NCBI GenBank assembly: GCA_030038995.1
Contig: JASHQS010000291.1
Coordinates: forward strand, 1 to 64,000
Source: Xanthobacteraceae bacterium
GTDB lineage: Bacteria > Pseudomonadota > Alphaproteobacteria > Rhizobiales > Xanthobacteraceae
Length of the DNA stretch: 64,000 bases
Direction of reading: 5' to 3'
Positions 1 through 64,000 of the stretch are shown piece by piece (within the stretch, counting starts at the first letter, position 1; every line of letters starts with the position of its first letter). The notes under the pieces are model-generated. The model ran no database searches. It was not told the DNA's origin and was given only the letters and a program-made list of their open reading frames with translations. Made by a program: the position numbers and the translations under genes.

Positions 1-141
1 GACAGCGACGTCGCGCGTTTTCGGCACCAGCGGCGAGCGCGCCGCGCGCACGATCAGGCGCGGCCGCGCCACGAGCAGCACGGCGGCGCCGGCGAGCGCC
101 GCGTTGACGATCAGGTCCAGCGCCGGATCGGTTCTCGTCAT
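1..141 (-). CDS. N-terminus of an unidentified membrane protein (cut by window edge)
   Basis: An open frame on the minus strand starts with ATG at 141 and runs off the window after 47 codons. Its ATG overlaps the TGA of the enolase-superfamily gene upstream in an ATGA junction, the usual sign of translational coupling, so I read it as the next gene of that operon. The visible part begins MTRTDPALDLIV and has one hydrophobic stretch (about residues 9-22, INV-rich then AAVLLV) followed by a basic segment, which suggests a membrane protein with a short periplasmic or cytoplasmic N-terminus. The family cannot be recognised from this fragment. Confidence 0.5.
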   Translation of the reverse strand, partial: MTRTDPALDLIVNAALAGAAVLLVARPRLIVRAARSPLVPKTRDVAV

Positions 142-1259
142 GACGGCCCGCCGCCGACGCGAAAGCGTTCGGCGTCCTTGTCCTTGAACGCGATGCCGTG
201 GCCGGGCCGGCCGAGATTGGGCTCGATGGCGCCGTCATGCGGCACCGGCGCGCCGTCGAACAGCATCTGTTCGATGCGCACGTGGTCGTGAAACCATTCG
301 AGGTGGCGCAACCGCGGCACCGCGCAGCCGACGTGGCGATGGATCGAAGGCGCGCAATGGGCGGACAGGTCGATGTGGTGCGCCTCGCACAAAGCCGCAA
401 TCTGCAGAAAGCCGGTGATGCCGCCGCAACGTGTCGCATCGGCCTGCAGCACATCGACCACATCGGCCTCCAGCATCAACCGCGCGTCGTCGGACGTATA
501 AACGTATTCTCCGGCGGCGATCTCCATCGCTTGCGGCGCGCGCTCGCGCATCAGCCGCAGCCCGGCGAGATCGTCGGAGCTGACCGGCTCCTCGAACCAG
601 CGAATGTCCGCTTCGCGGCAACCTTGCGCAAACTCCAGCGCCTGTTTGACCGAGAATGCGCCGTTGGCGTCGACGAACAATTGCCGATCGCCGATCGCGG
701 ATTTGGCTTCCTCGACGCGCCGTGGATCGCGCTCGGGCTCGCTGCCGATCTTCATCTTGACGAAACGGCAGCCGTCGCGCTCCACCCAACCGCGCAGTTG
801 CGACCGCAATTGCTCGGGCGAATAGGTCGTGAAACCGCCGCTGCCGTAGATCGGCACACGGTCGCGGCAGCGGCCGAGCAGCGCCGCCAGCGGCAGATCG
901 AGCGCGCGCGCCTTGAGATCCCAAAGTGCCGCGTCGACTGCCGAAATGGCGCAAGCGGCAAGCCCGGAGCGGCCGAGATTGCGCACGCTGCGCTGCATCG
1001 CCATGAAGGCACCCGGAATGTCGAAGCTGTCGCGCCCGTCGATCGCTTTACGCAGAAGACCTTGGATCAGCGAGACGATCGACGCATCCGCGTAGGTGTA
1101 GCCGAAGCCGGTTGCGCCGTCGGCCCTGGCATGCACCACGACCAGCGTGGTCGCGTCCCAGCTGTATGTCCCGTCCGCTTCGGGAAAGTCCGTCGGGATG
1201 CGATAGGCGCGGGCGTGCAGCTCCTTGAGCGGAGCGCCGCCGCTGTTCGACGTCGTCAC
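138..1259 (-). CDS. Enolase-superfamily protein, mandelate racemase / muconate lactonizing type
   Basis: A 373-residue protein with the full active-site layout of the mandelate racemase subgroup: K168-x-K170 on strand 2, metal ligands D197, E223 or E224 and E251 at the ends of strands 3-5, and the general-base pair D274 and H301. The N-terminal capping domain covers about residues 1-130 and the barrel the rest. Family members abstract the proton alpha to a carboxylate, usually racemising or dehydrating a sugar acid or related hydroxy acid. It lies 3 bp after a thiamine-diphosphate enzyme on the same strand, so the two probably share a transcript and perhaps a carbohydrate-acid pathway. The exact substrate cannot be read from sequence. 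Confidence 0.85.
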   Translation of the reverse strand: MTTSNSGGAPLKELHARAYRIPTDFPEADGTYSWDATTLVVVHARADGATGFGYTYADASIVSLIQGLLRKAIDGRDSFDIPGAFMAMQRSVRNLGRSGLAACAISAVDAALWDLKARALDLPLAALLGRCRDRVPIYGSGGFTTYSPEQLRSQLRGWVERDGCRFVKMKIGSEPERDPRRVEEAKSAIGDRQLFVDANGAFSVKQALEFAQGCREADIRWFEEPVSSDDLAGLRLMRERAPQAMEIAAGEYVYTSDDARLMLEADVVDVLQADATRCGGITGFLQIAALCEAHHIDLSAHCAPSIHRHVGCAVPRLRHLEWFHDHVRIEQMLFDGAPVPHDGAIEPNLGRPGHGIAFKDKDAERFRVGGGPS

Positions 1260-1262
1260 CGC

Positions 1263-3050
1263 TCACTTCCCCGGAATGATCGAAGCCAACACCTGCTTCG
1301 CCGTCTCCTTGATCACGCTGCGCTCGTGCGGATCGCCTTTGACCAGGGATTCGGTCAGGTGCTTGGCCTGCTCGAACGTGATGTGCGGCGGCAACGGCGG
1401 CACTTCGGGATCGGTCTTGACTTCCAGGACGACGGGGCGGTCGGCGGCGAGCGCGGTGTCCCAGGCGGTGCCGAGCGCATCGGGCCGGTCGACGTAAATC
1501 CCCTTGAGCCCGATCAGCTCGGCGAAGCGGTGGTACGGAACGTTGGGAATCTGCTGCGAGGCATTGAACTTCGGGTCGCCCTCCATGACCCGCTGCTCCC
1601 ACGTCACCTGATTGAGGTCTTCGTTGTTGAACACGCAGACGATCCAGCGGTGGTCGCTCCATTGCCGCCAGTATTTCGCGACGGTGATCAACTCCGCCAT
1701 GTTGTTCATCTGCATGGCGCCATCGCCCACCAGCGCGATGACCGGGCGGTCGGGATGGGCGAATTTCGCCGCGATCGCATAAGGCACGGCGGCGCCCATC
1801 GAGGCCAAGCCGCCCGACAGCGACGCCATCATGTCGCGCCGGATTTTCAGGTCGCGGGCGTACCAATTGGCGCAGGAGCCGGAGTCGCTCGTGAGAATGA
1901 CGCGATCCGGCAGCCGCGGCGACAATTCCCAGGTGACGCGCTGCGGATTGACCGGAACCGCGTCGGCCATGGCGCGATCCTGCAGCGTCTTCCACCAATC
2001 CTTCATGTTTCTTTCGATGGTCTTGCGCCACTGTCCGTCGCCCTTTCTCGATTTCAGCAGCGGCAGCAGCGCACGCAGGGTCTCGGCGGCGTCGCCGACG
2101 AGGTTGACCTCCATCGGATAGCGCAGCGACAGCATGTCGGGAGCGATGTCGATCTGCACGCCGCGGGCTTGACCCTCCTTCGGCAAGAATTCCGAATAGG
2201 GGAAGCCGGAGCCGATCATGAGCAGCGTGTCGCACTCGGTCATCAGCTTGAAGCTCGGCTCGGTGCCAAGCAGTCCGATCGAGCCGGTGACCCAGGGCAG
2301 GTCGTCCGGCAGCGCGGCCTTGCCGAGCAGCGCCTTGGCGGCGCCGGCTTCGAGCTTGTCGGCGGCGGCGATCACCTCGTCGGCAGCATGCAGTGCGCCG
2401 GCGCCGACCAGGATCGCGACCTTTTTGCCGCTGTTGAGCACGTCGGCGGCGCGCCGGAGGTCATGATCGTAGGGCACCGTCTTTGGCTTGGCGAAACCGA
2501 CGCCGGAATGCAGCGTGCCGTGCTTGCGCGGCGGTTCCTGATAGGCCGCTTCCTGCAGATCATTGGGCAGAATGATCGCGGTGACGCGGCGCTCGCCGAG
2601 CGCGATACGCACCGCGCGATCGACCAGATGCCGCACCTGAGCCGGCGTCGAGGCCTGCTCGACGAAGGCGCCGGCCACGTCCTTGAGGAGGTTCGATAAA
2701 TCGACTTCCTGCTGATAATGGCCGCCCATCGCGTTGCGCGATTGCTGCCCGGCAATGGCGAGCACCGGCATATGGTCAAGCCGCGCATCGTAGAGTCCGG
2801 TGACCAGATGCGACGCGCCGGGTCCCGAGGTCGCGATGCAGACGCCGAGCTCGCCGGTGAACTTGGCATAGGCCGAGGCCATGAACGCGGCCATCTCCTC
2901 GTGGCGCACCTGAATGAACTCGATCTTGCCGTTGGCGCGATTGAGCGCGCCGAACACGCCGTTGATGCCGTCGCCGGGATAGCCGAACATCTTGCGCACG
3001 CCCCAGGCGTGGAGGCGCTCAACGAGAAAGTCGCCGACAGTCTGTGCCAT
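1263..3050 (-). CDS. Thiamine-diphosphate enzyme (pyruvate oxidase / acetolactate synthase-like)
   Basis: A 595-residue protein with the three domains of the ThDP decarboxylase family: PYR domain (about 1-180) with the catalytic glutamate E51 in an RHEE motif, a central FAD/nucleotide-type domain (about 195-335), and the PP domain (about 365-560) with the GDG (442-444) to NN (475-476) metal-ThDP motif. Sequence style (YPGDGING near the start, SGPGASHL) is closest to pyruvate oxidase/pyruvate:quinone dehydrogenase and to the generic thiamine-pyrophosphate-requiring proteins, rather than to biosynthetic acetolactate synthase. It is followed 3 bp later by the enolase-superfamily gene. The substrate, probably a 2-oxo acid, is inferred from family only. 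Confidence 0.82.
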   Translation of the reverse strand: MAQTVGDFLVERLHAWGVRKMFGYPGDGINGVFGALNRANGKIEFIQVRHEEMAAFMASAYAKFTGELGVCIATSGPGASHLVTGLYDARLDHMPVLAIAGQQSRNAMGGHYQQEVDLSNLLKDVAGAFVEQASTPAQVRHLVDRAVRIALGERRVTAIILPNDLQEAAYQEPPRKHGTLHSGVGFAKPKTVPYDHDLRRAADVLNSGKKVAILVGAGALHAADEVIAAADKLEAGAAKALLGKAALPDDLPWVTGSIGLLGTEPSFKLMTECDTLLMIGSGFPYSEFLPKEGQARGVQIDIAPDMLSLRYPMEVNLVGDAAETLRALLPLLKSRKGDGQWRKTIERNMKDWWKTLQDRAMADAVPVNPQRVTWELSPRLPDRVILTSDSGSCANWYARDLKIRRDMMASLSGGLASMGAAVPYAIAAKFAHPDRPVIALVGDGAMQMNNMAELITVAKYWRQWSDHRWIVCVFNNEDLNQVTWEQRVMEGDPKFNASQQIPNVPYHRFAELIGLKGIYVDRPDALGTAWDTALAADRPVVLEVKTDPEVPPLPPHITFEQAKHLTESLVKGDPHERSVIKETAKQVLASIIPGK

Positions 3051-3129
3051 GGGAAAAACCTCGCGGGGAGCGCCGAAGCGCGTTGCCGCCGATCATGTTC
3101 GATTGGTGAACTAACGGTCTGCGGGGAAG

Positions 3130-3152
3130 TTCCCGGCGCGTTCGGCCGGGAA
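3130..3152. terminator. Hairpin between the aldehyde oxidase operon and the ThDP enzyme gene
   Basis: TTCCCGGC and GCCGGGAA form a perfect 8-bp stem with a 7-base loop, and the flanking GAAGTT/AACTTC bases can lengthen it. It lies about 50 bp after the stop of the molybdopterin subunit and about 80 bp before the ThDP enzyme start. It could end the upstream transcript, but there is no T run, so an intrinsic terminator is only a suggestion. Confidence 0.4.
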
Positions 3153-3200
3153 GCGGTTCCGAACTTCGCAGGAGAATCGAAATTAAATCGAGAAGCGCGC

Positions 3201-5483
3201 CTACGCTTGCAGCAACTTCTCGAGGCGGATCGGCAGCTTGCGGATACGGATGCCGGTCGCGTGATGGATGGCGTTGGCGATGGCGGCGGCGGTGCCGACA
3301 TTGGCGAGTTCGCCGAGACCTTTGACGCCGGCGGGATTGACATCGTGATCGACCTCGGAGACCAGTATGACCTGGACCTGATCGACGTCGGCGTTCACCG
3401 GAATCATGTAATCGGCGAGATTGTCGTTGACGTAGCGCGCGTAACGGGGGTCGATCTCGGTCGCTTCGTGCAGCGCCGAGCTGATGCCCCAGATCATGCC
3501 GCCCATCAGCTGGCTATGGACGGTCCGCGTGTTCATGAGCCGTCCGGCGGCGAATGCGCCGACGATGCGCGGCACGCGGATTTCGCGCGTGAGCGCGTGG
3601 ACGCGCACTTCGACCAGTTCGGCGCCCATGGCGTACATGACTTTTTCGCCGTGGGAACCGCCGACCATGGCGAGCTTGCCGGCATAGAGATCGGCGATGG
3701 CTTGCGGCTTCAACCCGTTGGGCACGAACTCGGCATATTCCTCGATGATGGCGACGCCCATGCGCTTGAAAACATCGGCGAAGCTTTCGCCGGTGCCGTC
3801 GTTGGCGGCGATCTGGACATCCCGGAGCGTCAGATCGTCGGCGCTGCGGCCGGCGAGCGGCCCATCATTGGCGGTGACCGCGGCATGGAACAGCCTGGCG
3901 CGGATGAGATCGCAGGTCTTCAGCACCGCGCTGCACGAGCTTGCGGTGGTGTTGGAACCGCCCGCGACCGGCGCCGGCGGCAGCCGCGAGTCGCCGATCT
4001 CGACGGTCACGGACGCAAGATCGATGCCGAGCCGCTCGGCCGCCATCTGGCCGATGACCGTGTAGGCGCCGTTGCCGATCTCATGGGCGGCGATCTGCAC
4101 GCGCGCCTCGCCGTTCGGTTTGAGCCGCACGCGCGCCGCGGCCGGGCCGGTGTGGGTCGGATAGACCGCCGTGGCGCAGCCATAGCCGACCAGCCAGTCG
4201 CCATCGCGCGTCGAGCCCGGTTGCGGGTTGCGGTCTTTCCAGCCGAAGGCCGCTGCCGCCTGGTCGTAACACGTCATCAGCGAGCGGCTCGAATAAGGCC
4301 TGTTGCCGATCGGGCTTGTCATCGTGTCGTTGACGCGGCGAAATTCGATCGGATCCATGCCGAGCTTTTGCGCCATCTCGTCCATGGCGCTTTCCAACGC
4401 GTAAATGTACGGCACGACCGGCGGCGAGCGCATGTAGCCCGGTGTGTTGCGGTCGGCATGGACGATGTTGACCTTGGTGGCGACGGCGCCGAATGCGTAG
4501 ATTTGCGCGCTGTCTTCGACACCGGCGACGACGTAAGCATCCGGCCGCGAGCTGACTTCAAAACCTTCGTGGCTGTAGCCGACGAGCTTACCGTCGCGAG
4601 CGGCGCCGAGCCGAATGTGGTGACGCGTTTCGGCGCGGTAGGTGGCGATGGTGAACCCCTGGGCGCGCGTGGCGACGAGCTTCACCGGACGATTGAGCCG
4701 TCTCGCCGCGAGCGCGATCATCGCGGTGCGCGGCGTCATCGTGCCCTTGGAGCCGAACGCGCCGCCGACATAGCTGCTGACGACGCGCACCTTGTCAGGA
4801 TCGATGCCGAGCCGATGAGCGACGCCGTTCTTGAGCCCATAGACGAACTGACTCGGCTCGTAGACCGTCAAGCGGTCGCCGGTCCACGCGCAAGTGGTGG
4901 TGAACAGCTCCATCGGGTTATGGTGCTGCGTCGGCGTTTCATACTCGACATCGATGACCACCGGCGCGCCCGCAAGCGCCGCTTCGGCGTCGCCGGCCTG
5001 CGGCAAGTGCTTGTGCTGCGGCGAGACCTTGGTGGCGTCCTCCTGCGTCACTCCCTGCGAGCCGAACGTCGCCGACGGCGTCTGTTCCGAATAGGCCGGC
5101 TTGACGCCGGAGGCCGCCTCGGTTGCGGCTTCGAAAGTGTCGGCAACGACCACGGCGATGATCTGGCCGGCCTGCTGAATTTCCGGCCCGAGGTCCTCGA
5201 TCGACGTTCCCGAGCCGTGGCCGAATTTCACGTCGTTCAGGTCGCCTGTGTTCTCGTGGGTCAGGATGTCGAGAACGCCAGGAACCGCGCGCGCGCCGTC
5301 GAGATCCAGTCGTTCGATCCGCCCCCTGGCAATGGCGCTCGTGACCAGAACCGCGAAGGCCGGATTGCCGACCGGCGTGTCGGAGGGATAATGCGCTTGT
5401 CCGGTGACCTTCAGCCGCGCATCGATACGCGGGGCGGCCGGCCCCATGTTGGCTTTCGGCGTCGGCGCTGCGGCGTTTGCCAT
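3201..5483 (-). CDS. paoC: Aldehyde oxidase / xanthine dehydrogenase family, molybdopterin-binding subunit (PaoC-like)
   Basis: A 760-residue large subunit of the xanthine oxidase family. It begins with the short lead and RIDARLKVTGQAHYPSD segment typical of this subunit, has the Mo-cofactor loops (VGGAFGSKG near the middle, GGSNTTASSCS later), and carries the catalytic glutamate near the end (E725 in GLGEL). It would bind the molybdenum cofactor, here probably the cytosine dinucleotide form, and oxidise aldehydes to acids. It has no signal peptide; in PaoABC the whole complex is exported on the Tat signal of the small subunit, which is present at 6491-7129. It follows the FAD subunit gene without a gap (the stop of one abuts the start of the other). 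Confidence 0.9.
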   Translation of the reverse strand: MANAAAPTPKANMGPAAPRIDARLKVTGQAHYPSDTPVGNPAFAVLVTSAIARGRIERLDLDGARAVPGVLDILTHENTGDLNDVKFGHGSGTSIEDLGPEIQQAGQIIAVVVADTFEAATEAASGVKPAYSEQTPSATFGSQGVTQEDATKVSPQHKHLPQAGDAEAALAGAPVVIDVEYETPTQHHNPMELFTTTCAWTGDRLTVYEPSQFVYGLKNGVAHRLGIDPDKVRVVSSYVGGAFGSKGTMTPRTAMIALAARRLNRPVKLVATRAQGFTIATYRAETRHHIRLGAARDGKLVGYSHEGFEVSSRPDAYVVAGVEDSAQIYAFGAVATKVNIVHADRNTPGYMRSPPVVPYIYALESAMDEMAQKLGMDPIEFRRVNDTMTSPIGNRPYSSRSLMTCYDQAAAAFGWKDRNPQPGSTRDGDWLVGYGCATAVYPTHTGPAAARVRLKPNGEARVQIAAHEIGNGAYTVIGQMAAERLGIDLASVTVEIGDSRLPPAPVAGGSNTTASSCSAVLKTCDLIRARLFHAAVTANDGPLAGRSADDLTLRDVQIAANDGTGESFADVFKRMGVAIIEEYAEFVPNGLKPQAIADLYAGKLAMVGGSHGEKVMYAMGAELVEVRVHALTREIRVPRIVGAFAAGRLMNTRTVHSQLMGGMIWGISSALHEATEIDPRYARYVNDNLADYMIPVNADVDQVQVILVSEVDHDVNPAGVKGLGELANVGTAAAIANAIHHATGIRIRKLPIRLEKLLQA

Positions 5484-6488
5484 CTAAATCTCCAATGCGG
5501 CGGCCTGCCGCAGCGCGCGGCGCAAGGTGCGCTTGCCCAACTCGATCTTGAAATCGTTGTGGCCGCGGCCTTGCGCGCCGGCAAAGGCGGCATCCGCCGC
5601 CGCCATCGCGGTTTGGTCGTTGATGGTTTTGCCGCGCAGCGCGGCCTCGGCTTCGGCCGCGCGCCACGGCACCGTCGAGACGCCGCCGAGCGCAATGCGG
5701 GCCTCGCGCACGGCGCCGTCGTCGAGATCGAGCGCGACAGCCGCCGAGGCGAGCGCGAATTCGTAGGACTGCCGGTCGCGCACTTTCAGATAGAGCGAGC
5801 GGCGGGTCCATGGCGCGGCCGGCACCGTGAAGGATACGATCAGTTCGCCCGGCCGCAGCGTCGTCTCTTGATCCGGCGTGTCGCCCGGCTGGCGATGCAG
5901 CTTGGCGAACGGGATGGTGCGCGCGCCGTCCGCACTGATGAGGTCGACGCTGGCGCCGAGCGCGATCAGCGCCTGCGCGAAGTCGCCCGCATAGGTGGCG
6001 ATGCAATGATCGCTGCCGCCGAGCACCGCGTGCATGCGGTTGACGCCGGCAAGCGCGGCACATCCCGAGCCGGGATTGCGCTTGTTGCAAGCCGCGTACG
6101 AGACATCGCGAAAATAGGTGCAGCGCGTGCGCTGCAGCACGTTGCCGCCGAGGCTCGCCATGTTGCGAATCTGCGCACTGGCCGCAAGCTGCAGGGCTTG
6201 CGCGATCACTGGACAGTGACGCTGGACGCCCGGATGGTCGGCAGCGTCCGCCATGCGCACCAAGGCGCCGAGGCGCAGCCCATTTTGGCCGAACTCGATG
6301 CGTCCATAGCGGCTGTCGTGCAGCGCATTGATGTCGATCACACGCTCCGGCCGCATCACCTCGAGCCTCATGAGGTCGACGAGTGTGGTGCCCCCGGCCA
6401 GATAAGAGGCCGGCGCGGAGCCTAAGCGGCCGGCGGCCTGCGTCGCTGCGGCCCAGTCGCCGACGCGTTCATAGACGAAAGGGCGCAT
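5484..6488 (-). CDS. paoB: Aldehyde oxidase FAD-binding subunit (PaoB-like, with extra iron-sulfur cysteines)
   Basis: A 334-residue medium subunit of the xanthine oxidase family. AGGTTLVDLM (about 31-40) and ASLGGNVLQ (about 111-119) are the FAD-binding signatures. Between them and the C-terminal domain sits a cysteine-bearing insertion with C123, C134 and C143 (RTRC, CNKRNPGSGC), as in E. coli PaoB, where these residues take part in binding an additional [4Fe-4S] cluster absent from xanthine dehydrogenase. The ATG at 6488 is chosen because it lies 2 bp after the upstream stop and the protein starts with the usual MRPF; the frame is open further upstream but not family-like. Electrons would pass from molybdenum through the small-subunit clusters to this FAD. 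Confidence 0.9.
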   Translation of the reverse strand: MRPFVYERVGDWAAATQAAGRLGSAPASYLAGGTTLVDLMRLEVMRPERVIDINALHDSRYGRIEFGQNGLRLGALVRMADAADHPGVQRHCPVIAQALQLAASAQIRNMASLGGNVLQRTRCTYFRDVSYAACNKRNPGSGCAALAGVNRMHAVLGGSDHCIATYAGDFAQALIALGASVDLISADGARTIPFAKLHRQPGDTPDQETTLRPGELIVSFTVPAAPWTRRSLYLKVRDRQSYEFALASAAVALDLDDGAVREARIALGGVSTVPWRAAEAEAALRGKTINDQTAMAAADAAFAGAQGRGHNDFKIELGKRTLRRALRQAAALEI

Positions 6489-6490
6489 GG

Positions 6491-7129
6491 CTAATCTCGG
6501 CTCGCTGTCTTCATCACGGGCTTCGCCTGCCGCACCGCGGCGACGATGTTCGGATAGGCGGCGCAGCGGCACAGATTGCCGCTCATGGACTCGCGAATGT
6601 CGGCGTCGGTTTCGGCGTGGCCCTCGTTGACGCAGGCGATCGCCGACATGATCTGTCCCGGCGTGCAGTAGCCGCACTGAAATGCGTCGTGATCGATGAA
6701 GGCCTGCTGCATCGGATGCAGCGCGCCGGCTTTGGCAAGGCCTTCGATGGTAGTGACGGCGCGGCCTTGCGCGGCCACCGCGAGGGTCAGACAGGACAAC
6801 ACGCGGCGGCCATCGAGCAGCACCGTGCAGGCGCCGCATTGACCGTGATCGCAACCTTTTTTGCTGCCGGTCAGTGCGAGATGCTCGCGCAACAGGTCGA
6901 GGAGCGAGGTGCGGGGATCGACCGCGAGCTGGTAGTCGCGACCGTTGATCGTGAGAGTGAAGTCGGCGGGCAGCCGCGCGCCGCTGCTATTTCGCTGCGC
7001 CGCGGCGTCAGCAGTGGCGGCCCGAACAAACGCCGGTGCGGCAGCGGACGAGACGCTGGCCATCAGGAATCGTCTCCGGTTGGTGCCGGACCGCTGCGGG
7101 TTCTTTGCCGCGATGTCGTCGTCAGCCAT
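6491..7129 (-). CDS. paoA: Aldehyde oxidase 2Fe-2S subunit with Tat signal (PaoA-like)
   Basis: A 212-residue small subunit. It starts with a twin-arginine signal (RRRFLMAS at about residues 18-25, then an alanine-rich hydrophobic stretch), so the folded complex is expected in the periplasm. The plant-type ferredoxin domain has GCDHGQCGAC plus a later cysteine for the first [2Fe-2S] cluster; the helical domain has QCGYC and CRC for the second. The ATG at 7129 is preferred over upstream in-frame starts because it places the Tat signal at the N-terminus. It is the first gene of the paoABC-like operon; the 255 bp to the divergent permease gene must hold promoters for both directions. Confidence 0.9.
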   Translation of the reverse strand: MADDDIAAKNPQRSGTNRRRFLMASVSSAAAPAFVRAATADAAAQRNSSGARLPADFTLTINGRDYQLAVDPRTSLLDLLREHLALTGSKKGCDHGQCGACTVLLDGRRVLSCLTLAVAAQGRAVTTIEGLAKAGALHPMQQAFIDHDAFQCGYCTPGQIMSAIACVNEGHAETDADIRESMSGNLCRCAAYPNIVAAVRQAKPVMKTASRD

Positions 7130-7384
7130 GGCCGTTCCGAGCTGCGCGTCACACCGGCGCGGTTCTGCTCGATAACTAACGGCGCTCGCCCGGTACCGGT
7201 TCCGGGAACCATCGCGTTCTTTGCGCTCGGCGGAGGAGCCTTCGGTGTCTGTGCACCTGATTGCCCAATCCGCGCCGCTGGCACGATCGCCGCGGCTTGC
7301 CGGCGAACCCGACTCGGAACCGAGAACCCTCGGCGGGAGTATTATTCTCAACAAATCAACAAATCACCCGAAAGCTTTTCAGCA

Positions 7385-8458
7385 ATGCCGGAGGTCAGGT
7401 CAAAAGTCGGCGGCTGGCCGCTGGCGACGGCAATCGCGGCGCTTTTTGCGTTCCTGTTTTTCGTGCGCGGAGTGCTGCTGCCGTTCATCCTGGCGGCCGC
7501 CATCGCTTTCATCCTGACGCCCGTCATCGATTACGGCCAGCGCCGCCTGAAGCTGCCCCGCTGGATCATCGCCGCTGTCGTCTATGTCCTCCTCGTCGGG
7601 TGCTTGGCTTTGTTCGGCTACTGGGTGGGCGGCGTCGTGGTGCGCGACGTCGCGGTGATCGTCCGGCAATTTCCGCAGCTCCTGCACAAGCTGATCGGGG
7701 ACGCGGTGCAATTGATGCCGGGATTTGTCGGCCAATCCATCGATGTCGACGCCTTGACCAAGCAAGTTTTAGCCGACATCGGCGCGCTATTCGGCGGCAC
7801 GCTGGGACTGAAATTCGCCGGCTACGGCGTAGCCACGATCTTTGGCGGTATCCTGATGCTGGTGCTGCTGATCTACCTCCTGGTCTCCGGAAAGCGCGTC
7901 GCGGCCGGGGTGTTTTGGCTCGTGCCGCCGGAATATCGCGCCGGCGTCGACAAGGTCACCGTCAAGGTGCTGCCGATGCTGTGGCGTTACTTTGTCGGCC
8001 TGCTCGCGGTCATCACCTACACGACGACTACCGCATGGATCGGGTTCGGGCTCATTTTCCATCTGCCGCACGCGCCGACGCTGTCAGTGGCGTTTGGCCT
8101 CCTCGAGCTCGTTCCGGTGATCGGACCCGCCGTGTCGCTCGCCGCGGTCGGCCTCACCGCGGTCCAGCAAACCGCGATCCTGACAATAGCCGGACTCGGC
8201 GCATTTGCGGTCGGCCTTCGACTGTCAATCGACCAGATCGTCGGCCCCCTGGTGCTCGGTCGCGCCGCGCGGCTGCATCCGGTCGTCATCATCTTTGCCT
8301 TTCTCACCGGCGCGACGCTGTTCGGCATCATCGGCCTGTTATTGGCCGTCCCTGTGGCCGCTTCGATCAAGATCGTGCTGACCATGTACTACGCCGAGCC
8401 GGTCAAGGGCGGCACCCGCGGGCCGGGACGGCCTGTCCCGCTGCGGCGCGTCGAGTGA
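7385..8458 (+). CDS. AI-2E family transporter (predicted permease, UPF0118)
   Basis: A 357-residue integral membrane protein with hydrophobic segments spread over the whole length: two near the N-terminus (about 13-45), one at about 57-80, and a block of four or five after residue 200, separated by an amphipathic region at about 85-140. This is the layout of the AI-2E/PerM family, exporters of varied small molecules or sodium/proton antiporters. Motifs LLELVPVIGP and the late GLLLAVPVAA are typical. Start ATG 7385 is chosen because it opens directly into the membrane domain; the frame is open far upstream. It is transcribed away from the aldehyde oxidase operon. The substrate is unknown. Confidence 0.85.
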   Translation: MPEVRSKVGGWPLATAIAALFAFLFFVRGVLLPFILAAAIAFILTPVIDYGQRRLKLPRWIIAAVVYVLLVGCLALFGYWVGGVVVRDVAVIVRQFPQLLHKLIGDAVQLMPGFVGQSIDVDALTKQVLADIGALFGGTLGLKFAGYGVATIFGGILMLVLLIYLLVSGKRVAAGVFWLVPPEYRAGVDKVTVKVLPMLWRYFVGLLAVITYTTTTAWIGFGLIFHLPHAPTLSVAFGLLELVPVIGPAVSLAAVGLTAVQQTAILTIAGLGAFAVGLRLSIDQIVGPLVLGRAARLHPVVIIFAFLTGATLFGIIGLLLAVPVAASIKIVLTMYYAEPVKGGTRGPGRPVPLRRVE

Positions 8459-8640
8459 GCGGCGTCGCGAGCGATGCCGCCGTGCCCGGTACGCTGGCTG
8501 CTGCGCTCGTCCTGTTGCAGACCGGCATTTCGAATTTTCTGACCGCGATCGTCTTTTCTCTGCTGCTGCTGGCCGCCGTCGGCAATGAAGGCCGTGTGAC
8601 CCGCATCGCCAATTGTTCGGCCTGGCGAAGCCCAAGGTAA
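8455..8640 (+). CDS. Possible 61-residue membrane peptide overlapping the AI-2E permease stop
   Basis: A GTG at 8455 overlaps the permease stop in a GTGA junction and opens 61 codons ending in TAA. The product would have one hydrophobic helix (about residues 30-43, AIVFSLLLLAAV) and a basic tail. The coupling geometry and the helix favour a real small gene, but it has no recognisable family, and high-GC DNA yields such frames by chance. Confidence 0.25.
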   Translation: MSGVASDAAVPGTLAAALVLLQTGISNFLTAIVFSLLLLAAVGNEGRVTRIANCSAWRSPR

Positions 8641-8663
8641 CCGGCCAAGGCGGCTGTCGATGA

Positions 8664-8677
8664 GTTCGCTAGCGAAC
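8664..8677. promoter_or_regulatory. 14-bp perfect palindrome upstream of the ACIII locus
   Basis: GTTCGCTAGCGAAC is its own reverse complement. It lies about 190 bp before actA in the 222-bp gap that must contain the promoter of the respiratory locus, so it is a candidate operator. No regulator gene is adjacent, so its use is unproven. Confidence 0.35.
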
Positions 8678-8862
8678 GTTCGACGAGAAATAACGCGACC
8701 AATCCGCTCCCGCTTTGCCAGCCGAAAGAGGGAACAAAAAGGTTCACTTATGGAACCAACAGCTCCCGGTCGGGTTTTGCCAGAGCGTATCCGCTGGGAG
8801 GCCGAGGGTCGCTGGCGTCTGCTCGCCCGGTGGAGCGGGGGCGGCCGCGAGGGCGCGCGCTG

Positions 8863-9513
8863 ATGGCGATCTTCGGGCCTCGAGCGAACCTTTTCATGAA
8901 CGCGGCGCTTCTCGGCGTGACCGGCGCAGTTATCGTCCTGTTGCTGGCGGTCTGGGTCGTCCCGGTGATCGGCTACAACACGCAAGAGCGGTTCGCGCCG
9001 CAGCAGCCGATTCCCTTCAGCCATAAGCACCACGTCAGCGGCCTGGGCATCGACTGCCGCTATTGCCACACCGAGGTCGAGAAATCGGCGGATGCCGGGA
9101 TGCCGTCCACGGCGATCTGCATGACCTGCCACTCGCAGATCTGGACCAACGCCGCGATGCTGGCGCCCGACCGCCAGAGTCTCGCGACCAACACGCCGAT
9201 CCGCTGGACGCGCGTCTATACGCTGCCCGATTACGTCTTCTTCGATCACAGCATCCACATCGCCAAGGGCGTCGGCTGCACCGAGTGCCACGGTCCGATC
9301 GGCGACATGGCGCTGACCTGGAAGGCGCGCACGCTCTACATGAGCTGGTGCCTGTCGTGCCATCGCGATCCCGCGCCGCACCTGCGTCCGCGGGACGAAG
9401 TGTTCAACCCTCATTGGCAGCGCACCTCGGCAACACCGTCGGGCGCGGCGCTGATGGCCGAATATAACATCCATACCGACAATTTATCTGATTGCGGAAT
9501 TTGCCATCGATGA
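8863..9513 (+). CDS. actA: Alternative complex III, pentaheme cytochrome c subunit ActA
   Basis: A 216-residue protein with an uncleaved N-terminal helix (about residues 11-36) and five CxxCH heme c sites: C65-H69, C86-H90, C139-H143, C163-H167 and C211-H215, the last one residue from the C-terminus. This is the cytochrome c7/NrfH-like pentaheme subunit of alternative complex III, facing the periplasm and carrying electrons from the complex to its acceptor. Start ATG 8863 fits the helix position. Its stop overlaps the actB start (ATGA). It is the first gene of a locus in which almost every junction overlaps. Confidence 0.93.
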
Positions 9514-12443
9514 GTGAGCCTGCCCGCAGCTATTGGCGCAGCCTGGAAGAATTGGCGCAGACGCCGGAATTCGCCGCAATTATCGCGCGCCAGGCGCCGC
9601 GCTTCCGCGATATCGTCAATGCGTTCGACCGCCGGCGTTTTTTGCAGTTGATGGCGGCTTCGCTGGCGCTCGGCGGTTTGTCCGCGTGCGGCCCGGAGCC
9701 GGACCCGCGCCAGCTTCTACCCTACGTGGAAGAGCCGGAGAACATCGTACCGGGGCGCAATCGTTACTATGCCAGCGCCGTCACGCTCGACGGCTATGCA
9801 ACCGGCGTGCTGGTCGCGCACCAGATGGCGCGACCGATCAAGGTCGAAGGCAATCCCGATCATCCGGCGAGTCTTGGCGCGGCCGGCGCCATCATGCAGG
9901 CAAGCATCCTGCAGCTCTACGATCCGCGACGCGCCCAGACCATCGTCGGCAACGGCCAAATCGCCACCTGGCAAACTTTCGTCAGTACCTTGCACGACCG
10001 TCGCGGCGCTTTGCTGGCACGCAAGGGCGAAGGACTGCGCATTCTGACCGGAGCGATCAGCTCGCCGTCGCTCGCGGCGCAGCTTGCAAAGCTTCAGCAG
10101 CTTTTGCCGCAAATGCGCTGGCATCAGTGGGAGCCGCTGCATCGCGACAACGCGTTCGCCGCAGCGCAGACGAGCTTCGGCCGGCCGGTCGAGCGGGTCT
10201 ACGACCTGAGCAAGGCCGAGCGGATTTTTGGTATCGAAAGCGATCTGATCTCGGCGACGCCCGGCTGGCTGGCCTATGCCCGAAAGTTTGCTGCGGCGCG
10301 GCGGCCGACCGAGACCGGCGGCACCATGAGCCGCGTCTACGCGATCGAGAGCACGCCGACCTTGCTCGGCGCCAAGGCCGACCATCGCCTGCCGCTGCGG
10401 CCGGACGAAATAATGGACTCCGTGCGCTACCTGGCCGGGTCGCTCGACGCCGGGCCGCAACAATGGGCGCAAGAGAACAATGCGCGCTCGGCGTGGCTCA
10501 AGGCGGCGGCCGATGACCTTGCGCAGCACAAGGGCAGCGCGCTCGTGCACGCCGGGCGTGAGCAGCCGGCCGACATTCAGATCCTCGCCGACGCGATCAA
10601 CAACGCGCTCGGCGCATTCGGCAACACGGTGCGATTGATTGCGCCGGTGCTTGCCAATACGGGCTCTATGCGCCGGTCGATTGCCGCGCTTGTCCAAGAC
10701 ATGGCGTCCGGCAAAGTCGACACGCTGCTTATGCTCGGCGTTAACCCGGTTTATGACGCGCCCGCCGATCTGGATTTTGCCGGCGCATTGCGTCGCGTGC
10801 CATTCTCGGTCTCGCTCGCGCTGTACGAAGACGAGACTGCCCACGCCACCACCTGGCGCATTCCGGCCACTCATGAATACGAGACGTGGGGCGACGCGCG
10901 CGCCTTCGATGGCACCGTGACGATCCAACAGCCGCAGGTGCGTCCGCTCTATGGCGGTCACTCGGCGCAACAGATCGTTGCGCTTCTGCTCGGCGATCTT
11001 GCGTCGGACGATTACAAGCTGCTGCGCGACTATTGGCAGAACCGGGCGCAGCAGGAGAACCGCGGCGATTTCGCGACGTTTTGGCACGAGGCGGTACGGG
11101 TCGGCGTCGTGCCCAACACGGCGGAAGCTCCGCTCTCGGTGACGCCGAACCCAAGCGCTGCCGCTCAGGGGCCTGCAACCAGATCGCCGCAGCAAGCAAA
11201 CGGGTTGGTGGCGCTGTTTCGGCCGGACGAAGGAACCTGGGACGGACGTTTCGCCGACAATCCGTGGCTTCTGGAAATGGCACGGTCGTTCACGCGCCTG
11301 ACCTGGGACAACGCCGCGCTTATCGCGCCGAGCACCGCGACGCGGCTTGGGCTCAAGACCCACGACGTTGTCGAAATCGCCGTCGCGCAGACCAAGCTGA
11401 AGGTGCCGGTTTTCGTGCTGCCGGGCCAGGCGGCGGATTGCATCACCCTGCCGCTCGGCTGGGGCCGCACCGCAGGCGGGCTCGGCGCGGGCGCCGGCTT
11501 CGACACCTATCGCCTGCGTCGCGGCGCCGATTTGTGGCTTGCCGGGATTACGTCGATCGCCAAGACCGGCGAGGTTTATCAGCTCGCGACGACACAAGGC
11601 CAGGATCGCGTTCTCGGCCGCGATCTCATTCGCGAGGCGAGCCTCGAGCAGTTCAACAGCGACCCCGCGTCGGTGGTGAAGAAAGTAAAAGCCGAGTCGC
11701 TCTATCCACCCTTTCAGTATCCCGGCCGCGCCTGGGCGATGGCCGTCGACCTGAACTCCTGCATCGGCTGCCAAGCCTGCACCATCGCCTGCCAGGCCGA
11801 AAACAACGTGCCGATCGTCGGCAAGGACCAGGTCCTCGATCAGCGCATCATGCATTGGCTGCGCATCGATCGTTATTATTCCGGCTCGCCGGATGCGCCC
11901 GATGTCGCGTTCGAGCCGATGCCCTGCATGCATTGCGAGAACGCGCCGTGCGAAGTGGTCTGCCCGGTGCACGCCACCGTGCACGATCACGAGGGCATCA
12001 ATCTGATGGTCTACAACCGCTGCGTCGGCACGCGGTTCTGTTCCAACAATTGTCCCTACAAGGTGCGCCGCTTCAATTTCTACGCCTATGCGGCGGCCAA
12101 CGATCGTCCGCCGGAATCGTGGAATCCCGAAGTCTCGGTGCGCGACCGCGGCGTCATGGAGAAGTGCACCTACTGCATCCAGCGCATCCGCACGGTGCAG
12201 ATCGCCGCGGAGCGCGACGGCCGGCCGATTCGGGACGGCGAGATCGTCACCGCCTGCCAGCAGAGCTGTCCGACCCAGGCGATCATTTTCGGCGATCGCA
12301 ACGACCGCAACAGCGCGGTCGCCAAGCGCCAGGCGGCGCCGACCGATTACGTGCTGCTCGAAGAACAGAACACACGGCCGCGCACCAGCTATGGCGCGCT
12401 GATCCGAAATCGCAATCCGGCGATCAAGTCCGGCCAGTCGTGA
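9510..12443 (+). CDS. actB: Alternative complex III, fused molybdopterin-like / iron-sulfur subunit ActB
   Basis: A 977-residue protein joining the two halves of ActB. After about 45 residues comes a twin-arginine-like signal (DRRRFLQLMAAS) ending in a lipobox-like ACG, then a molybdopterin-oxidoreductase-like domain (to about 730) that lacks the usual N-terminal CxxC cluster motif and probably binds no molybdenum, as in known ActB. From about residue 750 a ferredoxin domain has four cysteine groups (CIGCQACTIAC; CMHC with CEVVC; CVGTRFCSNNC; CTYC with CQQSC), fitting three [4Fe-4S] and one [3Fe-4S] clusters. It is the periplasmic wire of the complex. It starts by ATGA overlap with actA; actC follows 18 bp later. 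Confidence 0.93.
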   Translation: MSEPARSYWRSLEELAQTPEFAAIIARQAPRFRDIVNAFDRRRFLQLMAASLALGGLSACGPEPDPRQLLPYVEEPENIVPGRNRYYASAVTLDGYATGVLVAHQMARPIKVEGNPDHPASLGAAGAIMQASILQLYDPRRAQTIVGNGQIATWQTFVSTLHDRRGALLARKGEGLRILTGAISSPSLAAQLAKLQQLLPQMRWHQWEPLHRDNAFAAAQTSFGRPVERVYDLSKAERIFGIESDLISATPGWLAYARKFAAARRPTETGGTMSRVYAIESTPTLLGAKADHRLPLRPDEIMDSVRYLAGSLDAGPQQWAQENNARSAWLKAAADDLAQHKGSALVHAGREQPADIQILADAINNALGAFGNTVRLIAPVLANTGSMRRSIAALVQDMASGKVDTLLMLGVNPVYDAPADLDFAGALRRVPFSVSLALYEDETAHATTWRIPATHEYETWGDARAFDGTVTIQQPQVRPLYGGHSAQQIVALLLGDLASDDYKLLRDYWQNRAQQENRGDFATFWHEAVRVGVVPNTAEAPLSVTPNPSAAAQGPATRSPQQANGLVALFRPDEGTWDGRFADNPWLLEMARSFTRLTWDNAALIAPSTATRLGLKTHDVVEIAVAQTKLKVPVFVLPGQAADCITLPLGWGRTAGGLGAGAGFDTYRLRRGADLWLAGITSIAKTGEVYQLATTQGQDRVLGRDLIREASLEQFNSDPASVVKKVKAESLYPPFQYPGRAWAMAVDLNSCIGCQACTIACQAENNVPIVGKDQVLDQRIMHWLRIDRYYSGSPDAPDVAFEPMPCMHCENAPCEVVCPVHATVHDHEGINLMVYNRCVGTRFCSNNCPYKVRRFNFYAYAAANDRPPESWNPEVSVRDRGVMEKCTYCIQRIRTVQIAAERDGRPIRDGEIVTACQQSCPTQAIIFGDRNDRNSAVAKRQAAPTDYVLLEEQNTRPRTSYGALIRNRNPAIKSGQS

Positions 12444-12461
12444 ACGGCCGCGGGTAATTCG

Positions 12462-13829
12462 ATGACGATGACTCTGCCGCGCGAATTTTTGCCCGACGCG
12501 CCGGTCGTGGCGCCGGACGTCACGCTGACCTCGCTGAGCGAAGAGGTGAGCGGCCGCGTGCTGATGGATCGCGCGCCGCTTTGGTGGTGGATCGGTTTCG
12601 CGATCGCGTTCGCACTGTTCACGGTCTTGATCATTCAAATGGGCTGGCTGTTCATCGGCGGCATCGGGCTATGGGGCGTCAACATTCCGGTGGCCTGGGG
12701 CTTGGCCATCGCCGAATACGTCTGGTGGATCGCGCTGGCGAGCGGCGGCACCATCGTGTCGGCGCTATTCTTCCTCACCCGCTCGCCGTGGCGCTCGGCG
12801 ACCAACCGCATCGCCGAAAGCATGCTGCTGTCGGCGGCGCCGTGCGCCGGCCTGATGCCGATCATGCATCTCGGCCGGCCGGGCCTGTTCTACTGGCTGT
12901 TTCCCTACTCCAACGTCATGGGCGTGTGGCCGCAGGTGCGCAGCCCGCTGTGGTGGGATTTCATCTGTCTGCTTTGCTACATCCTGATGTCGATCATGTA
13001 CTACTACGCCGGCATCCTGCCGGACCTCGCCACCGTGCGCGATCTGGCGAAGAGCCGGTTCAAACAAATTTTTTACGGCATTCTGGCACTCGGCTGGCGC
13101 GGCTCGTCCGAAGAATGGCGCAACCAGCGCATCGTCTACGCCATCATGTCGGCGATCATGGCGCCGATGGTCGTGTCGGTGCACAGCGTCGTCGGCCTCG
13201 ACTTTGCCGGCGGACTGACGCCCGGATGGCACGACACGCAATTCCCGCCGTATTTCTTTTTCGGCGCCGTCATTTCCGGCACGGCGGTGATCATGATGCT
13301 CACCATCATGGTGCGCTGGGGCTGCGGCCTCCACGACGTGCTGACCGGATATCACCTCAATGCCCTGGCCAAGGTCATGCTCGTCGGCAGCGTGATGCTC
13401 GGCTATGCCTATGTGTGGGAAGCATTCGGTCCGATCTACGGCAGCGACGTCGCCGAGCGGACGGAGTTCTTTCAACGCATATTCGGCTTCACTGCGCCGC
13501 TGTTCTGGTCGGAAAAAATCCTCACCGTCGTCATCCCGCAACTGCTGTGGCTGCCGCTCGTGCGCCGCAACCAGCTTCTTTTGTTCCTGATCTCCGGCGG
13601 CATCATCGTCGGCATGTGGCAGGAACGCGTCATGTTCGTGACCGCAAGCCTCGAGCACAATTCGATCCCATCCCGCTGGGGCGTGTTCTTTCCGACGCTG
13701 TGGGATTGGGCGGCGCTCGCCGGCACGATCGGCCTGTTCCTCACCCTGTTCTTCTTGTTCCTGCGCTTTGCGCCGATCGTCTCCATCGCCGAAGTGCGCG
13801 AAGTCGTCGAAGCGGAGCGATCGAAATGA
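12462..13829 (+). CDS. actC: Alternative complex III, NrfD/PsrC-type quinol-binding subunit ActC
   Basis: A 455-residue polytopic protein with about ten hydrophobic segments beginning at about residue 45 and a soluble 40-residue N-terminus. It belongs to the NrfD/PsrC family; ActC is the subunit that binds menaquinol or ubiquinol on the periplasmic side. Motifs such as the PCAGLMPIMHLGRPGLFYW region and WHDTQFPPYFFFGA are characteristic of the ActC subgroup. It lies 18 bp after actB and its stop overlaps the start of actD (ATGA). Confidence 0.92.
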   Translation: MTMTLPREFLPDAPVVAPDVTLTSLSEEVSGRVLMDRAPLWWWIGFAIAFALFTVLIIQMGWLFIGGIGLWGVNIPVAWGLAIAEYVWWIALASGGTIVSALFFLTRSPWRSATNRIAESMLLSAAPCAGLMPIMHLGRPGLFYWLFPYSNVMGVWPQVRSPLWWDFICLLCYILMSIMYYYAGILPDLATVRDLAKSRFKQIFYGILALGWRGSSEEWRNQRIVYAIMSAIMAPMVVSVHSVVGLDFAGGLTPGWHDTQFPPYFFFGAVISGTAVIMMLTIMVRWGCGLHDVLTGYHLNALAKVMLVGSVMLGYAYVWEAFGPIYGSDVAERTEFFQRIFGFTAPLFWSEKILTVVIPQLLWLPLVRRNQLLLFLISGGIIVGMWQERVMFVTASLEHNSIPSRWGVFFPTLWDWAALAGTIGLFLTLFFLFLRFAPIVSIAEVREVVEAERSK

Positions 13830-14359
13830 AAGCTCTGTTCGGCGTCATCGCGGTGTTCGATACGGCGGAGGCGGTCAAAAACGCCGCCGCGCGTCTGCGG
13901 CAGCAAGGCTATCGTACCTTCGAAGCCTACACGCCGTATCCGGTCGAAGGCTTGGACCGCATCATCCATCCGCGGCCGCAGCGGCTTTTGCCCGGCCTGA
14001 TGTTCGCCGCCGCAGTGCTCGGCGCGGCGTGGGGATATTGGATTCAGTACTGGGACGAAGCGCTGAATTATCCGCTCAATGTCGGCGGCCGTCCCTACAA
14101 CAGTTGGCCGGCGTTCGCGGTGAGCACGTTCGAACTCATGCTGCTGGTCACGATCGCCGCCGGCTTTTTCGGCATGCTCGCGGTCTCGCGCTTGCCCAGG
14201 CTCTATCACCCGGTGTTCGAAGCGCGGGCATTTGCCCGCGCCTCGCGCGACCGCTTCGTCATTTGCATCGAGGCCTCGGACCGGCGCTTCGATGCATCGG
14301 TCGTCCGCCGCGAATTCGAACAGCTCGGCGCCGAACAGATCGAGGAGGTGCGCGCGTGA
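13826..14359 (+). CDS. actD: Alternative complex III, membrane subunit ActD (DUF3341)
   Basis: A 177-residue protein of the DUF3341 family: a small alpha/beta N-terminal domain (KALFGVIAVFDTAEAVKNAA), two transmembrane helices (about residues 52-70 and 98-120) and a C-terminal cytoplasmic domain. In purified ACIII this subunit packs against ActC and helps hold the complex together; it carries no cofactor. It starts by ATGA overlap with actC and its stop overlaps the GTG start of actE. Confidence 0.9.
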   Translation: MKALFGVIAVFDTAEAVKNAAARLRQQGYRTFEAYTPYPVEGLDRIIHPRPQRLLPGLMFAAAVLGAAWGYWIQYWDEALNYPLNVGGRPYNSWPAFAVSTFELMLLVTIAAGFFGMLAVSRLPRLYHPVFEARAFARASRDRFVICIEASDRRFDASVVRREFEQLGAEQIEEVRA

Positions 14360-14883
14360 GGTGGCGGCGCGGTATCGCGATCGCAGGTCTGGCGAGTGCT
14401 GCAGCGATTGGCTTGGCGGCGTGTGACAACATGGCCAATCAGCCGAAGCTCAATCCTTACGAGTTGCCATATGGCTCGCAGGCGCAGTGGCCCGTGACGC
14501 CGCCGCCGCATGTCGTTGCGCGCGACCAACCTCTGCATCCGCCGGCCGCGCCGCCCGTCACCATGGCGCTGCTCGAACGCGGCAGGCAGCGCTTCGACAT
14601 TTATTGTGCGCCGTGCCACGGCCGCTTCGGCGACGGCAACGGCATGATCGTGCAACGCGGCTTTCCGCACCCGCCGTCCTATTACAGCGACGCGCTGCGC
14701 AATGCGCCCAGTCAGCATTTCTATGACGTGATCACCCACGGCTACGGCGTCATGTATTCCTATGCGGACCGGGTCGAGCCCGCCGACCGCTGGGCCATCG
14801 TCGCCTACGTCCGCGCGCTGCAGGCGAGTGCCAGCGCCACGCTCGCCGACGTGCCGCCGGAGCAGCGGAGTGCGCTGCAATGA
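14356..14883 (+). CDS. actE: Alternative complex III, monoheme lipoprotein cytochrome c ActE
   Basis: A 175-residue cytochrome c. A GTG start at 14356 (overlapping the actD stop as GTGA) gives a short basic lead, a hydrophobic stretch and a lipobox ending LAAC, so C23 is the probable lipidated residue. One heme c site is seen, C84-x2-C87-H88. The protein ends in a conserved region with HGYGVMYSYADRV, which may supply the Met ligand. It is the monoheme subunit that sits on ActB in the periplasm and can hand electrons onward to the oxidase. Its stop overlaps actF (ATGA). Confidence 0.9.
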   Translation: MRWRRGIAIAGLASAAAIGLAACDNMANQPKLNPYELPYGSQAQWPVTPPPHVVARDQPLHPPAAPPVTMALLERGRQRFDIYCAPCHGRFGDGNGMIVQRGFPHPPSYYSDALRNAPSQHFYDVITHGYGVMYSYADRVEPADRWAIVAYVRALQASASATLADVPPEQRSALQ

Positions 14884-15983
14884 GGCGCAACCCGCAATGG
14901 TTCGCTTCCGCCGCGGCGGCGCTCTGCGTGCTCGGCATGATCGGTTGCGTCGTCGGCGCCATCATCGATCCGGCGGCATTTTGTCGAGCGTGGTTGTGCA
15001 GCTATCTGCTCTGGCTCGGCCTGCCGCTCGCCGGCATCACGCTCGTTCTGGTGCACGATCTTTCCGGCGGCGATTGGATGGCGACGGCGCGGCCGCCGCT
15101 CGATGCCGCGATCGCCACCATGCCGCTGGCGAGCCTCGCCGGCATTCCGGCCTTCATCGGGCTTGCCTCGCTCTACGGCTGGACGCATCCGGCCTCCGAT
15201 CTGGGGAACGTCTTCTATCTCAATCCCACTGCTTTCTTCGTCCGCTACGCGATCTACGTCGTGCTGTGGAATCTGCTGGCGGCCTATGCGCTGTGGGGAG
15301 CGCGCGCGGGCCGGCTGCCGATCCCGCCCGGACTGTCGTGGATCAGCGGCGTCGGCCTCATCGTGCTGGCTTTTTCCGCAGGCTTTGCCTCGATCGACTG
15401 GATTCTGTCGCTCGAGCCGAAATTCTGGTCCGCGATTTTCACTTACACGCAAGGCGCAAGCTGGTTCAACACCGGCCTGGCGATCGTGCTGTTGACCGTC
15501 GCCCTGTTTGGCTGGCCGGACGGCGAGCGCAGGCGGCACATGGCCGACCTGTCGCGGATCATGCTCGCGACGACGATCTTCTGGGCCTATGTCGAATTCA
15601 TGCAGTTTCTGATCATCTGGGAAGAAAACCTCAGAACCGAGATCCCCTGGTATTTGAAGCGCCTCGATTCGGTATGGCAGCCCGCGATCTATGTCTCGGC
15701 CGCGCTCGGATTTGTTTTACCCTTCTTCGTGCTGCTGTGGGCGCCGACCAAGCGCAATCGCGCCGCCGTCGCTATCGTCTGCGTGTCCATTCTGATCAGC
15801 CGGCTCGCCCACACCTGGCTCTTGGTCATGCCGGAATTCACAGCGCCGACGCCGTTTTGGCTCGACGTTGCGGCGATCCTGGCTTTGGGCGGCGCCATGG
15901 TGATGCTGTTTGCTCTCGGCTTACGTTGCGCGCGGCGGCTCGCGCCGGCCGGCGCCCCGATCTGGACGGCGGATCATGGCTGA
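14880..15983 (+). CDS. actF: Alternative complex III, second NrfD-like membrane subunit ActF
   Basis: A 367-residue polytopic protein with about ten hydrophobic segments from residue 8 on. It is the second, shorter NrfD-like subunit of ACIII, homologous to ActC but thought to be involved in proton movement rather than quinol binding. The motif WEENLRTEIPWYLKR is typical of this subgroup. It overlaps actE by ATGA at its start and the next gene by 8 bp at its end. Confidence 0.9.
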   Translation: MRRNPQWFASAAAALCVLGMIGCVVGAIIDPAAFCRAWLCSYLLWLGLPLAGITLVLVHDLSGGDWMATARPPLDAAIATMPLASLAGIPAFIGLASLYGWTHPASDLGNVFYLNPTAFFVRYAIYVVLWNLLAAYALWGARAGRLPIPPGLSWISGVGLIVLAFSAGFASIDWILSLEPKFWSAIFTYTQGASWFNTGLAIVLLTVALFGWPDGERRRHMADLSRIMLATTIFWAYVEFMQFLIIWEENLRTEIPWYLKRLDSVWQPAIYVSAALGFVLPFFVLLWAPTKRNRAAVAIVCVSILISRLAHTWLLVMPEFTAPTPFWLDVAAILALGGAMVMLFALGLRCARRLAPAGAPIWTADHG

Positions 15984-16530
15984 GACGGTCCATAACAAAA
16001 GCCGCGCGGAAGCGCGCGCATGGTGGGGCTTGATGGCGCTCGGCGGCTTTGTCGTCGTACTCGCCTGTAGAGTCCTCCTGCCGCATCGCTCGCACGCCGA
16101 AACGCAGCCGAGTGCGCTCGCCACAAAGAGCGAAGAACATGAAGAACATGAAGAACGCGCCGCGAGCGTTCAGCAGGACAATCCCGCCACCGCGTTCGAG
16201 CCGAGCGATTGGTCGTTGCGGCCGGTGGCGCTGATTTACCTCGCCATACCGGTGTTGCTGGTCGTCTCGTGTTTTGTGCTGATCGCCGCCTATCCGAATG
16301 CGCTCCCTGACGTCGACCGTACGCTGCGCATCGCGCCGCCCGGTCCGCGGCTGCAGACCGACGCCGCAGGCGATCTGCAAAAATTCCGCGCCGGCGAGGA
16401 GCGGCGCCTCAACACCTATTACTGGATCGATAAGCAGAAAGGCATCGTGCACATCCCGATCGAACAGGCGATGAAAAAGCTTGCCACCACGGGCGCGCCT
16501 GGCTTTCCCAAGGGACAGGGGCAGCAATGA
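15976..16530 (+). CDS. Two-helix membrane protein between ActF and Sco (ActG position, unassigned)
   Basis: A 184-residue protein with a transmembrane helix at about 16-36, a polar loop rich in Glu and His (EEHEEHEER), a second helix at about 83-103, and a C-terminal domain with YYWIDKQKGIVHIPIEQAMKK. That last motif is shared with proteins found in caa3 oxidase loci, where it lies next to the oxidase subunits. The position fits the small ActG-like subunit, but I cannot confirm homology. It starts 8 bp inside actF and overlaps the sco gene by ATGA, so it is translated as part of the same unit. Confidence 0.75.
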   Translation: MAETVHNKSRAEARAWWGLMALGGFVVVLACRVLLPHRSHAETQPSALATKSEEHEEHEERAASVQQDNPATAFEPSDWSLRPVALIYLAIPVLLVVSCFVLIAAYPNALPDVDRTLRIAPPGPRLQTDAAGDLQKFRAGEERRLNTYYWIDKQKGIVHIPIEQAMKKLATTGAPGFPKGQGQQ

Positions 16531-17345
16531 GACGCGCCGCGTCGGCTTTGCTCGTTGTCCCGGTGCTGTGTGCCGGCGCTTTGCTCGCCGCGATCACGCT
16601 GCCGAGCCCATCGCGGCCTGTACCCGTCGGCAACGACCTTGCGGGGCTTGCGTTTCGCCCGCATCCGGGCGCCCGCTTGCCGCTGACCACGACACTGATC
16701 GATGAAAGCGGCCGCTCGGTTACGCTGGGGGCATATTTCGGCAAGTCACCCGTCATTCTCGTACTCGACTATCTGCGCTGCGCGTCGCTGTGCGGCGTCA
16801 CGCTGCGTAATCTCGTCGTCGGCGCGCTCGATAAGCTGCCGCTCGAGCCCGGCCGCGACTACGAGCTCATGGCGATCAGCATCGACCCGCGCGACACGCC
16901 CGCAGACGCCGCTGCCGCTCGGACAAAATATGCCGGTCTGTTGCACCGTGACGGGGCGAAGCGCGGCATGCATTTTCTCACCGCGCCCGCGGCGGCTGTG
17001 CGCGAGATCGCCGACACTGTCGGATTTCCGTATCGCTACGATTCCCTGCTCGACGCCTACATTCATCCGGCTGGTTTCATCGTCGCGGCGCCCGACGGCG
17101 TGATCAGCCGCTACATCGAAGGTGTCGCCGTCGCGCCGCGCGATCTGGTCGGCGCTTTGGCCGACGCCGAGCAGGATAAATCGCCGGGTCTAATCACGCG
17201 CATCGTGTTGCTGTGTCACGTGCAAGGTGTGCCGCTGGGGCGCTTCACCGTGCCGGTGCTCACCGCGTTCACCGCCGCCGATCTCGCCGCGGGCTTCGCT
17301 CTTATCGCGCTGTTCACCGTTATTCGCCGCCGCCGCCACGGCTGA
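16527..17345 (+). CDS. Sco/SenC copper chaperone with extra C-terminal membrane anchor
   Basis: A 272-residue thioredoxin-fold protein. The copper site is complete: C85 and C89 in CASLC and H180 in YIHPAG. It has an N-terminal hydrophobic segment (about 5-24) and, unlike classic Sco1, a second hydrophobic helix near the C-terminus (about 247-265) followed by a basic tail, with LCHVQGVP just before it. Sco proteins deliver copper to the CuA site of oxidase subunit II, and the subunit II gene follows 14 bp downstream. It overlaps the preceding gene by ATGA. Confidence 0.9.
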   Translation: MRRAASALLVVPVLCAGALLAAITLPSPSRPVPVGNDLAGLAFRPHPGARLPLTTTLIDESGRSVTLGAYFGKSPVILVLDYLRCASLCGVTLRNLVVGALDKLPLEPGRDYELMAISIDPRDTPADAAAARTKYAGLLHRDGAKRGMHFLTAPAAAVREIADTVGFPYRYDSLLDAYIHPAGFIVAAPDGVISRYIEGVAVAPRDLVGALADAEQDKSPGLITRIVLLCHVQGVPLGRFTVPVLTAFTAADLAAGFALIALFTVIRRRRHG

Positions 17346-17359
17346 CGCAGGCATCATTG

Positions 17360-18304
17360 ATGTATCACTGGATACCATTTTGGCCCGATACCGCCGCCGT
17401 CAATGCGATCGTGGTCAACAATCTCTACATCGCCGAGCTCGGCGTTTCCGGCCTGATCATGGTGACGGTCGTCGCCATGATGCTCACATTCTGCATCCGC
17501 TACCGCAAAGGCAGTGCCGCATCGCGCGCCGACCGGGTGCAAAAGACCTGGCACTTCGAGATCGGCTGGACCATCGCCACGCTCGGCGCCTTTCTCGTCC
17601 TCTTCGTCTGGGGGGCGGCGATCTACATCTGGCTGTACCAGGCGCCGCGCGGCGACGAGGAGGTCTACGTCGTCGCCAAGCGGTGGATGTGGAAAATCGA
17701 ACATCCGGGCGGCCAGAGCGAGATCGACGCGCTGCACGTGCCGGTCAACAAGACCATCAGGGTGGTGATGGCGTCGGAGGACGTCATTCACAGCTTTTTC
17801 GTCCCGGCGTTCCGCATCAAGCGCGATGTGGTGCCCGGCACGCTGGAAACGATCTGGTTCAAGGCCGACAAGATCGGCGTCTTCAAGCTCGAATGCGCGC
17901 AATTTTGCGGGCTGCAGCACGCGACGATGCAGGGCGAGGTCGACGTGCTGAGCGGCCCCGATTACGCGCGCTGGCTCACCGAGCAGGGCGTGCACGAATC
18001 CCTGGCCGAGCAGGGCGAGGCGGTGTTCCGCGCCCACGGCTGCAGCGGCTGCCATGGCAACAACAGCACGGTGCATGCGCCGCCGCTGGCCGGCCTTTAC
18101 GGCACTTATGTGCATATGCAGGACGGCTCGGTGCGCCTCGCCGACGAAGCCTACATCCGCGACTGCATTCTCAATCCGCGCAGCTTCACCGTCGCCGGCT
18201 ACCCGCCGCTCATGCCGGATTTTGCCGGGCAGCTCGGCGAGGACGATCTGCTGAAGCTCGTCGCTTACATCAAATCGCTCGGTAAGCAGGAGTCCGCCCA
18301 ATGA
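17360..18304 (+). CDS. ctaC: Cytochrome c oxidase subunit II with fused cytochrome c (caa3 type)
   Basis: A 314-residue protein: two transmembrane helices (about 25-48 and 68-92), a cupredoxin domain with a complete CuA site (H144; C179, C183, H187 and M190 in CAQFCGLQHATM), and a C-terminal cytochrome c domain with heme site C228-x2-C231-H232. The fused cytochrome defines a caa3 oxidase, which takes electrons directly from a neighbouring donor such as ACIII. There is no cleavable signal upstream of the first helix. It begins 14 bp after sco and overlaps the subunit I gene by ATGA. Confidence 0.94.
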   Translation: MYHWIPFWPDTAAVNAIVVNNLYIAELGVSGLIMVTVVAMMLTFCIRYRKGSAASRADRVQKTWHFEIGWTIATLGAFLVLFVWGAAIYIWLYQAPRGDEEVYVVAKRWMWKIEHPGGQSEIDALHVPVNKTIRVVMASEDVIHSFFVPAFRIKRDVVPGTLETIWFKADKIGVFKLECAQFCGLQHATMQGEVDVLSGPDYARWLTEQGVHESLAEQGEAVFRAHGCSGCHGNNSTVHAPPLAGLYGTYVHMQDGSVRLADEAYIRDCILNPRSFTVAGYPPLMPDFAGQLGEDDLLKLVAYIKSLGKQESAQ

Positions 18305-19974
18305 GCGTCACCACCGTCGAGCGCGGGCCGGCGGCCGAACCCGCCGCCGCTGCCTCGGAGCCGAGCTATCTGACCGGGGAGAATACCGTCGCGTCCTGGC
18401 TGTTGACGCGCGATCACAAGCGCATCGCGCTGTTGTTCTTCGCCTCCATCACTTTTTTCTTCTTCATCGGCGGATTTGCCGCGACCTTGATGCGGCTCAA
18501 CCTCGCCACGCCCGAAGGCCTGCTGCAGCCGGCGGTGTACAACCGCATGTTCACCATGCACGGCATCATCATGGTGTGGTTCTTTCTCATCCCGTCGATC
18601 CCGACGACGTTCGGAAATTTCTTCGTGCCGCTGATGATCGGCGCCCGCGATCTGGCGTTTCCGCGGGTCAATCTCGCCAGCTGGTACGTGTTCAACCTTT
18701 CCGGGCTGGTGGTGCTCTTCGCCCTGGTCATGGGCGGCGCCGATGCCGGTTGGACGTTCTACACGCCGCTGTCGACCTCCTACGCCAACGGCTACGTGTT
18801 CGCCGCCGCCCTGGCCGTTTTCATCAACGGCTTCTCCTCGATCATGACCTCGCTCAACTTCATCGTCACCATCCACCGCTTGCGCGCGCCGGGAATGACC
18901 TGGATGCGGCTGCCGCTGTTCATCTGGGGCATTTACGCGGTGAGCGGCGTCATGCTGACCGCAACGCCGGTTCTGGCGATGGACACTTTTCTGCTCGCGG
19001 TGGAGCGGTTCCTCGGCGTCGGCCTGTTCGATCCCAACCACGGCGGCGACCCGCTGCTCTGGCAGCACATGTTCTGGTTCTACTCGCATCCCGCGGTCTA
19101 CATCATGATTTTGCCCGCCATGGGCGTCGCCAGCGAGATCATTCCCTGCTACGCGCGCCGGCCGATTTTCGGCTATTCGGGCATGACCATGGCGCTGATG
19201 GCGATCGCGATCTTGAGCTTCTTCGTCTGGGCCCATCACATGTTCGTCGCCGGGATTTCGATCTACTCGGGCGTCGCGTTCTCGCTGATGACGTTTTTCG
19301 TCGCTGTTCCCTCGGCCATCAAGGTGTTCAACTGGACCGTCAGCCTGCACAAGGGCAGCATCATTTTTGATGCGCCGATGCTGTATGCGCTCAGCTTCGT
19401 GTTGCTGTTCACGCTCGGTGGCGTCACCGGGCTGATGCTGGCAACGCTCGGCATCGACGTCGACGTGCATGGAACATATTTCGTCGTCGCACACTTTCAC
19501 TACGTCATGGTCGGCGCCACGGTCAGCGCGTTCTTCGGTGCCCTGCATTACTGGTGGCCGAAAATGACCGGCCGGCTTTATCCGGAGATCTGGGCGCGCT
19601 TTGCCGCGATCCTCACCTTCGTCGGCTTCAATCTGACGTTCTTTCCGCAATTCATTCTCGGCTATCTCGGCATGCCGCGCCGCTCCTATACCTATTCGCC
19701 CGAATGGCAGTCTTGGAATTTGCTGTCGTCCGCCGGCGCCTCGATCCTGGCCATCGCCTATATCCTGCCGCTGTTGTATCTTGGCTGGTCGCTGTTGCGG
19801 GGCCGCAAGGCGTCCGCCAACCCGTGGCGCGCCACCGGGCTCGAATGGGCGACGCGCTCGCCGCCGCCCGCGCACAATTTCGAGCGCACGCCGGTCGTCG
19901 CCCTCGAGCCCTATTGCTACGACCCGGAGCGCGACACCTACGTCACCCAGGAGGGCGTGCCCCATGCCGGCTAG
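18301..19974 (+). CDS. ctaD: Cytochrome c oxidase subunit I, A2-type (YSHPxV motif)
   Basis: A 557-residue heme-copper oxidase catalytic subunit with about 12 helices. Ligands are in place: H87 and H400 (heme a), H398 (heme a3), H263, H312 and H313 (CuB), and Y267 for the His-Tyr crosslink. The D-channel entrance D117 and the K-channel lysine K341 are kept. The glutamate that ends the D channel in A1 oxidases (HPEVY) is missing: the sequence is Y261-S262-H263-P-A-V-Y267, the YSHPxV signature of A2-type oxidases such as that of Rhodothermus marinus, where Tyr and Ser take over its role. It overlaps both neighbours (4 bp with subunit II, 11 bp with subunit III). Confidence 0.95.
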   Translation: MSVTTVERGPAAEPAAAASEPSYLTGENTVASWLLTRDHKRIALLFFASITFFFFIGGFAATLMRLNLATPEGLLQPAVYNRMFTMHGIIMVWFFLIPSIPTTFGNFFVPLMIGARDLAFPRVNLASWYVFNLSGLVVLFALVMGGADAGWTFYTPLSTSYANGYVFAAALAVFINGFSSIMTSLNFIVTIHRLRAPGMTWMRLPLFIWGIYAVSGVMLTATPVLAMDTFLLAVERFLGVGLFDPNHGGDPLLWQHMFWFYSHPAVYIMILPAMGVASEIIPCYARRPIFGYSGMTMALMAIAILSFFVWAHHMFVAGISIYSGVAFSLMTFFVAVPSAIKVFNWTVSLHKGSIIFDAPMLYALSFVLLFTLGGVTGLMLATLGIDVDVHGTYFVVAHFHYVMVGATVSAFFGALHYWWPKMTGRLYPEIWARFAAILTFVGFNLTFFPQFILGYLGMPRRSYTYSPEWQSWNLLSSAGASILAIAYILPLLYLGWSLLRGRKASANPWRATGLEWATRSPPPAHNFERTPVVALEPYCYDPERDTYVTQEGVPHAG

Positions 19975-20617
19975 CGCGCCGCCGCTGCGACCTGAAATCC
20001 AGTTCGCCAGCCTCGAGCAGCAAGGCGAGACCGCTCAGCTCGGCATGTGGGCGTTTCTCGTCAACGAGACGCTGTTCTTCGGCGCCCTGATCTTCACCTA
20101 TTACATCTACCGCCTGTCCTACCCGCACGAGTTCGCGGCGGCGGCCAAGGATGCCGTGCTGTGGTGCGGCAGCGTCAATTTGGTCATCCTGTTGACCAGC
20201 AGCCTGACCATGGTGCTTGCCATCAACGCCGGAGCGCAGGATCAACGGCAGGCCATGATCGGCTGGCTGATTGCGACGGCCGCGCTCGGCGGCGTCTTTT
20301 TGTTGATCAAGGGCTACGAGTATTACCTGGATTTTCAGGACAAAGTCGTTCCGGTGGTGAACTTCGCAGCCAAGCCGGGCGAGGGCAGCGCCGGCCAATT
20401 GTTCTGGGTGTTTTATTGGGTCGCCACCGGGCTGCACGCCATTCACCTGACCGTCGGTATCGGGCTCGTTCTTTATATGCTGTTGCGGCGCATAAGGCAC
20501 GGTGAGATCACGCCGGCCTATTACGCGCCGCTCGAAGTCGTCGGCATCTACTGGAGCTTCGTCGACGCGGTCTGGCTGTTTCTTTATCCCTGCATTTATC
20601 TGGTGGGGCGCTCATGA
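19964..20617 (+). CDS. ctaE: Cytochrome c oxidase subunit III
   Basis: A 217-residue protein with five or so transmembrane segments, the short form of subunit III common in bacterial caa3 and bo3 oxidases. The conserved region GLHAIHLTVGIG and the closing EVVGIYWSFVDAVWLFLYP are family signatures. It starts 11 bp inside the subunit I gene and its end overlaps the subunit IV gene by ATGA. The subunit stabilises subunit I and its D channel; it carries no cofactor. Confidence 0.93.
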   Translation: MPASAPPLRPEIQFASLEQQGETAQLGMWAFLVNETLFFGALIFTYYIYRLSYPHEFAAAAKDAVLWCGSVNLVILLTSSLTMVLAINAGAQDQRQAMIGWLIATAALGGVFLLIKGYEYYLDFQDKVVPVVNFAAKPGEGSAGQLFWVFYWVATGLHAIHLTVGIGLVLYMLLRRIRHGEITPAYYAPLEVVGIYWSFVDAVWLFLYPCIYLVGRS

Positions 20618-20970
20618 CGATAGGCCCGGACATTCATCCCAAACGCGCCCGGCCGTTGCCGTTCGTCGTCGCCTGGGCGGCCATGCTCGTGCTGGCGGGA
20701 TTAAGTCTTTTGACCGCGTTTCTCGGCCTCGGCGTGTGGGCGCCCGTCATCCAATTCGGCATCGCCGCGATCCAGACCAGCGCGCTCTTTATCCTTTTCA
20801 TGCGCCTGAAAGGTCCACCCTCGCTGAAGTGGGTGTTCGCCGTCACGGGCTTTCTCTGGCTCGCTTTCCTGTACGGCCTGAGCATGACCGATTACGCCGA
20901 CCGCCGCGGCTGGCCGCAGCTCTACACCACCAGCGGGCCCGGCTTCGAGGCGCACGGAAACGGGCCGTGA
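20614..20970 (+). CDS. ctaF: Cytochrome c oxidase subunit IV (CtaF/CyoD family)
   Basis: A 118-residue protein with three hydrophobic helices (about 15-37, 44-65 and 73-91), as in prokaryotic subunit IV. It ends with a polar tail, YADRRGWPQLYTT. It is the last gene of the ACIII-caa3 locus, starting by ATGA overlap with subunit III; a palindromic repeat and the convergent dehydrogenase operon follow. Confidence 0.85.
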   Translation: MTIGPDIHPKRARPLPFVVAWAAMLVLAGLSLLTAFLGLGVWAPVIQFGIAAIQTSALFILFMRLKGPPSLKWVFAVTGFLWLAFLYGLSMTDYADRRGWPQLYTTSGPGFEAHGNGP

Positions 20971-21046
20971 TGCGACACCGGTTATTCCGCTACCTTGTCA
21001 CGCTCCGCGAATGGTGGAGCATCCAGCATTCATGTTGACGCCGACG

Positions 21047-21080
21047 ATTACTGGATCATCCGCAGGTGCGCGGATGATGA
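21047..21080. repeat. Palindromic intergenic repeat after the caa3 genes
   Basis: TCATCCGC (21056-21063) and GCGGATGA (21070-21077) form an 8-bp stem with a 6-base loop, preceded by GATTACTGGA. The same unit occurs in inverse orientation at 61453-61481 (TCATCCGC, GCGGATGA, TCCAGTAATC), so it is a dispersed REP-like element. Lying between two convergent operons, it may also act as a bidirectional transcript end. Confidence 0.7.
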
Positions 21081-21124
21081 CATGAGTTCAGCGCCTAACG
21101 TTGGCATGCTAAGCGCGCCGCATC

Positions 21125-22381
21125 CTAATCGCTGCGCTCGACGAACGCCTGCCGCGCCCTGTGCACGTCGCCGGCATTGACCTGCGGCGCGGTATTGCCC
21201 CAGGCGTTGCGGATATAGGTGACGACTGCGGCGACATCTTCGTCGCTCAGAATCCAGCCGAACTCCGGCATCGACGAAGCGGTCGGCGCGTCGGCGGTAC
21301 CGGCGCTTCGCGCGCCGCGCAACACCACGCGCAACAGCGAGGTCGGATCGGTTTGCTGCACGGCGGGGGAGCCCTTGAGCATCGGGAACAGCGCTGGAAT
21401 GCCGCTGCCGTCCGGCTTATGGCAGCCGGAGCACTCGTCGGCATAGATTTGCGTGCCTTTCTTCATGAGCGACGGGTCCGGCGCCGCGGCGGGCTCGTTA
21501 TTTTGGCCCGGCTGATCCTTCAGATAAACCGCGATCGCCTTGAGATCGTCGTCGCGCATGTGCGAGGTCGACAGATTGAGCGTCTCGGACATCAGTCCGG
21601 TGGTCGTGGTGATCTGGTTATGGCCGGTCTTCAGATATGCGGCGATGTCATCTACGGACCATGAGCCGAGACCCTGCCGCGTATCGTTGGTGATGTTGGG
21701 CGCAAACCAACCTTGCAAATTGTAGCCTTGCAGGCGCCGACCATTGTTGTCGGCGCCGAGAAAATTTTTCGGCGTGTGACATAAGCCGCAGTGCGCGAGG
21801 CCTTGCGCCAGATAAGCGCCGCGGTTCCATTGCGCGCTCTTGTGCGGATCGGGTCGAAACGCTTGCGGCCGGAAGAACAACTCATCCCACACCGCCATGA
21901 TCCATCGCATATTGAGGGGGAACGGCAGTTGGTCCGCCTTCACCGGGTTATGCACGGCCGGAACGGTGTTGAGATAAGCGCGGATGGCGAGTGCGTCGTC
22001 GCGCGTCAGCCTGGTGAAGTAAGTGTATGGCATCGCTGGATAGAGTCGCATGCCGTGGCGGCCGGTGCCTTTGGTCAGGGCATTGACGAACTCGTCGTCG
22101 GTCCAGGCGCCGATGCCGGTCTGCGGATCCGGGGTGATGTTGGGTGCAAACAGCGTGCCGAACGGCGTTTCGATCGGCCGGCCGCCGGCAAACTCGTGGC
22201 CGCTGCCGGGCAGCGTGTGGCAGGCCGCGCAGTCGCCGACGGTCGCCAAGTAGCGGCCGTTCTCGACTTGGTTGAAGTCCTGTTTGTCGATGCCTTGCGC
22301 GTTGGCGCGAGCCAGGCAAACCACCGCACACAGCGCGAGCGCGGCGAGCGGCGCTGCCGCTATGGCACGGCGGTCACGCAT
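21125..22381 (-). CDS. Triheme cytochrome c subunit of a periplasmic GMC dehydrogenase
   Basis: A 418-residue protein with a cleavable-looking signal (about 1-29, ending ARANA) and three CxxCH sites: C51-H55, C198-H202 and C317-H321. This is the three-domain cytochrome c found with membrane-bound gluconate, sugar and alcohol dehydrogenases, where it passes electrons from the flavoprotein to ubiquinone or the oxidase. Its gene starts 8 bp inside the end of the GMC flavoprotein gene, confirming that the two form a unit with the small subunit upstream. Confidence 0.9.
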   Translation of the reverse strand: MRDRRAIAAAPLAALALCAVVCLARANAQGIDKQDFNQVENGRYLATVGDCAACHTLPGSGHEFAGGRPIETPFGTLFAPNITPDPQTGIGAWTDDEFVNALTKGTGRHGMRLYPAMPYTYFTRLTRDDALAIRAYLNTVPAVHNPVKADQLPFPLNMRWIMAVWDELFFRPQAFRPDPHKSAQWNRGAYLAQGLAHCGLCHTPKNFLGADNNGRRLQGYNLQGWFAPNITNDTRQGLGSWSVDDIAAYLKTGHNQITTTTGLMSETLNLSTSHMRDDDLKAIAVYLKDQPGQNNEPAAAPDPSLMKKGTQIYADECSGCHKPDGSGIPALFPMLKGSPAVQQTDPTSLLRVVLRGARSAGTADAPTASSMPEFGWILSDEDVAAVVTYIRNAWGNTAPQVNAGDVHRARQAFVERSD

Positions 22382-24158
22382 GAACCAAAGGTCCCGGATT
22401 CTTCAGATATTGGGATCGAATCGCTGCAGCCGACCAGAACGCCAACGCCCCTACCGTTCCGGTCGGGTTGTAGCCCGCGTTTTGTGGAAACGCGCTCGCG
22501 CCCTGCACGAACAGGTTCGGCACGTCCCAGCTCTGCAAGTATTTGTTCAGCGCGCTGTTGCCCGGGTTGTCGCCCATGATGGCGCCGCCGCACAGATGCG
22601 AGGTCTGATATTGGGTGACGTCGTAGGGGCCCTTGCGCGGGTGCTTGACCACCTGCTTGGCGCCCATGCGGGTCATGATTTCGGCATATTTGTCAGTGAG
22701 CCACGCGCTCATCTTCAGTTCGTTGTCGTGAAAATCGATGGTGAGGCGAACGAGCGGGCGGCCGAAGCGGTCCTTGTAGGTTGGATCGAGGTCCATATAA
22801 ACGTCGCGATAGGCATAGAACGAGGCGTGCACGCCGCCGCCGGCGTTAATGGTGCTAAGATAATTGTCGCGCAGCGCCTGTTTCCATTTCGCGCCCCAGG
22901 CCGGCGTGCCGGGCGGTACCGCGGTGGTCTCGATCGGCCGGCCGTTGGTCTGCACCTGGCCGAGATAACCGCCGCCGACGAAGCCGAGCGGGCCATGATC
23001 AAAGTTGTCGCCGTTGAACTCGTCGATGCACATGCCGATCGCGCCGGCCGACACGAACGGATTGAAGTTGTATTTGTCTTTGTCGAAGAATCCGAGCGCA
23101 GTCGATAGCGTCTGATGGGTGAAATTGCGCCCGATCTGGCCCTGTCTGCTGTTCGGATCGTATTTTTGGCCGATGCCGGAAAGCAGGAGCAGCTGCACGT
23201 TGAACAACTGAAAGCCGCACAGGATCACCAGATCAGCGGGCTGCTCGAATTCACCGCCGGCAGCGTTCACGTAAGTGACGCCGGTGGCGCGTTTGCCGGT
23301 GTTGTCGAGATTGACGCGGGTGACCTCACACTCGGTACGCGCCTCGAAATTCGATTTGCGCACCAGCACCGGCAGGATCGTGGTCTGCGGGCTTGACTTG
23401 GAATAGTTGGCGCAGCCGAACCATTCGCAATAGCCGCAATAGGTGCATTGGCCCAGCGTGACGCCGAGCGGGTTGGTGTACGGCTGCGACAGGTTGCCGG
23501 CGGGCTGCGGGAAAGGTTTGTAGCCGAGCTGCACCGCCGCTTCGGCAAACAGCGCATGGCCGTAGCCTTGTTTCAATGGCGGCGTCGGATAGGGCCGCGA
23601 ACGGGGCCCCTCGAACGGATTGCCGCCCTGCTGGATCGTTCCCTTCAGATTGCCGGCCTGCCCCGAGGTGCCGCACAAATATTCGAAAGCATCGTAATGC
23701 GGCTCGAGCTCGTCGTAAGTGACGCCCCAATCCTGAATAGTCATGTCGGAGGGCAAGGAGTTGGCGCCGTAGCGCTGCGTCAAATGCGTGCGCAGCACGA
23801 AATCGGTCGGCAGAAAGCGCCAGGTTTCCGCATTCCAGTGCACGCCGGCGCCGCCGGCGCCGTTGCCGAGCATGAACGCGCCCCAGGTGCGCACCGGCAG
23901 CGCGGTCTGTCGGGCGTTGTTGCGGAACGTGACGGTGATTTGCGCCGGCCGCAGGAACAGCTCGTGCTGAATGCGGTAGCGCAGCTCGTCTTGAGCGTAG
24001 GCGATGGAAAAGTCCGTGCCGGTGTCGCGCCAGGGGCCGCGTTCGATCGCCACCACGTCGAGCCCGGCATCGGTCAGTTCGTGCGCCAGGATCGAGCCGG
24101 TCCAGCCGAGGCCGATAATCACGGCGTCCTTGTGCGGAAGCTTTTGTGTCATCGGCAA
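22374..24158 (-). CDS. GMC-family FAD dehydrogenase, catalytic subunit (gluconate 2-dehydrogenase-like)
   Basis: A 594-residue flavoprotein. The ADP-binding motif GLGWTG is at about residues 16-21. A cysteine-rich segment at about 234-245 (CTYCGYCEWFGC) is typical of the dehydrogenase branch of GMC proteins that work with a cytochrome c, in which cysteines can hold an iron-sulfur cluster. The C-terminal substrate domain contains HLCGG and ends with GYNPTGTVGALAFW. It probably oxidises a sugar, sugar acid or alcohol in the periplasm. It has no signal of its own; export is likely on the Tat signal of the small subunit, whose gene is 32 bp upstream. Confidence 0.87.
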   Translation of the reverse strand: MPMTQKLPHKDAVIIGLGWTGSILAHELTDAGLDVVAIERGPWRDTGTDFSIAYAQDELRYRIQHELFLRPAQITVTFRNNARQTALPVRTWGAFMLGNGAGGAGVHWNAETWRFLPTDFVLRTHLTQRYGANSLPSDMTIQDWGVTYDELEPHYDAFEYLCGTSGQAGNLKGTIQQGGNPFEGPRSRPYPTPPLKQGYGHALFAEAAVQLGYKPFPQPAGNLSQPYTNPLGVTLGQCTYCGYCEWFGCANYSKSSPQTTILPVLVRKSNFEARTECEVTRVNLDNTGKRATGVTYVNAAGGEFEQPADLVILCGFQLFNVQLLLLSGIGQKYDPNSRQGQIGRNFTHQTLSTALGFFDKDKYNFNPFVSAGAIGMCIDEFNGDNFDHGPLGFVGGGYLGQVQTNGRPIETTAVPPGTPAWGAKWKQALRDNYLSTINAGGGVHASFYAYRDVYMDLDPTYKDRFGRPLVRLTIDFHDNELKMSAWLTDKYAEIMTRMGAKQVVKHPRKGPYDVTQYQTSHLCGGAIMGDNPGNSALNKYLQSWDVPNLFVQGASAFPQNAGYNPTGTVGALAFWSAAAIRSQYLKNPGPLVHA

Positions 24159-24190
24159 CTCTCGTTACGTCAAGCAGGTCCCGCAAAATT

Positions 24191-24925
24191 TCACGACGTC
24201 CAGTTCGGATGGGTATTGATTGCGACCGTCGGCAGCGTGACGCGCTGATTGTGGCGGTCGATCCAATCGCGGTAGTCGTAATGCGTGCCGGGAAAGCCGA
24301 TCATCTTCCACGACGCCATGTCTTTGTTGCCGCCGTAGATCGGATCGGCCAAAAAGCCGTTCTGCGTATCTTTGAGGATCAGCTTGAAAAAGTCCTGGCC
24401 GTCTAGGTTTTCGAGCTTGAGCGAGCCGTCCTCGATCCCTTTGATGGCTTGGTCCTTCTCGTCGCCGGAAAGCTGCGTGAACGACTTGCCGCTGAATTTG
24501 CTGCGGCAGGCGGCGTCGAAGGCGGCCAGGCCCTTGCGGTAATGCTGCGCCGGCGTCATCGGCGATTGCGGACCCTGCTGCTTGGTTCCCTTCTGGAACG
24601 GCCCGCTCATGTAATAGCCTTCGAACCGGCCCTGGGGGCCGGCGAGCTGGCGATCGATGAAGATGGCGCAGCCGCAGTCCTTGCCGCCCGGCGAGAGCTG
24701 ATCCGGCGGGATGAGGCGGTCGACGAACGCCTCGACAAGCGCGCCCTCTTGCGGCGTGAAATAGCGCCAACCTTCGCCGACGGCTGCCGTGGGAGGATCA
24801 GCGGCGCCCGGCTTCCACGGCAGGCCGCCTTTGACGATCGCGCCGCGCGCCGCGCCCGCGCTTAACGCCAGCGCCACAGCGCTGGAGCCAAGAAGCTGTC
24901 GCCTGTTCAGGTGCAACAAGGGCAC
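24191..24925 (-). CDS. Gluconate 2-dehydrogenase subunit 3 family protein with Tat signal
   Basis: A 244-residue protein starting with GTG. NRRQLLGSSAVALALSAGAA at residues 7-26 is a twin-arginine signal, so it can carry the GMC subunit through the Tat system by piggy-back, as known for this family. The rest matches the gluconate 2-dehydrogenase subunit 3 pattern (YFTPQEGALVEAFVDRLIP near residue 55). It is the first gene of the three-gene dehydrogenase operon. An ATG 4 bp upstream is out of frame, so GTG is taken as the start. Confidence 0.87.
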   Translation of the reverse strand: MPLLHLNRRQLLGSSAVALALSAGAARGAIVKGGLPWKPGAADPPTAAVGEGWRYFTPQEGALVEAFVDRLIPPDQLSPGGKDCGCAIFIDRQLAGPQGRFEGYYMSGPFQKGTKQQGPQSPMTPAQHYRKGLAAFDAACRSKFSGKSFTQLSGDEKDQAIKGIEDGSLKLENLDGQDFFKLILKDTQNGFLADPIYGGNKDMASWKMIGFPGTHYDYRDWIDRHNQRVTLPTVAINTHPNWTS

Positions 24926-25138
24926 GCATCCCGATCGTCCCCCGCCGCTCGCTCAACGCGCGCCGGAACTCAAGGTTCCGGACGCCGGCCAAGCCGGGTT
25001 CGAAGCGCCGCAACTGCTTGGGTCGTCGCCGGCCGCATGCCGTTTTCGGCACGCTTGCCGAGCCGCGTCATCGATGCAACAAACGGCCGCCAAGCAGGAC
25101 CACGTAAGACCACGTAAAACGAAGGGGGAAAACCGCCC

Positions 25139-26134
25139 ATGCGCACCGTCGCACTTGAGGAGCATTTCTCGGTCCCTGCGGTCGCGAGCCGCATCGACAA
25201 GAGCGTGCTGAGCCGCCGCGGCTATCGGCCAAGAACGCTGCCGAAGAACGCGCGCAATCCGCTCGAACTGCTGCCGGAAATCGGTGAACGGCGCCTCAAG
25301 TCGATGGATGACGCGGGCATTTCCGTGCAGGTGCTGTCGAACAGCGGCCCCGGGCCGGACCTGGTGCCCGGTCCCGACGGCGTCGCCATGGCGCGGCAGA
25401 CCAACGATTATTTGGCCAAAGTGATTGCCGGGCGGCCCGACCGCTTTGCCGGCTTCGCTGCACTGCCGCTGCAGAGCCCCGACGCCGCTGCCGTCGAATT
25501 CGTCCGTTGCGTGAAAGAGCTCGGGTTTGTCGGCGCCATGGTCAACGGCACGACCGAAGGCCGCTTTCTGGACCATTCGAGCTACGACGGCATTTTGGCC
25601 GCGGCCGAACAGCTCGACGTACCGATCTACATCCATCCGCACATTCCGCCCGAGCCGATCCGGCAAGCCTACTTCTCCGACCTGCCGCCCGGCCCGGGCC
25701 GCGTGCTCGAAACCGCCGGCTGGGGCTGGCATGCGGAGACCGCCGTGCACGTCCTGCGCCTGGTGATTTCCGGAGCGCTCGACCGCCATCCGCGGCTCAA
25801 GCTGATCATCGGCCACATGGGCGAAATGCTGCCGATGATGCTGGCGCGCGCCGACCAGGTCTTTGCCAACGACAGCGACCACCTCAAGCGCTCGATCAGC
25901 CGCACCATTCTGGATCAGGTCTGGATCACCACCAGCGGCATCTTCAGCGAGCCGCCGTTCCTCGCGGCACTGCTGACCTTCGGCATCGACCGCATCATGT
26001 TCTCGGTCGACTATCCCTATTCGCCCGACGCCTGGGGCCGCGCCTTTCTCGACCGCGTCGCGCTGCCTCCCGCCGATATGGCCAAGCTCGCCCACGGCAA
26101 TGCCGACGCGCTGCTGAAGTTGAAGCCACGTTGA
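25139..26134 (+). CDS. Amidohydrolase family 2 protein (gamma-resorcylate decarboxylase-like)
   Basis: A 331-residue TIM-barrel protein of the ACMSD/amidohydrolase-2 family. The start RTVALEEHF has the EEH motif of the resorcylate/benzoate decarboxylase branch rather than DxHxH. Other metal or active-site positions are visible: H in YIHPH (about 165-169), IIGHMGE (about 222-228) and the late aspartate in FSVDYPYS (about 291). Members hydrolyse or decarboxylate aromatic acids. A strong ribosome-binding site (AAGGGGGAA) precedes the ATG. The gene stands alone and is followed immediately by the remnant of an acyl-CoA mutase gene. Confidence 0.82.
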   Translation: MRTVALEEHFSVPAVASRIDKSVLSRRGYRPRTLPKNARNPLELLPEIGERRLKSMDDAGISVQVLSNSGPGPDLVPGPDGVAMARQTNDYLAKVIAGRPDRFAGFAALPLQSPDAAAVEFVRCVKELGFVGAMVNGTTEGRFLDHSSYDGILAAAEQLDVPIYIHPHIPPEPIRQAYFSDLPPGPGRVLETAGWGWHAETAVHVLRLVISGALDRHPRLKLIIGHMGEMLPMMLARADQVFANDSDHLKRSISRTILDQVWITTSGIFSEPPFLAALLTFGIDRIMFSVDYPYSPDAWGRAFLDRVALPPADMAKLAHGNADALLKLKPR

Positions 26135-26285
26135 GGCAGAAGCTGAGGAGAGAACCTGGCGTCCCAAGAATGCTGCGGCCCTGCCGGCGACCATCGCGGC
26201 GGTCGAGGCCGGCGCCACGATGGGCGAAATCGTCGATGCGTTGAAGAAGCTATGGGGTACCTACCGGGAAAACCCGGTGTTTTGA
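26124..26285 (+). pseudogene. C-terminal remnant of a B12-dependent acyl-CoA mutase (methylmalonyl-CoA mutase family)
   Basis: An open frame that enters from the end of the amidohydrolase gene in another phase reads EERTWRPKNAAALPATIAAV, then VEAGATMGEIVDALKKLWG, and ends TYRENPVF before a TGA at 26283. This is the closing segment of the large subunit of methylmalonyl/isobutyryl-type acyl-CoA mutases, which end in a GEI-x-DAL-x-x-x-(F/W)G-x-(Y/H)R pattern. There is no start codon in a sensible place and no upstream mutase sequence; about 500 residues are missing. I read it as a decayed or deleted gene, the deletion ending at or near the amidohydrolase stop. Confidence 0.6.
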
Positions 26286-26363
26286 CCGAACGCGGATCGC
26301 GGCAGCGGATACGGACGACGAGAGGGTGCACGAAGCGTTGCGTGCGCCGAGGCGGAGTTGCGG

Positions 26364-26894
26364 ATGGCTCTTTACAGTTTGCGCGGGCAGGAGCCCGACA
26401 TGGCGCCGGCCGGCACCTGCTATGTGGCGGAGAGCGCCGTGGTCATCGGCAAAGTGCGGATCAAAGCCGGCGTCGGCATCTGGTTCGGCGCGGTGCTGCG
26501 CGGCGACAACGAATGGATCGAAATCGGCGAGCGCACCAATATTCAGGAGAACTGCACGCTGCACACCGATCCCGGCTATCCGCTTACGGTAGGCGAGGGC
26601 TGCACCGTCGGCCACAACGTGGTCCTGCACGGCTGCACGATCGGCCGCAACTGCCTGATCGGCATGGGCGCGATCCTGATGAACGGCGCGCATATCGGTG
26701 CCAATTGCTTCGTCGGCGCGGGGGCGTTGATCAGCGAAGGCAAGACCATTCCAGACAATTCGCTCGTCGTCGGAGCGCCGGCGCGGGTGATCCGCAGCAC
26801 CGACGAGGCTACCATCAAGCTCATCGAGCATGCAGCGGAAGTCTATTTCCAACGCTGGCAGAACTATGCGGCCAATCTGAAGCGTATTGCTTAG
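26364..26894 (+). CDS. Gamma-class carbonic anhydrase family protein
   Basis: A 176-residue left-handed beta-helix protein with hexapeptide repeats through residues about 25-125 and a C-terminal helix. The three zinc histidines of gamma carbonic anhydrases are present: H67 (LHTD), H84 and H89 (GHNVVLHG). The length matches the YrdA/PaaY group. It may hydrate CO2 or, like PaaY, act as a thioesterase in aromatic catabolism. The ATG at 26364 gives the family start (MALYSL); a TTG 6 bp upstream is also possible. Confidence 0.87.
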   Translation: MALYSLRGQEPDMAPAGTCYVAESAVVIGKVRIKAGVGIWFGAVLRGDNEWIEIGERTNIQENCTLHTDPGYPLTVGEGCTVGHNVVLHGCTIGRNCLIGMGAILMNGAHIGANCFVGAGALISEGKTIPDNSLVVGAPARVIRSTDEATIKLIEHAAEVYFQRWQNYAANLKRIA

Positions 26895-26972
26895 TAGTAG
26901 CCGCGACCAAACGCCTTGATCGGGCCACGATGGCACGCGAGGAGTGGGTATCCGAGGGTGTCTGGTTGCCTG

Positions 26973-27815
26973 ATGTCGCGCTATCTCATCGCCGCCGGTT
27001 GTGTCGCTGCCGGGCTTTTGGCAGGCCCCGGTGCCGGCCTCGGCGAGGTCCGCTCCCCAGTCAAGCTCGACGCCGCCTATACGGCGACGCTGCTCGGCAT
27101 TCCGATCGGGCAGATTTCTTGGACCATCGAGGTTGGTGACAATCGATACGCCGCCGCGGCAACCGGTTCTACGGTCGGGCTGTTGCGGATTTTTGCCGAC
27201 GGCCACGGCTCCGCCACTGCCCACGGCACCGTCAACGCCAATGATCCGGTCGCCTCCGATTTCGTGGTCAAATACGTATCGGGCAGTTCCTCGGACGAGA
27301 TCAAAATCGTGTTCAGCGGCGGCAAGGCCAAGGAATCGCTGACCCATCCGCCGAAGCCCGATCCGAGCGGCGTGCCGCTCACCGACGCCAATCGGGTCGG
27401 CGTGGTCGATCCGATGACGGCGTTGTTGATGCGCGTTCCCGGCAACGGCAATACGGCCGTGCCGGCGGCCTGCGAGCGCAAGATCGCCGTGTTCGACGGC
27501 CACATGCGCTACGATCTGCAACTCGCATTCAAGCGCATGGCGCAGGTGCGGGCGAATGCCGGCTACCAAGGTCCCGCGGTGGTCTGCGCCCTCTATTTCT
27601 CGCCGCTCGCCGGCTACGACATCGGCCGCTCGGGCGTCCGCTACCTCAAGGAGCAGCGCGGCATGGAAATGTGGCTCGTCCCGCTCGCCGGCACCCGGCT
27701 CCTGGCGCCGTTCCGTTTCTCGGTGCCGACGCCGATCGGGCTCGGGGTCTTACAGGCCACGCGTTTCGTTTTGGCGCCCGAAGTCGAGCCGTCCGGCGCG
27801 ATGAACGCCCACTGA
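26973..27815 (+). CDS. Secreted DUF3108 domain protein
   Basis: A 280-residue protein with a signal peptide (about 1-24, MSRYLIAAGCVAAGLLAGPGA). The mature part is beta-rich and matches the DUF3108 family of alphaproteobacterial periplasmic proteins (YTATLLGIPIGQISW, DPMTALLMRVPG, SPLAGY). Function is unknown. It lies 78 bp after the carbonic-anhydrase-like gene; the ATG at 26973 is chosen because it opens the signal peptide. Confidence 0.8.
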   Translation: MSRYLIAAGCVAAGLLAGPGAGLGEVRSPVKLDAAYTATLLGIPIGQISWTIEVGDNRYAAAATGSTVGLLRIFADGHGSATAHGTVNANDPVASDFVVKYVSGSSSDEIKIVFSGGKAKESLTHPPKPDPSGVPLTDANRVGVVDPMTALLMRVPGNGNTAVPAACERKIAVFDGHMRYDLQLAFKRMAQVRANAGYQGPAVVCALYFSPLAGYDIGRSGVRYLKEQRGMEMWLVPLAGTRLLAPFRFSVPTPIGLGVLQATRFVLAPEVEPSGAMNAH

Positions 27816-28027
27816 GCCGGTGGACCGCCAGCCGCAGCCGAGCCCGCGCCGCACAGAGCCGGCGCCATCCAGTCATTTTTGATGCATTGCGACCAAAATC
27901 GCGTTTTGACTGGGCACTGGGCGATCGTTACGTTCGGGCCATAGCGGAGCCGTCCGCGGGCGCGCCTTCCGGGGAATTGCCGCATGCGCCTGCGCAATAA
28001 ATCTCTCCAGATCGAGCGAGCTCAACC

Positions 28028-28957
28028 ATGAAAGCGGCCTATTTCGAAAAATTCGGCGGCCCGGAAGTCTTGCAATACGGCGATGTGCCGGACCCGGTTG
28101 CCGCGGCCGACGAGGTCGTGGTCGACGTGGCCGCCGCCAGCGTCAATGCCGCCGATTGGAAGTTTCGTGGCGGCGAATACGCGCGTCACGCCCAAGTGAA
28201 ATTTCCGCAAATCCCCGGCCGCGATTTTTCCGGCACGGTGGCGAGCATCGGCGCCGGCGTCGGCGATCTCAAAGTCGGCGATGCGGTGTTCGGCGTGCTC
28301 GCGGCCGGCCGCGAGGGTACTTACTGCGAGAAGATTGCCGTTGCGGCGGCGATCGTCGCCAAGAAACCGGACCGGCTGTCGCACGTTCACGCCGCGGCGC
28401 TGGCGCTTACCGGGCTTACCGCCATCGACACCCTCGAAAATACGTTGAAGTTGCGTCGCGGCGAGACGATCCTCATCCAGGGCGGCGCCGGCGGCGTCGC
28501 CGGCTTTGCCATTCAGCTCGCCAAGCATCTCGGCGCCCGCGTCGTCACCACGACGAGTGCGGCGAATATCGATTATGTGCGCGGGCTCGGCGCCGACGAG
28601 GTGGTCGACTACAACGCGCAGGATTTCGCCAAGGCGGTGAAGGATTGCGACGCGGTGTTCGATACGGTCGGCGGCGCCGTGGCGCAAAAATCCTTCGCGG
28701 TGCTCAAGCCGGGCGGCCGCGCTGCATTCATCGCCTCCGGCGCGCAGGCGCCGCAGCCGGCCCGCAGCGACGTCACCGCGCTGCGGCCGCCGGTGCCGCG
28801 CACGCGCAAAGCCATGGAACGCGTCGCCGAGCTTTACCTGACGGGCGCGGTGCGTCCGCCCGAGATCAAGCTCTATCGGCTGTCGCAGGCGGCCGCGGCG
28901 CATCGGCTGAGCGAGGGCCGCCATTTCCGCGGCAAGCTCGTGTTCCAGGTGCGTTGA
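28028..28957 (+). CDS. NADP-dependent oxidoreductase, zinc-free MDR / quinone oxidoreductase family
   Basis: A 309-residue medium-chain dehydrogenase. The GroES-like domain (about 1-125) lacks the cysteine and histidine ligands of zinc alcohol dehydrogenases, and the Rossmann domain has QGGAGGVAGFAIQLAKHLGA (about 156-175) with the AxxGxxG-type nucleotide site. Such proteins reduce quinones or the double bond of enones using NADPH. No operon partner is evident; the monooxygenase gene follows after 171 bp. Confidence 0.85.
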   Translation: MKAAYFEKFGGPEVLQYGDVPDPVAAADEVVVDVAAASVNAADWKFRGGEYARHAQVKFPQIPGRDFSGTVASIGAGVGDLKVGDAVFGVLAAGREGTYCEKIAVAAAIVAKKPDRLSHVHAAALALTGLTAIDTLENTLKLRRGETILIQGGAGGVAGFAIQLAKHLGARVVTTTSAANIDYVRGLGADEVVDYNAQDFAKAVKDCDAVFDTVGGAVAQKSFAVLKPGGRAAFIASGAQAPQPARSDVTALRPPVPRTRKAMERVAELYLTGAVRPPEIKLYRLSQAAAAHRLSEGRHFRGKLVFQVR

Positions 28958-29128
28958 ACCGGCGAGGCACCGGCATCGTCATTGCGAGCAAAGCAAAGTG
29001 CCGCCGGCAGGTTCTGTGTCAAAGCGAAAGCTCAGAAAAAGGCAGGTGCTCATCGGTCGGGGCGGGTGCCGCAAGTTCCGCAATGGGTCTTGACTGGAAG
29101 GCGGGGCTGAACGACCGTCCTGGCCCCC

Positions 29129-30610
29129 ATGCTGCGCACCGGAAAAGAGCATCTGCAATCGCTGCGCGACGGTCGCGCCGTCTATATCGGCGGCGAGCGG
29201 GTCGGCGACGTGACGCGCCATCCGGCGTTCCGCAATGCGGCGGCGACCGTGGCGGCGCTCTACGACATGAAGGCCGATCCGGCGAACCGCGACGCCATGA
29301 GCTACGAGGAGGACGGCGGCCGCCACTCGATCTATTTTCTGCGCGCGCGCTCGCGCGAGGATTTGCAGCGGCGCATGGTCGGCCATCGCCGCATCGCCGA
29401 TCTCACCCACGGCATGTTCGGCCGCTCGCCCGACCACGTCGCCTCGTTCATCGCCGGCATGGCGATGAAGCCCGACGAGCTGAAGGCGCCGTGCGCGAAC
29501 GCTGAGAATCTGCTCGCTTATTACCGCACCGCGCGCGACAACGACCTTTACGTCGTCTATGCGGTGGTGCCGCCGCAGGCCGCGCGCAATCCGGAATTCT
29601 ATCAACGCCGGAACATTCCGGTGCCGACCTTGCGGGTCGTGCGCGAGGACGATGCCGGCGTGGTGATCGCCGGCATGAAGATGCTGGCGACCGGCGCGGC
29701 GTTCGCCAACGACATCTGGATCGGCAACGTCATTCCGCTGGCGCCGGACCAGAAGAACGAGGCGATCACCTGCGCGATCCCGTGCAACGCGCCCGGCCTG
29801 CAATTGTGGTCGCGCCAGCCGTTTGCGCCGGGCGCCACGTCGGAATTCGATTCGCCGCTCGCCTGGCGCTACGACGAAAGCGACTGCATGCTGATCTGCC
29901 ACGACGTCAAGGTGCCGTGGCAGCGCGTGTTCGTGCACGGCGATGCGCTCCTCTCGCGCGACATCTACGTCAAGACGCCGAGCCATTGCTTCGGCAACCA
30001 TCAGTCCAACGTGCGCTACTGGTCGAAGATGCGGCTTCTGGTCGGGCTGTGCAGCAAGATCGCGCAGGCCACCGGCGCCGACCAGGTGCCGGCGGTGCGC
30101 GAGGCGCTCGGCCGGGTGTCGTCCTACGAGGCGCAGATCGCCGGCATGGTCAACGGCCAGGTCAATGCCTGCGAGGCGGATTGGCCCGGCAACGGCTACG
30201 TCTGCTTCAACCGCCGCATGATGTACGGTGCGCTGGAATGGTGCACGCAGAACTATTCGAAGTTCGTCGACGAGTTGCGCGAATTGTGCGGCGGCGGCGT
30301 GTTTCAGATGCCGGCCAACATTTCGGTGCTGCGCGATCCGGAGCTGGCCCGCGATTTTCAAACGTTCTGGCAGACGCCGCAGAGCGATGCGGTGACGCGC
30401 ATGAAATTGTTCAAGCTCGCCTGGGACATGGTCGGCTCGGAATTCGCCGGCCGCCATCTGCAATACGAAAAGTTTTATGCCGGCGCCCCGTTCATCGTGC
30501 GCAACCACGCGTTTCGCGAGACCGACTGGCCGGCATTCAACGCCGTCGTCGACGATCTGCTGGCCGGTTACGACCACGGCGGCGCGCTCGGCAAATTGGC
30601 AGCGGAATAA
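29129..30610 (+). CDS. 4-hydroxyphenylacetate 3-hydroxylase family flavin monooxygenase (HpaB-like)
   Basis: A 493-residue protein that aligns over its full length with the HpaB/PvcC oxygenase family: N-terminal helical domain with LRTGKEHLQSLRDGR, central beta domain with the FMN/FAD-contacting GAAFANDIWIGN region and EFDSPLAWRYDE, and C-terminal four-helix domain (FQMPANISVL). It uses reduced FAD supplied by a separate reductase to hydroxylate phenols. No HpaC-type reductase gene is seen in the window, so the partner must lie elsewhere. The ATG at 29129 lacks a strong ribosome-binding site. Confidence 0.87.
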   Translation: MLRTGKEHLQSLRDGRAVYIGGERVGDVTRHPAFRNAAATVAALYDMKADPANRDAMSYEEDGGRHSIYFLRARSREDLQRRMVGHRRIADLTHGMFGRSPDHVASFIAGMAMKPDELKAPCANAENLLAYYRTARDNDLYVVYAVVPPQAARNPEFYQRRNIPVPTLRVVREDDAGVVIAGMKMLATGAAFANDIWIGNVIPLAPDQKNEAITCAIPCNAPGLQLWSRQPFAPGATSEFDSPLAWRYDESDCMLICHDVKVPWQRVFVHGDALLSRDIYVKTPSHCFGNHQSNVRYWSKMRLLVGLCSKIAQATGADQVPAVREALGRVSSYEAQIAGMVNGQVNACEADWPGNGYVCFNRRMMYGALEWCTQNYSKFVDELRELCGGGVFQMPANISVLRDPELARDFQTFWQTPQSDAVTRMKLFKLAWDMVGSEFAGRHLQYEKFYAGAPFIVRNHAFRETDWPAFNAVVDDLLAGYDHGGALGKLAAE

Positions 30611-30672
30611 GCCGCTATCGCGCCGGCGCGACATCGCGCCGCCAATGCACGACGGCGCGGCGCAGCCGCAGC

Positions 30673-30822
30673 ATGGCGTGGTCGAGCATGTTCGACGTCT
30701 GGGCGAACCGCAAAGCGCTCGATGGCCACGCCGAGGCGACCCACGCCCGCGCCTTCCGCGAAAAACTTTCACCGCTGGCCGGAGCGTTTTACGACGAGCG
30801 CTTTTATAAGGCGCTCGACTGA
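30673..30822 (+). CDS. Possible 49-residue protein after the HpaB-like gene
   Basis: A short frame starting MAWSSMFDVWANRKALDG and ending GAFYDERFYKALD, 62 bp after the monooxygenase. Its composition is more protein-like than random GC-rich frames (balanced charged and aromatic residues). The last 19 bp overlap the convergent RidA gene. No family is recognised; it could be a small protein or the tail of a lost gene. Confidence 0.35.
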   Translation: MAWSSMFDVWANRKALDGHAEATHARAFREKLSPLAGAFYDERFYKALD

Positions 30823-31244
30823 GACCGGCTTTGCGCACCTGATAATGGCACGACTGCGGTCGCCTCGATCTCGACTTTGGCGCGATCTTCGACCAAGGCG
30901 CCGACCTGCACGAGCGACATCGCCGGAAAGTGGCGGCCCATGACGCAGCGGTAGGCTTGACCGAGCTCGCGCAGCCGCGACAAATATTCGCGCTTGTCGA
31001 GCACGAACCAGGTGAGCCGGGTGACGTGCTCGGGCTTGCCGCCGGCCTCGGCGACCAGCGCCACGACGTTGCTAAGCGCCTGGCGGACCTGCGCGACGAA
31101 ATCGTCGCTTTCGAACGTTTCGTCGGCGTTCCAGCCGACCTGGCCGGCGAGAAAGACGAGCCGGCCTTCGGCGGCAATGCCGTTGGCATAGCCTTTCGGC
31201 TGTTTCCAATTTTTCGGGTGCAGAAGTTGGTGCATGTGGGTCAT
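30804..31244 (-). CDS. RidA family enamine/imine deaminase
   Basis: A 146-residue YjgF/YER057c/UK114 protein with the usual pattern: GRLVFLAGQVGWN, QALSNVVALVAEAGG (residues about 55-70) and the late arginine and glutamate positions of the family (VQVGALVEDRAKVEIEATAVV). RidA proteins hydrolyse reactive enamines; several aromatic pathways include one for a deamination step. It is on the same strand as, and 122 bp after, the aromatic CoA ligase gene, separated by hairpin repeats, so it may be the distal gene of that operon. Confidence 0.85.
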   Translation of the reverse strand: MTHMHQLLHPKNWKQPKGYANGIAAEGRLVFLAGQVGWNADETFESDDFVAQVRQALSNVVALVAEAGGKPEHVTRLTWFVLDKREYLSRLRELGQAYRCVMGRHFPAMSLVQVGALVEDRAKVEIEATAVVPLSGAQSRSQSSAL

Positions 31245-31268
31245 TTGTTTTCCCGGCTCTCTCGTCGC

Positions 31269-31357
31269 CCCCGCTTTCGCGTGCGAAAGCGGGGATCCAT
31301 AATCACAGTCGGCTTTCTTTTGGCGCGGTGGTTATGGATTCCCGCTTTCGCGGGAAT
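31269..31357. repeat. Pair of REP-like hairpins between the CoA ligase and RidA genes
   Basis: CCCCGCTTTCGC (31269-31280) pairs perfectly with GCGAAAGCGGGG (31283-31294). A second palindrome, ATTCCCGC/GCGGGAAT, spans 31338-31357. GATCCATAATCAC and GTGGTTATGGAT between them are also inverted, so the whole stretch can fold as one structure. The same arms recur at 33180-33199, 38096-38216 and 57535-57554. Confidence 0.75.
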
Positions 31358-31366
31358 GATGGTTTG

Positions 31367-33001
31367 TCACTTCGCCTCGGGCCGCAGGCGGAAGCGCTGG
31401 ATTTTGCCGGTCGCCGTCTTGGGCAGCGCATCGGTGAATTTCACCGCGCGCGGATATTTGTACGGCGCGATGGTCGCCTTCACGTGATCCTGCAGGCGCT
31501 TGACCGTATCGGCGTCGGCGTTGACGCCTTCCTTCAACACCACGTGCGCCTCGACGATCTGGCCGCGCGCCTCGTCCGGCGCGCCGATCACCGCGCACTC
31601 CTTGACGTCCGGATGCGCCAACAGCGCCGCCTCGACCTCGGGTCCGGCGATGTTGTAGCCCGAGGAAATGATCATGTCGTCGTTGCGCGCGGCGAAATGG
31701 AAATAGCCGTCGGCGTCTTGCGTGAACGAGTCGCCGGTGAGATTCCAGCCGCCGCGCACGTAGGCGCTCTGCCGCTTGTCGGCGAGATAGCGGCAGCCGG
31801 TCGGGCCGCGCACCGCGAGCTTGCCGACCTCGCCGTGCGGCTTCTCCTTCATGGCGTCGTCGACGACCTTGGCCTGGTAGCCGACGACCGGCTTGCCGGT
31901 CGAGGCGGGCGCCGCGTCGCCGAAGCGATTGGAAATGAAAATGTGCAGCATCTCGGTCGAGCCGATGCCGTCGAGAATCGGCTTGCCGGTCTTGGCGATC
32001 CATTCGTCGAACACCGGCGCCGGCAAGGTCTCGCCGGCCGATACCGCGGTGCGCAGCGAAGTGAGATTGGCGCCCTGATGCATGGCCGCCATCATGGCGC
32101 GGTACGCGGTCGGTGCGGTGAACGAGATCGTCGCCTTGTAGGTTTCGATGATCTCGATCATGTTGGCGGGCGACGCGTTTTCCAACAACGTCGCGGTGGC
32201 GCCGAAGCGCAGCGGGAAAATCGCCAGGCCGCCGAGCCCGAAGGTGAAGGCAAGCGGCGGCGAGCCGACGAACACGTCGTCGGGCGTGACGCCGAGAATT
32301 TCCTTGGCATAGCCGTCGGCGATGATGAGCAGGTCGCGGTGGAAATGCATGGTGGCCTTGGGCTCGCCGGTGGTGCCCGAGGTGAAGCCCAAGAGCGCCA
32401 CGTCGTCGCGTCCGGTCCTCACCGCGTCGAACGTTACCGGCTTCGACAGTGCAATGCGGTCGAGTTCGGCGTCGTGATTGGCGGTGCCGTCGAAGCCGAT
32501 CACCTGCTTGAGAAACTTCGACGTCTTGGCGCAGGTGACGAGTTCGTCCATCAGCCGCGTGTCGCAGAGCGCGAGCGCCACCTCGGCCTTGTCGACGATC
32601 TTGCCGAGCTCGCCTGCGCGCAGCATCGGCATGGTGTTGACCACCACCGCGCCGGCCTTGGTGGCGGCGAGCCAGCACGCGACCATCGCCGGATTGTTGG
32701 CGGAGCGGACCAGGATGCGGTTGCCGGGCTTGATGCCGAAATCCTCAATGAGCGCATGGGCGATGCGGTTGGTCCAGTCGGACAGCTCCTTGTAGGTACG
32801 GCGGCGGCCGTTGCCGATCAGCGCCACGTGATCGCCGAAGCCGCGCCTGACCATGGTGTCGGTCAGCTCGACGGCGGCGTTCAGCTCCTCGGGATAATCG
32901 AACCCATCGAGCGGAATGTCCGGCCAGAGCTGCGACGGCGGCAGGTTGTCCCGCGTAAAGGTGTCGGTATGTGCCGAGCGGCCAAGCGATGTCATGATCA
33001 T
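31367..33001 (-). CDS. AMP-dependent CoA ligase, benzoate/2-aminobenzoate type
   Basis: A protein of about 544 residues of the ANL superfamily. The phosphate-binding loop GFTSGTTGEPKATM (about 167-180), the hinge region and the closing lysine segment (TGKIQRFRLRPE) are intact. Resemblance is to benzoate- and 2-aminobenzoate-CoA ligases, and the neighbouring fused hydroxylase/reductase acts on such CoA thioesters, so an aromatic acid substrate is likely. Two ATG codons, 33001 and 32995, are possible; upstream in-frame sequence is not protein-like. It is separated from the rest of the operon by a MITE-like insertion. Confidence 0.85.
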   Translation of the reverse strand: MIMTSLGRSAHTDTFTRDNLPPSQLWPDIPLDGFDYPEELNAAVELTDTMVRRGFGDHVALIGNGRRRTYKELSDWTNRIAHALIEDFGIKPGNRILVRSANNPAMVACWLAATKAGAVVVNTMPMLRAGELGKIVDKAEVALALCDTRLMDELVTCAKTSKFLKQVIGFDGTANHDAELDRIALSKPVTFDAVRTGRDDVALLGFTSGTTGEPKATMHFHRDLLIIADGYAKEILGVTPDDVFVGSPPLAFTFGLGGLAIFPLRFGATATLLENASPANMIEIIETYKATISFTAPTAYRAMMAAMHQGANLTSLRTAVSAGETLPAPVFDEWIAKTGKPILDGIGSTEMLHIFISNRFGDAAPASTGKPVVGYQAKVVDDAMKEKPHGEVGKLAVRGPTGCRYLADKRQSAYVRGGWNLTGDSFTQDADGYFHFAARNDDMIISSGYNIAGPEVEAALLAHPDVKECAVIGAPDEARGQIVEAHVVLKEGVNADADTVKRLQDHVKATIAPYKYPRAVKFTDALPKTATGKIQRFRLRPEAK

Positions 33002-33179
33002 GCTCCCGCAAGAGTTTGCCGTGTTTTTGCACGAGCGTGCAGCAGGCCGCCGCGACGTCACTATTGTCAACCGGAAGATTTGCGGTAGCCCACGCCTCGA
33101 TCGATTCCGCCAGCGCCCGATGGCGCTGCTCGAAAAAGGCCAGGCGAGGACGGTCCTGTCGGGCATGTTAGCTCCGCTC

Positions 33180-33199
33180 ATTCCCGCGAAAGCGGGAAT
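33180..33199. repeat. REP-like hairpin
   Basis: ATTCCCGC and GCGGGAAT with a GAAA loop, the same palindrome as at 31338-31357 and 57535-57554 (in reverse sense). It lies in the 455-bp gap between the enoyl-CoA hydratase and CoA ligase genes, which otherwise holds the MITE-like element and no gene. Confidence 0.7.
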
Positions 33200-33245
33200 C
33201 CAGAAGCTCTCGGCTCGGCACCCTTATTGGGTCCCCGCTTTCGCG

Positions 33246-33421
33246 CATAGGCGCTAACATAGGCCTGTTTCCCGGATGCGGTGCAGCGCGAAGCGGTGCA
33301 CCGCTGATCCGGGACCGTCCCAGACTCCGCAACTTGTTACGATCCCGGGTCTGCAGCGCACCACTTCGCTGCGCTTCGTGCTGCGCTGCGCCCGGGAAAC
33401 GCAGCTATGTTAGCGCCTATG
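33246..33421. mobile_element. MITE-like element, copy 1 (176 bp, 17-bp terminal inverted repeats)
   Basis: The element starts CATAGGCGCTAACATAG and ends with the exact reverse complement CTATGTTAGCGCCTATG. It is flanked on both sides by CGCTTTCGCG (33236-33245 and 33422-33431), which looks like a 10-bp target-site duplication. The interior is a second, imperfect inverted repeat (GTTTCCCGG near the left, CCGGGAAAC near the right) with GC-rich subpalindromes, and it has no coding capacity. A copy differing by four substitutions and one 2-bp insertion is at 61537-61714. It sits inside an operon, between the hydratase and ligase genes. Confidence 0.8.
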
Positions 33422-33456
33422 CGCTTTCGCGATGATGAGCGGAAGGAGCAGACATT

Positions 33457-34287
33457 CTAATTTCCCTCGAACACCGGCTGCTGCTTGGCGATGAACGCGT
33501 GGTAGGCGCGCGCGAAATCCTTGCTCTGCATGCAGATCGCCTGCGCCTGGGCCTCGGCTTCGATAGCCTGATCGAGGCTCATCGCCCATTCCCCATAAAG
33601 CTGCGTCTTGGTGATGCCGTTGGCGAAGGTCGGTCCCGTAGCGATACGGCGGGCCAGCGCCAGCGCTTCGGCTTCCAGCGCGTCGGCGGCGACGAGCCTG
33701 TTGTAAAAGCCCCATTGTTCGCCTTCCTGCGCAGTCATGGTGCGGCCGGTGTATAGAAGCTCGGCAGCGCGGCCGTGGCCGATGATGCGCGGCAGGATCG
33801 CGCACGCGCCCATGTCGCAGCCGGCGAGCCCGACGCGGTTGAACAGAAACGCGGTCTGCGCCGCCGGCGTGGCGAGGCGCAGGTCGGCGGCCATGGCAAT
33901 GATGGCGCCGGCGCCGACCGCGACGCCATCGACCGCGGCGATGATCGGCTTGCCGCACTGGAGCATGGCCTTGACCAGGTCGCCGGTCATGCGCGTGAAT
34001 GCGAGCACGCCCTTCATGTCCCTTTCGATCAGCGGGCCGATGATGTCGCGCACGTCGCCGCCGGAGCAAAAATCGCCGCCATTGGGCAGCCACACCACGG
34101 CGTGAATATCGTCGGCGACGCGCAGCGCGCGGAACGCATCGCGCAGCTCGGCATAGGATTCGCAGGTGAGCGGGTTCTTGCGCTCCGGCCGGTTGAGCTG
34201 CACGACGCCGACGGCGCCGTCGGTGCGCCAGAGAAAATGCTGCGGCGTAAAACCGGCCATCGTGGTCGCGGCCGCGGCGGCTTTCAT
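33457..34287 (-). CDS. Enoyl-CoA hydratase/isomerase family protein
   Basis: A 276-residue crotonase-fold protein. The oxyanion-hole region [14 protein letters not shown] (about 68-81) and the second motif [21 protein letters not shown] (about 112-132) are in place. In this position it probably hydrates or hydrolyses a CoA-thioester intermediate of the aromatic pathway encoded by the operon. Its ATG overlaps the stop of the MarR gene (ATGA), which supports this start rather than the longer open frame. Confidence 0.87.
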
Positions 34288-34784
34288 GCTTCGCCCTCCC
34301 AATCGCTGCGGAACGATTTGAGCTTCGCCGACATCTGCTCGGCGTCGCGCGCCGAGATGCCGCCGAGGAGTTCGTCGATCCAGCTTTCGTGCGCGGCCGC
34401 CATGGCGGCGAATGCGGCGCGGCCCTTGCGGGTCAGCGTGATGAACGAAGTGCGGCGGTCGCCGCTGCGCTGCGAGCGGGCGACCAAACCATCGGCCACA
34501 AGGCGGTCGACGATGCCGGTGACGTTGCCGTTCGATACCATGAGAAAGCGCGAAATCTCGCTCATCAGCATGCCATCGGGCTTGCGAAACAGAGCCGCCA
34601 TGACGTCGAAACGCGGCAGCGTGGCGCCAAATTGCGCTTTCAGGCGCTCGCGTGCCATGCCCTCGATCAGGCGGCTGGCGCGCAACAGCCGGATCCACAG
34701 GCGCAGCCGCGCCTTGCTGTCGCTTTCTTTTTCCTTCTTGCCGTCGGGGCGCGCGGCGACGGCGGGCAGCGGCGCGCTCACCAT
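34284..34784 (-). CDS. MarR family transcriptional regulator
   Basis: A 166-residue winged-helix protein: dimerisation helices at both ends, recognition helix region [21 protein letters not shown] (about 86-106) and the wing with [16 protein letters not shown]. Regulators of this group control aromatic degradation operons, releasing DNA when they bind an aromatic CoA thioester. The gene lies inside the operon and overlaps the SDR gene by 7 bp and the hydratase gene by 4 bp. Two palindromes at 37904-37929 upstream of the operon are its probable binding sites. Confidence 0.87.
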
Positions 34785-35542
34785 GTCTCGCCTCCGGATA
34801 TCGCGATGGCCTGGCCGGTGATGCCGGCGGTGTCCTCGCCGCACAGCCACGACACCGCACTGGCGACTTCGGCCGGCGTGATGAAACGGCGTTGCGGATT
34901 CTTGGCCGCAAGCGCCGCGCGCGCTTCGGCGGCGTCGCGTTTGGTGGTGGCGGCGATGCGCTCGACCGCGCGGTCGAGCATTGGCGTTTCGGTGTAGCCG
35001 GGGCAAACGGCGTTGACGGTGATGCCGTGCTTTGCGGTCTCCGCCGCGAGCGCGCGCATCAGCCCGATCACGCCGTGTTTGGCGGCGACGTAAGGGGCGA
35101 CATACGCGGCGCCTTTTAGTCCAGCCGTGGAGGCGATGAAGACGATGCGGCCGAAACCGCGCTCGCGCATGCCGGCGAGCGCCGGCTGCACCGAAAAGAA
35201 TGCGCCGCTGAGATTGACGGCCAGCGTCTCGTTCCACAGAAGCGGCGAGACTTTTTCGGCTGGGCCGCTTCGTGCGCCGCCGGCATTGGCGACGACGATG
35301 GCAAACCGCCCGCGCGCGGTTTCCGCCTGCTTGTAGAGACGGAGCATCGCGTCGCGGTCGGTGACATCGGCCGGCTCGGCGTGAATGTCGGAGTGCTGCG
35401 CCGCAATCGCCTCGAGTGGCTCGCGCCGACGGCCGCAAATCGTCACGGTGGCGCCGGCCTGCGCCAAGGTCAAAGCGACTGCAGCGCCGATGCCGCTGCC
35501 GCCGCCGGTGACGAGCGCATGGTGGCCGGAAAGCGTTGCCAT
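34778..35542 (-). CDS. Short-chain dehydrogenase/reductase
   Basis: A 254-residue classical SDR with TGGGSGIG cofactor motif (about 12-19), NAGG (about 86-89), catalytic serine in IASTAG, Y and K in YVAAKHG (about 149-155), and PGYTETPM after it. It is probably a 3-hydroxyacyl-CoA or dihydrodiol-type dehydrogenase in the aromatic-CoA pathway. The ATG at 35542 has a good ribosome-binding site (GGTGGAG); a GTG 12 bp upstream is possible. It follows the fused hydroxylase gene by 13 bp. Confidence 0.87.
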
Positions 35543-35555
35543 CTCAGGCTCCACC

Positions 35556-37853
35556 TCAGACCGCCGCGGCGGCCGGCTCGCTGCCGCCGGTCAGCCGATA
35601 GAGCTGATCGCGGCCTGCGTAATACGGCGCGGGCCAGGTTTCGCCGCGGTCGCCGAGCCTTGCGGCGGCATGCAAGGTCCAATACGGATCGGCGAGATGC
35701 GGCCGGGCAAGGCAGACCAGATCGGCGCGGCCCGCCATCAGGATCGAGTTGACGTGGTCGGGCTCGAAAATGTTGCCGACCGCCATGGTGGCCATGCCGG
35801 TCTCGTTGCGGATGCGGTCGGAGAACGGCGTCTGAAACATGCGGCCGTAGACCGGTTGTGCCCGGATCGAGGTTTGGCCGGCCGACACGTCGCAGATGTC
35901 GACGCCGGCCTCCTGCAGCAGGCGGGCGATAGCGACGGCGTCGCGCGGCTCGATGCCATCGTCACCGACCCAGTCGCTGGCGGAGATGCGCACCGATATC
36001 GGCTTTTCTGCCGGCCACATCGCGCGCACCGCGTGAAAGATTTCCAGCGGATAGCGCATGCGATTTTGCAGCGAACCGCCGTATGCGTCGCTGCGCCAAT
36101 TGGTCAGCGGCGTGATGAACGACGACAACAGGTAGCCGTGCGCGCAATGGATTTCGAGCATGTCGAAGCCTGCCCGTGCGGCCATTGCGGCCGCAGCGAC
36201 AAATTGATCGCGCACCCGATCCATGTCGGCGCGATCCATGGCGCGCGCGGTCTGATTGCGCGGCGACCAGGCGGTGGCCGACGCCGCCAGCACCGGCCAG
36301 TTGCCGCATTTGAGCGGCGCGTCCATTTCCTCCCAGCCGAGCCGGGTCGAGCCCTTCGGGCCGGAATGGCCGAGTTGGCAGCAGATCTTGGCGTTGGTCT
36401 CGGCATGAACGAAATCGACGACGCGCTGCCACGCCGCTTCGTGTTCGGGCTTGTACATCCCGGTGCAGCCGGGCGTGATGCGGCCCTCGGCGCTGACGCA
36501 AGTCATCTCGATGCAGACGAGGCCGGCGCCGCCCTTGGCGCGCTCGCCGTAATGCACGAGATGCCAGTCGGTCGGGCAGCCATCGACTGCCTTGTACTGC
36601 GCCATCGGCGACACCACGACGCGATTCTTCAGGCGCATGTCGCGCAGCCGCAACGGCGCGAACATCGGCCGCCGCACCGCGTTGCCGCCGGCGCCGGCAC
36701 CGGCGCGGTGCTGGAACCAGGCCTCGGCGCCTTCCAGCCAACGCTTGTCGCGCAGCCGCAAATTCTCGTGGCTGATGCGCTGCGAGCGCGTCAGCAGCGA
36801 ATAATTGAACTGCACCGGGTCGAGCCGGAGGTAGCGCTCGACGTCCTCGAACCATTCCATCGAATTGCGCGCCGCCGATTGCAGGCGCAGCACTTCGGCG
36901 CGCCGGGCGTTCTCGTACTTGGCGAACGCCGCCTGCAAGGTCGGCTCGCTGTGCAGATAGTCGGCCATCGACACCGCGCTCTCCATGGCGAGCTTGGTGC
37001 CGGAGCCGATCGAGAAATGCGCGGTGGCGGCGGCGTCGCCCATCAGCACGATGTTTTGGTGCGACCAGTTCGCGCACAGTACGCGGGGAAAATTCAGCCA
37101 GGCCGAGCCGCGCATGTGCGCCGCATTCGACATCAGGCAGTGGCCGCCGAGATAGTCGGCAAAAATCCGCTCGCAGGCACGGCAGGATTCGTCCTGGCTC
37201 ATGGCGCCGAAGCCGAATTTCCGCCAGGTCGGCTCCGCGCATTCGACGATGAAAGTCGCGGTGTCGGCGTCGAACTGATAGGCGTGCGCCCACACCCAGC
37301 CGTGCTCGGTTTTCTTGAAAATGAAAGTGAAGGCGTCATCGAATTTTTGCCGCGTGCCGAGCCAGACGAACTTGTTCTTGCGCAAGTCGACGGCGGGCTT
37401 GAAGTATTGCGCGAACTCGCGGCGGGCTTTCGAGTTCAGCCCGTCGGCGGCGGCGACCAGGTCGTAGTTTTTGGCGAGTTCGCCGGCGCTGTCGATCCCG
37501 GTCTGGAAGCGCAAATCGACGCCGAGTTCGCGGGCGCGATCCTGCAAGAGCAAAAGCAGCTTCTTGCGCGCGATGCCGGAAAAGCCGTGGCCGCCGGAGA
37601 CCACGCGCTCGCCGCGATAATAGACGGCGATGTCGTCCCAGTAAGCGAAATGGCTGCGGATCGCCGCGGCGCTCGGCGGATCGTTGGCGGCGATGTTCTC
37701 GAACGTCTCGTCGGAGAACACCACGCCCCAGCCGAACGTGTCGTCGGGGCGGTTGCGCTCGAACACGGTGACGTCGTGGCCCGCGTCGCGCAGCTTCATT
37801 GAGATGGCGAAGTAGAGGCCCGCCGGGCCGCCGCCGAGGCACGCGATCTTCAT
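35556..37853 (-). CDS. Bifunctional aromatic acyl-CoA hydroxylase / old-yellow-enzyme reductase (salicylyl-CoA 5-hydroxylase or 2-aminobenzoyl-CoA monooxygenase type)
   Basis: A 765-residue fusion. Residues 1 to about 390 are a flavoprotein aromatic hydroxylase: GGGPAG at about 7-12, the middle DG-type motif, and [20 protein letters not shown] for the FAD ribityl part. From about residue 395 an old-yellow-enzyme barrel begins ([16 protein letters not shown]) with HxxH/N-type substrate residues and an NADPH-flavin reductase fold. Known relatives hydroxylate salicylyl-CoA at position 5, or hydroxylate and then reduce 2-aminobenzoyl-CoA in the hybrid aerobic anthranilate pathway. The two cannot be told apart here. 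It is the first gene of the operon, downstream of the candidate operators. Confidence 0.88.
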
Positions 37854-37903
37854 GGTGCCGCCGTCCTGTTCGCACTGCCAACATGGCACGGCCGGCCGAT
37901 TAT

Positions 37904-37929
37904 TTCAAGCTTAAATATTCAAGCTTGAA
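37904..37929. promoter_or_regulatory. Tandem palindromic operators for the aromatic-CoA operon
   Basis: TTCAAGCTTGAA at 37918-37929 is a perfect 12-bp palindrome, and TTCAAGCTTAAA at 37904-37915 is a near copy 14 bp away. They lie 51-76 bp upstream of the first gene of the operon, in an AT-rich patch unlike the surrounding GC-rich DNA, where the promoter should be. The size and symmetry fit MarR-family sites, and a MarR gene is in the operon, so autoregulation is a reasonable inference. Confidence 0.6.
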
Positions 37930-38095
37930 GATATTCCGGCAGATCAAGCCCGGCGTCCGGAACAGCGCCCGACCATTGTGCCGGCGCTTGATATCGTCTT
38001 GTATCGCTTAGCTTTTCCCGCCCGCCGGCCGCGCGAAATGGCTCGCCACGCAGCGCACCCGCACCGCGTTGCGCCGACCGACGGGAACGTAAGCG

Positions 38096-38216
38096 TCATT
38101 CCGGCCGAGCCCGCAGCGCGAGAGCCGGAATCCATAACCACATTCGGTGAAGATTCTGCACCGGCCGTGGTTATGGATTCCGGGCTCGCCGCTGCGCGGC
38201 GCCCCGGAATGACGAT
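38096..38216. repeat. Large inverted repeat (REP-like)
   Basis: GTCATTCCGG near the left end, CCGGAATCCATAACCAC in the left centre, GTGGTTATGGATTCCGG in the right centre and CCGGAATGAC at the right end form nested inverted repeats of about 48 bp per arm around a 25-base centre. The CATAACCAC/GTGGTTATG core is shared with the element at 31269-31357. It fills most of the gap upstream of the aromatic-CoA operon and abuts the dioxygenase remnant. Confidence 0.75.
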
Positions 38217-38217
38217 G

Positions 38218-38379
38218 TCAAAGCGGCACGGTGATGCCGTCGAGCGGCGCGTCGCAATTGACCAGGTCGACCCGCTTCCAGGCAATCATGATGCGGCCGC
38301 CGCTCTGCACCAGGCGATGCCGCATGGTGCCGCCGAACAGGCGCTGCTGCTCGCGGCGGTATTCGATCATCATGAATTT
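38218..38379 (-). pseudogene. C-terminal remnant of a ring-hydroxylating dioxygenase beta subunit
   Basis: The last 53 codons before a TGA at 38218 read KFMMIEYRREQQRLFGGTMR, then RHRLVQSGGRIMIAWKRVDL, and finally VNCDAPLDGITVPL. This is the end of the small (beta) subunit of benzoate/anthranilate-type aromatic-ring dioxygenases (YRRE, then AWKRVDLVNCD, then ITVP). Upstream, the frame runs directly into a palindromic repeat (38384-38458) and stops making sense, and no alpha subunit is present. So the gene is truncated, with the break at or beside the repeat. Confidence 0.65.
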
Positions 38380-38383
38380 TGAG

Positions 38384-38458
38384 CCCGGCTTGCGCGCAGC
38401 GCAAGCCGGGGACCGGAGGGCGATGCTGCTCCCGGATTTCGCTTTCGCGAAATCCGGG
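38384..38458. repeat. Two-hairpin palindromic repeat, copy A
   Basis: First hairpin: CCCGGCTTGCGC (38384-38395) with GCGCAAGCCGGG (38399-38410), 12 bp perfect, 3-base loop. Second hairpin: CCCGGATTTCGC (38431-38442) with GCGAAATCCGGG (38447-38458), 12 bp perfect, 4-base loop. The same pair in the same order is found at 39866-39936, on the other side of the MFS gene. Confidence 0.8.
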
Positions 38459-38545
38459 CTACGGCTGGTCGCAACGGCGGCGATTTGCGATAATTGCGGC
38501 GCGCCGTGCCGCCGCGCTTGTTCATGAATGGAGCGAGAGAGCCCC

Positions 38546-39865
38546 ATGACCGATGCAACCGTCGCAGCAGCCGCCGGCCCGACCCCGCAGCAGATTTTCC
38601 GGGTGGCGCTCGCCAGCATCATCGGCTCGGTGATCGAGCAATACGATTTTTTGGTCACCGGCATCATCGCCGCCACCGTGTGGGGCGGTGTCTTCTTCAA
38701 GCTGCCCGGACTTGCCGCTGTCGCCGCCGCGATCACGGTCTATGGGCTCGGCATCGTCATCCGGCCGATCGGCGCCTTCATCTTCGGCCATATCGGCGAC
38801 CGGCAGGGGCGCAAGGACGCGATGGTCTATGCGCTGGTGCTGATGGGCGCGAGCACGCTGTTGATCGGGCTCATCCCGGGCTACGACAGCATCGGCGCCG
38901 TCGCGCCGGTGCTGCTCGTCATCTTCCGGCTGGTGCAGGGCATCAGCTTCGGCGCCGAGTTCGGCACCGCCTCGACCTGGGTGGTCGAGCAGGCGGCGCG
39001 CTCCAGGCGCCGCGCCTTCTGGGGCGCCTGGGTCGGCTTCGCCATCCCGATCGGGTTGCTCCTCGGCTTCGGCTCGGTGATCATCGTCAAGTCGTTGATG
39101 AGCGCCGACGCCTTCAACGCCTGGGGCTGGCGCCTGTTCTTCTATTTCGGCTTTCTGGTGGCGATCGTCGGCATCGTCATCCGCACCCGCACCATGGACA
39201 GCTTCGTGTTCGAGCAGCACAAGAACCAGGTGGCCATCCTCAGCGACCCGGCGCGCCAAGTCTGGCGCGACATGCCGCTCACCATCCTGCGCACCTCGCT
39301 GGTCAACGCCATGTTCGGCGGCGCGTTCTTTCTCTATTTCGTGTTCGGCACGAGCTACATGAAGGCGGTCGGCTTTACCGGCAATACGCCGGAGCTCATC
39401 GGGCTCATCGCCGCCGCGTTCATGCTGGCGTTCATGATCGTCGGCTCGCTCCTGGCCGACGTCATCAGCCGCCGCGCCATCCTGTTGACCGCGGCGATCG
39501 TGTTCCTGGTCTTCGCCATTCCGTATTTCTCGCTGGTCAATACCGGCAACGTCGTGCTGGCGACGATCGCCGACGTCATCGGCTTCGGTTTCGTGTTCGG
39601 CTTCGGCTACGGCGCGATCCCGACATTTTACACGGAGAATTTTCCGACCCGCTATCGCGCCTCCGGCGCCAGTGCCGGCTATCAGATCGCGCAGGTTTAC
39701 GGCGGCGGGCTCATTCCGATCATCGCCGGCCGCATCCTGACGGCGTACGGCGTCAAGAACGCCTATATCTATATCGGCGGCCTCGTCATGATCTACGCGG
39801 TTGCCGCCATCATCGCGATTCTGCGCACGCCGGAGACCAGGGGCGCGAATTTGGAAGGCTCGTAG
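38546..39865 (+). CDS. MFS transporter, metabolite:proton symporter family
   Basis: A 439-residue, 12-helix major facilitator protein. The loop 2-3 motif GHIGDRQGRKDAM (about 85-97) and the repeat of it in the second half (GSLLADVISRR) are present, as is GIVIRPIGAFIFG and YTENFPTRYRASG of the ShiA/ProP/KgtP metabolite:H+ symporter group. It probably imports a carboxylate or aromatic acid. The ATG at 38546 has GAGCGAGAG just upstream; an ATG at 38528 is an alternative. The gene is bracketed by two copies of a palindromic repeat pair. Confidence 0.85.
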   Translation: MTDATVAAAAGPTPQQIFRVALASIIGSVIEQYDFLVTGIIAATVWGGVFFKLPGLAAVAAAITVYGLGIVIRPIGAFIFGHIGDRQGRKDAMVYALVLMGASTLLIGLIPGYDSIGAVAPVLLVIFRLVQGISFGAEFGTASTWVVEQAARSRRRAFWGAWVGFAIPIGLLLGFGSVIIVKSLMSADAFNAWGWRLFFYFGFLVAIVGIVIRTRTMDSFVFEQHKNQVAILSDPARQVWRDMPLTILRTSLVNAMFGGAFFLYFVFGTSYMKAVGFTGNTPELIGLIAAAFMLAFMIVGSLLADVISRRAILLTAAIVFLVFAIPYFSLVNTGNVVLATIADVIGFGFVFGFGYGAIPTFYTENFPTRYRASGASAGYQIAQVYGGGLIPIIAGRILTAYGVKNAYIYIGGLVMIYAVAAIIAILRTPETRGANLEGS

Positions 39866-39936
39866 CCCGGCTTGCGCGCAGGGCAAGCCGGGCTACGACG
39901 AGATCGTCCCCGGATTTCGCTGGTGCCAAATCCGGG
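39866..39936. repeat. Two-hairpin palindromic repeat, copy B
   Basis: CCCGGCTTGC (39866-39875) pairs with GCAAGCCGGG (39883-39892), and CCCGGATTT (39909-39917) with AAATCCGGG (39928-39936). It is a slightly diverged copy of the pair at 38384-38458, directly after the MFS stop codon, where it could also end transcription. Confidence 0.78.
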
Positions 39937-39965
39937 CTACAATCATCCAATCAAGGAGCACGCCG

Positions 39966-40853
39966 ATGCAGATCGTTCCGCTGGGTCCCGGTTTTGCCGT
40001 CGAGTTGCTCGGCGTGACGCTGGCCGACGTGGCGGCGAACGACGCCGCATACAAAGAGGTGCGCGCGGCATTCGAGGAGCATTCGGTCCTGGTGTTTCGC
40101 GGCCAGGACGTCACCGACGAGACGCAGCTTGCGTTCTCGCGCCGCTTCGGGCCGCTCGAAGTCACCAAGGTTGGCTCCGAGGGCTTCGGCACCAATCTGG
40201 TGATCCTCAAGACGCTCGACGACAACGGCAATGTCGTGCCGGAGGATCATCGCCTGGCGCTGCGCAACAAGGCCAACCAGCTCTGGCACACCGACAGTCC
40301 GTTCAAGCGCGTGCCGGCGCTCGCTTCGGTGCTGTCGTCGCGCATCATTCCGGGCCGCGGCGGCGAGACCGAGTTCATCTCGACCCGGCTTGCCTTCGAA
40401 CGGCTCGAGCCATCGCTGCAGCAAAGGCTGCGGCAGGCGTTCGCCTGGCACGATTACGCCTATTCGCGCGGCAAGATCGCGCCGGGTTTGGCGACCCCTG
40501 AAGAGCGCGCGGCGCTGCCGCCGCAATGCTGGCGGCTCATCTGGCGCAATCCGACGAACGGCCGCGAGGCGCTGTACCTCGCTTCGCACACCTATGCGAT
40601 CGAGGGCATGGCGCCGAAGCAAGCGCAAAAGCTGCTCGCCGAACTGATGGCGGCGGCGACCGCGTCCGGACGAAGTTATCAGCACGGCTGGAATAAGGGT
40701 GACGTGGTGATGTGGGACAACCGCGCCACCATGCATCGCGGCCGGCCGTGGCCGGCCGACGAGCCGCGCTACATGGTGCGCACGACGATTTCCGCTACCG
40801 CCGTCGACGGGCTCGAATCGATGCGCGCGCCGCCGCGCCAGGCGGCGGAATAG
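39966..40853 (+). CDS. TauD/TfdA family 2-oxoglutarate-dependent dioxygenase
   Basis: A 295-residue non-heme iron dioxygenase. The iron triad is H108, D110 (LWHTD) and H257 (TMHRGRPW), and the 2-oxoglutarate arginine is probably R272 in RYMVRTT. The length and motifs match the TfdA branch, which cleaves aryloxyacetate ethers such as 2,4-D as well as other substrates; TauD-like use of sulfonates cannot be excluded. An AAGGAG ribosome-binding site precedes the ATG. It follows the MFS transporter, which may bring in its substrate. Confidence 0.87.
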   Translation: MQIVPLGPGFAVELLGVTLADVAANDAAYKEVRAAFEEHSVLVFRGQDVTDETQLAFSRRFGPLEVTKVGSEGFGTNLVILKTLDDNGNVVPEDHRLALRNKANQLWHTDSPFKRVPALASVLSSRIIPGRGGETEFISTRLAFERLEPSLQQRLRQAFAWHDYAYSRGKIAPGLATPEERAALPPQCWRLIWRNPTNGREALYLASHTYAIEGMAPKQAQKLLAELMAAATASGRSYQHGWNKGDVVMWDNRATMHRGRPWPADEPRYMVRTTISATAVDGLESMRAPPRQAAE

Positions 40854-41010
40854 GGCGCGCGGCACAGCGGTCGTCGATCCGCACGAGGTGCCGAACCCGG
40901 CCAGGCCGAGGCTATCGACCGCATCTGCCGCGAGCATGCCGACCTGTCCAATGACGCATTTGTGAGCGCGAACCTGGAACGCCGGCTGTCGTAATGCGAC
41001 TTGAAGAGCC

Positions 41011-42303
41011 ATGGTGCAGCGCGTTTTGCTGATTTGTTTGTTGGCGCTGGTCGCGGTTCCCGCGCAGGCGCAGTTGCGCGGCCACGGCGGGCCGGTGCGG
41101 GCGCTGGCAGTGTCGCGCGACGGCGCCACGGCGGTGTCGGGTAGCTTCGACACTTCGGCGATCATCTGGTCGCTCAAGACCAACACGGCGCGCCAGGTGC
41201 TGCGCTTCCACGACGGCGCGGTCAACGCGGTGGCGTTCTTGCCCGACGGGCGGATCGCCACGGCGAGCGCCGATGCGCGCATCGCGCTGTGGAACGCGGG
41301 CGAGACCCAGCCGCGCACCGTGCTGACCGGCCACACCGCGCCGATCGTCGGGCTCGCGGTGTCGCCCGACGGCAAGACTTTGGCGTCGGCCTCGTGGGAC
41401 CGCACCGTGCGGCTATGGCCGCTTGCCGGCGGCGCGCCGGGCGCGCCGCGCGTTCTGGAAGGGCATCAGCAAAACGTCAACGGCGTCGCATACCTACCCG
41501 ACGGCCGCGCGCTGGTCTCGGTCGGCTACGACGCGACGTTGCGCATCTGGCCCTTGGGCAGCGGGGCTGATGTGGCTCCGATCATCGTCACCCTGCCGAC
41601 GCCGCTCAATGCCGTTGCGGTCGCGCCGGACGGCGAAATTTTTTGCGCCGGCGCCGACGGCAAGGTCTACGCGCTGTCGCCGGCCGGAAAACTGCGCGCC
41701 ACGGTCGCCGCCGGCGACACGCCGATCATCGCGCTCGCCATCTCGCGCGACGGCGCGCTCGTTGCCGCCGCCGGCGTCCGCGGCGCGGTGGCATTGATCG
41801 ATCGCCGCAAGCGCGCGGTGATACACACGCTCGTCGGTCCCGGCCTGCCGGTGTGGTCGGCGGCGTTCTTTCCCGATAACCGCACGTTGCTGACCGGCGG
41901 CGCCGACCGCATCATCCGCCGCTGGAACGTGGTGACCGGCGAACCGATCGGTAACGTCGCGGTCGGCGGCCCGGCGGATCCGCTTGCCGCCTATGCGGGC
42001 GATCCCGGCGCGGCGGTGTTCCGCGCCTGCGTCGCTTGCCACACGCTCAAGCCCGATGAAGGGCCGCGCGCCGGGCCGACGCTTGCCGGCCTGTTCGGCC
42101 GCCGCATCGCCACGCTGCCCGGCTACAATTTCTCGCCGGCGCTGAAAAAGCTCGACATCGTATGGACGCCGCAGACCGTTTCGAAACTGTTCGAACTCGG
42201 TCCCGCCACTTACACGCCGGGCACCAAAATGCCGCAACAGACCATCAACTCGGCCGCCGACCGCGGCGCCCTGGTCAAGTTTTTACAGAAGGCGACAAGG
42301 TGA
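41011..42303 (+). CDS. WD40 beta-propeller fused to a cytochrome c domain
   Basis: A 430-residue exported protein. A signal peptide (about 1-21, ending AQA) is followed by seven or so WD40-like blades (each with GH, SPDG and x-W-x pattern; clear units begin at about residues 22, 65, 107 and 150) up to about residue 325. A class I cytochrome c follows, with heme site C340-x2-C343-H344 and Met ligand M407 in TKMPQQ. The protein would sit in the periplasm, the propeller giving a binding platform and the heme an electron-transfer role. No partner gene is obvious; it follows a TfdA-like gene by 157 bp, of which the first part may be a decayed frame. Confidence 0.87.
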   Translation: MVQRVLLICLLALVAVPAQAQLRGHGGPVRALAVSRDGATAVSGSFDTSAIIWSLKTNTARQVLRFHDGAVNAVAFLPDGRIATASADARIALWNAGETQPRTVLTGHTAPIVGLAVSPDGKTLASASWDRTVRLWPLAGGAPGAPRVLEGHQQNVNGVAYLPDGRALVSVGYDATLRIWPLGSGADVAPIIVTLPTPLNAVAVAPDGEIFCAGADGKVYALSPAGKLRATVAAGDTPIIALAISRDGALVAAAGVRGAVALIDRRKRAVIHTLVGPGLPVWSAAFFPDNRTLLTGGADRIIRRWNVVTGEPIGNVAVGGPADPLAAYAGDPGAAVFRACVACHTLKPDEGPRAGPTLAGLFGRRIATLPGYNFSPALKKLDIVWTPQTVSKLFELGPATYTPGTKMPQQTINSAADRGALVKFLQKATR

Positions 42304-42421
42304 CGGCGCGTTTGCGCCCGCTAACGCAACAATCAGGACACATCACTTTCCCGCGAGGCAGCCTCGTCGGCAACCCGCGCCTGCTATATGCGCGGCGCAA
42401 CAAGGAAGACGAGGAGTTTCG

Positions 42422-42874
42422 ATGCATCCGCTACTCAAACCCTTACCGCCGTTGGGCCGCGTTCTGTTGGCGCTGATCTTCGTGCTGTCCGGGATCAGCA
42501 AGCTCGGCGCGATTGCGGCGACCTCCGCAAACATGGCGAGCCACGGCATTCCGTATGCCGGCGATCTGGTGTGGGGCGCGGTTGCGCTCGAGATCGGCGG
42601 CGGCGCGATGCTGATCGTCGGCCTGTTGGCGCGGCTGGTGGCGCTGGCGCTGTTCTTCTATACGCTGGTGCTGGCGGTGATGTTCCATCCCTATTGGGCG
42701 TTCACCGGCGCCGCCGCGCATGCGCAGCACAGCTATTTCTACGAGCATCTGTCGATGATGGGCGGCATGCTGTTCGTGGTGGCGTTCGGCGCCGGCCCGT
42801 ACAGTATCGATGCGCTCATCTTCGGCCGCAGCCGCGCTGCGGGGCATCGAATTGCCGCGGCCGCATCCGCTTGA
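42422..42874 (+). CDS. DoxX family membrane protein
   Basis: A 150-residue protein with four hydrophobic helices, beginning with the GRVLLALIFVLSGISKLG motif typical of DoxX/TQO small-subunit relatives and containing GLLARLVALALFFYTLVLA. Members are membrane proteins of uncertain role, some linked to oxidative stress or quinone chemistry. An AGGAG-like site precedes the ATG. It is monocistronic as far as can be seen. Confidence 0.82.
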   Translation: MHPLLKPLPPLGRVLLALIFVLSGISKLGAIAATSANMASHGIPYAGDLVWGAVALEIGGGAMLIVGLLARLVALALFFYTLVLAVMFHPYWAFTGAAAHAQHSYFYEHLSMMGGMLFVVAFGAGPYSIDALIFGRSRAAGHRIAAAASA

Positions 42875-42896
42875 TGGAGTTTCGGCGGCGAAAAAA

Positions 42897-43026
42897 TCGT
42901 TTCCGGATGCGGTGCGGCGCGAAGCGGTGCACCGCTGATCCGGGATCGTCCCGAACGCGGATTTCGATACGGTCCCGGGTCCGCAGCGCACCACGTCGTG
43001 CGGCGCTGCGCCTGGGAAACACGCAT
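42897..43026. repeat. Partial, diverged copy of the MITE core
   Basis: From CGTTTCCGGATGCGGTGCGG through the GCGGTGCACCGCTGATCCGGGA block to CCTGGGAAACACGCAT, this matches the interior of the elements at 33246-33421 and 61537-61714. It lacks their CATAGG terminal inverted repeats and carries more substitutions. It fills the 172-bp space between two convergent genes. Confidence 0.65.
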
Positions 43027-43046
43027 TTTAATTCGGCTGATCAGCC

Positions 43047-44342
43047 CTATTCCGCCGCTTCGCGGAAGGTCAGCATCTCTTCGCGCGGCGCCAGGTCGAC
43101 GAGCTTGCCGTCCTTGATGACGTGAGTGAGGTGCTTGCCGCCCTGCAGCACGGTGATGTCGGCGAGCGGATCGCGGTCGAGCACGATCAGGTCGGCGAGT
43201 TTTCCCGGCGCCAATTCGCCGACCTGACCTTGCAGGCCGATCGCGCAGGCGTTGTCGCGCGTCGCTGCGGTGATCGCCTCGAGCGGTGCGTAGCCGCCGT
43301 ATTTGACGAAAATCTCCAATTCCTTGGCATGGATCTCACCGTAACGCATAAAGGTGTTGTTGCCGGTATCGGTGCCGACCAGAAGCTTTATGCCGAGCTT
43401 GCGCGCCTTGTGCATAAGCTGGCAGAGCGCCTCGAAATGCCGCTTCATGCGATTGATGTCGAGCTGCACCTGCGCGGCGCCGACTTTTGCGCCGAGCTCG
43501 ACCACCATGGCGAGGAAGGTCGCGGTCGGAATGATCGGCATGCCGGCCTTGGCGACCGCCTCGAGATCGCGGTCGGTGGCGAGATCGGCGTGGATGATCC
43601 AATCGACGCCGGCTTCGGCGGCGGCGCGGGTCGAGCCGGCGCCGCGCGAGTGGATGCCGACGCGCAGATTGCGGCGATGCGCCTCGGCGACAACGGCGGC
43701 GATCTCTTCCTTGGCCAGCATCTGCGATTCGCCGGAGCGGCTGTCCGCCATCTTGATGAAATTGACGCCGTGCTTGCCCTGGCGCCGCACCTCGGTGACC
43801 ATCTCATCGGCGGTGTTGCACAATTTGCCGATCGAATGATCGGGCGTGCCTTCCCATGACGGCTCGTCGTCCTCGATGCAGCCGTAGGTGACGATCATGC
43901 GGCCGGCGACGTACATGCGCGGCCCTTCCATCAGGCCGAGTTTTATCGCGTCGCGCACGCCGACGTCGGTGAACCAGGTGCCGCCCGGCACAGAAATGCC
44001 GGTGACGCCGGAGCGCAGCACCCTTTGCACGCTGTGCGCCGCCTTGAGCGTGGAAAATTCCGGCCGCGTGGTGCCGCGGCCTTTGCCCTCGCCCTTGATC
44101 ACCGGATAGCCGTAGGAGACGTGGCAATGGGCGTCGATCAGGCCGGGCATGATCCATTGTCCGGCGGCATCGATCACCGCGACATTGCGGCGGTCGTCGA
44201 GCGCGACATCGGGCGGCAGCGCGCCGATATGCTTGATGCGGTTGCCTGCGACGACGATAGCGTCGTTGCGCCGCGCCGGCGCGCCTGAGCCGTCGATCAC
44301 GGTGCCGTTGCGGATGACGATGGTGTCGGGGGTCGTGGTCAT
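43047..44342 (-). CDS. Metal-dependent amidohydrolase (imidazolonepropionase-like)
   Basis: A 431-residue amidohydrolase-superfamily protein. The DAHCH motif gives H72 and H74; a lysine in NFIKMADS is a candidate for the carboxylated metal bridge; HSRGAG, HADLAT and VGTDTGN supply the other histidines and the catalytic aspartate. The composite beta-sandwich and barrel layout matches the imidazolonepropionase/prolidase-like family, which acts on cyclic amides or peptides. There is no signal peptide. It is convergent with doxX and has no operon partner. Confidence 0.83.
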   Translation of the reverse strand: MTTTPDTIVIRNGTVIDGSGAPARRNDAIVVAGNRIKHIGALPPDVALDDRRNVAVIDAAGQWIMPGLIDAHCHVSYGYPVIKGEGKGRGTTRPEFSTLKAAHSVQRVLRSGVTGISVPGGTWFTDVGVRDAIKLGLMEGPRMYVAGRMIVTYGCIEDDEPSWEGTPDHSIGKLCNTADEMVTEVRRQGKHGVNFIKMADSRSGESQMLAKEEIAAVVAEAHRRNLRVGIHSRGAGSTRAAAEAGVDWIIHADLATDRDLEAVAKAGMPIIPTATFLAMVVELGAKVGAAQVQLDINRMKRHFEALCQLMHKARKLGIKLLVGTDTGNNTFMRYGEIHAKELEIFVKYGGYAPLEAITAATRDNACAIGLQGQVGELAPGKLADLIVLDRDPLADITVLQGGKHLTHVIKDGKLVDLAPREEMLTFREAAE

Positions 44343-44492
44343 GAGGAAGGTCCTCGATTGTTGCCCGCGAGCTTAGCGCGGATTTGGCGGCGGCGAAATG
44401 TAATCTTGAGCGTGACGAAACGAGGCGGATGGTCAACCACCTTGGGCTGGCGCGGTCGCTCACATTGCCAACGTGCATCGCGTGTGGTAATA

Positions 44493-44500
44493 TGTATACA
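44493..44500. promoter_or_regulatory. Short palindrome at the toxin-antitoxin promoter
   Basis: TGTATACA lies 20 bp before the antitoxin start, inside an AT-rich stretch (GGTAATATGTATACAATC) that probably also contains the -10 box. Ribbon-helix-helix antitoxins bind such short palindromes to repress their own operon. Confidence 0.45.
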
Positions 44501-44520
44501 ATCGAGCACAGGATAGGATC

Positions 44521-44793
44521 ATGTCGTCGACGACCTTTACCGTTCGAGTCGAGTCCGAAGTCAAGAAGCGCTTGGAGAAGCTCGCCAAAAACACTGGACG
44601 CAGCCGGTCGTTTCTCGCCGCCGAGGCACTCAACGAATACCTCGATGTGAACGAATGGCAGGTCGCCGGGGTCAAGGAGGCCATCGCTTCGCTGGACCGC
44701 GGTGAAGGCGTGCCGCACGAGGAGGTCAAGGACTGGGTGAAGTCCTGGGGCCGCAAGCGCGAGCGGCCGGCGCCCAGGCGTTCCGCGAAATGA
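44521..44793 (+). CDS. Ribbon-helix-helix antitoxin
   Basis: A 90-residue protein whose first 45 residues are a ribbon-helix-helix fold (TTFTVRVESEVKKRLEKLAK, then TGRSRSFLAAEALNEYL), the DNA-binding part of CopG/ParD-type antitoxins. The remainder (GVKEAIASLDRGEGVPHEEV) is the segment that wraps the toxin. Its stop overlaps the toxin start by ATGA, so the two are made in a coupled way. Confidence 0.88.
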   Translation: MSSTTFTVRVESEVKKRLEKLAKNTGRSRSFLAAEALNEYLDVNEWQVAGVKEAIASLDRGEGVPHEEVKDWVKSWGRKRERPAPRRSAK

Positions 44794-45077
44794 AGATCCT
44801 CTGGTCGCTGAAAGCAATCCAAGATCTCGATTCGCTCAGAGCGTATATTGCGGAGGAGAGTCCCGCCGGTGCGCAGCGCGTCGTGTTGCGTATCCTGCAC
44901 GATGTTGAAGAGTTGCTGCCGAACCATCCGCAGATGGGACGCCCTGGCCGCGTGCCCGGCACCCGTGAACTGGTCATTCCGCGGACGCCCTATATCGTCC
45001 CGTACCGGGCGAGGCGCGAAACAATCCAGATTTTGCGCGTGTATCACGGCGCACGCCGCTGGCCGGAAAGCTTCTGA
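44790..45077 (+). CDS. ParE/RelE family toxin
   Basis: A 95-residue protein with the ParE/RelE superfamily pattern: WSLKAIQDLDSLRAYI near the start, a conserved GRPGRVPGTRELV in the middle and YIVPYRARRETIQILRVYHGAR at the end. It starts by ATGA overlap with the antitoxin gene. ParE types poison DNA gyrase and RelE types cut mRNA; the sequence resembles ParE more closely, which is a family-level inference. The next gene is convergent, 20 bp away. Confidence 0.88.
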   Translation: MKILWSLKAIQDLDSLRAYIAEESPAGAQRVVLRILHDVEELLPNHPQMGRPGRVPGTRELVIPRTPYIVPYRARRETIQILRVYHGARRWPESF

Positions 45078-45097
45078 AACCCGGCGGCATCAACTTC

Positions 45098-47125
45098 TTA
45101 TGACTGCGATTGCTTCTCACCCTTTGCAGCCGCCTCGCGTTCGCGCAAATAATCCTCGGTGGTGCGCAGGGTCGGGCGCGGCGGTGCGGCGTGCGGGTCG
45201 AACTCTTCTTCGCTGATGACGGCGACGCGGCAGTCGTCGCACATTTTGATCAGATCGAGGCGCTTCGAGCCCGCTTCGTACATCCAGTGCCGGCCCTCGA
45301 GTTTTTTGCTCACCGCCATGATGGTGCTCTTGACGCCGAACGGCTTGCCGCAGCGGATGCAGGAGAACGGCTGCTCTTCGTTGAGCACGCGCGCCGGCGC
45401 AGTGACGGCGGCAAAATCGATCTGCGGTTTTAAGGTGATGACCTTTTCCGGACAGGTCGCCTTGCACAGCCCGCACTGCACGCAGGCGTCCTCGCGGAAG
45501 CGCAACAGCGGCCGCTCCGGATCGTCGCCGAGCGCGCCGGTCGGGCAGGCGGCGACGCAGGCGAGGCACAGCGTGCAGCCGGCTTTGTCGACGGCGATGG
45601 CGCCGAATGGCGCGCCGGCGGGCAGCGCGATGACATCAACGGGCGTCGGTGCGGCGCGCTGCAGTTCGCGCAGCGCCAGCAGCAGCACTTCGCGCTTGCC
45701 GCCGAACGGCGAAAAACTCGCCGGGCGTGGTGCGGGCGCGTGCGGCGCGATCGCGGCAAGCGCAGCGCCGAGCGCGTCGGGATCGTCGGTCTCGATCGTC
45801 TCGACCGAACCGAAGCCGAGGGCGTTCAAGATCGGCGCGGCGAAGCCGGCGGTTTGGCGGAGCCCGGCAATGTCGTGGCGCGGCTTTGCGCGCAGCGCGA
45901 TGCGCACGTCGCTGGCGCCGTAGGCAAACGCGGCGGCGACCGCCTCGAGCCCGATCTGCGTCACTGCGTTGACCGCGAGCGGCAGCACGTTGGCCGCCAG
46001 TCCGGCACCGTGGCGCGCCAGCGCATCGATCAGTTCGCTGCCGTGCTCGTCGTGCAGCAGCACGATTGCGTTACTGCCGCCGGCCTCGCGATACGCCGTC
46101 AGCAGCGCGCGCAGCTTACGTAACAAAAAATCGGCAGGCGGCAGCGCGTAGGCGGCGGCCCCGGTCGGGCAGGCGGCGGCGCATTCGCCGCAGCCGGCGC
46201 AGACCGCGGCATCGATCGTGACGTGATCGCCGTCCGGCCCGATGGCGCCGGTCGGGCACAAATCGAGGCAGCGGCGGCAGCCGACGATGCGCGAACGCGA
46301 ATGCGCGCACAGATCAGCGGTGAAGGTGATGTAGCGCGGCTTGTCGAAAGTGCCGACCAGGTCGCGCGCCTCGAGCACCGCGCGCATGAGCGCGGCGCGA
46401 TCGCGCGGGTCGGCGCGCACGTAGCCGTCGCGCAGATCCGGCGCGCTGAACAGCGGCGGATTGCCGGACAGATCGAGCACGATATCGCAGCGCGATTTGG
46501 CGCCGTCGCGCGCCGGGCCGAAGCTGAGCGCGCCGCGCGACGACGGCACGGCCAGGGCAAAATCATCGACCACAACGTCGAAGCCGCCGAGCCGACCGGT
46601 TACCGAGCGGATCGTGCCTTTCCCCACCGGAAAGTCGCTGACCCGCGGCGGCGTGACGTCTTCCGGGCGGCTCAACAGCACCGTGACGTCGAGATGCTCT
46701 TTCAGCAGCATTCCCGCCTCGATCGCCTTGTCATCGCGGCCATAGACGAGAATGACGCCGTCGCTGGTCAGGCTGACGAATGGAACTTGCGGATCGCGCT
46801 CGCTCGCGGCAGCGAGCAGGGCGGCCATTTTCGGCCCTGCTGCGGCTGCCTGCCCGGACCAGCCGGCGGTTTCGCGGACGTTGACGAAGGTCAGGTCGGC
46901 GTCGGCTGCGGCGGTTTCGCGAAACAGCGGCGCCTCCTGGGTGCAGCCGACGATCACCGCGCCGGCCTGCGCTTCGCTGCGGAAGCGTTCCAACTCGGCG
47001 CGGCACAACTGCCGTCCAGTTTTGAGCTCGGCGCCACGACAGCCGCGCCGCACCGCCTTGGCGTCGAGCGGCATCGTGTCCTCGCAGGAGCACAAGAAAA
47101 TGCGTTTGGACCGATCTGTGGTCAT
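45098..47125 (-). CDS. Multi-cluster 4Fe-4S protein of the formate dehydrogenase neighbourhood
   Basis: A 675-residue soluble protein. It opens IFLCSCEDTMPLD, then has a central ferredoxin region with at least two [4Fe-4S] motifs (CRRCLDLCPTGAIG; CAGCGECAAACPTGAA, about 278-325) and a C-terminal one with two more (CTLCLACVAACPTGAL; CVQCGLCKATCPEKV, about 525-570). Additional cysteine pairs near the end (CIRCG; CDDC) may bind zinc or another cluster. There is no signal peptide, so it is probably a cytoplasmic electron carrier or scaffold. It is divergent from the lipoate-ligase-like gene and close to the formate dehydrogenase set, with which similar proteins are commonly found in Rhizobiales. 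Confidence 0.8.
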   Translation of the reverse strand: MTTDRSKRIFLCSCEDTMPLDAKAVRRGCRGAELKTGRQLCRAELERFRSEAQAGAVIVGCTQEAPLFRETAAADADLTFVNVRETAGWSGQAAAAGPKMAALLAAASERDPQVPFVSLTSDGVILVYGRDDKAIEAGMLLKEHLDVTVLLSRPEDVTPPRVSDFPVGKGTIRSVTGRLGGFDVVVDDFALAVPSSRGALSFGPARDGAKSRCDIVLDLSGNPPLFSAPDLRDGYVRADPRDRAALMRAVLEARDLVGTFDKPRYITFTADLCAHSRSRIVGCRRCLDLCPTGAIGPDGDHVTIDAAVCAGCGECAAACPTGAAAYALPPADFLLRKLRALLTAYREAGGSNAIVLLHDEHGSELIDALARHGAGLAANVLPLAVNAVTQIGLEAVAAAFAYGASDVRIALRAKPRHDIAGLRQTAGFAAPILNALGFGSVETIETDDPDALGAALAAIAPHAPAPRPASFSPFGGKREVLLLALRELQRAAPTPVDVIALPAGAPFGAIAVDKAGCTLCLACVAACPTGALGDDPERPLLRFREDACVQCGLCKATCPEKVITLKPQIDFAAVTAPARVLNEEQPFSCIRCGKPFGVKSTIMAVSKKLEGRHWMYEAGSKRLDLIKMCDDCRVAVISEEEFDPHAAPPRPTLRTTEDYLREREAAAKGEKQSQS

Positions 47126-47227
47126 ATTGCAACGCCGGCGGCGGGACCGCGTCGGTTCCCGCGCTGCGCATCTTATAGTTATAATGGGAGGAAAGGACGA
47201 GTCCGCGACAATTCACGCCATATTGCC

Positions 47228-47989
47228 ATGCCGCCCGATGCTGAACCGCCCCTGCGTCGCGCCGCTCCGGGCGGCCTCGATCTGCCGCCGCCGTTCCGCG
47301 CCATCGCGCTGCGCGAGGTAGGCGATGCGTTCGCGCATGCGGTGGCGGTCGCCGAGCGAGAAGGGGCCGGCACGCTGGTTCACGTCGGCCGATTCGACCT
47401 GGCCGAATTCGCAGTGGTGCTGGAACCCGACGAGCCGCTGCGCACGGCGCGGCGCGCGATCTATGCCGGCATGGCGGCGCTCGCCGATACGCTCGCCGCG
47501 CATGCGCCGCCGGAAAAGCCGATCGCCATCGCCTGGCCCGACACGCTTCTGGTCGATGGCGGGTTGGTTGGCGGTGGTCGCCTCACTTGGCCGGCCGATG
47601 CCAAGGAGAACGAGCCGCCGTCCTGGTTGGTGTTCGCCGGCATGATCCGCACCGTCGCCATCGGCGAGAACGAGCCCGGGCTCAATCCGCTCGCCGCCGC
47701 GCTCGCCGACGAGGGTTTTGTCGATCTCGGCTCCGGACGCCTCGTCGAAAGCTTCGCGCGGCATCTGATGGTCGCCATCGACGCTTGGCAGCAGGACGGT
47801 TTTGCCGAAATCGCCAGGAGCTATCTGTCGCGCCTGGTGCCCGAAAAGGGCGCGCGCCGCGACATCGCGGAGAACGGCGATCTCCTGGTCCGCCGCGCCG
47901 GCCAGGCGGCAGCCGAGCGCCGGCCGCTTGCTGCCGCGCTCGCGCGGCCGTCATGGCTCGATCCGGCTACTGGCGGACCGCGGCGGTGA
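47228..47989 (+). CDS. Biotin/lipoate-protein ligase-like protein
   Basis: A 253-residue protein resembling the biotin/lipoate A/B protein ligase fold: ALREVGDAFAHAVAVAEREGAGTLVHV at about 27-53 and KPIAIAWPDTLLVDGGLVGG at about 97-116, where the classic ligases have their RR-x-GGG and KWPND motifs. The KWPND-type block is kept as AWPDTLLVDG, while the classic RRTGGG is not obvious. It may be a ligase homologue with an altered substrate. It is the first plus-strand gene of the formate dehydrogenase region. Confidence 0.65.
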   Translation: MPPDAEPPLRRAAPGGLDLPPPFRAIALREVGDAFAHAVAVAEREGAGTLVHVGRFDLAEFAVVLEPDEPLRTARRAIYAGMAALADTLAAHAPPEKPIAIAWPDTLLVDGGLVGGGRLTWPADAKENEPPSWLVFAGMIRTVAIGENEPGLNPLAAALADEGFVDLGSGRLVESFARHLMVAIDAWQQDGFAEIARSYLSRLVPEKGARRDIAENGDLLVRRAGQAAAERRPLAAALARPSWLDPATGGPRR

Positions 47990-48077
47990 GAGCGCCATGA
48001 ACTCGGTGCCGATTGTTATGCAACTCCACCGAGTATAGAGTGCCCACGGGCTGGGGGGACATTCGAGGAAATCCGGC

Positions 48078-49106
48078 ATGGCAAAGACAAAGCCCAGACA
48101 ATCGGCGAAATCGCCGAAGGTGACATCGACCACCATCCTGGAGCCCAACTATTTCGTCACCGGCGTGCGCGGGCTCGCCGGAAGCGACGTGGTGCTGACC
48201 GGCAGCGCGGTCACGGGCGGAGTGCAGAACCCGCTGCTCTATATCGGGCCGATCTCGCCCACCGATCGCGACGGCATCCACGTTCTCGTCCCCGAGATTT
48301 CCGGACAGCAGATCACCGGCGCCACCTTCTACGGACCCGACACGCCGCTGTTCAATCCAGCGATCGGCAAGGGCAACGTCCGCGCAGTGGGAAGCTATCA
48401 ATATAGCGGCAGCGAAGCGCGCAATCACGGCCTCTACTACGAAGGCCCACCCAGCGGCGGCGGCACCTGGCAACAGATCGACGTGCCCTCGCAGTTGTTT
48501 CCCGGCCGCACGGTGTGGAACACCATCGCGCACAGCACGATGGGCGATTTGGTGGTGGGCAATTACGACTTGATGCATGACGGCACGCCCGTGCCGTTCT
48601 CCGGCAACGCCTTCATCTACAACATCCGGACCAGGCGCTGGACCATCTTCGATCTGGGCGGCGCGGCCAGCCTGACCACGGCCTATGGCCTCTGGCAGAT
48701 CGAACGCGGCGGCACGCAATACGTGATCGCGGGCGGCACGCGCGACGGCCACGGCCTCAACAAGGGCATGCTGATCGATTACGATGCCGCGACCGGCGCG
48801 TTCGGCAATCTGACGCTTTACAGCGCGCTGAATGTGCCGTCGCTGCTCACCCATTTCGAGGGCATCACGGCGGTGCCTGGCGGCTATCATTTGGCGGCGG
48901 CGACGATCCGCGACGCCGCGGTGTTCTGCTCGGTCAAGGTTGATGCCGACGGCGCGTTCGGCGCGGCGCGCTGGATTGCCTACGAATATCCGGGCAGCGC
49001 GCTCACCACCGGCAACACCATCTATCGCGACACGATGATGGGCATCTATGCGGTGAGCGGCACCGACGGGGTGCAAAGCTACGCTGCTGCGTTTGAATTG
49101 CGGTGA
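48078..49106 (+). CDS. Unknown protein with repeated beta-rich units (propeller-like)
   Basis: A 342-residue protein I do not recognise. It lacks a signal peptide and starts with a basic, proline-containing lead. It contains five or six similar units of about 50 residues, each with a hydrophobic strand and a glycine turn (FVTGVRGLAGSDVVLTG, VRAVGSYQYSG, LVVGNYDLMHDG, YVIAGGTRDGHG, MMGIYAVSG), as in a beta-propeller or adhesin-like repeat. It is flanked by a ribosome-binding site upstream and a strong hairpin over its stop codon, so it seems to be a separate transcription unit set among the formate dehydrogenase genes. Confidence 0.7.
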   Translation: MAKTKPRQSAKSPKVTSTTILEPNYFVTGVRGLAGSDVVLTGSAVTGGVQNPLLYIGPISPTDRDGIHVLVPEISGQQITGATFYGPDTPLFNPAIGKGNVRAVGSYQYSGSEARNHGLYYEGPPSGGGTWQQIDVPSQLFPGRTVWNTIAHSTMGDLVVGNYDLMHDGTPVPFSGNAFIYNIRTRRWTIFDLGGAASLTTAYGLWQIERGGTQYVIAGGTRDGHGLNKGMLIDYDAATGAFGNLTLYSALNVPSLLTHFEGITAVPGGYHLAAATIRDAAVFCSVKVDADGAFGAARWIAYEYPGSALTTGNTIYRDTMMGIYAVSGTDGVQSYAAAFELR

Positions 49107-49162
49107 CGGTGCACGTGGGTCAGAGGCCCGACCATGACGATCACGTGCGCTGTCACCGCAAT
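49097..49162. terminator. Strong hairpin over the stop of the propeller-like gene
   Basis: ATTGCGGTGAC (49097-49107) pairs perfectly with GTCACCGCAAT (49152-49162), and inside it GCACGTG (49111-49117) pairs with CACGTGC (49142-49148). The left arm includes the TGA stop codon of the gene. There is no T run, but the stem is strong enough to end or protect the transcript. The remaining 240 bp to the next gene show nothing else recognisable. Confidence 0.6.
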
Positions 49163-49405
49163 CGCGTAATTCGAGAAAACAAGGCGCCGCGCGATCCTCC
49201 CATGCCTTCTGACGGCGCGGCTGATGGCGGCGTCGATTAGAAGCACTGAAAATCATCCAGCCGGGCCCCCGGAGCTGCGGCGGGCGGAGAGGTTGAAGTG
49301 ATTTTGGAGTTCTTCAAAATCGCTTGACCCCGGGGAGGCCAAGATGAGGTACAGTGGGATCGGCGTCCAGCTTGCATCAGCATCTGAAAATCCGGTGCCG
49401 GTTCT

Positions 49406-50401
49406 ATGAAGGATTTCTGGCTGTCGTGCGGCCATCACCTGCTCGACCGCGACGCGCAGGGTCGGCTGGCGCTGACCGACGAATTCCTCAAAGTCTATCT
49501 GGCGCGGCCGGAGCTGGCGCCGCCGGTGGGGGCTTGCGCGGCCGAGCAGGCGCTGCATGCGGCGCTGTTGAAGAACCCGCGGCGGCCGGTGCGGCCGGAC
49601 GAAATCGAGGCGATTGCCGATGCCGATGCGCGGGAGAACTGGCGAGAGATGCTGGCGTTTCGCGATCACCTCGCCGCGCACGACACGATCGAGGCGGCGT
49701 ATCTGGCGCTGGTCCGCGAGGGCAGGCGCGTGCCGGTTTTGTTTCTCGATCAACTGGTGCACGTGATCTTGCGCAACGCGCTCGATGGGACCGAAGATGT
49801 TTATCTGCTGCGTGCCGCCGAAATGTTGTTTCGGCCGCAGCGGCTGGCCTTTCATGATGGCGCGCTGATCGCGGCCGATGACGAGCATCTCGGCGGCGCT
49901 GCGCAATCGCCGCTCGTCGCCATGCTCGGCTTGCCGCTTACCGGCGATGTCGACGTGCTCAACGACGACAACGCGGCAGCCTATTGGGAGCGCAGCGATC
50001 GCTTCGACATGGCGCTCGATCTGAGCGCCGGGCGGCGCGGCCTTGCCGCGCTTGCCGCGGTGCTCGAACGCTGGATCGCGCATTTGCTCGGCGTGGCGGT
50101 CGCCATCGAGCCGCTCGCCGAGCCGGGCGACGTGGCGCTGTCGTGGTATGTGGGGCTCGATGCCGAGGCGACGCGCCTTGGCGACGCATTGTGGCGCGGC
50201 GGCGTGCTCGATGCCGACGAACGCGCCGCCATCGCCGCGGTGTTTCGGCTCGTTTTTGCCGATCGCGGCATCGCGCTCGAGCACCTTGCCGATGAGCCGG
50301 TTTATCTTATTCTCGCCATGAACGCACAGAGAGTGCTGCGTATGAAGCCGCAGAACGTGCTGACCGGACTGCCGATCCGCGAGCCCACGGCCGCCGCATG
50401 A
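49406..50401 (+). CDS. DUF6352-type protein of the formate dehydrogenase cluster
   Basis: A 331-residue soluble protein starting KDFWLSCGHHLLDRD, which I associate with the DUF6352 family found beside molybdenum formate dehydrogenases in Rhizobiales. Visible pieces are a mixed alpha/beta body without signal or membrane segments, an LDQLVHVILRNALDG helix (about 113-127) and RPQRLAFHDGALIAADDEHLGG (about 143-164). It probably takes part in maturation or assembly of the enzyme. Its stop overlaps the next gene by ATGA. Confidence 0.75.
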   Translation: MKDFWLSCGHHLLDRDAQGRLALTDEFLKVYLARPELAPPVGACAAEQALHAALLKNPRRPVRPDEIEAIADADARENWREMLAFRDHLAAHDTIEAAYLALVREGRRVPVLFLDQLVHVILRNALDGTEDVYLLRAAEMLFRPQRLAFHDGALIAADDEHLGGAAQSPLVAMLGLPLTGDVDVLNDDNAAAYWERSDRFDMALDLSAGRRGLAALAAVLERWIAHLLGVAVAIEPLAEPGDVALSWYVGLDAEATRLGDALWRGGVLDADERAAIAAVFRLVFADRGIALEHLADEPVYLILAMNAQRVLRMKPQNVLTGLPIREPTAAA

Positions 50402-50913
50402 GCGCCGCCGAACCGCTTTTACGCCTTGCCGTCGGCGTCGTGGTCGAACGCCGCAGCGCAAAGAGCGCGTGGGCCGATTTTATTTGGCGGCCGAGCGCCG
50501 TGCTCGCCGGCGAACCGGACGCCGCGCCGTGGACGCTGCTCGATGCCGATGCCGATCGCACGACCTTTTATGCCGGCGCCGCGGAGATCGCGCTCTATCG
50601 CTCCGATACCGCTTTCTATCGCGACAATCTTGCAACCGGGGAGCCGATGCTGTGGGCGGTGCTGCGGCCGACCGAAGGCGAGCCGCCGTACACGGTCGTT
50701 GCCGTGACCGCCGACCCGAGCGAAGGCGAGGCGTTCGCCACCATCGGCACCGATCTGGTCGAAACCCTGCCGATGCCGGCGCCGATCCGCGACGCCATCG
50801 CGGCGTTCGTCGCCGCGGATCACGTCGAGCAGGCTGCGTTCAACAAGCGCAAGCGCGATCGCGCCGATCCGGAAGCTTTGGCGCGGCGCGGGCGCGTCAA
50901 GGGGCCGTCATGA
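50398..50913 (+). CDS. DUF3305 domain protein
   Basis: A 171-residue cytoplasmic protein of the DUF3305 family: LRLAVGVVVERRSAKSAWAD at the start, a beta-rich core (FYAGAAEIALYRSDTAFYRDN), and a charged C-terminal tail with FNKRKRDRADPEALARRGR. The family occurs almost only next to formate dehydrogenase genes and is thought to aid assembly; the mechanism is not known. It overlaps the DUF6352-type gene and the DUF3306 gene by ATGA at either end. Confidence 0.82.
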   Translation: MSAAEPLLRLAVGVVVERRSAKSAWADFIWRPSAVLAGEPDAAPWTLLDADADRTTFYAGAAEIALYRSDTAFYRDNLATGEPMLWAVLRPTEGEPPYTVVAVTADPSEGEAFATIGTDLVETLPMPAPIRDAIAAFVAADHVEQAAFNKRKRDRADPEALARRGRVKGPS

Positions 50914-51638
50914 GCGGCCGGCAAAAGGGCGCACCGGAAAAATCCGTGCGCGATTTTTTGCTGCGCTGGTCGCGGCGCAAGCTCGGCATCGCCGGTGCGG
51001 AGGCTGGCGCCGACGTGGCTGCGGCGGGGGAGCCGCAGCCGCCACCAGCCGGCGGTTCGGAGCCGGTCGATCCGGCGCCGCACGCCGCAGCGCCGCTCGA
51101 ATCCGCCGCCGCGGCGTTCGACCCCAAAAACCTGCCGCCGATCGAATCGATCGGTGCGGCGACCGACATCCGCCCCTTCCTCGCGCCGGGCGTGCCGGTC
51201 GAGCTCACGCGTGCGGCGCTTCGCCGCGCCTGGACCAGCGATCCGACCATCCGCGATTTCATCGGGATTGCCGAAAATCAGTGGGATTTCACCAATCCCG
51301 ATTCGGTGCCCGGCTTCGGCGCGCTGGAATTCACCGACGAGATCCGCGGCATGGTATCCCGGCTATTCGGCGAGACGCCGGTCGCAGAGGCGCAAAACTC
51401 CGCTCACAGCGCTGATAGAGCCGAGGAATCGATCTCAGCGGCACCTGCGCAGGAGAAAATCAATGCTGCGCAGTCTGACGCGCCGGCAGCGGTAGTGGCG
51501 GCGGCGGCCGATACCGCGGGCGCCGCAACTGGACTGAGCCGCGACCCCATTGGTCCTCATGTTGCACCGCAAAATGATCCGCCTATTGCCGAGCCCGCGC
51601 TCGCCCAGCGCAAGCATGGCGGGGCCTTACCAAAGTAG
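50910..51638 (+). CDS. DUF3306 domain protein
   Basis: A 242-residue protein. After SVRDFLLRWSRRKLG comes an alanine/proline-rich linker, then the conserved DUF3306 region (FDPKNLPPIESIGAATDIRPF, about 70-90; LRRAWTSDPTIRDFIGIAENQWDF, about 105-128; GFGALEFTD), and a long low-complexity tail. The conserved DPTIRDF and NQWDF motifs are typical. It is a companion of DUF3305 in formate dehydrogenase clusters; function unknown. It starts by ATGA overlap and is followed by a 93-bp gap to the TorD gene. Confidence 0.82.
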   Translation: MSGRQKGAPEKSVRDFLLRWSRRKLGIAGAEAGADVAAAGEPQPPPAGGSEPVDPAPHAAAPLESAAAAFDPKNLPPIESIGAATDIRPFLAPGVPVELTRAALRRAWTSDPTIRDFIGIAENQWDFTNPDSVPGFGALEFTDEIRGMVSRLFGETPVAEAQNSAHSADRAEESISAAPAQEKINAAQSDAPAAVVAAAADTAGAATGLSRDPIGPHVAPQNDPPIAEPALAQRKHGGALPK

Positions 51639-51731
51639 CGGTCGAGCCATAGGGCCAGGCTATTGACCGCTCCCGTCGGTCAAGCCTAGTCTTCGCGTCG
51701 GCATTGTCTCAAACGAGAATCATAAAAAGGG

Positions 51732-52523
51732 ATGCGGGACCCTGGGATCGAAGCAGCGATTCGAGCCGCCGGCGGCGTAGGTGCGCTCGCCAGGAAGATC
51801 GGTATTGCCCAGCCTTCGCTATCGAACTGGACCCGGGTTCCGGCCGAGCGGGTGATCGCTGTCGAAGCCGCAACCGGCGTGCACCGCACCACATTGCGCC
51901 CCGATCTTTACGGCGAGCCCGCGGGCGATGTGGCTGCCGCGCCTTCCACGATCGACAACGTCGACGCCGCGCGCTCGCGGCAATATGCGCTGTTCGCGGT
52001 GCTGCTCGCGCGCGCCCCCGATGCCGGGCTGCTGACGCGGCTTGCCACGTTGCGCGGCGACGCTTCGCCGCTCGGTCTGGCGCAGGCGGCCCTCGGCGAA
52101 GCGGCGGCGGCGGCCAATGTCGAGCAGGTCGAGCGCGAGTTCTTCGAATTGTTCATCGGCATCGGCCGCGGCGAGCTTCTGCCTTACGCCTCGTACTATC
52201 TCACCGGCTTTCTCAACGAGCGGCCGCTGGCGCGGCTGCGCGCCGATCTGGAGCGGCTCGGCATCGAACGGGTGAACGGCTACAGCGAGCCGGAAGATCA
52301 TGCCGCCGTGCTCTGCGACGTCATGGCCGGCGTCATCGATGGCCGCTTCGGCGCCGCACCCGGCGCCGACCGCGACTTTTTCGAAAGGCACCTGGCGCCG
52401 TGGATCGGCCGCTTCTTCGCCGATCTGGAGGAGGCGCGCTCGGCCGGGCTTTATCGCAGCGTGGCGGCGCTCGGACGGATCTTCGTCGCCATCGAGAGCG
52501 AGGCCTTTACGCTTGCCGCTTGA
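51732..52523 (+). CDS. TorD family molybdoenzyme chaperone with N-terminal Cro-like HTH domain
   Basis: A 263-residue fusion. Residues 1 to about 62 are a YdaS/Cro-type helix-turn-helix domain (IEAAIRAAGGVGALARKIGI, then QPSLSNWTRVPAERVIAVEA). From about residue 75 the all-helical TorD fold begins, with REFFELFIGIGRGELLPYASYYLTG and the later YSEPEDHAAVLCDVMAGVI that mark the family. TorD-type chaperones bind the Tat signal of the molybdenum subunit and hold it until the cofactor is in; the enzyme gene is just downstream. The HTH could couple chaperone occupancy to gene control, which is a suggestion only. Confidence 0.85.
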   Translation: MRDPGIEAAIRAAGGVGALARKIGIAQPSLSNWTRVPAERVIAVEAATGVHRTTLRPDLYGEPAGDVAAAPSTIDNVDAARSRQYALFAVLLARAPDAGLLTRLATLRGDASPLGLAQAALGEAAAAANVEQVEREFFELFIGIGRGELLPYASYYLTGFLNERPLARLRADLERLGIERVNGYSEPEDHAAVLCDVMAGVIDGRFGAAPGADRDFFERHLAPWIGRFFADLEEARSAGLYRSVAALGRIFVAIESEAFTLAA

Positions 52524-52552
52524 AAAGCGCGGCGAGCCCCAAGGAGGGCACA

Positions 52553-52786
52553 ATGACGAGCCAAGGGCGCAAGCAAACACGCAAAGGCGAGTCGGTGCAC
52601 CGGCGCGACGTCCTGCGCGCGCTTGGTGTCGGCGCCGGCGCCGCCGTTGCCACCGCGTCGACTTTGGTCGAGCCGGCGGCGGCGCAGGCAGTGAGCAACG
52701 ACGAAAAGCGCAAGGCGCGCTACCAGCCGAATGCCGCCGAGGTGCAGAACTTTTACCGCGTCAATCGCTATCCGACGAAGAAATAG
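52553..52786 (+). CDS. Formate dehydrogenase region Tat-target small protein
   Basis: A 77-residue protein with a twin-arginine-like signal (HRRDVLRALGVGAGAAVATAS) followed by a short mature part ending YQPNAAEVQNFYRVNRYPTKK. It matches the small Tat-target family found in formate dehydrogenase loci (TIGR02811 type). A strong ribosome-binding site (AAGGAGGG) precedes the ATG. It is 11 bp upstream of the catalytic subunit gene and probably joins the exported enzyme as a small subunit or assembly factor. Confidence 0.85.
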   Translation: MTSQGRKQTRKGESVHRRDVLRALGVGAGAAVATASTLVEPAAAQAVSNDEKRKARYQPNAAEVQNFYRVNRYPTKK

Positions 52787-52797
52787 GGGAGGCGGCC

Positions 52798-55698
52798 GTG
52801 CTGATCAGAAGGACCGAACGTCAGGCGCGCCGTGGCGCGTTTTCGGCGGATCAGACAAGCGAACGCGGCCTCGATCGCCGCAGCTTCTTGCGCCGCTCCG
52901 GTCTTGCTGGCGGCCTCGCCGGGCTCGGCGCGCTGTCGCTCGGTGCGGTGCGCAAGGCTAAAGCCGGCCCGCCGCCGCCGGCCGGCGCGCAGGTCACCAT
53001 CAGAAAAAGCATCTGTACCCACTGCTCGGTCGGCTGCACGGTGACCGCCGAAGTGGCGAACGGCGTGTGGATCGGCCAGGAGCCGAGCTGGGACAGCCCG
53101 ATCAATCGCGGCTCGCATTGCGCCAAGGGCGCCGCGGTGCGCGAACTGGTCAGCGGCGAGCGCCGTCTGAAATATCCGATGAAGATGGCGAACGGCCAGT
53201 GGACGCGCATCAGTTGGGATCAGGCGATCAAGGAGATCGGCGACAAGATGCTCGACATCCGCGCCAAGTCCGGAGGCGATTCCGTCTATTGGCTCGGCTC
53301 GGCGAAGATGACCAACGAAGGCTCCTATCTGTTCCGCAAGCTGGGAGCGTTCTGGGGCACCAATAATACCGATCACCAGGCGCGCATCTGCCATTCCACC
53401 ACCGTCACCGGCGTAGCCAATACCTGGGGCTACGGCGCGATGACCAACAGCTATACCGATATCCGCAACGCCAAGACCCAGATCATCATGGGCGGCAATC
53501 CGGCGGAAGCCCACCCGGTGTCGCTGCAACACCTGCTCGAAGGCGCCGAGCTCAACAAAGCGAACGTCGTCGTCATCGACCCGCGCCTGACCCGCACCGC
53601 CGCGCATGCCACCGAATACGTGCGGCTGCGTCCGGGCACCGACATCCCCGTGCTCTACGGCATGATGTGGCACATCGTGCAGAACGGCTGGGAGGACAAG
53701 GAATTCATCAAGCAGCGCGTCTACGGCTTCGATGATTTGCGCAAGGAAATCGAAAAGTGGCCGCCGGCGGAGGTCGAGCGGGTCAGCGGCGTGCCCGGCG
53801 AGCAGCTCAAGCGCGTCGCGCAAATGTTTGCGACCCAGAAGCCGGCAACTCTGATCTGGTGCATGGGCCAGACCCAGCACACGGTCGGCACCGCGAACGT
53901 GCGCGCAAGCTGCATCGCGCTCTTGCTTACCGGCAATGTCGGTGCGCCCGGCACCGGCGCCAACATCTTCCGCGGCCACGACAACGTCCAGGGCGCGACC
54001 GATGTCGGCCTCGATATCGTGACGTTGCCGTTCTACTACGGGCTGACCGAGGCGGCATGGAAGCACTGGTCGCGCGTGTGGCAGGTCGACTACGATTTCC
54101 TGCTCAACCGTTTCGTCGATAAGAAGATCATGGAAACCTCCGGGATTCCGCTGACCCGGTGGTTCGACGCGGTGCTGCTGCCGAAAGATCAGGTCGCCCA
54201 GAAAGACAACGTGCGGGCCATGTTCGTGCAAGGCCACGCCAGCAACAGCATCACCCGCATCCCCGAATCCATGAAAGGACTGGCCAAGCTCGATTTGCTG
54301 GTGGTCGCGGACCCGCATCCCACCACTTGGGCATCGCTCTCGGTCGAGGCCGGACGCAAGGACGGCACCTATCTGCTGCCGGCGGCCACGCAATTCGAAT
54401 GCAAGGGCTCGCGCGTGGCGTCGAACCGCGCGTTGCAGTGGGGCGAACAGATCGTCAAGCCGATTTTCGAAGCCAAGGACGATCTCGAGATCATGTACCT
54501 GGTCGCCAAGAAGCTCGGCTTTGCCGACCAGATGTTCAAGAACATCAAGGTCGACAACAACCTGCCCGAAGCCGAGGACATCCTGCGCGAGATGAACCGC
54601 GGCAGTTGGTCGACCGGCTATTGCGGCCAGTCGCCGGAGCGACTGAAGTCGCACATGGCGCACCAGGCCGACTTCGACATGATCACGCAGCGGGCGGCCG
54701 GCGGCCCGAACAAGGGCGACTATTACGGCCTGCCGTGGCCGTGCTGGGGCTCGCCCGAGGTCAAGCATCCGGGCACGCCGCTCCTTTACAACACCAACCT
54801 CGCGGTCATGGACGGCGGCGGCTGCTTCCGCGCCCGGTTCGGCGTCGAGCGCAACGGCGTCAACATGCTCGCCGAGGGCTCCTATCCGAAGGATTCCGAG
54901 ATCAAGGACGGCTATCCGGAATTCAACTATGCGGTGCTCAAGAAGCTCGGCTGGGATGGGGACCTCACTCCCGACGAGCTTGCGACCATCCAGAAAATCG
55001 GCGGCGCCAAACCGGAAACGGTGTCGTGGTCGACCGATCTGTCCGGCGGCATTCAACGCGTCGCGCTCAAGCACGGCTGCGTGCCCTACGGCAACGCCAA
55101 GGCGCGCATGAACGCCTTCGGCCTGCCGGACCCGATCCCGGTGCACCGCGAGCCGATCTACTCGCCGCGCATCGACCTCATCGCCAAATATCCGACGCTG
55201 CCCGACGCCAAGCAGTTCCGCCTGCCCAATATCGGTTTCTCGGTGCAGAAGGCCGCGGTGGACAAGGGCATCGCCAAGAAATTCCCGCTGATCTTCAGCT
55301 CCGGCCGCCTCGTCGAATACGAGGGCGGCGGCGAGGAGACCCGCTCCAACAAATGGCTCGCCGAGCTGCAGCAGGACATGTTCGTCGAGATCAACCCGGC
55401 GGACGCCAACGAGCGCGGCATTAGGGACGGCGGCTGGGTCATCGTCACTGGCGCCGAGAACGGCTCGAAGGCCAAGGTCAAGGCGCTGGTCACCGAGCGG
55501 GTCGGCAAGGGTGTGGTCTGGATGCCGTTCCACTTCGGCGGCTGGTACGAGGGCAAGGATTTGCGGGCCAATTATCCGGCCGGCGCCGATCCGATCGTGC
55601 TCGGCGAAAGCGCGAACACCATCACCACCTACGGCTACGATCCGGCCACCGGCATGCAGGAGCCGAAGGTCACGCTCTGCCAGGTCCAGGCGGCGTAA
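52798..55698 (+). CDS. Formate dehydrogenase catalytic (alpha) subunit, Cys-type, Tat-exported
   Basis: A 966-residue molybdopterin oxidoreductase. GTG start at 52798 behind GGGGAGG. A Tat signal (DRRSFLRRSGLAGG at about 31-44) directs it to the periplasm. The [4Fe-4S] cluster ligands are C73, C76, C80 and C108. C198, in ARICHSTTV, stands where selenocysteine is found in E. coli FdnG, followed by the family histidine H199 and later GAMTNSYTDI, so the enzyme uses cysteine at the metal. The C-terminal domain has the GEETRSNKWLAELQQDMFVEI region. It oxidises formate and passes electrons to the beta subunit encoded 14 bp downstream. Confidence 0.93.
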   Translation: MLIRRTERQARRGAFSADQTSERGLDRRSFLRRSGLAGGLAGLGALSLGAVRKAKAGPPPPAGAQVTIRKSICTHCSVGCTVTAEVANGVWIGQEPSWDSPINRGSHCAKGAAVRELVSGERRLKYPMKMANGQWTRISWDQAIKEIGDKMLDIRAKSGGDSVYWLGSAKMTNEGSYLFRKLGAFWGTNNTDHQARICHSTTVTGVANTWGYGAMTNSYTDIRNAKTQIIMGGNPAEAHPVSLQHLLEGAELNKANVVVIDPRLTRTAAHATEYVRLRPGTDIPVLYGMMWHIVQNGWEDKEFIKQRVYGFDDLRKEIEKWPPAEVERVSGVPGEQLKRVAQMFATQKPATLIWCMGQTQHTVGTANVRASCIALLLTGNVGAPGTGANIFRGHDNVQGATDVGLDIVTLPFYYGLTEAAWKHWSRVWQVDYDFLLNRFVDKKIMETSGIPLTRWFDAVLLPKDQVAQKDNVRAMFVQGHASNSITRIPESMKGLAKLDLLVVADPHPTTWASLSVEAGRKDGTYLLPAATQFECKGSRVASNRALQWGEQIVKPIFEAKDDLEIMYLVAKKLGFADQMFKNIKVDNNLPEAEDILREMNRGSWSTGYCGQSPERLKSHMAHQADFDMITQRAAGGPNKGDYYGLPWPCWGSPEVKHPGTPLLYNTNLAVMDGGGCFRARFGVERNGVNMLAEGSYPKDSEIKDGYPEFNYAVLKKLGWDGDLTPDELATIQKIGGAKPETVSWSTDLSGGIQRVALKHGCVPYGNAKARMNAFGLPDPIPVHREPIYSPRIDLIAKYPTLPDAKQFRLPNIGFSVQKAAVDKGIAKKFPLIFSSGRLVEYEGGGEETRSNKWLAELQQDMFVEINPADANERGIRDGGWVIVTGAENGSKAKVKALVTERVGKGVVWMPFHFGGWYEGKDLRANYPAGADPIVLGESANTITTYGYDPATGMQEPKVTLCQVQAA

Positions 55699-55712
55699 CG
55701 AGGGAGGTTGCC

Positions 55713-56309
55713 ATGGCGCGAATGAAATTCCTCTGCGACGCCGACCGCTGCATCGAATGCAACGCCTGCGTCACCGCGTGCAAGAACGAGAACGAGGTGC
55801 CGTGGGGCATCAACCGGCGGCGCGTCGTCACGCTCAATGACGGCAAGCCCGGCGAACGCTCGGTGTCGATGGCCTGCATGCATTGCACCGACGCGCCGTG
55901 CGCGGCGGTGTGCCCGGTCAATTGCTTCTACACCACCGCCGACGCGGTGGTGCTGCACTCCAAGGACCTGTGCATCGGCTGCGGCTATTGCTTCTACGCC
56001 TGTCCGTTCGGCGCGCCGCAATATCCGCGCGTCGGCAATTTCGGCTCGCGCGGCAAGATGGACAAGTGCACCTATTGCAGCGGCGGGCCGGAGGCGGACA
56101 ATTCGCCGCTGCAATACGCCAAATACGGCGCCGACCGCCTGTCGCAGGGCAAGCTGCCGCTATGCGCCGAGATGTGCTCGACCAAATCGCTGCTCGCCGG
56201 CGACGGCGACATCATCGCGCAAATCTACAAAGACCGCGTCGCCCAGCGCGGTTACGGCTCCGGCGCCTGGGGCTGGCAGACCGCCTATCGCGAGACGATC
56301 GCGACCTGA
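55713..56309 (+). CDS. Formate dehydrogenase beta subunit, four-cluster ferredoxin
   Basis: A 198-residue iron-sulfur protein of the FDH3 beta type. Cysteine groups suited to four [4Fe-4S] clusters are seen: CDADRCIECNACVTACKN, CMHCTDAPCAAVCPVNC, CIGCGYCFYACPFG and CTYC followed by CAEMC. It has no signal peptide and no membrane anchor, so it must be exported with the Tat-carried alpha subunit. It links the alpha subunit to the cytochrome b subunit downstream. An AGGGAGG ribosome-binding site lies before the ATG. Confidence 0.92.
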   Translation: MARMKFLCDADRCIECNACVTACKNENEVPWGINRRRVVTLNDGKPGERSVSMACMHCTDAPCAAVCPVNCFYTTADAVVLHSKDLCIGCGYCFYACPFGAPQYPRVGNFGSRGKMDKCTYCSGGPEADNSPLQYAKYGADRLSQGKLPLCAEMCSTKSLLAGDGDIIAQIYKDRVAQRGYGSGAWGWQTAYRETIAT

Positions 56310-56395
56310 CGGGCGGAGCGATGTCAAGGGGGCGGCCGGCGGGCGCGGCGCAAGCAAGACCGCGCCGCGCCAAGAAGAGTAACGGGAGGAATGCC

Positions 56396-57409
56396 ATGGC
56401 GACGGTCTGCGCACGCATCCGGATCGTGGTTGCCGCGATTGCACTCGTTCTGATAGCCGCCATGGCGGCACCGGTCGCGGCGCAGCAGCCGACGTCGGTC
56501 GATCCGAACGCGGCTGCGGTCAAGGAGCAGCAATTGCTGCAGCAGTTCAAGCGCGTGCAGGGCCTCGGCTCGATACCTGATACCAAGTCCTACGTCATCG
56601 AGCAGCCGCAGGGCCGCGACTGGCGGCAATACCACGAAGTCACGCTGCCGGCGGTCGGCACCGTCGCCATGCTCGGCATGATCGTGCTGCTCGCGATCTT
56701 CTTCATAGTGCGCGGCATGGTGCGGATCCGCTCCGGTCGATCCGGCGTCGACATCGTCCGCTTCAACGCCTTCGAGCGCTTCGTGCACTGGATGACGGCG
56801 ACCTGTTTCGTGCTCATGGCGCTCACCGGCTTGAACATTACCTTCGGCAGGACGGCGCTGTTGCCGGTGCTCGGGCCGGATGCGTTTTCGTCCTGGTCGC
56901 TCATCGCCAAGTACATCCACAACTTCCTGAGCTTCCCGTTCACGCTCGGCGTCATTCTGATCTTCTTCATGTGGGTCGGCGGCAATCTTCCGGACCGGAC
57001 CGACCTCAAATGGCTGGTGCAGGGCGGCGGCATCCTCGGCCGCAGCGAGCCGGCGGCCTACCGCTTCAACGCCGGGCAGAAGATCATTTACTGGATCGTG
57101 GTGCTCGCCGGCGCGGCGGTGGCGGTGACCGGCTATCTGCTGATGTTCCCGTTCTACGGCACGACCATCGCCGGCATGCAGCTTGCGCAGATGATCCACG
57201 GCACCGTCGCGGTGCTGTTCGTCGCCATCATGATCGCGCACGCCTATATCGGCACGATCGGCATGGAGGGCGCGTTCGAGGCCATGGGCAGCGGCACCGT
57301 CGATCTCAATTGGGCCAAGGAGCACCACAGCCTGTGGCTCGAGGAGCAGCAGGCCGGCAGCGGCGCGGGCGGGATGCGGCCGCATCCGGCGGCGACGCCG
57401 GCGGAGTAA
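56396..57409 (+). CDS. Formate dehydrogenase gamma subunit, cytochrome b556 type
   Basis: A 337-residue membrane protein with a signal peptide (about 1-28), a periplasmic lead and four or five hydrophobic helices. Heme-ligand histidines are in RFVHWMTATCFVLMALTG, YIHNFLSFPF, MIHGTVAVLF and IAHAYIGT. This is the quinone-reducing cytochrome b of membrane-bound formate dehydrogenase. The ATG at 56396 is preferred to an out-of-frame ATG 5 bp upstream; GGGAGGA lies at proper distance. It is the last structural gene of the set. Confidence 0.92.
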   Translation: MATVCARIRIVVAAIALVLIAAMAAPVAAQQPTSVDPNAAAVKEQQLLQQFKRVQGLGSIPDTKSYVIEQPQGRDWRQYHEVTLPAVGTVAMLGMIVLLAIFFIVRGMVRIRSGRSGVDIVRFNAFERFVHWMTATCFVLMALTGLNITFGRTALLPVLGPDAFSSWSLIAKYIHNFLSFPFTLGVILIFFMWVGGNLPDRTDLKWLVQGGGILGRSEPAAYRFNAGQKIIYWIVVLAGAAVAVTGYLLMFPFYGTTIAGMQLAQMIHGTVAVLFVAIMIAHAYIGTIGMEGAFEAMGSGTVDLNWAKEHHSLWLEEQQAGSGAGGMRPHPAATPAE

Positions 57410-57427
57410 AACGAATTCCGTCGGATC

Positions 57428-57554
57428 GATTCCGCGGAATCTGTTGTCGATCAGAAAGCCGTCGGAGGCCCGAAGCGATCAGACTTATAGGTTTGATGCC
57501 GTAATCAGAGCACGGATTCCGCTCATTCCCGCGAAGGCGGGAATTCAGACCGAG
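57428..57554. repeat. Palindromes after the formate dehydrogenase operon
   Basis: GATTCCGCGGAATC (57428-57441) is a perfect 14-bp palindrome 18 bp after the gamma-subunit stop. ATTCCCGC (57535-57542) with GCGGGAAT (57547-57554) is a copy of the REP-like hairpin also found at 31338 and 33180. Either may act as an end of the formate dehydrogenase transcript. Confidence 0.6.
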
Positions 57555-57583
57555 AAGCGGTTGGCCAGCGCCGAGCGCGCGGC

Positions 57584-57835
57584 CTATTGCGAATCCGAGC
57601 ACAGCGGCGATTCGCCGCGCGGCTGGCGGAAATCGACAAAGAACCATTGCCACGATTGCCGCGGCGCGCAGGATTTGTCGCCCGTCGACACGCGCCAGTT
57701 CCAGTTCGGATCGATGCGCGCGCCATCGGTCGTGTAGGCCGCGCCCGTCGGCTGCTGCACCACCCCGTTGAGAACGAAATAGCCGCCCGCACCCAATACC
57801 AGGAACGCCAAGCATGCCGCGATGAATGCGCCCAT
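57584..57835 (-). CDS. Small single-helix membrane protein
   Basis: An 83-residue protein with one N-terminal helix (about 3-25, IAACLAFLVLGAGGYFVLNGV) and a polar C-terminal domain with conserved-looking tryptophans and two cysteines (NWNWRVSTGDKSCAPRQSWQWFFVDFRQPRG). GGAGGATCC precedes the ATG. The style is that of conserved hypothetical proteins of Hyphomicrobiales; function unknown. It is convergent with the formate dehydrogenase operon. Confidence 0.7.
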   Translation of the reverse strand: MGAFIAACLAFLVLGAGGYFVLNGVVQQPTGAAYTTDGARIDPNWNWRVSTGDKSCAPRQSWQWFFVDFRQPRGESPLCSDSQ

Positions 57836-57952
57836 TGACGGATCCTCCCACGTGCTGAGTTTTCAGCATTATGGCGGCAATTGTCGGCAACACAAGAGGC
57901 GATCTGGAATCGGCCCAGCTCAGATCGACGCAGTGTTGGCGAGCATCTTGAG

Positions 57953-57982
57953 GTGATGCCGGGGTTTGCGCCGGGGCATCAC
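57953..57982. terminator. Hairpin after the Liv transporter operon
   Basis: GTGATGCC (57953-57960) and GGCATCAC (57975-57982) form a perfect 8-bp stem with additional GC pairs inside the loop. It lies 57 bp beyond the stop of the last transporter gene (minus strand) and may end that transcript; no T run is seen. Confidence 0.5.
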
Positions 57983-58038
57983 GGCTTAAGGGCGAGGGGC
58001 CGCGGTCCTTTGCGGCGTAGCCGCCGCGGCGTGCGGCT

Positions 58039-58773
58039 TCAAACGCCGAGATAGCGGCGTTGCACGTCGGCTGCGGCCGTCAGCTCGGCCGAGCTGCCGG
58101 TCCACACCACGCGGCCGCGCTCGATGATCGTGTGGCGGTCGGCAATGCGGGTGAGCGCATCGACGTTCTTGTCGATGACCAGGATGGCTTGGCCGCCGGC
58201 GCGCAGCGTGGCCAGGCAGCGCCAGATCTCGTCGCGAATGAGCGGCGCCAGCCCCTCGGTCGCCTCGTCGAGGATGAGCAGGCGCGGATTGGTCATCAGC
58301 GCGCGACCGATGGCGAGCATTTGCTGCTCGCCGCCCGACAACAGATTGGCCATGCTGCCGGCGCGCGCGGCGAGCCGCGGAAACAGCGCGAACACCTTGT
58401 CCAGCGTCCACGGCGTGGCGCCGCCGGCGCGGTTGGCGGCGGTGGCGATGAGATTTTCGCGCGCGGTGAGGTTGGGAAAAACCTGGCGGCCCTCGGGAAC
58501 GAGGCCGATGCCGAGCTTGGCGATGCGGTACGGCGGCAGCTCGCGAATGTCGGCGCCGGCGAAGCGGATCGCGCCGGCCGTGGCCCGGGTCAATCCCATG
58601 ATCGAGCGCACGGTCGTGGTCTTGCCCATGCCGTTGCGGCCCAGCAGCGACACCATTTCGCCCGGCCTGACCTTGAGCGACACCCCGAACAGCACGCGGC
58701 TCAAGCCGTAGCTGGTCTCGATGCCGGATACGTCGAGCAATGCGCCGTCGGCCGGACCGTTCTGCTCAGCCAT
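58039..58773 (-). CDS. livF: Branched-chain amino acid-type ABC transporter ATP-binding protein LivF
   Basis: A 244-residue ATPase: Walker A GRNGMGKTT (about 39-47), Q-loop, signature LLSGGEQQM (about 143-151), Walker B LLILDEATEGLAP (about 164-176), and the short H-loop region in which the usual His is replaced by the LVIDKNVDAL form common in LivF. It overlaps livG by 8 bp. It energises uptake of amino acids or aromatic/dicarboxylic acids by a Liv-type importer. Confidence 0.9.
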   Translation of the reverse strand: MAEQNGPADGALLDVSGIETSYGLSRVLFGVSLKVRPGEMVSLLGRNGMGKTTTVRSIMGLTRATAGAIRFAGADIRELPPYRIAKLGIGLVPEGRQVFPNLTARENLIATAANRAGGATPWTLDKVFALFPRLAARAGSMANLLSGGEQQMLAIGRALMTNPRLLILDEATEGLAPLIRDEIWRCLATLRAGGQAILVIDKNVDALTRIADRHTIIERGRVVWTGSSAELTAAADVQRRYLGV

Positions 58774-59527
58774 GGCGCGCGTCCTGCTCGCCCAGATAGG
58801 CTTCGCGCACCGCGGCGTCGGCGCGCACCGCCGCCGGATCGCCGCTGGCGATGACGCGGCCGTAGACCAGCACGGTGATGCGATCGGCCAGCGCGAACAC
58901 CGTCGCCATGTCGTGCTCGATCAACACCATGGTGAGGCTCCCCTTGAGCCGGCGCAGCATGGCGACCATGCGGGCGGATTCGTCGGAGCCGAGACCGGCC
59001 ATCGGCTCATCGAGCAGAAGCAGGCGCGGCTTGGTGGCAAGCGCCACGGCGATTTCGAGCTGGCGCTGCTCGCCGTGGCTGAGCTTGTCGACGCGCGCGT
59101 CGGCGCGCGAGCCAAGGCCGATGGCCTCGAGCGCGGCGCGCGCCGGCTCGCGCAGCGCCGCGTCACGGCGCGCGTCGGTCAAGAACCGGAACGAATGGCC
59201 GTCATGGGCCTGCACGGCGAGCGCGACATTGTCGAGCGCGGTGAAGTCGGCAAACAAGGAGGTGATCTGAAACGACCGCGCCAAGCCGAGCTGGCTGCGG
59301 CCAGGCACGGCAAGCGCGGTGATGTCGCGGCCGTCGAAGCGGATGCTGCCGCGCTCCGGCGCGATCTCGCCGGCCAAAAGCCCGACCAGCGTGGTCTTGC
59401 CGGCGCCGTTCGGGCCGATCACGGCGTGACATTCGCCGGCCGGAATGGCGAGCGCGATGGCTTCGGCGGCGATGACGCCGCCGAAGCGCTTGGTCAGGCC
59501 GGCGACCTGCAGCAGCGGTTCACTCAC
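58766..59527 (-). CDS. livG: Branched-chain amino acid-type ABC transporter ATP-binding protein LivG
   Basis: A 253-residue ATPase: Walker A GPNGAGKTT (about 38-46), signature LSHGEQRQLEIA (about 150-161), Walker B LLLLDEPMAGL (about 171-181) and H-loop in IEHDM. The GTG at 59527, which overlaps livM by 8 bp, gives the family start SEPLLQVAGLTKRFGG; a more upstream ATG at 59554 would lengthen the overlap. Confidence 0.9.
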   Translation of the reverse strand: MSEPLLQVAGLTKRFGGVIAAEAIALAIPAGECHAVIGPNGAGKTTLVGLLAGEIAPERGSIRFDGRDITALAVPGRSQLGLARSFQITSLFADFTALDNVALAVQAHDGHSFRFLTDARRDAALREPARAALEAIGLGSRADARVDKLSHGEQRQLEIAVALATKPRLLLLDEPMAGLGSDESARMVAMLRRLKGSLTMVLIEHDMATVFALADRITVLVYGRVIASGDPAAVRADAAVREAYLGEQDARHG

Positions 59528-60503
59528 GGCGCCGCGCTCCGAACAGGCTTTCAATGCCGCCGTTAAGGAAGATCGCGACCAGGAGCAGCCCTGGCCCGAG
59601 GAACAGTCCGGGATATTCGGTGACGCGCGACAGCGCCTCCTCGAGCAAGAGATAGGTCACGGTGCCGAGCACCGGGCCGAACAGCGAGCCGAGCCCGCCG
59701 AGGATCACCATGACCATCAGATCGCCGGAGCGCGTCCAATACATCATCGCCGGGCTGATGAAGTTGGTGTGATTGGCAAGGAGCGCGCCGGACAGCCCGC
59801 ATAGGGCGCCGGCGATGACGAAACAGACGAGCTTGTAGCGAAACGTCGAGATACCGATGGCGCGCATGCGCCGTTCGTTGGACCGCGCGCCCTGGATCAC
59901 CAGGCCGAAGCGCGAATTGACCACGCGCGACACCAGCACGAGACTCGCCAGCAGCAGCGCGAAGCACAAATAATAAAGCTGCGTGGCGTTGTTGAGGTCG
60001 ACGAGACCGGCGAAGCCACTGCGGCTGCCGATGGTCATGCCGTCATCGCCGCCGTAGCGGTCGAGCCCCTGCGTCACGTAATAGACCATCTGCGCGAACG
60101 CGAGCGTGATCATGATGAAATAGACGCCGCGCGTGCGCAGGCTCAAGGCGCCGACCACGAGCGCGAACAAGGCCGATACCGCGATCGCCGCCGGCCATTG
60201 CACGAAGCCGGAGGTGATGCCTTCCTTCCACAAAATGCCGACCGCATAGCCGCCGATGCCCAGATAGGCGGCGTGGCCGAAGCTCGCCATGCCGCCATAG
60301 CCCATGATCAGGTTCAGGCTGATCGCGGCAATGGACAGGATTTCGATGCGGCCGAACAAGGTCAGCGCGAACGGGTCGCCGGTCGCGGCGGCGTAGACCG
60401 GCACCAGGCCGAGCAGCGCCAGCACGGCGGCAGGCAATGCCGCGCGCGGCGCGAGCCAGCAAGCGGGCAGGGGAACGCCAAGAACCTTGAGCGCGGCCTT
60501 CAT
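59520..60503 (-). CDS. livM: Branched-chain amino acid-type ABC transporter permease LivM
   Basis: A 327-residue permease with about eight to ten hydrophobic segments and the LivM signatures LNLIMGYGGMASFGHAAYLGIGGY (about 62-85) and VILGGLGSLFGPVLG (about 263-277), the latter containing the EAA-like loop that contacts the ATPase. The ATG at 60503 overlaps the livH stop (ATGA). The open frame runs further upstream in a phase overlapping livH and is not used. Confidence 0.9.
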   Translation of the reverse strand: MKAALKVLGVPLPACWLAPRAALPAAVLALLGLVPVYAAATGDPFALTLFGRIEILSIAAISLNLIMGYGGMASFGHAAYLGIGGYAVGILWKEGITSGFVQWPAAIAVSALFALVVGALSLRTRGVYFIMITLAFAQMVYYVTQGLDRYGGDDGMTIGSRSGFAGLVDLNNATQLYYLCFALLLASLVLVSRVVNSRFGLVIQGARSNERRMRAIGISTFRYKLVCFVIAGALCGLSGALLANHTNFISPAMMYWTRSGDLMVMVILGGLGSLFGPVLGTVTYLLLEEALSRVTEYPGLFLGPGLLLVAIFLNGGIESLFGARRRE

Positions 60504-61417
60504 CGGCTCGCCGCCGGGAACAGACCTTCCGGCCGAAACACCAGAATCGCCGCCATCAGCATGTAGATCGACATCGACGAAATCGCCGGCGCCAGCGTCA
60601 TCGCGGCGTTGACGCTGAGCACCGAGTGCAGCACGTCGGGCAGGAAGGCGCGGCCGAGCGTGTCGATCAGGCCGACGATGACGGCGGCGACGAAGGCGCC
60701 GCGGATCGAGCCGATGCCGCCGATGATGATGACGACGAAGGCGAGGATGAGGATGTTCTCGCCCATGCCGATCTGCACGGTCAGGATCGGCGCCTGCATC
60801 AGGCCGGCAAAGCCGGCAAGCGTGGCGCCGAGCCCGAACACCAGGGTGTAAAGGAGCTTGATGTTGACGCCGAGCGCGCCGACCATCTCGCGGTTCGAGG
60901 CGCCGGCGCGGATGAGCATGCCGAGCCGGGTGCGCATCACCACGACGTAGAGCAGCGCCGCGACCGCGAGCGCGACCAGGATGATGACCAGACGATAGAG
61001 CGGATAATACAGGCCGGGAATGATCTGCACCGCGGTGAGCATCTCGCTCGGCAAGGACAGCGTCATGCCGGCGGGACCCCAGATGAGCCGCACCAGTTCG
61101 TTGAAGAACAGCAACAGGCCGAACGTGCCGAGCACGTGATCGAGATGGGGCCGGCCGTAGAGCGGCCGGATCGCGATCACCTCCAGCACCATGCCGCAGG
61201 CCGCGGTGGCGACCAGCGCCAGCGCCGCGCCGAGCACGAAGCTGTCGGTGGCGGCGGCAAAGGTCGCGGCGAAATAGGCGCCGAGCATGTACAGCGAGCC
61301 GTGCGCCAGATTGACCAGATCCATGATGCCGAAGATCAGCGTCAATCCGGCGGCGAGCAGGAACAACAGCATGCCGAGCTGCACGCCGTTGAGGCACTGC
61401 TCGATGAAGTAGAGCAT
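60500..61417 (-). CDS. livH: Branched-chain amino acid-type ABC transporter permease LivH
   Basis: A 305-residue permease with the LivH start LYFIEQCLNGVQLGMLLFLLA, ...GIMDLVNLAHGSLYMLGAY (about 31-49) and VVIIIGGIGSIRGAFV (about 237-252). It is the first permease gene; livM follows by ATGA overlap. The 332-bp gap to the binding-protein gene upstream holds palindromic repeats and a MITE-like element, so transcription must cross these or restart. Confidence 0.9.
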   Translation of the reverse strand: MLYFIEQCLNGVQLGMLLFLLAAGLTLIFGIMDLVNLAHGSLYMLGAYFAATFAAATDSFVLGAALALVATAACGMVLEVIAIRPLYGRPHLDHVLGTFGLLLFFNELVRLIWGPAGMTLSLPSEMLTAVQIIPGLYYPLYRLVIILVALAVAALLYVVVMRTRLGMLIRAGASNREMVGALGVNIKLLYTLVFGLGATLAGFAGLMQAPILTVQIGMGENILILAFVVIIIGGIGSIRGAFVAAVIVGLIDTLGRAFLPDVLHSVLSVNAAMTLAPAISSMSIYMLMAAILVFRPEGLFPAASR

Positions 61418-61452
61418 GGCTGCCTTTGCCGCTCGAATACCGGACGCTGTCA

Positions 61453-61526
61453 TCATCCGCGAATGCGGATGATCCAGTAATCACCGTTCAGCGAATTGAA
61501 CGCAAGCCTGCGATTACTGGATGCCC
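61453..61526. repeat. Palindromic repeat next to MITE copy 2
   Basis: TCATCCGC (61453-61460) and GCGGATGA (61465-61472) form a hairpin. TCCAGTAATC just after it is repeated as GATTACTGGA at about 61512, so the unit is an inverted pair around a 30-base centre. It is the inverse copy of the element at 21047-21080. Confidence 0.7.
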
Positions 61527-61536
61527 AGCTTTCGCG

Positions 61537-61714
61537 CATAGGCGCTAACATAGGCCTCTGTTTCCCGGATGCGGTGCAGCGCGCAGCGGTGCACCGCTGA
61601 TCCGGGACCGTCCCAGACTCCGCAACTTGTTACGATCCCGGGTCTGCAGCGCACCACTTCGCTGCGCTGCGTGCTGCGCTGCGCCCGGGAAACACAGCTA
61701 TGTTAGCGTCTATG
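61537..61714. mobile_element. MITE-like element, copy 2 (178 bp)
   Basis: It begins CATAGGCGCTAACATAG and ends CTATGTTAGCGTCTATG, the terminal repeats now having one mismatch. The interior is the same as in copy 1 (33246-33421) except for a 2-bp insertion and three internal substitutions. The flanks CTTTCGCG (left) and CTTTGGCG (right) look like a decayed target duplication. It lies between the substrate-binding-protein gene and livH, so it is again inside an operon and non-coding. Confidence 0.8.
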
Positions 61715-61749
61715 CTTTGGCGCGGGGCATGACAGCGGACTCGCACCGC

Positions 61750-62961
61750 TCACTTCATCGGGCACTTGTCGTGGAACTTGTCCTGGTCGTTCTTGACGAT
61801 GAGCGACACCGTGTGCAGCGAGTAGCTGCCGTCGGGATTTTTCGCGGCATCCTGCAGATAGAAGTTCTGAATCGGGATGTGGTTGTTGCCGAACTTGAAG
61901 TTGCCGCGCACCGACTTGAAGTTGGCGCGCTCGATCGCCTTGCGCAGGCCTTCCTTGTCGGCGATGTTGCCGTGCACCGCCCTGACCGCGGAGTCGAGCA
62001 GCGGCACCGCGTCGTAGGTGTCGGCGCCGTAGAACGACGGCGACGAATGGTACTTCGCCCGGTAATCGGCGACGAATTTCTTGTTCGTCGGATTGGGCAG
62101 ATCGTTGACCCAGTTTTGCGCGCCGGGAATGCCGACCGCGAGGTCTTTGAGCCGCGGCAGCGACAGATCGTCGATGGTGAACGCGGTGTAGAGCGGAATC
62201 TGGCCCTTCAGTCCGCTCTCGGCGTATTGCGTCACGAACTGGATGCCGGCGCCGCCCGGATAGAAGGCGAAGATGGCGTCGGGGTGGACTTCGCGCGCCT
62301 TCGACAGCTCGGCGGAAAAATCGAGCTGGTTGGGCCAGGGCGTCAGCTCCTGGCCGACGACCTTGCCTGTGAACGTGCTCTGCAGGCCGTGCAGCATGTC
62401 CTTGCCGGCGATGTAGTTCGGCCCCATCAGGAACGCGGTCTTGACGCCCTTCTGGTTCATGTAGGTGCCGATCGCGGCCGGCGTCTGGTCGTTCTGCCAC
62501 GAGGTCGAGAACACGTAGGGCGAGCACATCGGACCGGCGAGTTCCGAGGCCCCGGCATTGGTAACGATCGTCACGGTCTTGGAATCGATCAGCGGCTTGA
62601 GCGAAGCGACCATCACGTTCGACCAGATGTAGCCGACGACGAAGTCGACCTTGTCGGATTGGATCAGCTTCTGCGTCTTCTGCACGCCGACTTCGGGCTT
62701 GATCTGGTCGTCCTCGTAGATGACCTGGACCGGCAGACCGCCGAGCTTGCGGCCGACATGGTCGAGGCCGAGCTCGAACGAATTGCGCATGTCGTTGCCG
62801 ATCGCGGCGGCCGGACCGCTGAAGGTCGAGATGAAGCCGATCTTGATGGTCTTCTGCGGCGCCATCATGCTTTGCGCCGCCGCCTGTTCGATGGCTGCCG
62901 CACCGGCCGCAAGGGCGAGCGCGGCGCCCCCCAAAATCCACGGTCTGATCGTCGCGCGCAT
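61750..62961 (-). CDS. Liv-type ABC transporter substrate-binding protein
   Basis: A 403-residue periplasmic protein of the type I (Leu/Ile/Val-like) binding-protein family. The signal peptide is about residues 1-29 (ending EQAAAQS). Mature-protein motifs include KIGFISTFSGPAAAIGNDM and SFELGLDHVG, typical of receptors for branched-chain amino acids or aromatic acids, with FAFYPGGAGIQFVTQYAESG in the second lobe. GGGAGGACG precedes the ATG at 62961; the frame is open far upstream but not protein-like. Proximity to an aromatic-acid operon hints at an aromatic ligand, without proof. Confidence 0.88.
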   Translation of the reverse strand: MRATIRPWILGGAALALAAGAAAIEQAAAQSMMAPQKTIKIGFISTFSGPAAAIGNDMRNSFELGLDHVGRKLGGLPVQVIYEDDQIKPEVGVQKTQKLIQSDKVDFVVGYIWSNVMVASLKPLIDSKTVTIVTNAGASELAGPMCSPYVFSTSWQNDQTPAAIGTYMNQKGVKTAFLMGPNYIAGKDMLHGLQSTFTGKVVGQELTPWPNQLDFSAELSKAREVHPDAIFAFYPGGAGIQFVTQYAESGLKGQIPLYTAFTIDDLSLPRLKDLAVGIPGAQNWVNDLPNPTNKKFVADYRAKYHSSPSFYGADTYDAVPLLDSAVRAVHGNIADKEGLRKAIERANFKSVRGNFKFGNNHIPIQNFYLQDAAKNPDGSYSLHTVSLIVKNDQDKFHDKCPMK

Positions 62962-63036
62962 GTCGTCCTCCCTTGGCAAGCTGCCCTGACCGGCCTTTGT
63001 AGAAAGGCGGCGAGCTTTGCGCAAGCGTCGCCCTCT

Positions 63037-63094
63037 TTCATCCTCGACCGCGCTTCGCTCGGTCCCGCTCGTCCGCTGCGCGGCGGAGGATGAA
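63037..63094. repeat. REP-like inverted repeat upstream of the Liv operon
   Basis: TTCATCCTC (63037-63045) and GAGGATGAA (63086-63094) are perfect 9-bp inverted arms around a GC-rich centre that has its own partial symmetry (CGCGCTTCGCTCG...GCTGCGCGGCG). It lies 76 bp upstream of the binding-protein start on the minus strand. Confidence 0.6.
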
Positions 63095-63600
63095 CAAGCA
63101 ACCCCGTTCTCGCGATGCGGTTTTTGCATCCGAGGTTTGCGGCACGGCCCGGACGAAACGTTGCCTCCCGAGCAAATAAAGAGGGAGGCGGAGCGCCGAC
63201 AGGCGCGTAGTCCACGGAGCCGCGCCGCGCGTTCGGACGTTGCCGTCTGAACACGCTTCGGGCGCGGCGCGCGCCACGGATCGATCCGGTTACCCGGACC
63301 GGGCCGCTGCGGGCGCGCTCGCCTCTCGGCGCTCCACCGCGGCTTTCCTCGCGCGGCTTTAGGCTGCACGCGATTCGGTCCAGGCCGCGCGTCACGCGAA
63401 CGGGAGGATCGGGCGTTACCCGATCATCATTCGCGCCTAAGCCAAGCACCTGGCGCCCCGACCCTAGTGTCGAGGGGGTCGATGCCCGGACCGCCCGGGA
63501 GCGGCGTGTGTGGCGCCGCCCGCAGGAACCGCGCTCGCTCCGCCCAAAGGAGCACCCTCGCGACAGGCATCCCTCAGGAGCGAGCGGCACGCCTAAGAAA
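63095..63600. other. Non-coding, structure-rich region (possible RNA gene)
   Basis: No convincing gene on either strand. It holds several potential stems: GCCTCCC (63163-63169) with GGGAGGC (63183-63189) around AGCAAATAAA; GACCC...GGGGGTC near 63460-63480; CCCGG...CCGGG near 63485-63500; and GGCGCC near 63452 and again near 63512. The density of short complementary blocks, without codon character, is what a structured RNA or a mosaic of palindromic repeats would show. I could not match it to a known RNA family. Confidence 0.4.
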
Positions 63601-64000
63601 CGATCGCCGCATGATTGTCAAGGTTGTCCCGTCACGCGTGGCTGAGGCATTGATTCTATGTGGATTTTTGTTTCCCCTCTGCTGGCCTGCTGCGAACGCC
63701 GTCACGCACTCGGTTATGATTCGTAAGAACCATAGCCGGATAACGCGATGCGCGATCCGGACAGCTTTTAGCCGCGCTCGAGCCTGGTATTCGCGGACGA
63801 GAGCTCATGTCAGCTTCTGTGTAGCTTTTCGGTCGCCGGCATGATGAGAGAGTGGGCGCGCTGATGCGGCCGGCGACCGAAAACCTGCACAAAAGCAGGC
63901 ATGGAAATACGAGACTACTCGCGCCTGACGATCCTATCCTCCGTCCGCATTCATAACCTGGATTGCTGCATCGGTCGTCAGTCTTGTTGCCAGAAGCTGG
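63601..64000. other. Window end: non-coding or weakly coding, with a long inverted repeat
   Basis: Base composition is less GC-rich than the genes. A 77-codon plus-strand frame at 63611-63844 (start IVKVVPSRVAEALILCGFLF) has a signal-peptide-like start but no ribosome-binding site and a basic, cysteine-scattered tail, so I do not call it. TTTTCGGTCGCCGGC (63826-63840) and GCCGGCGACCGAAAA (63869-63883) are perfect 15-bp inverted arms 28 bases apart. The last 115 bp show nothing recognisable. Confidence 0.5.

Follow-up and report, generated by a model that had tools for sequence, protein, structure and literature searches.

A non-coding stretch of 176 bp within the window analysed here (the whole 64,000-nucleotide stretch of a Xanthobacteraceae contig) is in all likelihood a non-autonomous MITE, in which IS4-family ends surround an inverted pair of host REPs, and which was inserted at the axis of another REP by an IS4-family transposase acting in trans. 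Support for this explanation comes from the ends of the element, its target duplication, an empty site in relatives, its copy number and target preference, the existence of IS4-family insertion sequences (ISs) with matching ends and targeting, and decayed copies of such ISs within the genus.

Structure and copy number of the element

The element occupies positions 33246-33421 and is bounded by perfect 17-bp terminal inverted repeats, the right one (33405-33421, minus strand) being the exact complement of the left one (CATAGGCGCTAACATAG; 33246-33262, plus strand). Immediately outside these ends lie the two exact copies of a 10-bp target-site duplication, CGCTTTCGCG (33236-33245 and 33422-33431), the left of which is the centre of the target REP, GTCCC-CGCTTTCGCG-GGGAC, with its left outer arm, GTCCC, at 33231-33235 (plus strand). 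An earlier note on this DNA had described a non-coding element with such terminal repeats and such a duplication, and both are exact in the sequence and not attributable to chance: three shuffles of the window contained no end sites at up to three mismatches, and a reversed-pattern control was likewise empty (see below). The 176 bp contain no transposase gene. The body (33267-33400) is no featureless filler but a separate, family-wide inverted REP pair (a BIME-like repeat, GTTTCCCGG...CCCGGGAAAC), composed of hairpin A (33270-33314, plus strand) and hairpin B (33344-33396, minus strand), which is inverted relative to A; compared with its own complement, the element has a self-match of 69%. The long hairpin that had been predicted is borne out by folding, the element strand reaching -134.7 kcal/mol against -85.8 +/- 4.8 kcal/mol for shuffles (z = -10.1). 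We dismissed an Rfam match to the plant microRNA precursor MIR898 (31.8 bits, gathering threshold 75) as a chance hairpin match.

A second copy of the element, 178 bp long, lies at 61537-61714 (plus strand) within a TGCCCAGCTTTCGCGGGGCA palindrome, where an end-site scan of the window and flank comparison revealed an imperfect duplication. Across the draft genome (4.6 Mb in 316 contigs, 91% complete), 75 forward and 78 reverse end sites were found at up to two mismatches, corresponding to about 75 copies, whereas the reversed-pattern control yielded 0; many of these copies show duplicated flanks. Similarity searching recovered at least 40 copies at 95-100% identity, and in an alignment of full-length copies mean identity is 96% to the consensus and 93% between copies, which suggests that the element was amplified fairly recently. 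At one locus (G000:C87, 4110-4468; L105, 2611-2969), three element bodies stand in tandem at a spacing of 171 bp, with right ends intact and left ends degenerate.

An empty site in congeners

We compared the orthologous intergenic region in G018 and G009, the two closest congeners, whose adjoining gene is 91-92% identical. The element is absent from this place in both genomes, and the empty sites, GGGTTCCCGCTTTCGCGGGGACGAGCGG and GGGTCTCCGCTTGCGCGGGGACGAACGG, are single REP-type hairpins with one copy of the 10-mer each: the hairpin that is interrupted in our genome is unbroken in theirs. In both congeners, the overlap between the alignments of the left and right flanks is precisely the duplicated 10-mer, and this comparison, which the earlier note had named as a possible refutation, comes out in favour of insertion.

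Preference for REP palindromes as targets

For the analysis of targets, we used 50 distinct insertion sites with both flanks, drawn from the approximately 75 copies and rejoined with one copy of the duplication. The duplication was identical at all ten positions in 17 of these sites and at nine in a further 16 (33 together). At least six of eight palindromic pairs were present in 32 of the 50 sites (64%), compared with 0.94% of 20-mers in the window, and the mean number of pairs was 5.9 at insertion sites as against 2.2 at window positions generally. Most of the palindromic sites are the REP GTCCCCGC-TTTC-GCGGGGAC, whose hairpin axis, CGC-TTTC-GCG, consists of the ten duplicated bases. The target had previously been read as half of a REP palindrome, but it is the whole REP, of which the duplication represents the central 10 bp. 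The further suggestion of preferential insertion into such hairpins holds, both from the excess of palindromic sites over background and from the existence of REP-targeting ISs with matching ends.

The preference is strong, yet neither absolute nor exclusive. With up to two mismatches, 22 of the 50 insertions match GTCCCCGCNNNNGCGGGGAC (GTCCCCGCN4GCGGGGAC), a pattern that also occurs at 38 unoccupied sites, against 7 for the reversed control; subtracting the control leaves 22 occupied and about 31 free sites, so that roughly two fifths of matching REP sites are filled, an approximate figure that reflects the part of the copies recovered. Clean 10-bp duplications also occur outside this REP (GGCCGACGTG, CTGCCCCGCG, CGCGGATTGG and GCGCTGCGCT). 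About one third of the 50 insertions are without a clean 10-bp duplication, which, by analogy with ISRm22, we ascribe to recombination between copies or to decay; in several copies the loop reads TTTC on one flank and GAAA on the other, and such mixed flanks may mean that copies have recombined with one another, an explanation put forward for ISRm22 (PMC1525189). An intact REP of another type, ATTCCCGCGAAAGCGGGAAT, lies at 33180-33199 of the window, about 30 bp from the interrupted REP; REPs of this type are rarely hit by the element in this genome.

A probable partner insertion sequence of the IS4 family

Scanning 397 genomes of the order for CATWGGCGCTAACTTAAG led to a second IS4-type IS, L159, with GC-palindrome targets. 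The ends of this IS differ at two positions; its transposase, which lies beside a related end in another family, served as the query against 391 genomes of Xanthobacteraceae. Genus g48 harbours complete ISs of 1331-1336 bp (about 1.33 kb) with ends such as CATAGGCGCTAAGATAGT / CATAGGCGCTAAAATAGG and exact 10-bp duplications, whose targets, such as GTCCCGGCGAAGGCCGGGAC and GTCCCTGCGAACGCAGGGAC, are REP axes with eight of eight palindromic pairs. An exact-17-mer scan of GTDB genomes recovered a 1314-bp IS, encoding a transposase of 364 aa and bounded on either side by the identical 17-mer, from a Rhodospirillaceae metagenome-assembled genome (MAG); it also returned many single matches in unrelated phyla, which were not counted and were without a partner end. 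The IS with matching ends for which the earlier note had proposed looking is therefore found in g48 and in the Rhodospirillaceae MAG, likewise inserting into REP palindromes; none was found in the draft genome of the element itself.

In the IS4 family, a single ORF encodes a DDE transposase in which the spacing is D(60-110)D(100-150)E and the signature Y(2)R(3)E(6)K (PMC2266710). In transposases of the partner clade, D116, D175 and E312 are invariant, with spacers of 58 and 136, as is the YREK signature Y305-R308-E312-K319, and these proteins match both DDE_Tnp_1 and the NCBIfam IS4 model, with P0002 falling just under the NCBIfam cut-off. Judged by these sequence features, the partner IS can be assigned to the IS4 family. 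The target duplication of 10 bp, in the element as in the g48 ISs, spans about one helical turn, as is the case for this family. Assignment to a subgroup is not claimed, as the ends appear to lie between the IS231 and ISH8 patterns and the size resembles that of IS4Sa: the IS4Sa subgroup, which contains ISRm22, is characterized by ends CA------T, lengths of 1150-1750 bp and repeats of 8-10 bp (PMC2266710, Table 1), of which size and repeat length fit but end position 9 is C, not T; CATAGGCGCTAACATAG fits the ISH8 end pattern CAT-----------T, and the IS231 pattern CAT-------AA--TAA except for TAG in place of TAA; and the 1.33-kb partner is smaller than the typical ranges of the IS231 and ISH8 subgroups.

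A profile search of the element's genus detected decayed ISs of the partner clade as two fragments, in G009 and G018, both of which carry the short element. In the G009 fragment, a left end, CATAGGGGCTAAGATAG, precedes the first 77 codons, which have 75% identity to the g48 transposase P0002, and the G018 fragment (L294) is an internally deleted copy of about 250 bp with a transposase remnant; both lie within REPs, and their ends differ from those of the element at 2-3 of 17 positions. A partner-clade transposase was not found in the element's own genome, where absence is weak evidence given a 91%-complete draft in 316 contigs. Its three DDE_Tnp_1 matches were examined as potential partners and all rejected: L167 (DUF4372 plus DDE_Tnp_1) is bounded by CTGTCCGGCACGGTTTGTGC, L168, which is IS5-like (DUF4096), only lies close to a copy of the element, and L169 has other ends. 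The genome G410 contains IS4-type ISs (L156-L166) with ends CATAGGCGCTAACTTAAG, situated in GC palindromes such as GGGGCATGGCCCC and often at contig ends.

The mobilizing enzyme very probably belongs to this IS4-family clade, to judge from the matching ends and targets. Acting in trans, an IS4-family transposase would bind the 17-bp ends of the element and insert it at the axis of a REP palindrome through a cut with a 10-base stagger, duplicating the central 10 bp (CGC TTTC GCG), and repeated rounds would have brought the element to about 75 copies in this lineage, most of them in REPs. We infer both the involvement of this transposase and, by analogy with the IS4 family, a cut-and-paste chemistry; the source IS would have been lost from the genome or be missing from the incomplete assembly.

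REP pairs within the ends

The body repeat is not confined to the element: it has many copies in congeners and in further genera in which the 17-bp ends were not detected, and within this genome the 21-mer at the start of the body occurs at 163 sites, about twice the number of elements, such that around half of its copies lie outside the element. Because the body repeat also exists separately, without the ends, we regard the element as IS4-type ends placed around a host REP pair, and the repeat probably predates the element. In G075, which represents another genus of Xanthobacteraceae, the same ends enclose REP pairs; in an Acetobacteraceae MAG they again surround a REP pair, which is also found without ends, at the same REP-type target; and in Devosia they surround a REP pair known from end-bearing copies only. 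Tentatively, then, the enclosure of an inverted host-REP pair by the same IS4-type 17-bp ends, inserted at the axis of another host REP, could be an architecture that recurs across several alphaproteobacterial lineages (this genus, that of G075, the Acetobacteraceae MAG and, probably, Devosia). If these cases formed independently, they would suggest that DDE transposases, besides RAYTs, offer REP/BIME repeats a general means of hitch-hiking and of growing into composite repeats.

Lengths vary in G009, where the same ends also bound elements of 109-111 bp and of 205-249 bp, shorter and longer than the 176-bp form. Among its variants of 109-111 bp or about 249 bp, L136, L150, L152 and L154 carry an extra CGCGTTTACGCG-type palindrome, a modular exchange of the body. 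The genome G063 contains another short element family (L137, L142 and L146), with ends CATTGGCGCTAACTTAA / CATAGGCGCTAACTTAG and, at L142, the flanks GGGCTCGTCCC / GGGCTTGTCCC, which is probably a related MITE.

Alternative explanations

REPs are often thought to be mobilized by REP-associated tyrosine transposases (RAYTs; PMC3733652), and the body REP pair occurs without ends in the same genome and throughout the family, so one might regard the whole structure as a fixed composite REP/BIME, spread by a RAYT or by recombination with no DDE transposon involved, in which the flank repeat is simply part of a larger palindrome. But the empty site has exactly one 10-mer, 10-bp duplications accompany insertions at non-REP sites as well, and the ends of the element match those of ISs with DDE transposases; the empty site and the duplications of unrelated 10-mers largely refute this explanation, which we consider very unlikely. 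It is also very unlikely that the element is a simple internal deletion of a full IS4-type IS and that the free genomic repeats derive from its body. Such derivatives do form, as L294 in G018 illustrates, but the body is not recognizable in the terminal 70 bp of the ISs, and it occurs widely in genera in which no such ends were detected, as well as being end-less in about half of its copies here.

The very stable fold, together with a location between two minus-strand genes, could instead indicate that the element has been retained as a regulatory hairpin, stabilizing the 3' end of an mRNA or acting as an attenuator in the hydratase/ligase operon. We regard this as very unlikely: the element is absent from the orthologous place in congeners and scattered elsewhere in its own genome, the neighbouring acyl-CoA dehydrogenase gene has already decayed, and no promoter-like or intrinsic-terminator-like site was found. 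An IS4-derived MITE carrying a REP pair remains our preferred explanation.

Relation to known elements

REP targeting is known from ISRm22, an IS4-family IS of Sinorhizobium meliloti 1021, every copy of which is reported to interrupt a REP on its axis of palindromy (PMC1525189); a review of the IS4 family also discusses it, along with 10-bp-class duplications and end patterns (PMC2266710). As published, ISRm22 resembles the element in its family, its REP-axis insertion and its direct target repeats, some copies being mismatched, but it is autonomous, is present in 9-10 copies and has reported repeats of 6 bp, whereas the element is a gene-less 176 bp with about 75 copies and 10-bp repeats. The 1.33-kb ISs of g48 (L172, L174, L175, L177 and L181) share with the element a 10-bp duplication and the same type of REP target, with few end differences, but encode a 366-aa transposase and are without the REP-pair body. 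IS421 of Escherichia coli, also of the IS4 family, has ends CATAAGCGCTAACTTAAG and a transposase 37% identical to P0002; unlike the element, it is autonomous, about 1.34 kb in length, and has a longer duplication at one copy (L298). Like the element, MIC231 and other non-autonomous derivatives of IS231 (IS4 family) combine IS4-family ends with what we take to be mobilization in trans. MICs are larger and contain passenger genes, in place of which the element carries a REP pair. Derivatives of this kind, MIC231 among them, are named in PMC2266710.

In the literature searched, the end sequence of the element was not found, and no title or abstract described an IS4-family MITE in REPs; a new IS4-derived MITE family with an unusual REP-in-REP architecture is well supported. 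REP targeting had been described for autonomous ISs, ISRm22 among them; here it extends to an abundant element that is non-autonomous, and for which REPs serve as a landing platform, filled to the extent estimated above, where harm is probably small. MITEs and REP/BIMEs, usually treated apart, are joined here in one modular element, and a concrete transposase clade is now at hand for testing REP recognition by a DDE enzyme.

Gene context

An enoyl-CoA hydratase gene on the minus strand has its stop codon about 36 bp before the element, which is situated upstream of the ligase gene and separated from it by the remnant of an acyl-CoA dehydrogenase gene. The effect on expression of the ligase gene that had been suggested is possible. 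A congener retains, between hydratase and ligase, a 387-aa acyl-CoA dehydrogenase-like gene (L283, 268-1431), whereas at about 33018-33181 of the window some 970 bp have been lost relative to congeners and what remains is frame-shifted, with the start of the long ligase ORF at 33181 as a by-product.
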